A DNA stretch of 40,933 bases from Gammaproteobacteria bacterium (GCA_017999615.1 JAGNLM010000016.1:1-40933), one strand, 5' to 3'. Shown: positions 1-40,933, numbered from the stretch's first letter. The notes: a model not told the origin generated them from the sequence alone. A program made the numbers and translations.

Positions 1-885
1 GTAGGCCTCAGCGCGGCCTGCGCCCTCGCCTTCTGGATTGCCGGCATGGACCCCTTCGACGCGCTCACCCACGCGTTCTCGACCCTCTCGCTGGGTGGCT
101 TCTCGACCCACGACGCCAGCATCGGTCACTTCCACAGTGCCCCGGTGGAGGTGGTGGCCGGAGTGTTCACGCTGATCGCCGGCGTGAACTTCGCGCTCCA
201 CTTCCTCGCCTGGCGCTCCCTCAGCGTGCGGGTCTACCTCGGCGACCCCGAGTTCCGGTTCTACGCCGCGGTCATGGGGATCCTGATTGCCCTCACCGTC
301 GCCGTGCTCTACGGGAGCGGAACGTTCCCCTTCTGGGACGCCCTCTACCACGGCTTGTTCCAGGCACCGTCGATCATCGCCGACAATGGACTGGTCACGG
401 CCGGCTACCCCGGCGAGTGGCCCGTCTTCCTGGTCCTCCTGCTGCTCCTCGGCAGCTTCTTCGGGGGCTGCGCGGGCTCCACCGGCGGCGCCATCAAGGC
501 GATCCGCTTCCTGCTCCTTCACCGGCAGGGCGACCGGGAATTGAAGCTCCTGCTGCACCCGCGTGCCAGCATCGCAATCAAGCTCGGCGCCCGAGTGATC
601 GAGCAGCGCGTCATGACCGCGGTCTGGGGTTTCTTCTTCCTGTACATCCTCGCGTTCTGCCTCTTCTCCCTCGCGCTGGTGGCCACCGGGGTGGATGGCC
701 TCAGCGCATTCAGTTCGGTGGCAGCCTGTCTCAACAACATGGGTGTCGGCTATGGGGAGACCGCATCGAACTTCGCCACCCTGAACGACGCGGCGAAGTG
801 GCTGCTGAGCGCCGCCATGCTCGTCGGGCGCCTGGAGGTGTTCCCGGTGCTGCTCCTCTTCCACCCCGGGTTCTGGCACCAGTAA
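1..885 (+). CDS. TrkH-type potassium uptake channel subunit, C-terminal part (5' end outside window)
   Basis: The frame is open from the first base, so the gene starts upstream of the window; about 294 residues of a protein that normally has about 480 are visible. TrkH/KtrB subunits form the K+-conducting pore in the inner membrane and work with the NAD-binding TrkA protein. Visible pore-loop signatures are LGGFSTHDAS near residues 31-40, GGCAGSTGGAIKAIR near residues 155-169, and LNNMGVGYG near residues 244-252, each followed by hydrophobic helices as expected for repeated M1-P-M2 units. The protein ends normally after the last helix with a short tail and a TAA stop. The trkA partner is not in the window. 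Family assignment is secure; the choice between TrkH and TrkG/KtrB is inference. Confidence 0.93.
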   Translation, partial: VGLSAACALAFWIAGMDPFDALTHAFSTLSLGGFSTHDASIGHFHSAPVEVVAGVFTLIAGVNFALHFLAWRSLSVRVYLGDPEFRFYAAVMGILIALTVAVLYGSGTFPFWDALYHGLFQAPSIIADNGLVTAGYPGEWPVFLVLLLLLGSFFGGCAGSTGGAIKAIRFLLLHRQGDRELKLLLHPRASIAIKLGARVIEQRVMTAVWGFFFLYILAFCLFSLALVATGVDGLSAFSSVAACLNNMGVGYGETASNFATLNDAAKWLLSAAMLVGRLEVFPVLLLFHPGFWHQ

Positions 886-1008
886 GCCCGCCCTCCCGCA
901 CCCGTCGCGCGTGAGACGCTCCGGGTTGTGTGGGGCCAGGGGGCAGTCTCGGCCCCGCCGGAGAGTGTCCTCCGACTGCAGGATTTCCGGGCAGAGCCGA
1001 TAGGGCGG

Positions 1009-1048
1009 TTGACATCCGCCGTCAAGTCTATACGCTATAGCATATGCT
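1009..1048 (+). promoter_or_regulatory. Promoter/operator candidate of the toxin-antitoxin pair
   Basis: A perfect -35 hexamer TTGACA (1009-1014) lies ahead of an AT-rich patch in otherwise GC-rich DNA. Candidate -10 elements are TATACG (1029-1034, 14-base spacer) and TATAGC (1036-1041, 21-base spacer), neither with ideal spacing. Nested symmetry is present: CTATA-CGC-TATAG (1028-1040), GCTATAGC (1034-1041) and AGCATATGCT (1039-1048), the last one covering the ATG of the PIN gene. No Shine-Dalgarno sequence is visible, so the transcript may be leaderless or nearly so. The palindromes are natural candidates for binding by the ribbon-helix-helix antitoxin; that is inference. Confidence 0.5.
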
Positions 1049-1475
1049 GATTATCCTCGATACCGATGTGGTGGTTGCGGCAGCCCTGAGCCCCACGGAG
1101 GCGTCCCGCTATCTGCTGCGGGAGGTGGGCCTGGGCATGCTCCCGGCAGCAGCCTCGGTGCCGCTGATGCTCGAGTACGAGGCGCTCCTCAAGGAGCCCG
1201 AGACCCTCGCCCGCACCGGGGCCAGCGCCGCCGACGTGGACGTGGTCATCGACACGCTCGCTTCCACGGTGCGCCCCGTGCCGCTCTCGGTCCTGTGGCA
1301 CCCGCTGCTGCGGGACCACGACGACGACATGGTGCTCGAGGCCGCGGCGAACGCCGGGGCGACGCACCTCGTCACCTTCAATCTCAGGGACTTCGGGGAC
1401 CTGCCGGCGCGGTTCGGGGTCGAGGCGTGCCTGCCCTGCGAGCTGGCGAGGAGACTGCGAGATGGGCAAGAGTAA
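1044..1475 (+). CDS. PIN-domain ribonuclease toxin candidate
   Basis: This 143-residue protein has the PIN nuclease pattern: LDTDVV with acidic residues at positions 6 and 8, a conserved Glu in LEYEALL in the middle, an acidic cluster HDDDMVLEAA, and THLVTFNLRDF near the end. The layout fits the PIN_3/COG1569 group of putative toxin components, which act as Mg-dependent RNases in the cytoplasm. Its 3' end overlaps the start of the small ribbon-helix-helix gene by 14 bases, so the two are probably translationally coupled. Here the nuclease comes first and the antitoxin second, the reverse of the classical VapBC order. The ATG at 1044 sits in a palindrome without a visible ribosome-binding site. 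Toxicity and target are inferred from the family only. Confidence 0.8.
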   Translation: MLIILDTDVVVAAALSPTEASRYLLREVGLGMLPAAASVPLMLEYEALLKEPETLARTGASAADVDVVIDTLASTVRPVPLSVLWHPLLRDHDDDMVLEAAANAGATHLVTFNLRDFGDLPARFGVEACLPCELARRLRDGQE

Positions 1476-1704
1476 CTACGCGCTGAACGCCCCGGAGAGC
1501 ATACTGGCCGCGGCGCGCCGCGCGGCGAAGCGCGACGGTGTCAGCCTGAATCAGTTCATAAACACGGCGCTCGCCGAGAAGGTCGCCGCGCTGGAGGCCG
1601 AGGAGGTCTTCACCCAGCGCGGGAGCCGTGCGGACAAGGCACGCTTCCTGGAGGTGCTCGAGCGCCTCGGCCACGAGCCGCCGCGCCCCGGGGACGAGCT
1701 CTGA
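1462..1704 (+). CDS. Ribbon-helix-helix antitoxin (HicB-type C-terminal fold)
   Basis: An 80-residue protein begins with YALNAPESILAAARRAAKRD (residues 5-24), followed by GVSLNQFINTALAEKVAAL. This is the strand-helix-helix pattern of Arc/MetJ-like DNA-binding proteins commonly annotated as HicB-family antitoxins. The acidic, charged C-terminal 35 residues (EAEEVFTQRGSRADKARFLEVL) would be the toxin-neutralising tail. It overlaps the PIN gene and should be its antitoxin and autorepressor, probably binding the palindromes at 1028-1048. The ATG at 1462 is the only start giving a complete ribbon-helix-helix domain. The pairing is inferred from position and fold. Confidence 0.78.
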   Translation: MGKSNYALNAPESILAAARRAAKRDGVSLNQFINTALAEKVAALEAEEVFTQRGSRADKARFLEVLERLGHEPPRPGDEL

Positions 1705-1747
1705 GCCGCCGCGGGAGGGCGTTCGCCGGTCTCTTGTCCGGGGGTAG

Positions 1748-2188
1748 GTGGTGAGGAAGTCCGTCATCTCCTCGTTGCTGGCGCTCGCCGCGGTCGGCTG
1801 GCTGTTCGACTGGGGGACGCCGCTGTCCGACCGGTACACCGCCTACTACGCCGGGTGTCCGGCTGAGGTCCACCAGGGCCTGCCACCGCCGCCGCCGAGC
1901 TTTGCCGAGCCGGCCTGCGCGGGGCACTTCGGCCATGACGACTTCCGGGTCTCCCTCGCCGGCCAGTTCGTGGTGCGCCGCCCGGCCGGCTCACCCCTGA
2001 GCCCGGCCGACCGCTTCCAGTCCTGCGTCGTCTGGGACCGCAAGAACTGGTCCTGCCTGGCCGACGACGGCCGGATGTACCGCGTCGTCGACGGGGACTT
2101 CACGGCGGACCCGGCGATTCCGGAGCGCGCGTACCTCTCGAAGCCCTCCTGGTGGCTGGCACGCGCCATCTCGCTGATCGTTCGCTGA
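1748..2188 (+). CDS. Hypothetical membrane-anchored protein
   Basis: I do not recognise a family for this 146-residue protein. It starts with tandem GTG codons (1748 and 1751) and has a hydrophobic segment at residues 5-20, likely a signal anchor, which would place the rest in the periplasm. The remainder contains a proline run (QGLPPPPPSF), four cysteines (positions consistent with one or two disulfides) and a second weakly hydrophobic stretch at the very end (WWLARAISLIVR). It lies 15 bases upstream of trxC on the same strand and may be cotranscribed with it, which would fit a cysteine-containing exported protein. Coding is supported by strong third-position GC and tight spacing to the next gene. 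The function is unknown. Confidence 0.6.
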   Translation: MVRKSVISSLLALAAVGWLFDWGTPLSDRYTAYYAGCPAEVHQGLPPPPPSFAEPACAGHFGHDDFRVSLAGQFVVRRPAGSPLSPADRFQSCVVWDRKNWSCLADDGRMYRVVDGDFTADPAIPERAYLSKPSWWLARAISLIVR

Positions 2189-2203
2189 GGGGGGCCCCCG
2201 AAG

Positions 2204-2641
2204 ATGACCTCCACCGTGCACGTCGTTTGTCCCCACTGCCAGGCGGTGAACCGGCTCCCCACGGCGCGGCTTGCCGAGCAGCCCGCCTGCGGCCAGTGCC
2301 ACCGGCCGCTCTTCACGGGGCGTCCCGTGGACCTCACTGCCGCCACCTTCCGCAAGCACGTCGCCCGCAACGACATCCCGGTGCTCGTGGACTTCTGGGC
2401 TCCGTGGTGCGCTCCGTGCCGGGCGATGGCGCCGGCCTTCGTGCAGGCCGCCCAGCAGCTCGAGCCGCGCGTGCGGCTCGCCAAGGTCGACACGGAGGCC
2501 GAGCAGTCCCTCGCCATGGAGTTCGGCATTCGCAGCATTCCCACCCTGGCACTCTTCCGGGACGGCCGGGAGGTCGCCCGGCAGGCGGGGGCACTCGGTG
2601 CGGCGGACATCGTGCGCTGGCTGCGGGCAAACGGGGGATGA
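2204..2641 (+). CDS. trxC: Thioredoxin 2
   Basis: A 145-residue cytoplasmic thiol-disulfide reductase. The N-terminus has the zinc-binding pairs CPHC (residues 9-12) and CGQC (residues 28-31) that distinguish TrxC from TrxA. The thioredoxin domain follows with the redox motif WCAPC near residues 68-72 and the cis-proline segment RSIPTLALF near residues 108-116. Length and domain order match E. coli TrxC. Family knowledge: TrxC is reduced by thioredoxin reductase and often responds to oxidative stress. The stop codon overlaps the start of the next gene as ATGA (2638-2641), so translation of the two is coupled. No OxyR-like site was recognised upstream. Confidence 0.93.
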   Translation: MTSTVHVVCPHCQAVNRLPTARLAEQPACGQCHRPLFTGRPVDLTAATFRKHVARNDIPVLVDFWAPWCAPCRAMAPAFVQAAQQLEPRVRLAKVDTEAEQSLAMEFGIRSIPTLALFRDGREVARQAGALGAADIVRWLRANGG

Positions 2642-4254
2642 GAAGGGCCGCCCTCGCCCTCGGGCTCGCGTTCTGGCTCTCGAGCCCCCTCGCGGCGGGG
2701 ATCCCCGCGACGCCCCTGATGACGCTCTACCGGTTCAACGCGCCGGTCGACGTGCCCTTCTACGACGTGGACGGCTTCCGCAAGGGGGAGCCCTCTTCTC
2801 CGGCCGGCACGCTGGCCCAGGGGACCTCCGTGGTCCCCTGCCTCGTGGTCCGCGACGGGCGTCCCCTGACCGACCGCCGGGGGATCCCCTACGTGGGTTT
2901 TCGCGTGGTCGTCGACTCCCGCACCGCCACGCCCGAGGCCACGGAGACGTTCCGCCGGGTCGCGGCCGAGCGGCGCGCCATGACCGTGCCCCACCATCAC
3001 TGCGACGCCGGGGTGCGCCACGTGCTCGACGTGCGCAATCTCTATCCCATGGGCAAGGCGCCCCTCTTCGACACCCCGCCACCCGGCTGGAAGGGCGGGG
3101 GCCGGGACGGCTCGGCGCCCCAGGCCGGGGCGGGGGCCTGCCAGGGCCGGGGCTGCGAGCGGTGGGAGGGGGAGCGCCGAGAGCTCGACCAGATCATCCG
3201 CGCGTTCCACGATTCGCCCCGCTGCGAGGAGGCGAACCGCGCCCTGCTGGGCCGGGGCGAGGCGCTGGGCCGGGCGTGGGACCGGTTCGCGGCCGACCAG
3301 GGGCAGCGCTGGCCGCGGGCGACGCTCGAGCGTGCGGAGCAGCTCGACCACGTCATGCGGACCGCGCTCTTCGAGGGCCACCTGGACCGCGGCTGCAGCG
3401 CGTACGGCGCCTGCGAGCGAAACGTCATCGCGCTCTCCATCCGCAACCGCGCAGTGGAGTCCTGCTACGCGCGCCAGGGCTGCCGCTTCCCCGGCGACTT
3501 CCAGGGGGTCGCGACCGCGCCTTCCCAGTACAACATCTGGGACGAGCTCCTCTCCCAGATCTCTGGCCTCACCTCCTGCTATCTGCGCCCGGACCCCGCT
3601 CCCCGGGCCGAGGGGACACCGGGCAAGGAGGAGAACGGACTGCCCCTGCGGGAGCGCCTCCGGCGCATGCACGAGCAGAGCTTCGGAGACGTGGTCCGCA
3701 TCCTCCTCGGCGGGGACGACGACCTGCAGGAGGTCTTCCCGGGCGCCACGCTCGGCGACCTGAAGGGGCTGCGCCACTACTACCACGCGCCGGCCATGGG
3801 CAAGTGCTTCCCAGGCCACCCCCGGGTCGAGTACGTGACCGGCGCGGTGGCGGCGAAGGGGGACACCTTCGCGCTCATCGCCAACAGCCGGGTCCACGTG
3901 GACGAGCGCGTCGAGGGCGGGTATCGCTTCCGCGAGGCCGTGGTGCGCGAAGAGGGCGGGCGCGACGTGGTGGAGGTCCTGGACCGCTACCCCGGCTTCG
4001 TCCTGGACGAGCAGCGGGTGACGCTGGCCGCCGCCTCCCGCTGCGCACCCTACGGCATCCCCAACGGGTGCCCGCTGGAGGAGGTGGGGCGCTACCGCAA
4101 GACACCGCCCTGGCTGACCTCCGGCCGCCCCATCGAGGTCACCTGCCGGATCCGGGACACCGGAGAACAGTGCAGGGACCGGGGCACGCTGCGCAACGCG
4201 AAGGTAGGCGGCACCTGCGACCTGGAGATGAGGCCGGTCACCGGCGTTCACTAG
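2638..4254 (+). CDS. Exported cysteine-rich protein of unknown function
   Basis: This 538-residue protein begins with a good signal peptide (residues 1-20, MRRAALALGLAFWLSSPLAA), so it should be periplasmic or secreted. I do not recognise a family. The mature part has roughly 16 cysteines, many in short pairs (CQGRGC, CSAYGAC, CYARQGC), which suggests several disulfide bonds or metal sites; a HHHC cluster lies near residue 121. The first third contains a small beta-rich module with repeated polar strands (residues 25-110). The ATG is chosen because it overlaps the trxC stop as ATGA and directly precedes the signal sequence; the open frame continues upstream of it only as an artefact. It converges with the ABC operon 21 bases downstream. 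Confidence 0.72.
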   Translation: MRRAALALGLAFWLSSPLAAGIPATPLMTLYRFNAPVDVPFYDVDGFRKGEPSSPAGTLAQGTSVVPCLVVRDGRPLTDRRGIPYVGFRVVVDSRTATPEATETFRRVAAERRAMTVPHHHCDAGVRHVLDVRNLYPMGKAPLFDTPPPGWKGGGRDGSAPQAGAGACQGRGCERWEGERRELDQIIRAFHDSPRCEEANRALLGRGEALGRAWDRFAADQGQRWPRATLERAEQLDHVMRTALFEGHLDRGCSAYGACERNVIALSIRNRAVESCYARQGCRFPGDFQGVATAPSQYNIWDELLSQISGLTSCYLRPDPAPRAEGTPGKEENGLPLRERLRRMHEQSFGDVVRILLGGDDDLQEVFPGATLGDLKGLRHYYHAPAMGKCFPGHPRVEYVTGAVAAKGDTFALIANSRVHVDERVEGGYRFREAVVREEGGRDVVEVLDRYPGFVLDEQRVTLAAASRCAPYGIPNGCPLEEVGRYRKTPPWLTSGRPIEVTCRIRDTGEQCRDRGTLRNAKVGGTCDLEMRPVTGVH

Positions 4255-4275
4255 GGCTGCAGCGCGGCCCCCCCG

Positions 4276-5439
4276 TCAGCCCCCCCGCAGGGCCTCCACC
4301 AGCGGCATGCGGGCGGCGCGCAGCGCCGGCAGGAGGCCGCCGAGGAGTCCCATGACCAGCGCGAAGGCCAGGGCCTGACCGGCCACCCCGGGGGTGAAGA
4401 CGAAGCGGAACGCCAGCTCGGAGAAGGTCTGGAAGTTGGTGGTGGAGACCCTCACCCACTGCAGGAGCGCCGCCGCGCCGAGCCCTGCCGCACCCCCCGC
4501 CAGACCGAGCATCAGGGACTCCGAGAGAAAGGCCAGCAGCACGGCCGCACGCCCGAAGCCGAGCGCCCGCAGGGTCCCGATCTCGCCGGTGCGCCCCGCC
4601 ACCGCCGCGTACATCGTCACCATCGCCCCGACCGTCGCCCCGAGCGAGAAGATGACGGTGAGCGAGAGCCCGAGCACGCGCAGGAAGGTCGCCAGCATCT
4701 CCGACTGGCTCCGGTAGTAGGCCGGTTCGCGCCAGAGGTCTAGGGTGAGCCGCGGGTCCGCCTCGAGCCGCCTCTTGAGCTGGGGAAACGCCGCCGGGTC
4801 TTCCAGACGCATCAGGACTGCGGAGTACACCGGCCGGCGGAAGGCCTGCATCAGGGTGTCCACGTCGCCCCAGACCTCGGAGGCGAAACCCGTGTTCCCG
4901 GCGTCGAAGATCCCCGTCACGGTCCAGTCCCGCCCCGCGAACCGCATGCGCTCGCCGACGGCGACGCCCTCGTACTGGCGCGCGATGGCCTCGCCCACGA
5001 CGACCTCGTCCGTGCCGGGCCGATGCAGGCGCCCGGCCGTGACGCGCACCCCGGGGCGTAGCGCGAGCGAGGCCGGTCCGATGCCGCGGACCACCACGTT
5101 GGTGCGGGCGCCGCTCTGCTTGGGGAGGACCACGAGCACCACGAGCTCCCGCGCCACCAGCCGCTCCCCCGTCATGCCGAAGGCGGCCTCCGGCTGGCCC
5201 TCGACGATGGCCACCTGTTCGCGGTCGAGCGCGCTCTGGACCTCGGTCTCCGAGGAGCGGCGGAGCGCAATCGCGTTGTCCGGCGAGCCCGTGTCCACCA
5301 GCGTGCGCTCGAGCCCCTCGGCCAGCATCAGCACGGCGGCGAACACGAACACCACGAGGGCCATGCCGCCGGCCGTCAGCAGCGTGGTGCCCCGGCGGGC
5401 GGCGAGGTTGCGCAGGCTGTAGAAGAGGAGCAATTCCAC
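4276..5439 (-). CDS. ABC transporter permease, FtsX/MacB type (second permease of the operon)
   Basis: A 387-residue inner-membrane protein with the MacB/LolC/FtsX layout: one N-terminal helix (residues 18-42, RGTTLLTAGGMALVVFVFAA), a periplasmic domain of about 200 residues, then three C-terminal helices starting near residue 258 with the FtsX core (FSLGATVGAMVTMYAAVAGRT, GEIGTLRALGF). The coupling motif RTGEIGTLRALGFGR is the usual contact with the ATPase. Its start lies three bases after the stop of the first permease, so they are cotranscribed and probably form a heterodimer. Together with the ATPase and membrane-fusion protein this is a MacAB-like, mechanotransmission-type exporter. The substrate is not evident. 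Confidence 0.9.
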   Translation of the reverse strand: MELLLFYSLRNLAARRGTTLLTAGGMALVVFVFAAVLMLAEGLERTLVDTGSPDNAIALRRSSETEVQSALDREQVAIVEGQPEAAFGMTGERLVARELVVLVVLPKQSGARTNVVVRGIGPASLALRPGVRVTAGRLHRPGTDEVVVGEAIARQYEGVAVGERMRFAGRDWTVTGIFDAGNTGFASEVWGDVDTLMQAFRRPVYSAVLMRLEDPAAFPQLKRRLEADPRLTLDLWREPAYYRSQSEMLATFLRVLGLSLTVIFSLGATVGAMVTMYAAVAGRTGEIGTLRALGFGRAAVLLAFLSESLMLGLAGGAAGLGAAALLQWVRVSTTNFQTFSELAFRFVFTPGVAGQALAFALVMGLLGGLLPALRAARMPLVEALRGG

Positions 5440-5442
5440 GCC

Positions 5443-6597
5443 CTACCCCACCCGCCCGAGGGCCTCGGCGATGCCCACGCGCACGGCCTGGCGCGCCGGG
5501 AGCGCGGCTGCGGCGAGCCCCACCAGGACCGCAGTCCCCAGGGCTTCGAGAACCGTGCGCGGTTCGACCGCGAAGTTCGGGAAGAGGCCGCCCACCATCG
5601 CCGCGAACCGCCCCGTGACCGGGAAGGCGAGCGCCAACCCGAGCACCCCGCCGACCAGTGTGATCAGCACCGACTCGCCCAGGATCGACAGCGCGATCCG
5701 GCCGGCCCCGAAGCCGAGCGTCTTCAGCACCGCGTACTCCGAGAGCCGCTCGCGCACCGACATCGCCATGGTGTTGCCGACGACCGCGAGGAGCGTGGCG
5801 ATGACCACGAGCGCCACCACCCGGGTCGCCACCAGGATGGTCTCGCTCATGGCGACGAATCCGAGCAGGAAGGCCTGCTCGCTCTCGGTCAGCGTCTCGG
5901 CGGCGGAGCTCGCGAACAGGGAGTCGATGGCTACCGAGGCGGCAGCCGCCCCCTCGGGGCGGGCGAGGCCGATGACGTAGATGCCGACCTGATCGACGCG
6001 GCCGGGGTCCGTCTTGCGCAGCGTCTCGTTCAGGTATTCCCAGTGGAACAGGAGCAGGGTCTCGTCGGTGTTGCGGTCGCGGCCCCGGTACACCCCGCGG
6101 ACAGTGACCGGCCAGTCGCCCGGGAAGACGGTGCCCTTCAGCGGGACGGTGTCGCCCACCTTCCAACCGAAGCGCTCGGAGAGCTTGCGCCCCACGATGG
6201 CGCCCCTGCGGTCGCGGAGGAACGCGGCGCGCTCCTCCTCGGACAGACGGTACTCGGGGTACAGTGCCAGGTAGCTCGCCGGCTCCATCGCCAGGTTCAC
6301 GAAGAAGTTCTTGGGGTCCTGGTAGTAGCCGCCGAACCAGCTGCCGTAGGAGACGGAGGCGACGCCGTCGACCTGGCGGATGCGGTCGCGGTAATGGATG
6401 GGGAGCGGGAACAGCAGGGAGATGGCATTGCGCGTGACCAGGCGGTTGGCGGACGAAGCCGCCACGCCCGAGTACCAGGCGTCGACGACGGTCTGCAGGA
6501 GCACGAAGGCCAGGATCGCCACCGCCGTCCCCGCGACCGTCAGCACGGTGCGCAGCCGATGCCGGGCGGCGTTACGCAGAAGGATCTTCAGGAGCAT
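5443..6597 (-). CDS. ABC transporter permease, FtsX/MacB type (first permease of the operon)
   Basis: This 384-residue permease is homologous in layout to the next gene: N-terminal helix at residues 17-40, a large periplasmic domain (about residues 45-250), and three C-terminal helices with the sequence ERLSEYAVLKTLGFG preceding the second one. It would sit in the inner membrane beside its downstream partner. The ATG at 6597 overlaps the end of the ATPase gene by 26 bases, indicating translational coupling. FtsX-type permeases move substrates from the periplasmic side using ATP hydrolysis in the cytoplasm (family knowledge). Two different permeases instead of one MacB fusion suggests a LolCDE-like or DevBCA-like complex; the exact class is undecided. 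Confidence 0.9.
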   Translation of the reverse strand: MLLKILLRNAARHRLRTVLTVAGTAVAILAFVLLQTVVDAWYSGVAASSANRLVTRNAISLLFPLPIHYRDRIRQVDGVASVSYGSWFGGYYQDPKNFFVNLAMEPASYLALYPEYRLSEEERAAFLRDRRGAIVGRKLSERFGWKVGDTVPLKGTVFPGDWPVTVRGVYRGRDRNTDETLLLFHWEYLNETLRKTDPGRVDQVGIYVIGLARPEGAAAASVAIDSLFASSAAETLTESEQAFLLGFVAMSETILVATRVVALVVIATLLAVVGNTMAMSVRERLSEYAVLKTLGFGAGRIALSILGESVLITLVGGVLGLALAFPVTGRFAAMVGGLFPNFAVEPRTVLEALGTAVLVGLAAAALPARQAVRVGIAEALGRVG

Positions 6598-7270
6598 CGC
6601 TCAGGACGCCCTTGTCGAGGTACTGCACCTTGCGCGCCCGGCGCCCGGCCCGCGGGTCGTGGGTGACCATCACGACGGTCTTCCCGAGCTCCGCGTTCAG
6701 GCGCGTGAGGAGGTCGAGGACCTCGCCCGCCGAGACCCGGTCCAGGTCTCCGGTCGGCTCGTCGGCGACCACGAGCAGGGGGTCGACCACGAGCGCGCGC
6801 GCGATGGCGACCCGCTGCTGCTGGCCGCCGGAGAGCTGGCGGGGGTAGTGGTCCGTGCGGTCGTCCAGCCCCACCAGGTGGAGCGCGAGCGCGGCGTGCT
6901 CGCGCCGCTCGCGGCGGGAGAGCGGGGCGAGCAGCAGGGGCAGTTCGACGTTCTCCAGCGCGCTCAGGACCGGAATCAGGTGGTAGAACTGGAACACGAA
7001 GCCGACGTGCTCGGCGCGCCAGCGGGCGAGCTCGCTCTCGCCAAGGCGAGTGATGTCGACCCCGCCCACGCGGAGGGTCCCGGCGTCAGGTTGGTCGAGC
7101 CCCGCCACCAGGTTGAGGAGCGTGCTCTTGCCCGACCCCGAGGGGCCCATGAGGGCCAGGAACTCGCCCGCGGGGATGTCCAGGTCGATTCCCGCGAGGA
7201 CCGGCACCCGCTGCCCTCCCCGGCGGTAGGACTTGCTGACGCCGCGCAGCTCCACGAGGGGCGCGGTCAC
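6572..7270 (-). CDS. ABC transporter ATP-binding protein, LolD/MacB type
   Basis: A 232-residue ATPase with all catalytic motifs: Walker A GPSGSGKST, the signature LSGGQQQRVAIARAL, Walker B VVADEPTGDLD and a switch histidine in VMVTHDPRAG. It powers the two permeases encoded immediately downstream. The start was set at the GTG at 7270 (VTAPLVELRGVSKSY) because that gives a standard N-terminus for this family; the frame stays open upstream, but that part is composition-driven and overlaps the membrane-fusion gene. The 67-base gap to the upstream gene and the 26-base overlap with the downstream gene support a single operon. Confidence 0.93.
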   Translation of the reverse strand: MTAPLVELRGVSKSYRRGGQRVPVLAGIDLDIPAGEFLALMGPSGSGKSTLLNLVAGLDQPDAGTLRVGGVDITRLGESELARWRAEHVGFVFQFYHLIPVLSALENVELPLLLAPLSRRERREHAALALHLVGLDDRTDHYPRQLSGGQQQRVAIARALVVDPLLVVADEPTGDLDRVSAGEVLDLLTRLNAELGKTVVMVTHDPRAGRRARKVQYLDKGVLSDAPEDPSA

Positions 7271-7337
7271 GGCGAGACGCCCGCCAGGGTCCTGCCCCGG
7301 CGCACCGCGGGACGCCGCTCGCGGCGCGCCGGCGGCC

Positions 7338-8608
7338 TCAAGGCGAGCCGTCCGCCGGGCGCACGCGCGCGCCATCGGCAAGCGCGGGCGGCGCCAGCAC
7401 GACCGCGTCGCCCACCGCGAGGCCCGCGTCAACCTCCCGCAGGTCCCCGAGCGCCCGCCCGAGCCGGACCGGCGTGGAGACGGCACGGCCCTCGCGCACG
7501 ACGAAGACCCGGGCCTCGCCCTCCCCACCCTCCTCCCCCAGCACGGCCGACTGGGGCACCGCGGTCAACCGCTGGCGCTCGTCCTCGCGCACCTCGCGCT
7601 CGAGGAAGGAGACCTTGGCGCTCATCTCGGGCAACACCCGCAGGTCCCGCTCCACGAAGGCCGCCTTGACCAGCACGGTCGCCTTGCTGCGGTCCGCGGT
7701 GGGGACCACCGCGTGGACGCGGCAGCGCAGACGGGCGTCGGGGAGGGCGTCGAGCTGGACCTCACAAGGTTGGCCCACCGCGACCCGGCCGATGCTGGAC
7801 TCCGCCACGTCGACCTCCACCTGGATGGAGGCGGGGTCCGCGATGGTCACCACGGAGGCCCGGGCGTTCGCCGACGCCCCGAGGGGGGTGACGATGTCGC
7901 CCACGTCGGCGTTCTTGGTGAGCACCACGCCGTCGAAGGGAGCGCGGATGGCGGAGTACTCGAGCTGCACCTCGGACTCGCGCAGCGCCGCCGCCTGGCT
8001 CGCGAGGCTCGCCCTGCGGGTCTGCACGGCGGCCTCGGCGACCTTGTAGCGGGCCTCGGCGACATCGAATTCGGAGCGCGACACGAACTTGCGCTCCAGG
8101 AGCTCGCGGGTTCGCTGGAACGCGAGGCTCGCTTCCTCGCGCTCGGCCTCGGCCTGGGCGAGGTCGGCCCGGGCCACGTCCACACCCGTGCGGGCGCGGT
8201 CCCGCGCGGCGGCGAGGTCGGCGTTCTCCAGCCTGGCCACCAACTGCCCCGCGCTCACCCGGCTGCCCTCCTCCACCGTCAGCTCCACGAGCCGGCTCGT
8301 GATCTTGGCGCCAAGGGCCGCCTTGCGCTGGGGCACCACGTAGCCGCTGGCGGTCAGCACGGTGAAGGTCTGGGTCGGCCACACGGCGCTCACCCGCGCC
8401 AGCCGGACCTCGACCGCCGGGCGCAGGAGCCCCGGGCCGTAGACGAAACCGGCGCCGGCAAGCGCAAGCGCCAGCGCCAGCGCCAGGAACAGGGCGAAGA
8501 CCACACCCCGCCTTCGCCGCCGGCCCGCCCCTGGCAGGCGGCGGTCGATGCGCAGCCCCGTCAGGGGAGGTGGCGCGGCCGCTTCGCGGGGGGCGTTGCG
8601 GTGTCCAT
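7338..8608 (-). CDS. HlyD/MacA-like membrane-fusion protein (apparent frameshift near the 5' end)
   Basis: Periplasmic adaptor of the ABC exporter. After one transmembrane helix (ALFLALALALALAGAGFVYG) come a biotinyl-lipoyl half (VPQRKAALGAKITSRLVEL), a long coiled coil rich in A/R/E (ARDRARTGVDVARADLAQAE), a second lipoyl half (RAPFDGVVLTKNADVGDIV) and a beta-barrel. The first canonical start in the main frame is GTG 8504, directly before the helix. However, the in-frame codons upstream encode LTGLRIDRRLPGAGRRRRRG, a typical basic cytoplasmic leader for this family, with no ATG/GTG. A good ATG at 8608, 3 bases after the upstream gene's stop, is one frame off. Adding one base in the six-G run (8588-8593, plus strand) would join them. 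Confidence 0.85.
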
Positions 8609-8610
8609 CC

Positions 8611-10023
8611 TCAGGGGGAGTTCCTGCCGGGCGCAGAAACCCTGCGCAGCGTGATCAGGGGGACCTCCCCCGGGCAGTGGAAACGCACCGGCACCCCCGA
8701 CGCCCCCGCGCCCCGGCTCGTGTAGCCCAGCATGCCGTGGTACTCCCAGGGGCCGGCGGCGGTGAAGCGGGGGGCGTGGCTGTGGGTGAAGAGCGGCCCG
8801 ACCCGCGGCAGGCAGATCTGCCCCCCGTGGGTGTGCCCGCAGAGATAGAGGCGCGCCCCGTGGCCGGCGGCCTCCCGGTAGACCTCCGGGGAGTGGGCGA
8901 GGAACAGGGTGAAGGCGTTCCCGGGCACCTTGCGAAACGCCAGCGGCAGGTCATGGCAGCGATAGTAGTGCGGGTCGTCGACCCCCACCAGCCAGAGCGC
9001 GTCGCCGGCACGCCGGAGCTCCCGCGCCTCGTTCACGAGCATCGTCACGCCGGCGGCCTCGAACTCGGGCAGCATCTCGATGCAGTCGTGGTTCCCCAGC
9101 ACCCCGAAGACCCCGTCCCGGGCGCGCACGTGGCCGAGCAGCTGGCGCAGGTGGCGTAGCGCCGGCGCCATCGGCCCGTACATCTCCATGCGCACGTCCC
9201 CCCCCACCAGGCAGAGGTCGACCTCGCACCCCTCGACCTGCTCGATCAGGACCTCGGTGAGCGCTGGCAGGCCGTCCAGGTGCAGGTCGGTGAGCAGCAG
9301 GACGCGGTAGCCCTCGAACGCCCCCGGCAGGTCGGGAAACTCCAGGTCCACCGGGCGGACTCTCACGGCGAGGACGTTCGCGACCCCTCGCTCGTACCAG
9401 CCGAGCAGGCGAAAGGCCCGGGCCATGACGACCCGGTAGTAGACGTAGCTCTCGAAGTTGAGCCAGGTCTGCCACCGGGCGAGCGGGGCGTGGCAGGCAC
9501 GCCACTCCCGCAGGCGGGTCGTCGCCCGGACGATGCGGGGGTAGCCGGCGCCGGGCGGACGGTACAGCACGTAGTGCCAGAAGGCGGACCCTGCGAAGGA
9601 GACGGGGACGAAGAGGGCGAGCGCGAGCAGGGCCTGCCAGGGAGCGAGCTCGAGCGAGGGGTAGAGGACAGCGAGGGGCAGCGCCCCCTCGAGGAACTGG
9701 TCGAGACCCGCGCGGGGCAGACCGCTGGAATACTTCAGACGGCGCTTGAGGTAACTGGTCGCCAGATCCCCGGCCATCGCGGCGAGGCCGGCGGCCGAGC
9801 CGGCGGCGGCGCCCACACCCAGCAGTGGGCCGGCCAGGGCACCCGCCGCGACACCGGCCACGACACCGCGGGCGGTCTTGTGGGGTCCGAGGAGCGGCTG
9901 CCCGTCCCACGCCGTGGCACCCCCGTCGAGGGGCCGCCCGAAACGCTGCCCCAGCACCAAACGGGCCAGGAACGGCGTGAAGTTGACCCAGAGGAGGAAC
10001 AGCACCACAGCGACGACGCCCAC
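8611..10023 (-). CDS. Fusion of a CarS-like membrane domain and a calcineurin-like metallophosphoesterase
   Basis: This 470-residue protein has two parts. Residues 1-155 are a multi-helix membrane domain with CDP-archaeol synthase (CarS/DUF46) motifs: NFTPFLA, RPLDGG, LGPHKTARG (45-53), GDLATSYLKRR (85-95) and LDQF (107-110). That family transfers CMP to unsaturated ether-linked lipids. Residues 238-440 are a metallophosphoesterase with D246-L-H248, GGD (274-276), GNHD (310-313), H377 and GHTHGGQ (396-402), close to YkuE/YaeI-type enzymes. The start GTG 10023 is preferred over GTG 10077 because GGAGG lies 7 bases ahead of it. It is first in the ABC exporter operon. A role in lipid-head-group or lipid-carrier chemistry is inference. 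Confidence 0.82.
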   Translation of the reverse strand: MGVVAVVLFLLWVNFTPFLARLVLGQRFGRPLDGGATAWDGQPLLGPHKTARGVVAGVAAGALAGPLLGVGAAAGSAAGLAAMAGDLATSYLKRRLKYSSGLPRAGLDQFLEGALPLAVLYPSLELAPWQALLALALFVPVSFAGSAFWHYVLYRPPGAGYPRIVRATTRLREWRACHAPLARWQTWLNFESYVYYRVVMARAFRLLGWYERGVANVLAVRVRPVDLEFPDLPGAFEGYRVLLLTDLHLDGLPALTEVLIEQVEGCEVDLCLVGGDVRMEMYGPMAPALRHLRQLLGHVRARDGVFGVLGNHDCIEMLPEFEAAGVTMLVNEARELRRAGDALWLVGVDDPHYYRCHDLPLAFRKVPGNAFTLFLAHSPEVYREAAGHGARLYLCGHTHGGQICLPRVGPLFTHSHAPRFTAAGPWEYHGMLGYTSRGAGASGVPVRFHCPGEVPLITLRRVSAPGRNSP

Positions 10024-10362
10024 GGAGAGGCCTCCACGAAACGCGCTCAGGGAAAGACTAGCATCGGGGTGGCACACGGACGCGCCGAGGCAGACCGCAA
10101 GCGGCTGCGGGGCGGAACGCCTCTGCCGGGCACAAGTGTGACGGATTTCCCAGGTCTGTCGGGGCCATTGACAGGCGCCCCGGGGAGGTCGGTCAGGGCG
10201 CGTCTAACCGACTGATCGAAATGGATACACACACCCTGGCCCGGGGCTTGCACAAGGCTGCTCGGGCCCATCGAGTGGCCTGCGTCGAGCCGGCCTGACA
10301 GGCTGGCCCTGCCGCCCCGGGGAGCCCCTTCGAGGGGACCCCGACCGGCGGGCTCGGCAGAC

Positions 10363-10388
10363 GCCCCCGGGGCAGGCGCCCCGGGGGC
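10363..10388. repeat. Perfect inverted repeat, 11-bp GC stem with AGGC loop
   Basis: GCCCCCGGGGC (10363-10373) pairs with GCCCCGGGGGC (10378-10388) around a 4-base loop. There is no following T-run on either strand, so it is not a standard intrinsic terminator. It lies about 120 bases upstream of the PilZ gene. Confidence 0.6.
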
Positions 10389-10389
10389 G

Positions 10390-10403
10390 CCCGGGTACCC
10401 GGG
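10390..10403. repeat. 14-bp perfect palindrome
   Basis: CCCGGGTACCCGGG is fully self-complementary and starts two bases after the preceding 11-bp hairpin. It could be a regulator-binding site or part of a larger folded leader of the PilZ transcript. No known motif was matched. Confidence 0.5.
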
Positions 10404-10504
10404 ACAGGGCGGCCGACTGGCCGGGCGTCCCAAGCGGCCCGGCGGAGAACGAGACGGCGACGTCTCGCTCGGAAATCCGACCCCACAAGGCGTTACCATT
10501 CGGC

Positions 10505-10786
10505 ATGAGCAGCTTGTTCGGTCAGGTCCTGAATCGCCGCCGGGAGCCCCGCAGTCCGGTGCGGGCACGCGTCTACATGACCCGGGGCGGCGACCGCATG
10601 CGCCGCTGCATCGCGCGGGACCTGAGCCGGGGCGGCGCCTTCATCGAGGTCGACCCCCTGGGCCTGCGGACGGGGGCGCCGATCCAGGTCGTTTTCGCCC
10701 TCGACCTGGGCGGGGTCACCAAGCTGCACCGGGTCTCCGGGATGGTCGCCCGGCTCTCCTGGGACGGCGTCGGAGTGAAGTTCTAG
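10505..10786 (+). CDS. PilZ-domain protein (cyclic di-GMP receptor candidate)
   Basis: A single-domain 93-residue cytoplasmic protein. It has both c-di-GMP contact motifs of the PilZ family: the arginine pair in RREPR (R12 and R16) and D39-L-S41-R-G-G44 (the D/NxSxxG motif), followed by the hydrophobic beta-barrel strands AFIEV, IQVVFAL and VSGMVARLSWDGVGVKF. Binding of c-di-GMP is therefore likely, by family knowledge. It is a lone gene between two minus-strand operons, and its target (motility, exopolysaccharide or an enzyme) is not indicated by neighbours. The ATG at 10505 leaves the RxxxR motif at the expected distance from the N-terminus. Confidence 0.88.
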   Translation: MSSLFGQVLNRRREPRSPVRARVYMTRGGDRMRRCIARDLSRGGAFIEVDPLGLRTGAPIQVVFALDLGGVTKLHRVSGMVARLSWDGVGVKF

Positions 10787-10788
10787 CT

Positions 10789-12006
10789 TCAGGTCTGGCG
10801 CAGGCCCTCCGAGGGCTCGATGCGCGCCGCTCGCCAGCCGGCCAGCGCCGCCGCCGAGACCGCCGCGACCAGGGTGAGCACCAGCGCCGCGGCGTAGTGC
10901 TCCGGCAGCAGCCGGCAGACCGCCTCGCCGGCCTCGACCCGGTGGGACAGCATGCGGTTGATGCTCTCCTCCACCCCGCGGTAGACCCCGCTCGCCAGCG
11001 CCCACCCGAGCACCGCCGTGAACAGCGACTGGAGCACGGGGAACCAGACGATGTCCGAGGTCCGGAAGCCCACCAGGCGCAGCACGCTCAGCTCCCGGCG
11101 CTTGCGTTCCACGTTGGCCCACAGGCTCGCGCCGAGCGAGAGGGCGAAACCGACCAGGCCGACCGCGGCGATGAGCCAGAAGACCGCCGTCAGGTTGCGG
11201 TCCATGGACTGCACGAGCTCGATGTCCTCGGCCCGGGTCCTGACCTCCACGCCCTGCGCCGCGAGCGCGTCGCGCAGCCCTGCCACCCCGTAGACGTCGC
11301 GCGCGTAGAGCCGGAAGCCCGGGAAGCTGCGGGGCCCCTCGTCGGGGGCGTCCCCCTCCCAGCCGAGCGCCTCCACGGAGCGGCCGTCGCGGAAGTCCTC
11401 GATGGCCACCATCAGCTCGATCGGTACGAAACCCCCGTCGCGGGGGAAGGCGGCCGGGCGCGCGACGGCGGTGACGGTGAGGGGCAGGTGCACCCGCTCG
11501 GTCTTGCCCTGGAAGGTGCGGGCCAGGCTGCCGTCGAGCCGTTCCCCGGCCGCCACGCCGAGCTTGCGGGCGGCGGAGTCCGAGAGCACGACCTGGCCGA
11601 GCCCCTCGGGCAGGCGGGTCTCCGCGCCGAGGAGCGGATCGCCGGGGCCTGTGGGGACCAGCTCCACCACCAGGATCCGCCCCCCCTTCTCCGCCTGCAT
11701 GTCGATGCTCGCGGCGATGCTGCGGGTGCGCGGGACGAGGAAGGCCACCTCCCGCCGCCCCCGCAGGTCCTGGAACCACTCCGGTGCATAGCGCCCGCTG
11801 CCGACGCCCTGGACCTCCCGGTTGCGCGGGTCGCCGACCAGCCGGTCGACCATGCTCCCCACGATCCCCGCCTTCAGCCCGTAAAGCACCATCATCGGCG
11901 CCAGCACCGCGGCGAGCGCCAGCACGAAGTTTCCGGACATGACCCACTCGTGGCCGTAGTCCTTCAGGGCGAGCCACAGGACATCGCGCAGGCGCTTCAC
12001 GCTCAC
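10789..12006 (-). CDS. ABC transporter permease, FtsX type (TagS-like candidate)
   Basis: A 405-residue membrane protein with one N-terminal helix (residues 17-40, SGNFVLALAAVLAPMMVLYG), a periplasmic domain of about 210 residues, and three C-terminal helices beginning near residue 265 (NLTAVFWLIAAVGLVGFALS), with the FtsX coupling motif KRRELSVLRLVGF. The start is the GTG at 12006, which overlaps the stop of the ATPase gene as GTGA; the frame upstream of it is antisense noise. With the adjacent ATPase it would form an exporter or mechanotransmission complex. Being in an operon with a periplasmic vWA protein recalls TagS, which acts with TagT upstream of the PpkA kinase in type VI secretion. 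That relation is inference from layout. Confidence 0.87.
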   Translation of the reverse strand: MSVKRLRDVLWLALKDYGHEWVMSGNFVLALAAVLAPMMVLYGLKAGIVGSMVDRLVGDPRNREVQGVGSGRYAPEWFQDLRGRREVAFLVPRTRSIAASIDMQAEKGGRILVVELVPTGPGDPLLGAETRLPEGLGQVVLSDSAARKLGVAAGERLDGSLARTFQGKTERVHLPLTVTAVARPAAFPRDGGFVPIELMVAIEDFRDGRSVEALGWEGDAPDEGPRSFPGFRLYARDVYGVAGLRDALAAQGVEVRTRAEDIELVQSMDRNLTAVFWLIAAVGLVGFALSLGASLWANVERKRRELSVLRLVGFRTSDIVWFPVLQSLFTAVLGWALASGVYRGVEESINRMLSHRVEAGEAVCRLLPEHYAAALVLTLVAAVSAAALAGWRAARIEPSEGLRQT

Positions 12007-12773
12007 CCCGTCACGACGGTCTCGGTGACCGAGCCGCCCTCCTTTTGCCGGGTGCGGTGCGAGAGCCGCCGCAGGCCCAGCTTGTCCACGTGGTTCCAAT
12101 CGTGGCTCGCGACGATGACCGTGATGTGCATCTCCTCCACGAGCTCCATGAACAGCGCCATGATCTTGCGCGCCGCGATCGGGTCGAGCGGCGCCGTGGG
12201 CTCGTCGGCGATCACGATCGAGGGCCGGTGGGCCAGCGCCCGCGCGATCGCCACCCGCTGGCGCTCCCCGACCGAGAGCTTGGCCGGGAGCTTGTCCAGG
12301 TGGCGGCGGATACCGAGCGCCTCGGCGATGGACTCGACGGTGTCGTCTTCCGGCAGCCCCAGCAACCGGCGCGAGAGCCCGATGTTCTCGCGCACCGAGA
12401 GATAGGACAGCAGGCCGCCCGTCTGCATCACGTAGCCCATGCGGTGCTTGCGCAGGTCCCCGAGCTCGTTCAGCTGGCGCCTGCGCCAGATCTCGGCGAT
12501 GTCGATCGGCGGCGCGCCCGGCTCCGGGCGGAAGCGGAAGGCACCGATGTCGGTGGGGCGCAGGATCATCGCCAGCAGGTCGAGGAGCGTGCTCTTGCCG
12601 CAGCCGCTCTGCCCGATGAGCGCGATCTTCTCGCCGAGCGCGATCTGCAGGCTCGGCACCACCAGCCGGAAGGCCGTCCCCGCCGACTCGCGGGTCTTCA
12701 CGACCTCGCGCAGGTGATAGATGAGCACCCGATCCTGGGGGCGGGTCGGGGCGGGCTGGGCTCTGGCGGCCAC
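12003..12773 (-). CDS. ABC transporter ATP-binding protein (TagT-like candidate)
   Basis: A 256-residue ATPase with Walker A GQSGCGKST, Walker B IVIADEPTAPLDP and the switch histidine in VASHDW. The signature motif is LSVGERQRVAIARAL: the second position of the usual LSGGQ is V, a variation worth noting but still likely functional. An insertion rich in charged residues (RFRPEPGAPPIDIAEIWRRR) precedes the Q-loop segment GYVMQTGGLL. It begins 4 bases after the stop of the vWA gene and overlaps the permease by 4 bases, so the three genes are tightly coupled. It energises the downstream permease. Confidence 0.92.
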   Translation of the reverse strand: MAARAQPAPTRPQDRVLIYHLREVVKTRESAGTAFRLVVPSLQIALGEKIALIGQSGCGKSTLLDLLAMILRPTDIGAFRFRPEPGAPPIDIAEIWRRRQLNELGDLRKHRMGYVMQTGGLLSYLSVRENIGLSRRLLGLPEDDTVESIAEALGIRRHLDKLPAKLSVGERQRVAIARALAHRPSIVIADEPTAPLDPIAARKIMALFMELVEEMHITVIVASHDWNHVDKLGLRRLSHRTRQKEGGSVTETVVTG

Positions 12774-12777
12774 GGCC

Positions 12778-15018
12778 CTAGGGCAACATCTCGAGGGGCA
12801 CGGGGAAGACCGAGTCGCCGGTCACCGGACCGCCGCCGAGCGAGATCCACAGGTCGGTGTGGTCGTGCAGGGCCTGGTAGTACGCGATCTTGTTTTCGAG
12901 GCGGTGCAGGAATTCCAGCTGGCGTTTCGCCGGCCAGTCCTCCCAGCCCTCGAGCGAGAGGTCCATGACCTCGCCGGTGTAGGGCAGGTCCTCGATGTAC
13001 TCCCGCATGTAGCCGAGGTCCGCCAGGTTGTCCGCGCCCGCCGCCTGGGTCGAGCCCCCCACCCGCGCCGGATCGCGGCTCAGGGTCGCGGCGAGGCTCT
13101 GCAGGTCGTCGATGAAGCCCCGGGGCGAGAGCAGCCCCTCCTCCGCCCGCTCGAGCACCTGCTTCAGGACCTGGTGCAGGTCCGAGAGCTGGTCGCGCGT
13201 CAACAGCACGCGCACGTCCAGGGTCGCCCGGTCGGGGTTGCGGAAGTCCCGATCGAGGAGCCACGCGTTGAATACGGTGGGCACCTGGCCTCCCTTGTCG
13301 CGCTGCAAATAGCGCATGCGCAGGGCGTAGCCGAGCTTCTCCACCTTTTCCTGCAGGGCCGCGAGCTGCGGGTCCGCAGGCGCCGCGGCCGGCGCGGCCG
13401 GGGCTGCCTGAGGGGGCGCGGGTGCCTGGGCAGGCTGGGGAGCGGCGGGGGCCGGCGCCGGGGGCGGCTGGACCGGCGCCGGGGCGGCCGCCTGCGCGGG
13501 GGCGTGCGGCTCCGGCACCTGCTCCGCGGCGGCGACCTGATGGCTGATCTGGGTGGTCAGGGTCTCGAGGACGCGCCCGTAGTCCACGACGTCGCCCGTC
13601 TTCACACCGTAGTAGAAGTCGCCGATGCCGGGGTAATCGGACAGTCGCCGGTACTGCGCGGCGGCGCTCGTGTGGTCCTTCAGCTTCTCGCCCTCGGGCG
13701 TGAGAAGGTGCAGGACCCAGAGCGACACCCCCTTGTCCAGGGCGAGCTGGCGCAGGGCGTCTGTGTCGAGGTGGGTCGAGCCGAGCGGGTCCCGGCCCGG
13801 GCGGGGTCCGGCGTCCGTGATGAGGACGACGTAGCGGCCCTGGAACCCCTCCCACTTCATCTCGTCGAGCGCCCGCTTGATCCCCGCGAAGGAGTCCTCG
13901 CGGAAGGCGCGGGTCGACACGCTGGAGGGCCTCAGGCTGTCCACGTGGGCGAAGAAGCTCTCGGCGGTCGTCCCCTGGTCCAGGTTGACGAAAGTCCTGG
14001 AGAGGTATTCCACGCCTGGCACGGCAGCCGGGTCGTCGCGGTAGGCGACCAGCCCGAGGCTGACCCGCTCGGTGAGGCCGGCCGACTTCAGTGCGTCGTA
14101 GACCTTGCGCACGACCTCCCGGGTGCGGTCGATGTACGGCCCCATGGAGAGGGTGGCGTCGATGACGAAGACGAGCCCCGCGCGGTACGCGTTCGCCTTC
14201 GGCGCCGGGGCGGCCGGCGGCGGGGCGGCCGGCAGCGGGGGCACTGCGGACGCCGGGGCGGGCACCGCGGCGGCACCCGGGACCTGCGACGCCGGGGCGC
14301 TCGAAGCCGAACGAGAGGCCAAAGCCGGAGCCGGAGCCGGCGCCTTTGCGGCAGGCTCCGGTGCGGCGGCCACCCGGGTCTCGGCCCTCGGGGTCTCCCG
14401 CAGCGGGACCGTGGTGACCTGCAGCATCAGGGCCTTCTCGCCGCCGAGGAAGACCTCCGCGTGCTCCTGGATGGGCACCAGGTAGAAGTCCTCACGCAGG
14501 TCCAGGTGCCCCCGGGGCTGGATGCCGATGACCGGCGACTCCTGGGCGATGTCCCCGCTGTCCGCCTGGCGGTAGAGGCGCTCGTAGGCTCCGAGGTCGA
14601 GCCCCGAGACCAGCGACTTGAGCGAGTCCCGGTCCCGGAACAGGAGCACCCGATCGTGGCCGACCGGGTCGCGGAACGCGACCGTGAGCGCCTGCTTCCA
14701 GTCGATGAGGTCGCTCGCCGGGATCCAGCCCCGGACCTTGCCGTGGCTGTCGCTGCCGACCTCCACCCAATCGCCCCCGTTCACCTGCCGGCGGGCATAG
14801 ACGTAGAAGGCGCTGAAGGGCACCACCTCGCGGACCGCGGACGCGGCGTCCGGGTTGGCGTGCAGGCCCGCTCCGGGACGGGCGAGCGCGCGCTGGTAGA
14901 GCGTCTGCTTGCCGACCATGAGCAGCGGCTTGCGCGGCGCCGGCGCGGCGGGCGCGCTGGCCGATATCGCCAGCAGGAGGCCGAGGACAGGGATCAGGAA
15001 TGCACGCGCGCTTGCCAT
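12778..15018 (-). CDS. Exported SH3-like/von Willebrand factor A protein (PpkA periplasmic-domain-like)
   Basis: A 746-residue exported protein. Residues 1-26 form a signal peptide. Residues about 36-108 look like a bacterial SH3 module (WVEVGSDSHGKVRGWIPASD). An Ala/Pro-rich linker spans about 215-278. The vWA domain starts at 280 with the metal-site motif D287-A-T-L-S291 and continues to VVLITDAGPRPG. A second Ala/Pro linker and an alpha-helical C-terminal domain (YALRMRYLQRD onwards) follow. The vWA plus C-terminal part resembles the periplasmic half of the type VI secretion kinase PpkA, but no kinase domain is present. The ATG 15018 is preceded by GGAG at good spacing. The next gene starts 4 bases after its stop. 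Confidence 0.82.
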   Translation of the reverse strand: MASARAFLIPVLGLLLAISASAPAAPAPRKPLLMVGKQTLYQRALARPGAGLHANPDAASAVREVVPFSAFYVYARRQVNGGDWVEVGSDSHGKVRGWIPASDLIDWKQALTVAFRDPVGHDRVLLFRDRDSLKSLVSGLDLGAYERLYRQADSGDIAQESPVIGIQPRGHLDLREDFYLVPIQEHAEVFLGGEKALMLQVTTVPLRETPRAETRVAAAPEPAAKAPAPAPALASRSASSAPASQVPGAAAVPAPASAVPPLPAAPPPAAPAPKANAYRAGLVFVIDATLSMGPYIDRTREVVRKVYDALKSAGLTERVSLGLVAYRDDPAAVPGVEYLSRTFVNLDQGTTAESFFAHVDSLRPSSVSTRAFREDSFAGIKRALDEMKWEGFQGRYVVLITDAGPRPGRDPLGSTHLDTDALRQLALDKGVSLWVLHLLTPEGEKLKDHTSAAAQYRRLSDYPGIGDFYYGVKTGDVVDYGRVLETLTTQISHQVAAAEQVPEPHAPAQAAAPAPVQPPPAPAPAAPQPAQAPAPPQAAPAAPAAAPADPQLAALQEKVEKLGYALRMRYLQRDKGGQVPTVFNAWLLDRDFRNPDRATLDVRVLLTRDQLSDLHQVLKQVLERAEEGLLSPRGFIDDLQSLAATLSRDPARVGGSTQAAGADNLADLGYMREYIEDLPYTGEVMDLSLEGWEDWPAKRQLEFLHRLENKIAYYQALHDHTDLWISLGGGPVTGDSVFPVPLEMLP

Positions 15019-15038
15019 GGGTCTCCGCTCTCCGCGAG

Positions 15039-15674
15039 CTACCGCCACTGCATCATCAGGCGGCGGGAGTCCTCGTCGCCCCGGGCCGCAGCCTGCTCGA
15101 CCCGGCCCCGCAGGTCGGCCAGTTCCCGTTTGGCACCGGCGTCGCCAGCCCGGGCCGCCAGGTGATACCACTTGTGGGCCTGCCCCACGTCAGGCGCCTC
15201 GAGGATGCTGCTCTGCCGGGAAAAGGTCTTGGGGTCGTACATGCGCGCCAGCGCCAGGGCCGCCTGGGGGTGACCCTGGCGCGCCGCATAGAAGTGCAGC
15301 AGGTAGGCGTCCGCGAGCATGCCCACGGCCTGGAAACGCTCCGCGCGCTCGAATACCTGCTCCGGGTCGACCCTCCCTTCCCCACGCAGCTCCTCGATGA
15401 TGGCGCGGGCGAGGTCGCCCCTGGCATTCTCCCCCTCCGCCGGCTCTCCCCGGGAGACGTCCCCCGCGACGACCGCCGGTTCCGTCTCCGGCGCGGCCAC
15501 GGTCCGGGAGTTGGCCGAAGGCACACCCGCACCGGGCGGCGCCGAAGGGGAAAGGAAGTACCAGCCGAGCAGGGCCGCGGCCGCCAGGGCGGCGAGGACC
15601 CACAGTTCCCCCTTGCCCGCCTGACCGCAGCCCGCAGCCCGTCTCCGGCCGGATGACCGCCCGCGGTCGCTCAT
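15039..15674 (-). CDS. Membrane-anchored Sel1-like/TPR protein
   Basis: A 211-residue protein with a short basic cytoplasmic N-terminus, one transmembrane helix (WVLAALAAAALLGWYFLS, about residues 25-42), a variable linker, and then helical repeats in the periplasm. The recognisable repeats are YAARQGHPQAALALARMYD and AHKWYHLAARAGDAGAKREL, which match the Sel1 consensus (A...Y..AA..G...A...L). Such proteins usually scaffold protein complexes. The ATG 15674 is preceded by GAGGGA at suitable spacing. It is the first gene of the vWA-ABC operon, 20 bases ahead of the vWA gene, so it is likely part of the same envelope complex. Confidence 0.82.
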   Translation of the reverse strand: MSDRGRSSGRRRAAGCGQAGKGELWVLAALAAAALLGWYFLSPSAPPGAGVPSANSRTVAAPETEPAVVAGDVSRGEPAEGENARGDLARAIIEELRGEGRVDPEQVFERAERFQAVGMLADAYLLHFYAARQGHPQAALALARMYDPKTFSRQSSILEAPDVGQAHKWYHLAARAGDAGAKRELADLRGRVEQAAARGDEDSRRLMMQWR

Positions 15675-15825
15675 TCCCTCTACCCCCAATCGGCAGCTGC
15701 CCGCGAGGCGCCGCGGAAAGCGCCAAGGCACACGGGCCCGAGGGCGGCGATTGTACTACGGACGGCCGCACAGCACCGCAGGACAGCCTGGGACGCCGCG
15801 CCTCACCCAAAGACAACAACCTCGG

Positions 15826-15842
15826 TTTATCAGTGAGATAAA
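15826..15842. promoter_or_regulatory. Operator-like inverted repeat in a divergent promoter region
   Basis: TTTATC-AGTGA-GATAAA is a perfect 6-bp inverted repeat with a 5-base spacer, set in an AT-rich patch (15820-15900). It lies between the Sel1-vWA operon (minus) and a small plus-strand gene and could bind a dimeric repressor or activator. No specific regulator family is claimed. Confidence 0.45.
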
Positions 15843-15850
15843 GCGCATTG

Positions 15851-15878
15851 TTGCAAAGTATTGTCGTACTGCTACTCT
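15851..15878 (+). promoter_or_regulatory. Possible sigma-70 promoter of the small membrane protein gene
   Basis: TTGCAA (15851-15856) and TACTCT (15873-15878) are separated by 16 bases in an AT-rich stretch. The start codon at 15966 would then have an about 80-base leader. The match is moderate. Confidence 0.35.
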
Positions 15879-15965
15879 AACGTGGCGGATACCAATAACA
15901 TCATCCCGGCCAGGCGGCATCGAACCGCTCGGCCCGCGGATCTGACCCCTGGGGGAGGGGCGGTC

Positions 15966-16118
15966 ATGACCACGTTCGCTGCCGTCGTCCTCGTCTGGAC
16001 CGCCGCAATCTCCGCCGTGCTGGCGTTGCTCGCGGCGGCCCACCGCCTGAGCAACAGCGACGCCACCGAGGAGTCGCCCGACGCCGGCCAGGTGAACGAC
16101 AGCCCCGGCCTCTCCTGA
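15966..16118 (+). CDS. Small single-pass membrane protein
   Basis: A 50-residue frame with a strong Shine-Dalgarno stretch GGGGGAGGGG (15951-15960) five bases before the ATG. Residues 4-24 (FAAVVLVWTAAISAVLALLAA) form a transmembrane helix, followed by a short polar, acidic tail (SNSDATEESPDAGQVNDS). No family is recognised. A perfect GC hairpin follows at 16143-16166, which could end its transcript. The frame also extends upstream to 15861, but the ribosome-binding site favours 15966. Likely a genuine small protein, though unproven. Confidence 0.5.
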   Translation: MTTFAAVVLVWTAAISAVLALLAAAHRLSNSDATEESPDAGQVNDSPGLS

Positions 16119-16142
16119 CCCGACCTCCGTGACACACCCCCA

Positions 16143-16166
16143 GGGCGGGACACGGACGTCCCGCCC
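16143..16166 (+). terminator. GC hairpin after the small gene
   Basis: GGGCGGGAC pairs perfectly with GTCCCGCCC around the 6-base loop ACGGAC. No T-run follows (GCTCTAG), so it may be a weak or Rho-assisted terminator, between the small membrane gene and mepA. Confidence 0.45.
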
Positions 16167-16249
16167 GCTCTAGCCGTCGCGGCCCCCAGCCGCTATCTTG
16201 CAGGGGACTGGCGGCCCGAGCCGCCCCTCTGCCGCAGGAGTCGCCGCGC

Positions 16250-17143
16250 ATGCACCGGGTCCTCGCATCGCTCCTGTTGCTCGTCTCGGCCCCGGCCATC
16301 GCCGACAACCCCTGGGGCCGCGTCCGCGACGTCCACCCCGGGATCCCCGAAGTCATCGGCGGCTACGCGGCCGGCTGTCTCGCCGGCGCTGCGAGCGTGC
16401 CCGAGGTCGGCGAGGGGTACCAGCTCATGCGCCCGAGCCGCAACCGTCACTTCGGCCATCCCCGCCTGGCCCACTTCGTGGAGCGGATGGGGGCGGAGGC
16501 GAGCCGGCGCGGGTGGGGCCGGGTGCTGGTGGGCGACCTGGCCCAGGCGCGCGGCGGCCCCATGGAGTACGGTCACCGCAGCCACCAGAGCGGGCTCGAC
16601 GTGGACTTCTGGTTCCGCCTGCTCCCGCCGGGCTCGCCGCCGCTGTCCCGGGAACAGGCGGACGAGGCCCCGATGGTCTCCGTGGTCGACGAGCCGGCCG
16701 GCTCCGTCGACCCGCAGCGCTGGTCGCCGCGCTACGGGGAGCTCCTGCGGCTGGCCGCGGAGCGCCCCGAGGTGGAGCGCATCTTCGTTCACCCCATGGT
16801 GAAGCGGACCCTGTGCCAGAACGCCCGGAGTGAGCGGGAATGGCTCAGAAAGGTCCGTCCGTACTGGGGCCACGACGCGCACTTCCACGTGCGGCTGGCC
16901 TGCCCCGGGGACAGCCCCCGCTGCGTGGCGCAGGACCCGGTGCCCGAGGGGGACGGCTGCGACGAGGGTCTCGAGCGATGGGTGGAGGAGATCCGCACGG
17001 CGGCCCTGAACCCGACGCCGCGGCGGCCCTCCCCGCCCCGGGCGGCCGCGGCGATGCCTGCGGCCTGCGACGCGGTGCTCGCCGGGAGACCTGCCCCGAG
17101 CCTCGGTGTCGCGGAGCCGCGGCTCCGCCCCAGGGGTCGGTGA
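16250..17143 (+). CDS. mepA: Penicillin-insensitive murein endopeptidase MepA
   Basis: A 297-residue periplasmic Zn-peptidase of family M74 (LAS group) that cuts D-Ala-meso-DAP cross-links in peptidoglycan. Signal peptide at residues 1-18 (cleavage after AIA). Metal and catalytic residues are in GHRSHQSGLDVDFW (H112 and D119) and WGHDAHFHVRL (H211 region). Cysteines at expected positions (C43, C189, C218, C225 area) would form disulfides. An AGGAG site lies upstream. The C-terminal 30 residues are Ala/Pro/Arg-rich and beyond the family's core. It converges with an L,D-transpeptidase gene 19 bases downstream; both act on the wall. Confidence 0.95.
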   Translation: MHRVLASLLLLVSAPAIADNPWGRVRDVHPGIPEVIGGYAAGCLAGAASVPEVGEGYQLMRPSRNRHFGHPRLAHFVERMGAEASRRGWGRVLVGDLAQARGGPMEYGHRSHQSGLDVDFWFRLLPPGSPPLSREQADEAPMVSVVDEPAGSVDPQRWSPRYGELLRLAAERPEVERIFVHPMVKRTLCQNARSEREWLRKVRPYWGHDAHFHVRLACPGDSPRCVAQDPVPEGDGCDEGLERWVEEIRTAALNPTPRRPSPPRAAAAMPAACDAVLAGRPAPSLGVAEPRLRPRGR

Positions 17144-17147
17144 CGCC

Positions 17148-17180
17148 AGGGGTAGATGACGACTAGGGGTAGATGACGAC
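17148..17180. repeat. 17-bp tandem duplication at the end of the L,D-transpeptidase gene
   Basis: AGGGGTAGATGACGAC occurs twice (17148-17163 and 17165-17180) with one T between. The right copy encodes the last residues VVIYP and stop of the minus-strand gene; the left copy repeats the same bases just beyond the stop, between the two convergent genes. Confidence 0.85.
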
Positions 17181-17759
17181 CGGGGTCCCGGGCGGCACGA
17201 TCGCGGAGAGTCGAAGCACGTCCTCGTTGTTCGTGAGGGCGATGCAGCCGTCGGTCCAGTCGTAGCGCCGGGGTGGGTCCTCCCGGTCCCCGTGGATCCC
17301 CACGAAGCCGCCGAGGACCGTGTCCGACGGCGGGCAGCGCCCCGTCTCGAGCGCCGCCACGATGCGGCCGTACTCCCCGGGGGAGAGCCGGTGGTCGGCG
17401 AGGGCGCGGTGGGCGTCCTCGCTGTTGGGATAGCTCAGCCCCAGAAAGGACCGGTACTGGCTCGGCTTGACGTTGCAAACGCGGTAGACGCCCTCGGGCG
17501 TGCGCTTGTCGCCCTGCTGGACCTTGTGCCCCACGGGGTTGCGGCCCAGACGAACGGGGAAGCTCTCCGCGGGGACGCCGTGGTGCAGCAGCACGAGCTC
17601 GCGCCGCTCCTTGTACACCGCGAGGGCGAGGGGCGCGTCACGAACGCCGGTGGGGTCGCCGTACGCCTCGTCCCGGGCGTGCGACAGATGGAGCCCGCAG
17701 CCCGATAGCCCGCCGATCAGCGGCAAAACCACCAGCACACTCAGGACCCGCCAGGGCAT
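17163..17759 (-). CDS. L,D-transpeptidase (YkuD family), lipoprotein
   Basis: A 198-residue protein with a lipoprotein signal (LSGC, lipidated C21). The YkuD domain runs from about residue 45 to the end: GDKRTPEGVYRV (substrate-side motif), H156-G-D and the catalytic motif DWTDGCIALTN with C172. Such enzymes form 3-3 cross-links, attach lipoproteins to peptidoglycan or cleave that link. The short, single-domain build is like the YafK/ErfK_K group; it lacks LysM or peptidoglycan-binding modules, so the exact reaction is open. A candidate promoter lies upstream (17792-17820). It follows mltB on the same strand and faces mepA. Confidence 0.9.
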   Translation of the reverse strand: MPWRVLSVLVVLPLIGGLSGCGLHLSHARDEAYGDPTGVRDAPLALAVYKERRELVLLHHGVPAESFPVRLGRNPVGHKVQQGDKRTPEGVYRVCNVKPSQYRSFLGLSYPNSEDAHRALADHRLSPGEYGRIVAALETGRCPPSDTVLGGFVGIHGDREDPPRRYDWTDGCIALTNNEDVLRLSAIVPPGTPVVIYP

Positions 17760-17791
17760 CCGCCTCTCGCTCCTCAGGCCAACCGACCATT

Positions 17792-17820
17792 AGCTTAGCT
17801 GACTTATCAGCCGGTTACAA
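17792..17820 (-). promoter_or_regulatory. Candidate promoter of the L,D-transpeptidase gene, with internal inverted repeat
   Basis: Reading the minus strand, TTGTAA (17820-17815), a 17-base spacer and TAAGCT (17797-17792) form a plausible sigma-70 promoter. The spacer contains GCTGA-CTTA-TCAGC on the plus strand (17798-17811), a small inverted repeat that a regulator could use. It stands about 35 bases before the start codon, which has GAGG in its leader. Confidence 0.45.
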
Positions 17821-17877
17821 TGCATTCCTCAGCAAAGGGGAAGACGCCGGGCCCGCCTGGCCGGAGAGGAGCCCCGC

Positions 17878-18996
17878 CTACATCGCTGGCCCCGGGGGGC
17901 CCTCGCCGCGCGCCGAGCGCACCGGACCGAAGAGATGGTCGTGCCGCTCGCGCAGGGCCTCGGCGAGCTGGTGGACGGCCATCGCGTAGTGGGTGCTGTG
18001 GTTGTAGCGGGTGATGACGTAGAAGTTCGGCAGGCCGAGCCAGTACTCGTACCCGCCGGCCGCGTCGAGCCGCAGCAGGCTGGCCTCCTCCACCCCCGCG
18101 AGCGGGCTGGCCGGGGTCACGCCCTGAACCGAAAGCTCGCCCAGGGCGTAGCGGGTCGTGTAGTCGGCCTTCAGTTGCGCCGCCTGGGGCCGGCGCGCCA
18201 GAGCCGGGACCGCGACGGCCTCCCCCATGCGCCAGCCGTGCTCCCGGAAGTAGTGGGCGACGCTGCCGATCGCGTCGGCCGACCCCCAGAGGTCACGCCG
18301 GCCGTCGCCGTCGAAGTCCACCGCGAAGCGGTGGAAGCTCGAGGGCATGAACTGCCCCAGGCCCATCGCCCCCGCGTAGGAGCCGACCGGCGCGAAGGGG
18401 TCGAGCCCCTCGTTGCGGGTCATCACCAGATAGGACTCGAGCTCCCCGGTGAAGAACTCCGAACGCCGGGGAAAATCGAAGGCCAGGGTCGCCAGCGCGT
18501 CGATCACCCGGTGCCGGCCCATGTTGCTGCCGTAGCGGGTCTCCACGCCGATGATGGCGACGACGTACTCCGGGGCGACCCCGTAGCGCAGCCGCGCGAG
18601 CTCCAGCGTGCCCTCGTGCTCCCGCCAGAACTGCACGCCGGCCCCGATGCGGTCCTCGTTGAGGAACTTCCCCCGGTAGCGCGTCCAGCTGCCCGTGGGC
18701 CTGCCGGTCGGCTGCGGCGAGGGGCGGTTGACGAAATCGAGGATCCACTGCTGACGCTCGACCCGGGAGAGGACCCGGTTCAACTCATCCCGCTGGAACC
18801 CCTCCTGACGGACCAGCCGGTCGACCATCGCCCGAGCGGCCGGGTCGTCGGCGTAGTCCCCGGCAAGGGCCTCGCCCCTCTTCGACGAGTGGGCGCGCGA
18901 GTCCAGCGAGGCGTCGCCGGGTCGGGAGGGACTCCCGCTGCAGCCGGCGAGGGCCAGAGCGAGAAGCAGGGATGAGGCGAGCGGGAAGCGGGGCAT
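17878..18996 (-). CDS. mltB: Membrane-bound lytic murein transglycosylase B
   Basis: A 372-residue outer-membrane lipoprotein: signal with LALAGC (lipidated Cys about residue 18) and a mature SLT_2/GH103 domain. Visible family features are FLNEDRIGAGVQFWREHEGTL, the catalytic glutamate in IIGVETRYGSNMG, YAGAMGLGQFMPSSF, and the EF-hand-like loop DFDGDGRRDLW followed by GSVAHYFREHGW. It cleaves glycan strands between MurNAc and GlcNAc, forming 1,6-anhydro ends. The start is ATG 18996 because it sits directly before the lipoprotein signal; the frame is open further upstream without a signal. It is divergent from rlpA, another glycan-cleaving or glycan-binding protein, as in many Gram-negative wall clusters. 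Confidence 0.94.
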   Translation of the reverse strand: MPRFPLASSLLLALALAGCSGSPSRPGDASLDSRAHSSKRGEALAGDYADDPAARAMVDRLVRQEGFQRDELNRVLSRVERQQWILDFVNRPSPQPTGRPTGSWTRYRGKFLNEDRIGAGVQFWREHEGTLELARLRYGVAPEYVVAIIGVETRYGSNMGRHRVIDALATLAFDFPRRSEFFTGELESYLVMTRNEGLDPFAPVGSYAGAMGLGQFMPSSFHRFAVDFDGDGRRDLWGSADAIGSVAHYFREHGWRMGEAVAVPALARRPQAAQLKADYTTRYALGELSVQGVTPASPLAGVEEASLLRLDAAGGYEYWLGLPNFYVITRYNHSTHYAMAVHQLAEALRERHDHLFGPVRSARGEGPPGPAM

Positions 18997-19102
18997 GGGC
19001 GCGCGGGCAATCTCTGGCGTGAAGCGGGTCCGGACAAGGATAACAGAGGAGCCGTGCCGCCTCCCCCACGGGACACGGGGGCCTCGGTGCGGCCTCATCA
19101 GT

Positions 19103-19134
19103 TATAATCTCGATCACTATTCATCCAAGAGGAA
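19103..19134 (+). promoter_or_regulatory. -10 element and ribosome-binding site of rlpA
   Basis: A perfect TATAAT (19103-19108) lies in an AT-rich patch, with no clear -35 hexamer at the usual distance. AAGAGGAA (19127-19134) is a Shine-Dalgarno sequence six bases ahead of the TTG at 19141 and decides that start. Confidence 0.6.
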
Positions 19135-19140
19135 CAACAA

Positions 19141-19719
19141 TTGGCGAAAAAACAATGGGTTGAAAAGCACCGTTCGCCCCGGGCCGCCGCCGCGGGTGAC
19201 CGGACCAGGCAGCATCGGGGACCATCTGCCCGCCACGTGGCGGCCCGCTCGGTCCTCGCCGTTGGCCTGCTGACGCTCGTCTCGATGCCGCTCACCCCCG
19301 GAGCGCTGGCGGCTGAGGCAACCGAGTCACGAACCCCGAAGGCCGAGGCGGCCCGGAAGGCCACTACGGTCCAGAAGGGCGTGGCCACGTACTACGCGAA
19401 GAGGTTCCACGGCCGCCTGACGGCAAGCGGCGAGCGGCTCGACCAGGGCTCGTTGACCGCAGCCCACCCCACCCTGCCCTTCGGCACGGTCGTGCGGGTG
19501 ACCAATCTGCGCAACAGCCGCTCCACGGAGGTGCGGGTGGTGGACCGGGGCCCGGCGAAGGGTCCCCAGCGCAAGGGGGTGATCATCGATCTCACCCAGG
19601 CCGCCGCCCGCGAGCTGGGTTTCCGGGAGCAAGGCAAGGCCCCGGTACACCTGCAGGTCCTGGGCCGGGGCTCGCGCGACGGGGAGCCGCTGGCGCCCTG
19701 GATCGACAGCCCCGCCTGA
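19141..19719 (+). CDS. rlpA: RlpA-like double-psi beta-barrel protein
   Basis: A 192-residue exported protein starting at TTG, chosen for its AAGAGGAA site. The N-terminal region is basic, then a signal segment (VLAVGLLTLVSMPLTPGALA) ends near residue 58. The RlpA domain follows: GVATYYAKRFHGRLTASGE, LTAAHPTLPFGTVVRVTN, and VVDRGPAKGPQRKGVIIDLT with the conserved Asp. Family members cleave or bind peptide-free glycan strands at the septum. The C-terminal SPOR domain of full-length RlpA is absent, and no lipobox is seen, so localisation would be periplasmic. It is divergent from mltB and ends at a strong hairpin. Confidence 0.88.
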   Translation: MAKKQWVEKHRSPRAAAAGDRTRQHRGPSARHVAARSVLAVGLLTLVSMPLTPGALAAEATESRTPKAEAARKATTVQKGVATYYAKRFHGRLTASGERLDQGSLTAAHPTLPFGTVVRVTNLRNSRSTEVRVVDRGPAKGPQRKGVIIDLTQAAARELGFREQGKAPVHLQVLGRGSRDGEPLAPWIDSPA

Positions 19720-19732
19720 GCGGATGGGTGTG

Positions 19733-19760
19733 GTGGAAGCCCCCGCGAGGGGGCTTCCAC
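19733..19760. terminator. Bidirectional terminator hairpin
   Basis: GTGGAAGCCCCC (19733-19744) pairs perfectly with GGGGGCTTCCAC (19749-19760) around a GCGA tetraloop (GNRA type). It stands between convergent rlpA and the Tim44-like gene. There is no long T-run on either side. Confidence 0.75.
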
Positions 19761-19811
19761 TGCGCCGGTCAGGCCGCGGCGGCCAGACCGGTCGAAGCCG
19801 GTGGCCGGCGT

Positions 19812-20759
19812 TCAGCTGACCTGCTGGATGCCGTCGAGGAACCAGGTCGGTTGGCGGCTCGTCGCGGGGCGGATGAAGTGCCAGACCTCCCGCACGTGCT
19901 GGCCCCGCTGCTCCGGGGCGTTCCCCTCGTCCACCTCCCGCAGGAACGCCTCGAACATCACGGATGCCTCCATCTCGTTGCCCACCTGGCGCGCCTCCAT
20001 GAGGTGCGCCTCGAGGCTCAGCACCTCGGTGCGGTTCTCGCCGTGGCGGATGCCCAGCTGGTCCTGCAGCTCCGCGAACACGTCGTCCGTGGTGAGCCCG
20101 CGAAGCTCGCTGAGGTCTCCCCGGTCCCAGGCCTCCTGCAACATGTGGTAGGCGCGCTTCGCCCCGTTCAGGAAGGCCACGGTGTCGAAGCCCTCGGGGA
20201 CCGCGACGGGCCCTTCCTGGGGAACGTCGGCCGCAGCACGCCAGCCTCCCGAGCGCAGCCCCTCGGCCCCGGACTGGCGCCGCACGACCGGCTCGTCGGC
20301 TCCCGTGCCCGCCGGGGTCAGTCGGCCGAAGTCCCCCCCCGACGGGGCGGCAGCGGCCGCTCGGCGCCGGAAGTGGGCGAAGAGGAAGTACGCGAGCGCC
20401 GCCAGCCCCACGAACACCGCGATGTCGAAGAGGTTCAGGTTCTCGAACGCCCCCCCGAAGAACAGGGCGCCGAGCAGACCGCCGAGGGCAAGCCCCCCCA
20501 GCATCCCCATCAGCCCGCCCCGGTTCGAGAGGGCCTGGCGCTGGGTGGCGTTCTGGGCCACGGCCCGGCTGGTGGCCGCACTCGCCGCCGGGCTCGCCGC
20601 GGAGGGCGGAGTCGAGCGCTGGTAGGGCTGACTGTAGCCGGGACGGCTGCCGAAGGACTTTCCGCCCCCCAACCGCTTCGCCTCCGCGTCCTGGACGGCG
20701 CCGAGGGTCATCACCACCGCGACGAGCGCGGTGAGCACACCTGCGAACAATCTGGACAT
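19812..20759 (-). CDS. Tim44-domain membrane protein
   Basis: A 315-residue protein. Residues 1-25 form a signal peptide or anchor (LFAGVLTALVAVVMTLGAVQDAEA). A low-complexity Ser/Ala/Gly part follows, then a glycine-rich helix (GGLALGGLLGALFFGGAF) and a second helix (DIAVFVGLAALAYFLFAHF). The C-terminal 150 residues are the Tim44-like/NTF2-fold domain (AFLNGAKRAYHMLQEAWDRGDLSELRG and HVREVWHFIR). This architecture is common in proteobacteria; its function is not established, though membrane association is clear. The start is ATG 20759 with AGGAG ahead of it. It follows the FabG gene, 64 bases downstream, on the same strand. Confidence 0.88.
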   Translation of the reverse strand: MSRLFAGVLTALVAVVMTLGAVQDAEAKRLGGGKSFGSRPGYSQPYQRSTPPSAASPAASAATSRAVAQNATQRQALSNRGGLMGMLGGLALGGLLGALFFGGAFENLNLFDIAVFVGLAALAYFLFAHFRRRAAAAAPSGGDFGRLTPAGTGADEPVVRRQSGAEGLRSGGWRAAADVPQEGPVAVPEGFDTVAFLNGAKRAYHMLQEAWDRGDLSELRGLTTDDVFAELQDQLGIRHGENRTEVLSLEAHLMEARQVGNEMEASVMFEAFLREVDEGNAPEQRGQHVREVWHFIRPATSRQPTWFLDGIQQVS

Positions 20760-20823
20760 CGATCTCCTCTCCACTTTCCCCTCCGGGCGAGCCTCCCTTC
20801 CGGGTGACGCGGCGCCGGTTGGA

Positions 20824-21549
20824 CTACATGTGCAAACCACCGTTGACGTTGATGACCGCACCGGTGATGTAACTGCCGTACTCCGAGAGCAGGAAGTACA
20901 CAGCGTGCGCGACGTCCAGGGGCTCGCCGAGCTTCTTCATGGGGACGGCGCGCAGCAGCTCCTGGCGGGTCTTCTCGTCCAGCGCGTCGGTCATGCGCGT
21001 GCGGATGAAGCCCGGGGCCACCGCGTTCACCCGGACCCCCCGCTCCCCGTACTCCTTGGCCACGCTCTTGGTGAGGCCGATGAGCCCGGCCTTGCTCGCT
21101 GCGTAGTTGGCCTGGCCGGCGTTGCCCATCACCCCCACGACGGAGGAGATGTTCACGATCGAGCCGCCGGTCTTCATCAGGTGACGCACCACCGCCCGCG
21201 TGCAAAGGAAGGCGCTCTTCAGGTTCACCTGCAGCACCCGGTCCCAGTCCTCCTCCTTCATCCGCAGCAGCAGGCGGTCGATCGTGATCCCGGCGTTGTT
21301 GACCAGGTTGTGGACCCCGCCGAAGTCCTGGACGACCCGCTCCACCGCCTCCGTCACGGCCTGCTGGCTCGTGACGTCCACGGGGTAGAAGGAGGCCCGG
21401 CGCCCCATCGCCTGCACCGCAGCGACCGCCTCGCTGCCGTCGGTGATGTCGAAGATGGCGATGTCGCCGCCCCTGGAAGCCAGGAATTCGGCGATGCTGC
21501 GCCCGATCCCCTGGGCACCCCCCGTTACGATGGTCACCGTGTCCTTCAT
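20824..21549 (-). CDS. 3-oxoacyl-ACP reductase FabG-like short-chain dehydrogenase
   Basis: A 241-residue NAD(P)H-dependent oxidoreductase. It has the Rossmann motif TGGAQGIG (9-16), NNAG, the catalytic Ser in NISSVVG, and Y-x-x-x-K in YAASK, then VAPGFIRTRMT. The pattern fits FabG or acetoacetyl-CoA reductase (PhaB); FabG-type residues GNAGQANYAASK favour FabG-like. The frame is open upstream but the natural start is ATG 21549 with AGGGGGG ahead of it. It is not inside a fatty-acid cluster here (no acpP, fabD or fabF), so it may be a second, specialised copy. It is divergent from a Crp/Fnr regulator that may control it. Confidence 0.9.
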   Translation of the reverse strand: MKDTVTIVTGGAQGIGRSIAEFLASRGGDIAIFDITDGSEAVAAVQAMGRRASFYPVDVTSQQAVTEAVERVVQDFGGVHNLVNNAGITIDRLLLRMKEEDWDRVLQVNLKSAFLCTRAVVRHLMKTGGSIVNISSVVGVMGNAGQANYAASKAGLIGLTKSVAKEYGERGVRVNAVAPGFIRTRMTDALDEKTRQELLRAVPMKKLGEPLDVAHAVYFLLSEYGSYITGAVINVNGGLHM

Positions 21550-21662
21550 GCGCCCCCCTGTAAGCCGCGCTCGACGATCGCGCCGACACGCCGTTCGTGT
21601 TGCCGCCATCCTAACGCCCCGGACGCCCCGGATCACGCGGGACGCTTTCCACAGGATCGACA

Positions 21663-21686
21663 CCGGGCCGGGCCGGGCCGGGCCGG
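21663..21686. repeat. CCGGG short tandem repeat
   Basis: Four complete CCGGG units and a partial fifth (CCGG) lie in the divergent region between the FabG-like gene and the Crp/Fnr gene. A 5-bp unit can change copy number by slippage; it is outside any gene here. Confidence 0.8.
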
Positions 21687-21721
21687 CGCCGAGCGCGGCA
21701 CTCTCTGCGCGGCGGGCACAG

Positions 21722-21774
21722 CCCCCGGGACGAGGACCCCGGGGGTGACATGACGTCGCGGCGTGCGGTATACG
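21722..21774 (+). promoter_or_regulatory. Hairpin and candidate promoter of the Crp/Fnr gene
   Basis: An inverted repeat CCCCCGGG...CCCGGGGG (21722-21729 with 21738-21745) runs into a candidate promoter GTGACA (21745-21750), an 18-base spacer and TATACG (21769-21774). Transcription from it would begin at or next to the ATG at 21782, giving a leaderless message, which fits the absence of a Shine-Dalgarno sequence. Confidence 0.4.
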
Positions 21775-21781
21775 TCTCCTC

Positions 21782-22507
21782 ATGAACGGGAAACCGACTA
21801 CCGGAGCCCTGGAGAACACACCCGCCGCCGTGGCCGACGCGCTCCGGGCCACCACCCTGTTCTCGGCGTTCCCGGAGGCGGACATCGAGGTGGTCACGCG
21901 CTTCTCGCAGGTGAGGGTGCTCGAGCCGGAGGAGATCCTCTTCCGCGAGGGCGAGGCCTGCAGCGCCGTCTACTGCCTCCTCAGCGGGCTCGTGAAGCTC
22001 TACGTCCTGGGTCCCAACGAGCACGAGAAGGCCATCGAGTTCGTGGAACCGGGCCGGACCTTCGCCGAGGCGGCGATGTTCTCGGGCCAGGGTTACCCGG
22101 TGAACGCCATGGCACTGGAAGACACGCGCGCCGTGGCCATCGATGCCTTTTCCCTCACGCGCCTCCTCCTCCAGCGCCCCGACCTCGCCTGGCGGATGCT
22201 GGCCGTGATGAGCCGCCGCCTGCACTTCCTGGTGGAGCAGATCCGCAGCGTGTCCCTGCGCAACGCCGAGCAACGGGTCGCGGGCTACCTGCTGGAGAAT
22301 TACGACCCGGAGGACGCCACGAAGCCGGTCGCCCGCATCCCCGCGCGGCGCTCCGAGCTCGCTTCGATCCTGGGCCTCACGACCGAGACCCTCTGCCGCG
22401 TGGTGGCGAGCTTCCGGCGCCACGGCTGGATTGCCACCGTGGACCACGACATCGTCGTCGAGGAAGCCCACTCGCTGAAGGGACTCCTCAGCAAGCCCCG
22501 GCGCTGA
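21782..22507 (+). CDS. Crp/Fnr family transcriptional regulator
   Basis: A 241-residue DNA-binding regulator with a cyclic-nucleotide-binding-type beta-roll (about residues 25-140: ILFREGEACSAVYCLLSGLVK, FAEAAMFSG) and a C-terminal winged helix (about 170-235: RRSELASILGLTTETLCRVV, recognition helix). The N-terminal cysteine set that holds the FNR iron-sulfur cluster is missing, so it is not a classic oxygen sensor. The cAMP pocket residues of CRP are not convincingly present either. It resembles the Dnr-like or general Crp/Fnr branch used for NO, redox or nutrient signals; the signal is unknown. Neighbours are a FabG-like gene (divergent) and a HemN-like gene (convergent). Confidence 0.9.
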   Translation: MNGKPTTGALENTPAAVADALRATTLFSAFPEADIEVVTRFSQVRVLEPEEILFREGEACSAVYCLLSGLVKLYVLGPNEHEKAIEFVEPGRTFAEAAMFSGQGYPVNAMALEDTRAVAIDAFSLTRLLLQRPDLAWRMLAVMSRRLHFLVEQIRSVSLRNAEQRVAGYLLENYDPEDATKPVARIPARRSELASILGLTTETLCRVVASFRRHGWIATVDHDIVVEEAHSLKGLLSKPRR

Positions 22508-22568
22508 CCGCACGCGCGTCGCGCCTCCAGGCGCAGGCGGTGTGTCGCTCGGGCGGAAGCGGCGCTGC

Positions 22569-23870
22569 TCAGGCGGGCGCGGTGCAGACCCCTTCCCCGT
22601 AGAACATCTTCAGCTCCTCGGGCGGCAGCGCGGCCCGCGCCTGGTCGCGCAGATTGTTCACGCCGATGAAGAACTGCCGCATCATCGCGACCAGCAGGTA
22701 ACGGCCCCTGGTGCTGAGCGTGAGGCGCTCGGCGTCGTCCACCTCGAACGCGCGGTTCAGCCGCATGAACGCCATCTCGAGCGGCAGGCCGCGCTCGAGG
22801 CTCACCCCGAAGTCCCGCTGGAAGGCCGCCTTGTCGAGAGAGGTCTTGAACAGCGACATCAGGAAACGGTAGCGCATCCGCTCCCCGCGGCCGAACGCCC
22901 GCCACGCGGTGACGCCGGAGGCGCCCGACCCGATGCGCCGCCCGTACTCGCCGAGCGAGAACGTGTTGACGTAGAGCCCGCCGTCGAGGAACGAGAACGA
23001 TCCGGACCCGATGCCCACGTAGTCCTCGTAGTCGACGATGTACTCGTCGATCATCCCGCCACCGACGCGGGAGAAGGTCCACGCGCTCGCCGGCTCGAAC
23101 GTTCCCGCGAGCATCTCGGCGATGATGCGGTAGTACCTGTGCTCACGCCCGTAGGACACGCGCCCCACGGACCGCCGGAGCGCCTCCTCCACGACCGGAG
23201 AGGCCATCAGCGGGTAGAACGTCGCCTGCTGGGCCCCGCTCGCCAGCACGAGCTCCACGTCCCTCCTCAACATTCGCTCCGTCTGCGAAGGGAAGTTGAA
23301 GATCATGTCGACGTTGAGCGATTGGAACCGCCCCTGGACGGACTGCAGGCGCTCGAAGATGTCCTCGCCGGAACCGTACTTGTCGTGCCGGTCCATCTGC
23401 TTCAGGAGCGTGTTGTCGAATGACTGCACGCCGACGCTGAAGCGGTCGACCCGCTCCACGAGGGGATCGACGATGCTCGGGGTCAGGTGATCGGGATTCG
23501 TCTCGGTAGAGACGTTGCGGATCCGGAACAACTTCTTCGCCAGGTCGATGGTCTCGCACAGCTCGTCCACCATCACGGTGGGCGTGCCGCCGCCGACGTA
23601 CATCGCGGTGCAATCGAAGCCCTGGTCGGCGACGAGGCGCATCTCCTCCCGCAGCCGCTTGAAATAGGCGACGGTGCAGTTTTCCTGGAACAGAAAGCGG
23701 TTGAAGGAACAGTAGGGGCAGAGGCGCGTGCAGAAGGGGATGTGCACATAGAGCAGATACTCGCGCCCCTGCACCGGCGCCGGCAGCCGGGGCTCCTCGT
23801 AGGGCTGCAGCCTGAGGGAGCGGTCTCCGGCCCGGCGAAGCACTGCACTGAGCAGGCGTTCCGAGAGCAC
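22569..23870 (-). CDS. HemN-like radical SAM protein (coproporphyrinogen III oxidase family)
   Basis: A 433-residue cytoplasmic radical SAM enzyme. The 4Fe-4S motif C47-TRL-C51-PY-C54 is followed by the SAM-contact motif GGGTPT, FSVGVQSFD, and a HemN-type C-terminal region (YVGIGSGSFSFLDGGLYVNTFSLGEY). Family members include oxygen-independent coproporphyrinogen oxidase (HemN), the heme-carrier HemW and heme-degrading HutW/ChuW. True HemN carries an N-terminal extension and specific second-SAM residues not evident here, so the reaction is uncertain. It lies 27 bases after panD and is probably the last gene of the pan operon. Confidence 0.87.
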   Translation of the reverse strand: MLSERLLSAVLRRAGDRSLRLQPYEEPRLPAPVQGREYLLYVHIPFCTRLCPYCSFNRFLFQENCTVAYFKRLREEMRLVADQGFDCTAMYVGGGTPTVMVDELCETIDLAKKLFRIRNVSTETNPDHLTPSIVDPLVERVDRFSVGVQSFDNTLLKQMDRHDKYGSGEDIFERLQSVQGRFQSLNVDMIFNFPSQTERMLRRDVELVLASGAQQATFYPLMASPVVEEALRRSVGRVSYGREHRYYRIIAEMLAGTFEPASAWTFSRVGGGMIDEYIVDYEDYVGIGSGSFSFLDGGLYVNTFSLGEYGRRIGSGASGVTAWRAFGRGERMRYRFLMSLFKTSLDKAAFQRDFGVSLERGLPLEMAFMRLNRAFEVDDAERLTLSTRGRYLLVAMMRQFFIGVNNLRDQARAALPPEELKMFYGEGVCTAPA

Positions 23871-23897
23871 GTTACACCTGCCGGGCCGCAGGCGGCC

Positions 23898-24278
23898 TCA
23901 GGCCGCCTGGGCCGGAATCCCCTGGCCGACGCGCGCGATTCGGTTGCGCTCGTCCACGTAGACGAGGCGGGGCTTGAAGCCGGTCAGCTCGGACTCGTCC
24001 ACGCCCGCGTAGGCGCAGATGATGACCACATCGCCCGCGGACGCCTTGTGCGCCGCGGCACCGTTCACCGAGATGATCCCCGAGCCGTTCTCGGCGCGGA
24101 TCACGTAGGTGGTGAAGCGCTCGCCGTTCGTGACGTTGTAGATCTCGACGTGCTCGTAGTCGCGGATGCCAGCCGTGTCGAGCAGCGTTCCGTCGATGGC
24201 GCACGACCCCTCGTACTCGAGCTCCGCGTGGGTCACTCGCGCGCGGTGCAGCTTGGCCTTGAGCAGGGTCAGCGTCAT
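23898..24278 (-). CDS. panD: Aspartate 1-decarboxylase precursor
   Basis: This 126-residue pyruvoyl enzyme makes beta-alanine from L-aspartate for pantothenate. The self-cleavage site G24-S25 is in YEGSCAID; the new N-terminal Ser becomes the pyruvoyl group. Other conserved parts are K9, [14 protein letters not shown] and [20 protein letters not shown]. Length matches E. coli PanD. It is 58 bases downstream of panC and may have an extra promoter in the AT-richer gap. With panB and panC the window holds three of the four dedicated pantothenate genes (panE absent). PanM/PanZ, the maturation factor of enterobacteria, is not seen. Confidence 0.97.
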
Positions 24279-24336
24279 CGACGGGCGGCCTTACAGTTGA
24301 CTATGGCAATAAGGTATCGCGATGTCGGGGCGGTTT

Positions 24337-25218
24337 TCAACCGAGGACCGGCGCGGCGCCGCGCACGACACGCGCGTTGTCGATGAGCCGCGCCCGCCCG
24401 AGCCAGGCCGCGGCGAGGACCACGAGGTCCCGGTCACCGGTCTCCGGGGGCTGCAGGTCCGCTGCCCGCCGCACGCTGAAGTAGTCCGGGCGGAACCCCG
24501 CGCGGGCGAGCTCCGCGAGCCCCGCGGCCTCGATCGGCGCCGGGTCGGCCCCGCCCGGGGCGAGCCGGGCCACCGCCGTCCTCAGGGCGCGACGCAGGGC
24601 AGGCGCGCGGGCCCGCTCCTCCGGGGTGAGGTAGCCGTTGCGCGAGCTCATGGCCAGGCCGTCCGCCTCGCGCACCGTGGGCACGCCCACCACCTCGACC
24701 GGCAGCCGCAGGTCCTCCACCAGCCGGCGGATCACCAGCAGCTGCTGGAAGTCCTTCTCGCCGAAGAGCGCCACGTCCGGCGCCACGGCGTTCAGCAGGA
24801 TCGTCACCACGGTCGCCACGCCCGCGAAATGCCCGGGGCGGTGGACGCCGCAGAGCAGGTCGCTCAGCACGGGCACCTCGACGCGTGTGGTCTCCCCGAG
24901 GCCCCGCGGGTAGAGGTCCGCGACCCCGGGCGACCAGACCAGTGCCGCACCCGCCGCCTGGAGGAGACCGAGGTCCGCCTCCGGGGTCCGGGGATAGGCG
25001 TCCAGGTCCTCGCCCGCCCCGAACTGCAGCGGGTTGACGAAGATGCTCACGACGACGAAACGGGCGAGCTCGCGGGCCCGTTCCACGAGCGCCCGATGCC
25101 CCGCGTGGAGGTTACCCATCGTGGGCACGAAGGCGACCCGCTGCCCGGCCTGGCGGGCCTCGGCGACGGCCGCCCGGACCTCGGCGACGGTGCGGGCCGT
25201 GCGCGAGGGGGCGTTCAC
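24337..25218 (-). CDS. panC: Pantothenate synthetase (pantoate-beta-alanine ligase)
   Basis: A 293-residue cytoplasmic ligase joining pantoate and beta-alanine with ATP cleavage to AMP. The nucleotidyltransferase motif [10 protein letters not shown] (32-41) and the KMSKS-like loop AMSSRNGYL are present, along with [16 protein letters not shown] and the pantoate-binding DLYP. The start is GTG 25218, which overlaps the panB stop as GTGA; upstream in-frame sequence does not belong. It is translationally coupled to panB. Confidence 0.97.
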
Positions 25219-26024
25219 GCGAGCTCGTGCTCGGGCCCCGGGAAGGTCCCGGACTTCACCGCCTCGACGTAGGCGGCCAGGGCGCCCCGCACGTCCCGGC
25301 CCTCGGTGAGGAAGTTGCGGGCGAAGCGCGGGACACGCCCCGGGGTGATCCCGAGGGCGTCGTAGAGGACCAGCACCTGGCCGTCGCACGAGGGCCCCGC
25401 GCCGATGCCGATCACGGGGATCGCGAGGGTTCCGGACACCTCGCGCGCGAGGGCCGAGGGAACGCATTCGAGCACCAGCAGGTCGGCGCCGGCCTCCTGG
25501 AGCACCCGCGCGTCCTCGAGCATCGCCCGGGCGGCCTCGGGCAGCCGTCCCTGCACCCGGTAGCCCCCCAGCTTGTGGACGGACTGGGGCGTCAGCCCGA
25601 TGTGGGCGCACACGGGGACGCCCTGCTCCGAGAGCCGCCGCACCGTGTCGGCCTGGGTCCTGCCGCCCTCGAGCTTCACTGCCTGGGCCCCGCCCCCCTG
25701 CATCAGCCGGGCGCTGTTGGCGAGCGCCTGCTCGGGCGTCGTGTAACTCATGAACGGCAGATCAGCGACCAGGAACGTCCGGGGCCGCGCGCGGGCGACG
25801 GCGGCAGTGTGGTAGACCATCTCGTCCATCGTCACCGGGACGGTGGTCTCGTGCCCGCCCACGAGCATGCCGAGGGAGTCGCCCACCAGGATCAGGTCGA
25901 CCCCCGCTTCGTCGAGCAGCCGCCCGAAGCTCGCGTCGTAACCCGTCAGGCAGGCGATCCGCTCGCCCGCGGCCTTCATCCGGCGCAGGCGCTCGATGGT
26001 GACCGCTGGTCGCTCGTTGTTCAT
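25215..26024 (-). CDS. panB: 3-methyl-2-oxobutanoate hydroxymethyltransferase
   Basis: A 269-residue enzyme that makes ketopantoate from alpha-ketoisovalerate and 5,10-methylenetetrahydrofolate. Conserved parts are [27 protein letters not shown] (metal-binding Asp), [24 protein letters not shown] and [14 protein letters not shown]. The start ATG 26024 overlaps the folK stop as ATGA. Placement after folK is biochemically sensible since PanB uses a folate cofactor. Confidence 0.97.
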
Positions 26025-26536
26025 CGTTGAGAGCCTCCGGGCAGCGCCGGCTGCAGCGGGGCGTGCCCGCGGACGAGGTCGGCCACCACGCCCAGGCCGG
26101 GCACTCGAAGCCCCGGCGCCACCTCGAACAGGGGCCAGAGCACGAAGGGGCGTTCGCCGATACCCGGGTGGGGCACGGTGAGGGCGGGGTCGGAGGAGCA
26201 CCAGTCCCCGTAGACCAGGAGGTCCAGGTCCAGGGTCCGGGGGCCCCAGCGCTCGGCGCCCCTCACCCGCCCGTGCCGGGCCTCGATCGCCTGGAGCTCC
26301 CGCAGGAGGACACGGGGCTCGAGCCCCGTGTCGAGCACGGCCACGGCGTTCACGTAGTCCGGCTGCCCCGCGGGGCCCATGGGTGGACTGCGGTACAGCG
26401 AGGACTGGGCCACCCGCTCGGTGTGCGGAAGCTCCCCGAGCTCGGCCAGCGCGGAGCGGACCTGCGCGACCGGGTCATCGAGATTCGAGCCGAGGCCCAC
26501 GTAGGCGCGCACCGGCTCACGCGGCCGGGACGGCAT
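26021..26536 (-). CDS. folK: 2-amino-4-hydroxy-6-hydroxymethyldihydropteridine pyrophosphokinase
   Basis: A 171-residue cytoplasmic enzyme of folate synthesis. It transfers pyrophosphate from ATP to hydroxymethyldihydropterin. Signature parts: YVGLGSNLDDP near the N-terminus, SSLYRSPPMG, and RWGPRTLDLDLLVYGD with the Mg-binding Asp pair. The start overlaps the pcnB 3' end by 20 bases. The pcnB-folK-panB-panC order is widespread in gammaproteobacteria. Confidence 0.97.
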   Translation of the reverse strand: MPSRPREPVRAYVGLGSNLDDPVAQVRSALAELGELPHTERVAQSSLYRSPPMGPAGQPDYVNAVAVLDTGLEPRVLLRELQAIEARHGRVRGAERWGPRTLDLDLLVYGDWCSSDPALTVPHPGIGERPFVLWPLFEVAPGLRVPGLGVVADLVRGHAPLQPALPGGSQR

Positions 26537-27839
26537 CGGAGCCCTCCGCGGCGCCCTGGGGCCGGCGAGTTCGGCGCCGGCGGGGGCGTCGGCGCGCTCC
26601 CCCGGAGGCCGCCGGCTTCACCATCCGCTCCCGCTCACCAGGGTCGGCCTCCTGGTACGCCGTCCACCATTCGGCGAGCGACCGGACGTCCTCGCCCGCC
26701 GCCGCCCGCAGCACCAGGAAGTCGTAGCCGGCCCGGAACCGCGGCTGCTCGATGAGCCGGGCGGGGCGACGCCCGCTCGTCTGGGCGAGGCGCGGCTGCA
26801 TCGCCCAGATATCCCGCGTCACCAGGGCGAACCGGCGGGGAAAGGCCACGGTCCGGGACTGCTCCCGGAGCACGTCGTCGGCCGCCAGCTCGAGCGCCCG
26901 GGGAGCCGGCTCGCCCGCCTCGAGGTAGCCCCCCTCGGCCCGGCGCACCGGCTCCCAGAGCAGTGCCGCGAACAGGAACGCGGGCGTCACGGGCTTGCCG
27001 GCCGTGACCCGCGCGTCGGTGCTCTCCAGCGCCCGGACGATGAGCATCCGGGGGAACCCCCCCTCCTCCTGCGCCAGGCACTGGGCCACGGCCGGGAACA
27101 GGTGGTCGAACAGCCCGTAGTGACGCAGCAGCTCGAAGGACTGAACGCCGAACCCGCCCTGGAAGAGCTTCAGGACCTCCTCGTACAGCCGGCCCGGCGG
27201 GATCTCGGCGAGCAGTTCGGCCATGCGCGGCATGCAGGCTTCGACCTCGGCGTCGATCCGGAAGCCGAGCTTGGCCGCGAACCGCACCGCCCGGAGCATG
27301 CGCACCGGGTCCTCGCGCAGGCGCACCTCCGGGTCCCCGATGAGCCGGATCACCCCGGCACGCAGATCCTCGAGGCCGGAGCTGAAGTCCACCAGGGAGA
27401 AGTCCCGGATGTTGTAGTAGAGGGAGTTGATGGTGAAGTCGCGGCGGAATGCGTCCTCTTCGAAGGTGCCGTAGACGTTGTCCCGGACGATCCGCCCGTC
27501 CACCGTCTCCCGGTCCCCAACGGTGTCGTCGGAGCTCTGGGCGCGGAACGTGGCGACCTCGACGATCTCCTGTCCGAAGTGCACGTGGGCGAGCACGAAG
27601 CGCCGGCCGATGAGGCGGCAGTTGCGGAAGAGCTGCCGCACCTGCTCCGGGCGGGCGTCGGTCACGACGTCGAAGTCCTTGGGCTCCCGGCCGAGGAGCA
27701 GGTCGCGCACCCCCCCTCCGACGAGGTAGCCCTCGAATCCGGACTCCTTCAGACGGTAGAGGACGCGCAGGGCGTTCTTGCTGATCTGGGCCCGGGAAAC
27801 GGTGTGCTCCGGGCGGGGAATGACGTTTGGAGTGGGAAT
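26517..27839 (-). CDS. pcnB: Poly(A) polymerase I, probable ATT start
   Basis: This 440-residue enzyme adds 3' adenosines to RNA and promotes decay. It has the nucleotidyltransferase motif LVGGGVRDLLLG followed by the catalytic DFDV, RRDFTINSLYY, and EDPVRMLRAVRFAAKLGF, plus a basic C-terminal tail (RRRPRRRRTRR). The homologous N-terminus (VIPRPEHTVSRAQISKNALR) lies upstream of the first GTG (27710), yet no ATG/GTG/TTG exists between the in-frame TAG (27854-27852) and it. The ATT at 27839, with AGGGA nine bases before it, or the ATT at 27821 must be the start. E. coli pcnB is known to start with AUU. A start at 27710 would delete part of the nucleotide-binding motif. Confidence 0.93.
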   Translation of the reverse strand: MPTPNVIPRPEHTVSRAQISKNALRVLYRLKESGFEGYLVGGGVRDLLLGREPKDFDVVTDARPEQVRQLFRNCRLIGRRFVLAHVHFGQEIVEVATFRAQSSDDTVGDRETVDGRIVRDNVYGTFEEDAFRRDFTINSLYYNIRDFSLVDFSSGLEDLRAGVIRLIGDPEVRLREDPVRMLRAVRFAAKLGFRIDAEVEACMPRMAELLAEIPPGRLYEEVLKLFQGGFGVQSFELLRHYGLFDHLFPAVAQCLAQEEGGFPRMLIVRALESTDARVTAGKPVTPAFLFAALLWEPVRRAEGGYLEAGEPAPRALELAADDVLREQSRTVAFPRRFALVTRDIWAMQPRLAQTSGRRPARLIEQPRFRAGYDFLVLRAAAGEDVRSLAEWWTAYQEADPGERERMVKPAASGGARRRPRRRRTRRPQGAAEGSDAVPAA

Positions 27840-27891
27840 GGTCTGGGGTCCCTATTTTCGGTCCGGATAAAAAATCTCGGAGATTCAACAC

Positions 27892-27919
27892 TTGAGGGAA
27901 CGGCTCGGATGCGTATAAT
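27892..27919 (+). promoter_or_regulatory. Promoter of the tRNA-Glu gene
   Basis: TTGAGG (27892-27897), a 16-base spacer and a perfect TATAAT (27914-27919), followed by a GC-rich discriminator. It stands 48 bases ahead of the mature tRNA 5' end. Confidence 0.75.
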
Positions 27920-27967
27920 ACCGCGGCCGACCGCTGGGCTACGAGTGGTGTAACCGGTCGGCACCAC

Positions 27968-28043
27968 GCTCCCTTCGTCTAGTGGCCCAGGATACCGCCC
28001 TCTCACGGCGTAGACAGGGGTTCGAATCCCCTAGGGAGCGCCA
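27968..28043 (+). tRNA. tRNA-Glu (anticodon CTC)
   Basis: A 76-base tRNA with encoded CCA. Acceptor stem GCTCCCT pairs with AGGGAGC (28033-28039), discriminator G, then CCA. The D-arm is TCGTCTAGTGGCCCAGGATA, the anticodon loop CTCTCAC with anticodon CTC reads GAG codons, and the T-arm is AGGGG-TTCGAAT-CCCCT. It closely matches E. coli tRNA-Glu. Two oddities: a G10-T25 wobble in the D-stem and a C27-T43 mismatch at the top of the anticodon stem (GGCGT instead of GGCGG). Confidence 0.96.
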
Positions 28044-28193
28044 AATAATGCGAATGCCGGGCGTGAGGTTCCAGCCCCAGAGGCCCGCAAGGGTCCGAGG
28101 AGAGAGAAAGGTGCCCACGACCCGGACGGTCGTTCCTGTCTGGAGGATAGAGGGATAGCGCTCTCCGCCGCAGCACGGGCGCTCGGCCGTCGT

Positions 28194-29912
28194 ATGCCCG
28201 CCTGGGCGGTACGGCGGCCTGCGCGCCTCGTCGGACAGGTGCCGCCCGCCTCCCGGGCGCGCGCTGGATCGTCGCGCGCCCTGCGGCTGGCGTCCTTCTG
28301 GCTCACGCTCCTCCTCGGCCTCCCCGCCTCGGCGTTCGCCTCAGGCTCCCCCTCGGAGCAGGAAGCGGTCCGGGAGCGGGTCGAAGAGATCCGCCTGCTC
28401 GGCGAGACCCGCGCGGGCGACGAGAAGGTCACCTCGAAGGATTTCCTCCCCGAGTTCTACGAGCGGCGCGACTTCCTTCCCGCCTGGACCCGGCCGGAGC
28501 TGGCCCGGCAACTGCTCGGGGCCATCCGTTCCGCCGAGGACGACGGGCTTTCCCCCTCGAGTTACCACCTCCAGGCCATCGAGCGCCTGCAGGCGGCGAC
28601 CTCGGGCGGCACCCGCGGCTCGGCCGAGGAGCGGGCCAATCTGGACCTGCTGCAGACCGAAGCCCTGATCCAGCTCGCCTACGACCTCCACTTCGGGAAG
28701 GTCGATCCCGACTGGAACACCTCGCGGGGCTTCGGGGAGATGAAGCCCCTGGACGCGCTCGCCGCAGCCCTGGAGTCGGGTGACATCGCCGGACTGCTCG
28801 CCGAGAGCCGGCCGCAGCACCCCTTCTACGGCCAGCTGCGCGATGCCCTCGCGCGCTTGCGCGCCATCGCCGCGAGCGGCGGCTGGCCCGCGATTCCCGG
28901 GGGGCCGACCCTCGAGAAGGGCGTGCGCGGCGACCGTGTGGTGCGCCTGCGCGAGCGGCTCCTGGCGACCGGGGACGGCCCGGAAGGCAAGCCGGCCCAG
29001 CCCAGCGTGTTCGACGAAGCGCTGGAGCAGGCCGTGCGGGACCTGCAGGTGCGCTATGGGCTTCCGGCGGACGGCGCGGTGGGCGGTGCGACGCTGGAGG
29101 CCCTCAACGTGCCGGTGGCCGCGCGGGTGGAGCAGGTCCGGGCCAACATGGAACGCGCCCGCTGGGTCCTGCACGAGGTGAAGGGCGACTACCTGGTGGT
29201 CGACATCGCCGGGTTCCAGGCGGAGTTCGTGCGCAACGGGCAGACCGTGTGGAGGTCCCGGGTGCAGGTGGGCACGCCCTACCGCAAGACCCCGACCTTC
29301 AAGTCCGACCTGACCTACCTGGTCTTCAACCCGACCTGGACCGTCCCCCCGACCATCCTCGACAAGGACATCCTCCCGGCCATGAAGCGCCACGGACGGG
29401 AGCTCGAGAAGCGCGGGCTGAAACTGTTGGACCGCAACGGGCAGGAGGTCGACCCGGCGGCGGTGGACTGGTCCCGGTACAAGGGGACCAACTTCCCCTA
29501 TCTGCTGCGTCAGGACCCTGGACCCCGGAATGCGCTCGGGCGCATCAAGTTCATGCTGCCCAACCCCCACTCGGTGTACCTGCACGACACGCCGAAGAAG
29601 AGCCTCTTCGACAAGCCGGAGCGGGCCTTCAGCTCCGGCTGCATCCGGATCGAGAACCCCATCGAGCTGGCGGGGCTGCTGCTCGACGACGGCAACCGCT
29701 GGGGCCGGGACCGCATCCAGGCCGTGATCGACGCCAAGCACACCCGGACCGTGTTTCTTCCCCGCCCTGTCCCCGTGCTGTTACTCTACTGGACTGTGTC
29801 CGTGGACGCGGGGGGGCGGATCGGGTTCAAGAAGGACATCTACGAACGTGACCGGACCGTTCTGGAAGGGCTCGCCCAGAGCTCGAGGGCCAGAACGTGG
29901 CCGGCCGTATGA
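28194..29912 (+). CDS. L,D-transpeptidase, YcbB/LdtD-like
   Basis: A 572-residue periplasmic enzyme forming 3-3 (mDAP-mDAP) cross-links in peptidoglycan. After a basic leader and hydrophobic signal (ALRLASFWLTLLLGLPASAFA, about residues 29-49) come a helical scaffold domain (DFLPEFYERRDFLPAW, YHLQAIERL), a peptidoglycan-binding domain (about 240-310: GVRGDRVVRLRERL, LQVRYGLPADGAVG) and the YkuD catalytic domain with H464-D-T and SSGC483IRIENP. The insertion between strands (about residues 380-440) is the YcbB-type capping loop. The ATG at 28194 lacks a clear ribosome-binding site and the first 25 residues are long for a signal peptide. It is followed by a YcbK-like gene, as in E. coli. Confidence 0.93.
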   Translation: MPAWAVRRPARLVGQVPPASRARAGSSRALRLASFWLTLLLGLPASAFASGSPSEQEAVRERVEEIRLLGETRAGDEKVTSKDFLPEFYERRDFLPAWTRPELARQLLGAIRSAEDDGLSPSSYHLQAIERLQAATSGGTRGSAEERANLDLLQTEALIQLAYDLHFGKVDPDWNTSRGFGEMKPLDALAAALESGDIAGLLAESRPQHPFYGQLRDALARLRAIAASGGWPAIPGGPTLEKGVRGDRVVRLRERLLATGDGPEGKPAQPSVFDEALEQAVRDLQVRYGLPADGAVGGATLEALNVPVAARVEQVRANMERARWVLHEVKGDYLVVDIAGFQAEFVRNGQTVWRSRVQVGTPYRKTPTFKSDLTYLVFNPTWTVPPTILDKDILPAMKRHGRELEKRGLKLLDRNGQEVDPAAVDWSRYKGTNFPYLLRQDPGPRNALGRIKFMLPNPHSVYLHDTPKKSLFDKPERAFSSGCIRIENPIELAGLLLDDGNRWGRDRIQAVIDAKHTRTVFLPRPVPVLLLYWTVSVDAGGRIGFKKDIYERDRTVLEGLAQSSRARTWPAV

Positions 29913-30058
29913 GGCGCCTCCAAACCTGTGGGGAGACGACCTCCATAAAAGCGGGAGCAGACCGCCCCGACGTTGGGCGTCCGTGACCCGAGGACCGGTG
30001 CAGCGCAGCCATTCCGGGCGCGGCGCCGGACGGAAGCACACTCGGGAGGAGAACAGGC

Positions 30059-30784
30059 ATGCAGAGCGACGACACGCTGAGGGACATCCTTGCCGGCCGC
30101 AGACGATTCCTCAGGCTTCTCGCCCTCATGGGGCTCGGGATCGGTGCGGCAGGCGGGGTGTCCTCAGCCGCCGAAGCGGCAACTCGCATCAAGAAGAAAG
30201 TGGAAAAGGCGAGGGTCGTGAAGCTCCGCCGGGCAAGCCGGCCGACGCGCGCCCCCCAGACGCAGACCCGGCTCATCGACCGCTATGACACGCCCAGCTA
30301 TGCCGAGGACCGGTTCGAGTTCGTCTCGCCAGACGAGAAGACCCTTTCGCTGATCGCCCCGACGACGGGCGAGAAGGCCCTGGGTATCCCCTTCTGGTCC
30401 GAGGGAAAGTACCAGCCCGACGCCATCCGGGAAGTCGCCCACATCATGCGCGACTGGCGCACCGGCGACACCTGCCCCGTGGACACTGCGCTTCTGGACC
30501 TGCTCTACGACCTCCAGCGCCGGCTCGGCACCACGGAGCCGTTCCAGGTCGTTTCCGGGTACCGCTCTCCGGAGACCAACGCCGCGCTCGCCCGGCAGAG
30601 CCGCCGCGTTGCCCGGCAGAGCCTGCACATGGAGGGCCGGGCCATGGACATCCGGCTCGGTCGGCGCGGCGCCGGCGAGATCCAGCGCGTTGCGCTCGCC
30701 CTCGGGCGCGGTGGCGTCGGGTACTACCCCCGCATGGGCTTCGTGCACGTGGACACCGGGCCAGTCCGTCAGTGGCGCGGCTAG
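30059..30784 (+). CDS. MepK/YcbK-like murein endopeptidase (DUF882, M15), probable Tat substrate
   Basis: A 241-residue protein. The N-terminus GRRRFLRLLALMG fits a twin-arginine signal (RRxFL), followed by a hydrophobic stretch to about residue 40. The C-terminal peptidase domain has the Zn motifs SGYRSPETN, HMEGRAMDIRL and GFVHVDTG. MepK in E. coli cuts the 3-3 links made by L,D-transpeptidases, so pairing with the upstream YcbB-like gene makes functional sense. GGGAGGAG stands before the ATG. A basic linker (TRIKKKVEKARVVKLRR) of about 40 residues separates signal and enzyme. A bidirectional hairpin follows. Confidence 0.92.
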   Translation: MQSDDTLRDILAGRRRFLRLLALMGLGIGAAGGVSSAAEAATRIKKKVEKARVVKLRRASRPTRAPQTQTRLIDRYDTPSYAEDRFEFVSPDEKTLSLIAPTTGEKALGIPFWSEGKYQPDAIREVAHIMRDWRTGDTCPVDTALLDLLYDLQRRLGTTEPFQVVSGYRSPETNAALARQSRRVARQSLHMEGRAMDIRLGRRGAGEIQRVALALGRGGVGYYPRMGFVHVDTGPVRQWRG

Positions 30785-30812
30785 TCTAGTCCCCTGCCGT
30801 CGCGCCACCTGT

Positions 30813-30845
30813 GAGCCGGGTCGCAGTTTTCGCTGCGCCCGGCTC
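30813..30845. terminator. Bidirectional hairpin between mepK-like gene and P-type ATPase gene
   Basis: GAGCCGGG-T-CGCAG (30813-30826) pairs with CTGCG-CCCGGCTC (30833-30845), 13 pairs with one bulged T and the loop TTTTCG. It lies between convergent genes. Confidence 0.65.
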
Positions 30846-30853
30846 TCGAGTCT

Positions 30854-33613
30854 TCACGCCAGCTCCCCGAACCAACCCCGCCGCACCGCCCACTTGGCGA
30901 CCTCGAGCAACGGCACGACCGACAGCGCGAGCGCACCCACGATCATCCAGTCGAGAGCCGTGAGGGAGTAGGTCGAGAAGGGTTCCTGCAGGACCGGCAG
31001 GTAAACCACCAGGGCGAGGAGGCCCATCTCCCACGCCACCGCCAGGTTGAGCCAGCGGTTGGCGAGCGGGCGGCGCAGCACGGAGTGCCGGTCCGAGCGG
31101 AAGCTGTACGCCTTGAAGAACTGGATCAGCACGAGCGAGACGAAGGTCATCGTCATCGCCTCCTCGACGCCGCGCCCCGATTGCAAAGCCCAGGCGAAGA
31201 GCCCGATGTTGGCGAGCGTCGACCAGACACCGCCGGCCACCATCAGGGCGACGACCGGACGGGTGAACAGCCCCGCCTGGGGGTCACGGGGACGGCGCCG
31301 CATCAGGTCCTCGGCCGGGGGGTCCACGGCGAGGGCGAGCGCGGGGAGGCCGTCGGTGGCCAGGTTGACGTAGAGGACCTGCACGGCGGTGAGGGGAAGC
31401 GGCAGTCCCACCAGGACGGCGCCGGCCATGAGCCCCACCTCGCCGATGTTCGAGGACAGCAGGTACATCAGATACTTCTTGATGTTCTCGACGATCCCCC
31501 GCCCCTCTTCCACCGCCGCGACGATGGAGGCGAAGTTGTCGTCGGTCAGGGTCATCGCGGCGGCTTCCCGGCTCACGTCCGTGCCGGTCAGGCCCATGGC
31601 CACCCCGATGTCGGCGCGCTTGAGGGCCGGGGCATCGTTGACACCGTCGCCGGTCATCGCGACCCGGTGGCCCCGGGACTGCAGGGCGGTCACCACGCGC
31701 AGCTTGTGCGCCGGGGACACCCTCGCGTAGACGTCGATCCCCTCCACCTCACGGGCCAAGTCCTCGTCGCTCATGGCGTCGAGGTCGGCCCCCGAGACGA
31801 CCCGGCCGCCCTGGAGAAGGCCCAGCTCCCGGGCGATGGCGCGGGCGGTGACCGGGTGATCTCCCGTGATCATGACCACCTTGATGCCAGCACGGCGGCA
31901 GGTCTCGATGGTGTCCCGCGCCTCGGCGCGCGGCGGGTCGCTCATCCCCACCAGGCCGAGGAAGGTCATGCCCGTTTCGGCGTCCGCACGGCCCGCCCCC
32001 TGCTTGCGGGCCACGGCAAGCACGCGGAGCGCCTCGTCCGCCATCTGCCGCGCGGCGGCCAGGACCCGCTCCCGCCCCGCGGCGTCCAGGGGGACCTCGC
32101 CCGAGGCCGTGAGGACACGGGAGCACTCCGCGAGCACCACCTCCGGGGCGCCCTTCGAATGGGCCACGACCCCCTCGGGGGTCTCACTGAGCACCGTCAT
32201 CCGCTTGCGCTCGGAGGTGAAGGGGACCTCGTCGGCACGCGGGTTCTCCCGCTCCAGGGCGAGGTGGTCGAGGCGAGCCTTGACGGCGGCGACGATCAGC
32301 GCACCCTCCGTGGGGTCGCCGCGCACGTGCCAGCGGCCCTCGGCGGAGCGCGCGAGGCGGGCGTCGCAGGAAAGGGCCGCCGCCTGCAGCAGCGCCTGCA
32401 GCGGCGCGCTCGCGGTGGCGTCAATGGCGGAGGGGTCGGTCTCCCCTCCCCCGGCGCGCGGGCGGAATTCCCCCTCCGGCTCGTAGCCCGAGCCGGTCAC
32501 CTGGAGGTCCAGATCGGCCACCAGGATCCGCCGCACCGTCATCTCGTCCCGGGTCAGGGTTCCGGTCTTGTCGGAGCAGATGACCGAGGTGCTGCCCAGG
32601 GTCTCGACTGCCGGCAGCCGGCGGACCAGCGCGTGCCGCTGGACCATCCGCCGCACCCCGAGGGCCAGGGAGATGGTGACGACCGCGGGGAGGGCCTCCG
32701 GGACGACGGCCACGGCGAGCGCCACGCCGAAGATGAACATCTCCACCAGGGGTTGGCCGCGCAGGAGGCCGAGCGCGACGACCAGGGCGACGACCACGAG
32801 GGCGGCCTTGGCAAGCGAGCGCCCGGCCCCGTCGAGTCCTTCCTGCAGGGGCGTGCGGCGCACCTCCACCCCCTCGATCATCCCCGCGATGTGGCCGACC
32901 TCCGTCGCGGGGCCGGTCGCGACCACCACGCCAGCGCCTCGCCCGTAGGTGACGGCCGTGCCGGCGAAGGCCATGTTCCGGCGGTCCCCGAGGGCGGCCT
33001 CCTCGGGAAGCGCGGCGGTCTCCTTCTCCACCGGCAGCGACTCTCCGGTGAGCGCGGCCTCCTCGGCCTGCAGATTGACCGCCTCGAAGAGCCGCAGGTC
33101 CGCGGGGACCCGGTCACCGGATGCGAGCAAGACGACGTCGCCCGGCACGAGGTCCCGCGCCGGCACCTCCACCTCCTCCCCTGCGCGCAGGGCGCTCGCC
33201 ATCGGCGCCGCCATGCGCTGGAGCGCCTCGAGCGCCCGCTCCGCCCGGTACTCCTGGATGAAGCCCAGGAGGACCGCGAACAGGACGATCACGGTGATGG
33301 CGACCGCCTCCGTGGTGTGCCCGAGCGCTGCCGAGATGGCGGTGGCCACCAGCAGGATGACGATCAGGACGTTCTGGAACTGCCCGAGCAGCAGGGCCCA
33401 GGGGCTCACCCGGCGGGGCGGCGCCAGCTCGTTGGGCCCCCCCGACGCGAGTCTGCGGGCCGCCTCCGCGGAATCGAGCCCTCGCTCCAGGGACGTGCCG
33501 AGAGACGCCACCACCTCGGCGAGGCCGAGGGCGTGGGGAGCGCCTGCGAGGATGGGGGTAGGCCCAACGCGGGACGGGCTCACCCCGGGAGAAGCGTCGG
33601 ATTTCTCGTGCAT
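30854..33613 (-). CDS. Cation-transporting P-type ATPase, calcium (P2A) type
   Basis: A 919-residue inner-membrane pump. Domains in order: N-terminal cation-ATPase domain (about 25-95, LDSAEAARRLASGGPNEL), M1-M2, actuator with LTGESLPVEK, M3-M4 with VVPEALPAVVT, the phosphorylation motif SDKTGTLTRDE, a nucleotide domain (SKGAPEVVL), MVTGDH-type segment (VMITGDHPVTA), hinge TGDGVNDAPALKRADIG, and M5-M10 with VLYVNLATDGLPALALAVDP. PEALP in M4 and NLATDG in M6 fit Ca2+ or Mn2+ pumps of the PMR1/SERCA branch. ATP drives export of the cation from the cytoplasm. GGAGGGAA lies before the ATG. It has its own transcription unit after the RND terminator. Confidence 0.93.
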   Translation of the reverse strand: MHEKSDASPGVSPSRVGPTPILAGAPHALGLAEVVASLGTSLERGLDSAEAARRLASGGPNELAPPRRVSPWALLLGQFQNVLIVILLVATAISAALGHTTEAVAITVIVLFAVLLGFIQEYRAERALEALQRMAAPMASALRAGEEVEVPARDLVPGDVVLLASGDRVPADLRLFEAVNLQAEEAALTGESLPVEKETAALPEEAALGDRRNMAFAGTAVTYGRGAGVVVATGPATEVGHIAGMIEGVEVRRTPLQEGLDGAGRSLAKAALVVVALVVALGLLRGQPLVEMFIFGVALAVAVVPEALPAVVTISLALGVRRMVQRHALVRRLPAVETLGSTSVICSDKTGTLTRDEMTVRRILVADLDLQVTGSGYEPEGEFRPRAGGGETDPSAIDATASAPLQALLQAAALSCDARLARSAEGRWHVRGDPTEGALIVAAVKARLDHLALERENPRADEVPFTSERKRMTVLSETPEGVVAHSKGAPEVVLAECSRVLTASGEVPLDAAGRERVLAAARQMADEALRVLAVARKQGAGRADAETGMTFLGLVGMSDPPRAEARDTIETCRRAGIKVVMITGDHPVTARAIARELGLLQGGRVVSGADLDAMSDEDLAREVEGIDVYARVSPAHKLRVVTALQSRGHRVAMTGDGVNDAPALKRADIGVAMGLTGTDVSREAAAMTLTDDNFASIVAAVEEGRGIVENIKKYLMYLLSSNIGEVGLMAGAVLVGLPLPLTAVQVLYVNLATDGLPALALAVDPPAEDLMRRRPRDPQAGLFTRPVVALMVAGGVWSTLANIGLFAWALQSGRGVEEAMTMTFVSLVLIQFFKAYSFRSDRHSVLRRPLANRWLNLAVAWEMGLLALVVYLPVLQEPFSTYSLTALDWMIVGALALSVVPLLEVAKWAVRRGWFGELA

Positions 33614-33753
33614 CGGATTCCCTCCAGAACGGACGCGGGCGCCGCAGGGGCCGGAGACGCGAACAGCCTCGTGAGGCCGGCGGACCGGCCTGCCCCGACC
33701 GGGTCGCTGCGAGGGAGAGTGTATCGCGGAGCCGGCGGCAGCCCCCAGAGACG

Positions 33754-33779
33754 CGGACGCCGGCTCACGCCGGCGTCCG
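33754..33779. terminator. Hairpin ending the RND transport operon
   Basis: CGGACGCCGGC (33754-33764) pairs perfectly with GCCGGCGTCCG (33769-33779) around TCAC. On the minus strand it follows the RND stop codon by about 20 bases and precedes the P-type ATPase gene. No T-run follows on the minus strand. Confidence 0.65.
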
Positions 33780-33800
33780 TTCCCTACCTGCAGTGGTTGC

Positions 33801-36500
33801 CTACGGCTCGAAGACGTACTTCGGCTTGAACCACTTGACCAGCAGCGGCAGCACCGTGAGCGCCGTGATGACGTCGATGACGAGCGCCTGGGCGATGTAC
33901 ACGCCGAGCCCCCAGGTGTTCGCGAGGTCGGTGGCCAGCAGTGGGATGAAGCTGCCGAGCAGGACCACGACCGACCCGATCACCGCCGACCCTGTGGTGT
34001 CCAGGGTGTTGCGCAGCGACCTGGCCCAATCCCTGCCCGTCGCCAGCATCTCCTCCCGTAGCCGCGACACCATGTAGATGCCGTAGTCGACCCCGAGGCC
34101 GATGGAGATGCTGAGGGTGACGATGAGGTGGAACGCGAGGTTCCCGGACCAGTTCTCCACCGCCGTGAAGTACCCCCCCAGCCCGTACTGCGCGAAGAGG
34201 GTCACGAACAGCAGCCCGATCAGCATCGCCGCGATGGGCAGCGACCGGAACATCAGCCACGCCACGATGAACACCGCTCCGGCGGTCTGCAACGGGCTCT
34301 CGAGCCAGATGTCCATGGCCACGTTGCGGGTTGCCTCGGTGGCACCGAGGAATCCGCCGACCCCCGGCCGCACGTAGTTGGGGCCCTCCACCGACAGCTC
34401 GTTGGTGTCCCCGGAGGTGTCGGAATTCCGGAAGCCGAAGTTCACCTGCTTGAAGCCGGCGTCGTTCTTGTGCTCCTCGATGTACTGCTCGATCTCCATG
34501 GTCACCTGGTGGGTCTCACGCGGGTCCATCGTATTGATGAAGCCCATCACGAGCCCCTGGTTCCAGTCCCGGGCCACGAACGAGTCCATGTCCCCCGAGC
34601 TGGTCATCGTCTCCAGCAGACCGTTGTACAACTGCACCATGTCGTCCGGGTCCCGGTCGTCGTTGGGGTCCACGGACTTCAGGAACGCCTTGGTGGGAAT
34701 GTGGAAGAACTTCAGCTCCGGCTTCTCGCCCGGCTCCGCGGTCAGCAGCATGTTCACCAGCTTGATGTACTGCGTGTAGGAGCCGGTGAAGCCGATGAAC
34801 GGGTGAGCGCGCATCCAGTCCTCGAGCTTCTCGACGTCCGCGAGGACCTCTGCGTTGTTGAAGATCCCTTGCGCCCCCATCGTGTCCGGGTCGTGGCAGC
34901 CCTTCGGCAGTGCGTCGGCGTCACACTCCGGCTTGAGGGGCTCCTTGCCCCGGATCGGGATGGTGACGGAGATGACACCAGGCATGACCTGATTCAGGCG
35001 CAACAGCTGCTGGATGGTCTCGGACTGCTTCTTGAAGGCCGCTCGCGAGTAGTCGATGCCCCTCTCCACGCCAGGCATCAAGTCCTCCCGGGTGCCGTCC
35101 AGGATCCGGGTGTAGTACCCCGACCAGACCATCAACCCCACGACCAGCACGATGGGCACCCACCGGGCCGGCCCCATCACGACGCGCTCGAGGAAGCCCC
35201 CGACGCGCGCCTCCCAGGCGTGCCCACCCTCCTTGGCCGCCTCCTGGGAGCAAGGGAACACCAGCATCAGCAGCGGGATGAGCGTCGTCGTCGTGATCAG
35301 GAGCGACAGCATCCCGAACATGCCGAAATAGGCGTAGTCCTTGTAGAAGGACACGTCCACCGTCGCCAACGTAGCGAAGCCCGCGGCGTCCGTCACGATG
35401 GACAGCGTCGCCGGGATGATGGTCGTCCCGATGGCCCTCTTCGCGGCCCTGTCGCACACGGGCGTAGCGGCCCGCTCCTGCATGAAGCGCCGCGTCACCT
35501 GGACCGAGTGGCCGATGCCGATGGCGAGCAGCAGCATCGGCGTGAGCACCATCATCGTGGTCAGCTTGAATTGAGAGAGCCCCATCAGCCCGAGCGTCCA
35601 GACGATGGTCGCGCCCACTCCCAGCAGCGGGAACACCGCCCCCCGCCAGTTCTGGAACTCGAGCCACAACACCGCAATGACGATGGCGATCGAGATGACG
35701 AAGAGCCACCACTTGTTCACGAGGTCCGCGAGCATCCACGCGAGGAAGTACGGCTCGCCGGCCACGAGGAGCTCGCCCCCGACCGCCTTCAGCCGCGGGT
35801 CCTCGCTGTACCGGTCCATGATCGCCCGCACCTGGCGAACCCACGGCAGGTAGATCTCCTTCACGCCGTCGTCGTAGTCGGCGATGACGAACGTGCCCTT
35901 CGCGGTGCACTTCTTGACCTCACGCTCCTCGTAGGTGCAGCGCTTGCCCTGGGGGTCCTCGAAATAGAGCAGCATCGGCCCCATGACGGGGTTCTCTTCG
36001 AGGCCCACCTTGAGGAACTCCAGCTGCTCCTTGGCCGCGGCCGGGTCGGTCGTGCTGATGCCGGACGTGGGAATGAGCCGTTTGAACACGAGCCCGTTCT
36101 CGTCGGCGCCCATGTACTTCACCTTCTGCGCCGCGAGATTGATGAAGTTGGCTACCCGCGAGTTCGGGAGGGCCACGAGCTCCCGGTGGAGCTCCTGAAC
36201 CAGGTTGACGATCCCCTCCTGGTACACGTCGCCTTTCTTGACGATGATCCCGAACACCATCAGGTTGCCCATGCCGAACTTTTGCTCGCCATAGGCGTTG
36301 GTCGCAACGTAGTGGTTTCCTGCCGGCAGCAGGGTGTCGGGGTCGTTGCGGATGTCCAGGTCCTTCACGTAGTAGCCGAGGAACGCGGTGACGGCGGCCA
36401 CGAACAGGATGACCAGCCAGCGCATCTTCACCACCCAGTGCGCGTATTTCTCCGGGAGCGTCTCGTCTCTTTCGGGTGCGTCGTCTTTCGCGGAGCTCAT
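33801..36500 (-). CDS. RND/MMPL-family inner-membrane transporter
   Basis: An 899-residue protein with the HpnN/MMPL layout: TM1 (residues 27-46), a large periplasmic loop (about 47-260), five helices with a sterol-sensing-like domain (about 265-420: WWLFVISIAIVIAVLWLEF, IGIGHSVQVTRRFM), TM7 near 450, a second periplasmic loop, and a final five-helix block (SIGLGVDYGIYMVSRLREEM). Proton-driven pumps of this group export lipids or hydrophobic compounds. It is the last gene of an operon with a LolA-like protein and a DUF1302 outer-membrane protein, a combination seen in other gammaproteobacteria. The substrate is not known from sequence. Cysteines CTYEEREVKKC and CDADALPKGC suggest loop disulfides in the periplasm. 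Confidence 0.88.
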   Translation of the reverse strand: MSSAKDDAPERDETLPEKYAHWVVKMRWLVILFVAAVTAFLGYYVKDLDIRNDPDTLLPAGNHYVATNAYGEQKFGMGNLMVFGIIVKKGDVYQEGIVNLVQELHRELVALPNSRVANFINLAAQKVKYMGADENGLVFKRLIPTSGISTTDPAAAKEQLEFLKVGLEENPVMGPMLLYFEDPQGKRCTYEEREVKKCTAKGTFVIADYDDGVKEIYLPWVRQVRAIMDRYSEDPRLKAVGGELLVAGEPYFLAWMLADLVNKWWLFVISIAIVIAVLWLEFQNWRGAVFPLLGVGATIVWTLGLMGLSQFKLTTMMVLTPMLLLAIGIGHSVQVTRRFMQERAATPVCDRAAKRAIGTTIIPATLSIVTDAAGFATLATVDVSFYKDYAYFGMFGMLSLLITTTTLIPLLMLVFPCSQEAAKEGGHAWEARVGGFLERVVMGPARWVPIVLVVGLMVWSGYYTRILDGTREDLMPGVERGIDYSRAAFKKQSETIQQLLRLNQVMPGVISVTIPIRGKEPLKPECDADALPKGCHDPDTMGAQGIFNNAEVLADVEKLEDWMRAHPFIGFTGSYTQYIKLVNMLLTAEPGEKPELKFFHIPTKAFLKSVDPNDDRDPDDMVQLYNGLLETMTSSGDMDSFVARDWNQGLVMGFINTMDPRETHQVTMEIEQYIEEHKNDAGFKQVNFGFRNSDTSGDTNELSVEGPNYVRPGVGGFLGATEATRNVAMDIWLESPLQTAGAVFIVAWLMFRSLPIAAMLIGLLFVTLFAQYGLGGYFTAVENWSGNLAFHLIVTLSISIGLGVDYGIYMVSRLREEMLATGRDWARSLRNTLDTTGSAVIGSVVVLLGSFIPLLATDLANTWGLGVYIAQALVIDVITALTVLPLLVKWFKPKYVFEP

Positions 36501-36601
36501 GGGATTACCCTTGTAGGAACGGACCGAGGCGTCGTGCGCGCGAGACGTCCGTGTCCCGCGCGGGCAGGGCTCCTCTCAGTACCCTGCCATCCCTCCACCA
36601 C

Positions 36602-38793
36602 TCAGTCGAAGAGGTACTTCAGGCCGATCTGGACGCTCGAGGAGTCCTTGAACTGCCCGAACATCGAGTCACGGTCGCCCCAGTAGGTGTTCCACTCGGC
36701 CGTGCCGAGCAGCTTGTCCGTGAAGGAGTACTCCACGTCGAGCCGGTTCCACCACCCACCACCCTCCTCGTAGATGGTGATGTTGTTCCAGCGGTGCTCC
36801 TGGGAGTCGCCAAAGGGCTTGGAGAAGAACAGCGAGTAGAACTCCTTGTTCTTCCGCGCCTTCGCCATCCCGTTGGTCAAGTTCATCGTCGGGAAGTCAC
36901 CGGTGTAGCGCGAGCAGTTGAACTGGAGACCGGTCTGCGTCGTGCAGGTCCCCTTGTCGTCCACGTAGTCCATGTTGCGGAACTGGATGAACTGACCGCT
37001 GATCATCATGTTGGTCAGTACCGTGATGTCCGCGCCGAGGACGTACTTGAAGATGTCGGCGTCCTCCATCTTCAGGCCGCTGGCCACGTCGCCGATCCCG
37101 AGGAGAAGCCGGTCGACCACGGGCTGCTTCGTGTCCTTCTGGTACAGGAACTCGCCCCGGAACACGATCGCACCCAGGAAATCGGTGTCCATCGCGTAGT
37201 CGAAGGACCCACCGATGTTGTGGACGCGATTCAGCTTTTCGGTGAAGCGCAGCTCAACGGGATTGCTGTTGTAGGCCCCCGCCATTCCGAAGGTGGGGTC
37301 GGCCGCACCGTAGTACTGCCCGCCAGCATTGTGAAGGAGGATGCTCGTCGGGTTGGCGGTGGGACTTGCCAGATTCGTCTCCACCTCCGAACGGCTCCGG
37401 TCGGTGGACGGGTTGGGGACGTAGACCGTCTGTCCCCCCATCGTCACCGGCATCGAGGCAGCCCGCTGAACCGCGAGCTTCTCGCCCGTCGTCGCATCGT
37501 GCCAGCTCATCTTGATGTACGGGTTCGGGTCGTAGTTGTAGAGGTAGTTGACGGAGTAACCGAACCCAGCATCGGTGGTGCTCTTCCAACGGAAACCGAC
37601 GTTGGGGTTGCCGTCACTGGGGTAGTCTCGCTCGTAGACCGACCTGGCACTGCTGCCGTTAAAACCAACGCCTGAGAAACTGTTGAATGTCGCAAACGTC
37701 GCATTCGGCATCATCTCGAACGCCGACGTGGGTTTGCTGTTCGGCCGCCAGACGGTGTCGGCAAAACCCGTTCCCGTCAGCGGCATCAGGTTGGTCTCGT
37801 AGTTGTTGGCGTTTGGATCGACACCGCAGCCCATCAGGCCGCACTGGGCGATGTTGTTCAACAGCATGTAACCGGGCGCCGCGAAGGCCGGGTTATAAGC
37901 GGGATTCGACGGGTCGAGAATCTGGCCTGGGGCGCTCGCAGCGTCCCACGTACCCCTGGCAAAGCCGTCGACGGTCAGGCCGGCGAAGGGCAGCAGGCCA
38001 CCAGGATTGGCTGCGCCGCCCGTGAAGGCGCCGCCCATCGCAGCGTTGGTAAAGCTCTGTGCGGTGCCGCCGAGGGTGGGCACGATACGGAGGAACCCGT
38101 TCACCGGCCCGGTGATGGCGTCGACCCCCTTCATGATGAAGGCCTCGCCGTGGTTGTCCTGGGGGTCCAGGCCCGGGATCTTGTTCTCCTCGGACTCGGA
38201 GAGGAGGAACTGCAGGCTGCTGCGGTCGGAGACGTTCTTTTCCGCCTTCAGCATCCAGACCGGGATGCGCGAGTCCTCCATGGTGTTCTGACTGAACTCG
38301 CGGTAGTCCGTGGGGTTGATGATGTCGAGGAGCTTGATGCCGTCCGCGGTGCCCCACACCACCTGCTGCTTGCCGAGGCGGAACTGCCAGTCGGCCAGCT
38401 TCGTGTCGACGTAGAGCTCGCGCAGCCAGTCCTGCTGGCTGTAGAGGTGGTGCCCCTTGTAGTTGCGGTCCAGGTTCCCCGTGGACTCGTAGATGAGCTG
38501 CAGGTCCGCCGTCCAGCTCGTCTGTTCGCCGATCGGACCGGTCAGGAACATGCGTGCCGAGTTCTCGAACTTCAGTACGTCTCCCGCATCGGAGTCGGCG
38601 TCGTCGAGCATCGTCCGCGCGAGCCCGGTCGGATGTCCGTGGTGGGTGAAGACTGCGGTCTCGTTCTTCAGGTAGCCACTGACCGAGACCTGGTCGAGGT
38701 AGCTTTCGTCGCTCTCGGCGGCAACCGCGACACACGGCAGCGCCAGTGCCAGGGCGACCGCCTGGCATACCGCAGAACGCTTGAACCTCCCAC
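36602..38793 (-). CDS. DUF1302 outer-membrane protein (5' end unclear, possible frameshift)
   Basis: About 730 residues, rich in amphipathic beta strands and ending in FD with an alternating pattern (SSVQIGLKYLFD), as for outer-membrane barrels. The DUF1302 family features are SVSGYLKNETAVF, LYVDTKLADWQFRLGKQQVVWGTADGIKLLDIINPTDYREF and RIPVWMLKAEKN. The main frame contains an evident signal peptide (KRSAVCQAVALALALPCVAVAA, split here by position 38779-38720) upstream of the first canonical start, ATG 38611, but no ATG, GTG or TTG begins it. GTG 38793, after a purine-rich site (seven Gs), is one frame off; one extra G in GTGGGAGG would give MGRFKRS. Predicted role: outer-membrane channel of the RND system. 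Confidence 0.82.
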
Positions 38794-38812
38794 TCCCCCC
38801 CTCGTGGATAAA

Positions 38813-38848
38813 CCCCGGGAGGCAGGGCCGAAGGCCCCCGTCCCGGGG
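38813..38848. terminator. Intercistronic hairpin between the LolA-like and DUF1302 genes
   Basis: On the minus strand CCCCGGGA (38848-38841) pairs with TCCCGGGG (38820-38813), with an inner GGGCC-TTC-GGCCC stem. TTTAT follows. It may attenuate transcription or protect the upstream message so that the LolA-like protein is made in excess over the barrel. Confidence 0.55.
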
Positions 38849-38881
38849 TGCGTTTGCCTCGGCGTACGGACCGAGTTTCTT

Positions 38882-39823
38882 CTAGCGCTTGATCTTCTCG
38901 AGCGTCGTCTCGCTCCAGAAGTTCGGATCCATCTCCCGGTTGAACTTCACAACGCTCGCCGGGATGACGGCCCAGGTCTCGTGGCCCGTGTTCAGGTCCT
39001 TGCCGTACCAGTAGTCCCACTTCTGGGCGCGGGGGTCACTCTGCTTCAGGCTGCTCCAGGCCCGGTCGATGATCTTCGTCATCTTGCCGTCTTTGAAGTA
39101 CTCGGTGCGGTAGTCCGCGAAGGTCTTCGTGTCGATGTAGCTGACGCGCTCGTCGTAGTACCAGTTCTTGAACTTGGTCTTGCTCTTCACCTTGTAGACT
39201 TCCTTGCCCTTCACGTCGCAGGCGGGCTTCGGAAGGTTCTGCATGTACTTGTTCTTCTCGCTGTCCTGCAGCTCCATGACCTTCAGGCAGTCCTTGAAGG
39301 TCTCCTTACCCATCAGCTCGTGGGTCTCGTGGAAGGGCTTGCGCAGGTACACGTCCTCGAAGGTGAAGTCCGTGCCGCCCCAGGCGTCGTCGAAGGCGGG
39401 CTCGGCGAAGCGGCGGATCTTGCGCAGGGCCGGCAGCCAGATCGAATAGGACTGGCTCTTGGAGTCGTCCACGTAGTCGACGATCAGCATTCCGGTGCCG
39501 TTCAGCTTGCCCGAGCGGAAGATGGCGATGTCCTTCGCCTTGGTGCTGCCGTCGCTGTAGTTGTTGTTCAGGTGCCGCTCCACGGTATTCGTGGTCGGCG
39601 CCTCGCCGGCGGACTTGTTGACCAACACCGTGATGGTGTCACCGTCCTCGACGATGGAGTAGTTCTTCAGCGCGTAGAAGTGATTGACGAAGTACACCTG
39701 CTCGATGATCTGGTCCGCGCTCGGTGCGCCCTTGGGCAGCGGCAGGTCCGTCGGGACCCCTGCGAGGGCCGGTGTGGCCGTGAGGGCCGACAGGGCCACT
39801 AGGCCCAGCTTGCGTAGCATCAT
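38882..39823 (-). CDS. LolA-like outer-membrane lipoprotein-sorting-type protein
   Basis: A 313-residue periplasmic protein. Signal peptide at residues 1-22 (LVALSALTATPALA). The mature part matches the LolA-like family PF17131: DYVDDSKSQSYSIWLPALRKIRRF, FEDVYLRKPFHETHELMG, and a late strand region with FKNWYYDERVSYIDTKTFADYR. LolA/LolB-fold proteins bind acyl chains in a half-barrel, so this one could ferry a lipid between the RND pump and the DUF1302 barrel. Lysine use (AAG) is notable in this GC-rich setting. The ATG at 39823 is chosen over a TTG at 39838 because GGGAGAG precedes it. Confidence 0.87.
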   Translation of the reverse strand: MMLRKLGLVALSALTATPALAGVPTDLPLPKGAPSADQIIEQVYFVNHFYALKNYSIVEDGDTITVLVNKSAGEAPTTNTVERHLNNNYSDGSTKAKDIAIFRSGKLNGTGMLIVDYVDDSKSQSYSIWLPALRKIRRFAEPAFDDAWGGTDFTFEDVYLRKPFHETHELMGKETFKDCLKVMELQDSEKNKYMQNLPKPACDVKGKEVYKVKSKTKFKNWYYDERVSYIDTKTFADYRTEYFKDGKMTKIIDRAWSSLKQSDPRAQKWDYWYGKDLNTGHETWAVIPASVVKFNREMDPNFWSETTLEKIKR

Positions 39824-39915
39824 GGTTCTCTCTCCCAACTCGTGATCGTGGGGGCGAGGACGCTGGGCCCGTCATTGACAGTCGGGGACGTTTGTGGCCC
39901 GGGATCCGCCCCCCG

Positions 39916-39944
39916 GCTATAGGAACGCCGCACCCGGGAGACAA
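39916..39944 (-). promoter_or_regulatory. Candidate sigma-70 promoter of the envelope transport operon
   Basis: On the minus strand TTGTCT (39944-39939), a 17-base spacer and TATAGC (39921-39916). It would give a leader of about 85 bases before ATG 39823. Confidence 0.5.
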
Positions 39945-39979
39945 CGATTTTGTGAAAGGATTGATCGAACCAACTGAAT

Positions 39980-40008
39980 TACATATGTATCTGCGAAAGA
40001 ATATTCTT
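39980..40008. promoter_or_regulatory. Paired palindromes upstream of the transport operon promoter
   Basis: TACATATGTA (39980-39989) and AAGAATATTCTT (39997-40008) are perfect palindromes with centres 18 bases apart, about two helical turns, in AT-rich DNA 36 bases or more upstream of the -35 element. The position and spacing suit an activator binding site. The regulator is unknown. Confidence 0.45.
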
Positions 40009-40094
40009 ATATGCCGTTATATCCCGAAGAACGCGGACACGGGGGCAGCGGGGGTGCCGCAACGCGGGGGGGCGCGCAGGAAGCTGACGGTGAG

Positions 40095-40130
40095 CTCCAT
40101 CGCCGCGGCGCGACGCGCGCGGCGATGGAG
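40095..40130. terminator. Hairpin after dsrE2
   Basis: CTCCATCGCCGCG (40095-40107) pairs perfectly with CGCGGCGATGGAG (40118-40130), loop of 10 bases, five bases beyond the dsrE2 stop on the minus strand. No T-run. Confidence 0.6.
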
Positions 40131-40135
40131 TGACG

Positions 40136-40618
40136 CTACATGTACAGGCAGATGTCGGACTCGCCGGCGAAGTCCAGGAAGCTCGCGGCGCCGCCGAACT
40201 CGACGCCATCGATAAGGTCCTTCGGGTCCACGTCCAGGAGGTCGAGGGTCATCTGGCACGCAATCATCTTGACGCCGGACTCGACGCAGAGGTCCCGCAG
40301 CTCCTCGAGACTCGCCACACCCTTGCTCCGCAGCCTGCGCTTCAGGAGGGCCGTGAACAGGGTCTCCATGCCCGGCAGCGCCGCGGCGACGACCGGAAAC
40401 CAGCGGTGCATGCCGAAGGGCAGCCGCAGGGCCGGATTGCCAAGCGGGGAGACCTTCAGGCCGAGGTCGCGGCGCAGCAACTGCAGGCCATGGAACATGA
40501 AGAAGATCCGGGCCTCGTAGCCTAGGGCCACGGCCGTGGAGGCAAGGATGAACGGGGGGTAGGCCGAGTCGAGGGTCCCCTGCGACGCGATGATGGCCAG
40601 CTTCTTCGCGTGCGGCAT
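40136..40618 (-). CDS. dsrE2: DsrE2-like sulfur carrier/transferase partner protein
   Basis: A 160-residue protein of the DsrE/DsrF-like superfamily. It begins with KKLAIIASQGTLDSAYPPFILASTAVALG, a Rossmann-like start, and carries the conserved cysteine in VKMIACQMTLDLL (C121), with C111 and C156 also present. A hydrophobic central segment (FPVVAAALPGMETLFTALL) is typical of DsrE2, which can associate with the membrane. In sulfur oxidisers DsrE2 is encoded with TusA and often a rhodanese and helps move sulfane sulfur toward Dsr or sHdr oxidation. Here it follows tusA by 32 bases. Whether it is DsrE2A or DsrE2B needs an alignment. Confidence 0.85.
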   Translation of the reverse strand: MPHAKKLAIIASQGTLDSAYPPFILASTAVALGYEARIFFMFHGLQLLRRDLGLKVSPLGNPALRLPFGMHRWFPVVAAALPGMETLFTALLKRRLRSKGVASLEELRDLCVESGVKMIACQMTLDLLDVDPKDLIDGVEFGGAASFLDFAGESDICLYM

Positions 40619-40650
40619 CGTCGGACCCGGGGTGGGCGCTGCGCCCCGGC

Positions 40651-40881
40651 TCAGGCCTTCTTGAGCAGGAATATGAACTTGCCTTCCTCCACGCCAGACT
40701 CGAGCAGGGGATTCCCGGTCTGCTTGGCGAAGGCCTCGAAGTCCTTGACCGACCCGGGGTCGGTCGCGACCACGCGCAGCACGCGGCCGCTCTGCAGGGT
40801 CGATAACGCCTTCTTGGCGCGCAGGACCGGTAGGGGGCAGTTGAGCCCCGAGGCGTCGAGCTCCTGGTCGAAAACGGCCAT
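40651..40881 (-). CDS. tusA: TusA-family sulfur carrier
   Basis: A 76-residue cytoplasmic protein with the family motif C15-P-L-P in LDASGLNCPLPVLRAKKAL; C15 holds the persulfide. The later part (VLRVVATDPGSVKDFEAF and GKFIFLLKK) fits the two-layer alpha/beta fold. TusA relays sulfur for tRNA thiolation, molybdopterin synthesis or, next to dsrE2, for oxidative sulfur metabolism. AGGAGA precedes the ATG. Only 52 bases of upstream sequence remain in the window, so a preceding rhodanese gene cannot be ruled in or out. Confidence 0.93.
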   Translation of the reverse strand: MAVFDQELDASGLNCPLPVLRAKKALSTLQSGRVLRVVATDPGSVKDFEAFAKQTGNPLLESGVEEGKFIFLLKKA

Positions 40882-40933
40882 CGGTGGTCTCCTGTGGGCG
40901 GCCGGAAGGGGTACATCGGCCCAGTTTCCCTAT

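Follow-up and report, generated by a model that had tools for sequence, protein, structure and literature searches.

The 40,933-nucleotide stretch of DNA from a Gammaproteobacteria bacterium analyzed here (GCA_017999615.1 JAGNLM010000016.1:1-40933; "the window") carries an operon of three genes encoding a periplasmic LolA-fold carrier, an outer membrane β-barrel, and an inner membrane RND/MMPL pump. We read this operon as a dedicated three-part envelope transport system of sulfur oxidizers whose cargo may be zero-valent sulfur or a hydrophobic sulfane carrier, and we give this reading a probability of about 0.45. The operon runs along the minus strand, in the order carrier (38882..39823), barrel (36602..38788), and pump (33801..36500), separated by 93 bp between carrier and barrel and by 101 bp between barrel and pump. 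The original prediction of three genes in one direction, with each layer of the envelope represented once, is therefore upheld, with one protein per layer. A candidate promoter had also been proposed, and this part was not recovered, as a consensus scan of both strands from 33500 to 40200 gave no sigma-70-like site; the sequence 5' of the carrier gene shows no conservation in a near relative (locus L064), the carrier of which is 96% identical. The proposed final hairpin is present as a GC-rich fold with an 11-bp stem 3' of the pump gene (33754..33779, minus strand), which is also kept in L064, but it lacks a T-run and was not called as a terminator. A gene for a calcium-type P-type ATPase (30854-33613, same strand) lies downstream of the operon and adjoins it in L064 too. 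Elsewhere in the window (4276-8504, minus strand), a membrane-fusion protein, an ABC ATPase, and two LolC/E-like permeases form a separate ABC export set. In addition, the same genome contains a second set with a LolA_like protein (171 bits) and a DUF1302 barrel (L005, positions 3514-9427; G000 contig C1, 106000-122000), which also includes two FtsX/MacB-like permeases and an ABC ATPase and resembles an ABC-powered version of the RND operon.

The carrier is a protein of 313 amino acids with an N-terminal hydrophobic leader. It passes the Pfam LolA_like model PF17131 (59.8 bits; cutoff, 30) and matches this family, not DUF1329. Its AlphaFold model (pLDDT 89) adopts a LolA fold, in agreement with the LolA-like protein originally predicted. 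The best structural match of this model is LolA3 of Porphyromonas gingivalis (9tp6; Z 26.0, 235 residues, 23% identity), and the DUF1329 protein 4z48 (Z 23.4) and a Vibrio protein (Z 23.1) also match, while the classical LolA of Escherichia coli (1iwl) scores well below these top matches (Z 10.9). A side branch of outer membrane lipoprotein or barrel assembly would suit the modeled LolA fold, and the flanks of several gammaproteobacterial loci, read by eye, resemble hemA and ispE, the region in which E. coli lolB is also found. However, such a role is improbable: the pump is an RND protein and not LolCDE, the distribution of the operon is narrow and tied to sulfur oxidizers, and LolA3, the closest solved relative of the carrier, interacts only very weakly with LolB and has an unsettled function (PMC13103446). 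Cys179 and Cys202 of the carrier are conserved in the clade, with the pair found in 88 of 91 homologs, and are missing from distant carriers. Two tandem carrier genes precede the barrel gene in 11 loci, mostly from Sedimenticola (L068, L071, L072, L074, L078, L079, L093, L101, L105, L107, and L125). Solitary carrier paralogs that are about 50% identical and have neither barrel nor pump beside them occur at L048:9200-10162 and L049:5277-6206, in genomes that also hold the full operon.

The outer membrane protein had been assigned to the DUF1302 barrels, which stands as homology through relatives and profiles but not as a family match of the window protein itself, which is below the Pfam cutoff and gives no PF06980 match even at an E value of 0.1. 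PF06980 is matched by 7 of 44 close barrel homologs (best E value, 2.6e-18), and a profile comparison covering the length of the protein relates it to DUF1302-type barrels (hhalign probability 100; E value, 1e-39), one of which is a copy in the window's own genome that scores above the DUF1302 cutoff. The AlphaFold model of the barrel (pLDDT 83) matches OprD-family porins over about 300 residues (Z 22), and the protein is accordingly modeled as an OprD-like porin fold and a remote DUF1302 homolog. Foldseek and VIA matches show general porin similarity from which no substrate can be read, and the sequence search for solved relatives returned none. Compared with other DUF1302-type barrels, the protein has about 180 additional residues (roughly 205-385), located between strands 7 and 8. 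The barrel also has a Cys pair, which is less constant, its members being found in 73% and 82% of homologs. The start of the barrel lies upstream of 38611, at about 38788, where the window has AGG (38786-38788) and L064 has ATG; the AGG could reflect either an error in sequencing or a genuine loss of the usual start codon.

The pump comprises 899 amino acids and passes the MMPL model PF03176 (92.7 bits; cutoff, 20.5). In the hydropathy plot, its hydrophobic segments fall into two groups with two long loops dividing them. The HAE3 model TIGR00921 is its best NCBIfam match, yet the score is below the cutoff (105.5 versus 351.9 bits), and the score against the BstA sterol transporter model is likewise below the cutoff (27.9 bits versus 1400). 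Hopanoid transport of the HpnN kind would draw on the common RND superfamily and on a weak HpnN match, which reaches 58.9 bits against a cutoff of 1100; we regard it as extremely unlikely, and hopanoid cargo is excluded in practice by the hopene cyclase search, in which 0 of 55 operon-bearing genomes had a match over the cutoff. Four cysteines of the pump (188, 198, 526, and 535) are invariant, as pairs, in 53 of 53 homologs. The pairs sit in insertions of two large periplasmic loops and are missing from eight distant pumps, and by sequence comparison they are specific to the sulfur-oxidizer clade. These conserved cysteines may form structural disulfides or handle sulfane sulfur. In a tubeworm (Escarpia) symbiont, the pump gene is broken into two reading frames (L103:12124-14969).

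The three families had been predicted to co-occur elsewhere, and the order carrier-barrel-pump does recur in relatives across genomes. In a class-wide draw of 229 genomes, the window's own included, four genomes besides the window's own have a close carrier and barrel adjacent, with the pump next. A scan of 84,980 species genomes yielded 103 carrier relatives, the best 80 of which were retrieved. Of these, 64 have 3.5 kb or more of sequence following the carrier, and 57 of the 64 have all three genes in the same order and direction. This recurrence, in both the class draw and the wider scan, indicates that the genes are more than chance neighbors. The seven remaining loci, read by eye, have unrelated genes after the barrel and no substitute pump. 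The pairwise distances of the three proteins correlate strongly (r 0.85-0.94; 0 of 2,000 permutations as high), as would result if the set had been inherited or transferred as a unit, although shared ancestry alone also gives high values. Clustering of the neighbors in the best 80 of the 103 loci gave no further constant partner beyond the three genes; the other neighbors in these 80 loci, judged by eye, are mostly antisense reading frames and housekeeping genes.

Distant versions, in which pump, LolA-like, and DUF1302-like genes stand in other orders, are present in many other genomes, which agrees with the literature on AmeABCD, Pseudomonas putida, and Thalassolituus. The original prediction that this association is known from other genomes is thus correct: the general kind, a LolA-type carrier with a DUF1302-type barrel and an RND pump, has been described (PMC6394551, PMC10866462, PMC6304351), and the sulfur-oxidizer clade is a variant of it. 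In Castellaniella defragrans, the AmeABCD cassette combines an HAE3-type RND protein, a DUF1302 outer membrane protein, and a LolA-superfamily periplasmic protein; it is tied to monoterpene metabolism, and its assignment as an exporter comes from a mutant phenotype (PMC6394551). It differs from the window operon in that its LolA-superfamily member belongs to DUF1329 instead of PF17131 and in that it includes a fourth protein, the periplasmic AmeC (PMC6394551); the window set, with three genes, a PF17131 carrier, and no fourth gene between them, is not an AmeABCD-type cassette. PP_0765/PP_0766 and PP_2018/PP_2019 of P. putida likewise include a DUF1302 barrel, a DUF1329 LolA-superfamily protein, and an efflux-type pump that are proposed to form one route, but they are split over two loci, are needed for growth on Tween 20, and have no sulfur link (PMC10866462). 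In Thalassolituus oleivorans, an MMPL pump with a LolA-like domain is encoded next to a predicted porin (TOL_3187/TOL_3188), but pump and LolA-like domain are fused, and the genes are induced on C28 alkane (PMC6304351). These relatives raise the alternative that the window operon takes up or expels hydrocarbons, terpenes, or fatty acid esters, as would fit the monoterpene tolerance raised by AmeABCD (PMC6394551), the Tween 20 requirement in P. putida (PMC10866462), and the C28 response in Thalassolituus (PMC6304351). We consider this unlikely, as the clade's pump is only about 20% identical to distant RND genes adjoining DUF1302-type barrels and has its own cysteine-bearing insertions, and the operon carriers are mostly chemolithotrophic lineages and symbionts.

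The link to sulfur begins with the genes directly upstream of the operon, which encode, on the same strand, a DsrE2 sulfur carrier protein (40136..40618, minus strand; NCBIfam NF047629, 262 bits; cutoff, 210) and a TusA-like sulfur-transfer protein (40651..40881, minus strand), the translation of which has TusA PRK00299 as its best match (E value, 1.3e-14), below the cutoff. The tusA-dsrE2 pair takes the same position in L044 (genome G134, same family), L100, and L126, the tusA-like copies of which are 79 to 82% identical to that of the window, and in these three loci a rhodanese gene precedes it. In G134, the operon comes after a complete dsr cluster, the run being dsrA, -B, -E, -F, -H, -C, -M, -K, -L, -O, -P, -N, and -R, rhodanese, tusA, dsrE2, carrier, barrel, and pump, in which key members were identified by family models and the others were named by order and by eye. 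Physical linkage to sulfur oxidation genes is found in four loci through tusA-dsrE2 and, in one of these four (L044 of G134), also through the dsr cluster. Among the best 80 of the 103 loci, the tusA-dsrE2 linkage was seen only in L100 and L126, which adds to its presence in the window and in G134; most other loci lack it, as does the near relative L064. A clade with cysteine-bearing loops and linkage to dsr or tusA-dsrE2 was not found in the literature searched.

The named carriers of the operon include Thiodiazotropha, Sedimenticola, tubeworm symbionts, Thiomargarita, Magnetococcales, Sulfurimonas, and Sulfurovum, which are sulfur-oxidizing lineages, and the operon spans the Gammaproteobacteria, the Magnetococcales, and the Campylobacterota. 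Sulfur oxidation markers were compared between 50 operon genomes, picked for diversity of their titles before any marker was run, and 224 operon-free genomes. FccB is above the cutoff in 42 of the 50 operon genomes and in 73 of the 224 operon-free genomes; the corresponding counts are 41 and 69 for DsrA and 39 and 90 for SoxB. At least one of the three markers is present in 50/50 operon genomes versus 114/224 operon-free genomes (Fisher's test, 4e-13), a value that assumes independent genomes, whereas the genomes here are related. The association is confounded by shared ancestry and habitat, a problem that the spread over three groups softens but does not remove. The window genome itself has two FccB matches and SoxB, and the dsrA search gave no match in it. 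In the class draw, only 5 of the 119 marker-positive genomes have the operon; since 114 of the 119 are without it, sulfur oxidation as such does not require the operon, which is an accessory part of it.

The distribution and the neighbors tie the clade to sulfur oxidation, and hopanoid synthesis is absent from the carriers, which leaves a membrane lipid unsupported as the simplest cargo. A related alternative is that sulfur oxidizers use the system to export or position a hydrophobic organic compound or a special lipid made or needed by them in sulfidic habitats, sulfur being the setting and not the cargo. In characterized systems, proteins of the LolA-fold and MMPL types act on acyl lipids and aryl polyenes, and the apeL-apeM genes of the E. 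coli aryl polyene system encode a LolA-like protein followed by an RND transporter (PMC8253772). The co-distribution with sulfur markers, moreover, is indirect. However, apeL-apeM is followed by a LolB-like protein in place of a DUF1302-type barrel and is surrounded by polyene synthesis genes (PMC8253772), whereas no lipid or polyene synthesis genes were recognized beside the window-type operon, where some genomes have tusA-dsrE2 and dsr, and hopene cyclase is missing. This alternative is the strongest of the rivals but less probable than the main reading, and we favor a cargo of zero-valent sulfur, or of a hydrophobic carrier of sulfane, over another hydrophobic compound used by sulfur oxidizers.

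With zero-valent sulfur (S8 or long polysulfanes) or a hydrophobic sulfane-sulfur carrier as the putative cargo, the proton-driven RND pump would load or unload it on the periplasmic side of the inner membrane, shielding across the periplasm would fall to the LolA-fold protein, and the OprD-like barrel would pass it through the outer membrane. Transport between the periplasm and the outside may thereby serve extracellular storage or mobilization for oxidation. The cargo may move in either direction, export being in keeping with the usual activity of RND pumps. A role of OprD-like porins in S0 uptake has been suggested but not proven for Sulfurovum (PMC10045233); this suggestion fits the barrel fold, yet it is no evidence for the window protein. 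As a more tentative extension, the proton-driven pump, a LolA-fold sulfur chaperone, and the OprD-like barrel might constitute the hitherto missing path of zero-valent sulfur across the envelope of many sulfur oxidizers, with the cysteine pairs of the clade possibly handling sulfane.

A literature search combining LolA, RND, and sulfur gave no publication describing this operon, and a 2023 study states that, in acidophilic and neutrophilic sulfur oxidizers alike, no membrane protein for S0 transport had been confirmed by experiment (PMC10045233). For the unsolved passage of insoluble elemental sulfur across the outer membrane, the operon offers a concrete, testable three-protein candidate, found in symbionts of lucinid clams and tubeworms, relatives of Thiomargarita, magnetococci, and vent Campylobacterota. 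Whatever its cargo, the operon marks a conserved, uncharacterized transport system tied to sulfur oxidation.
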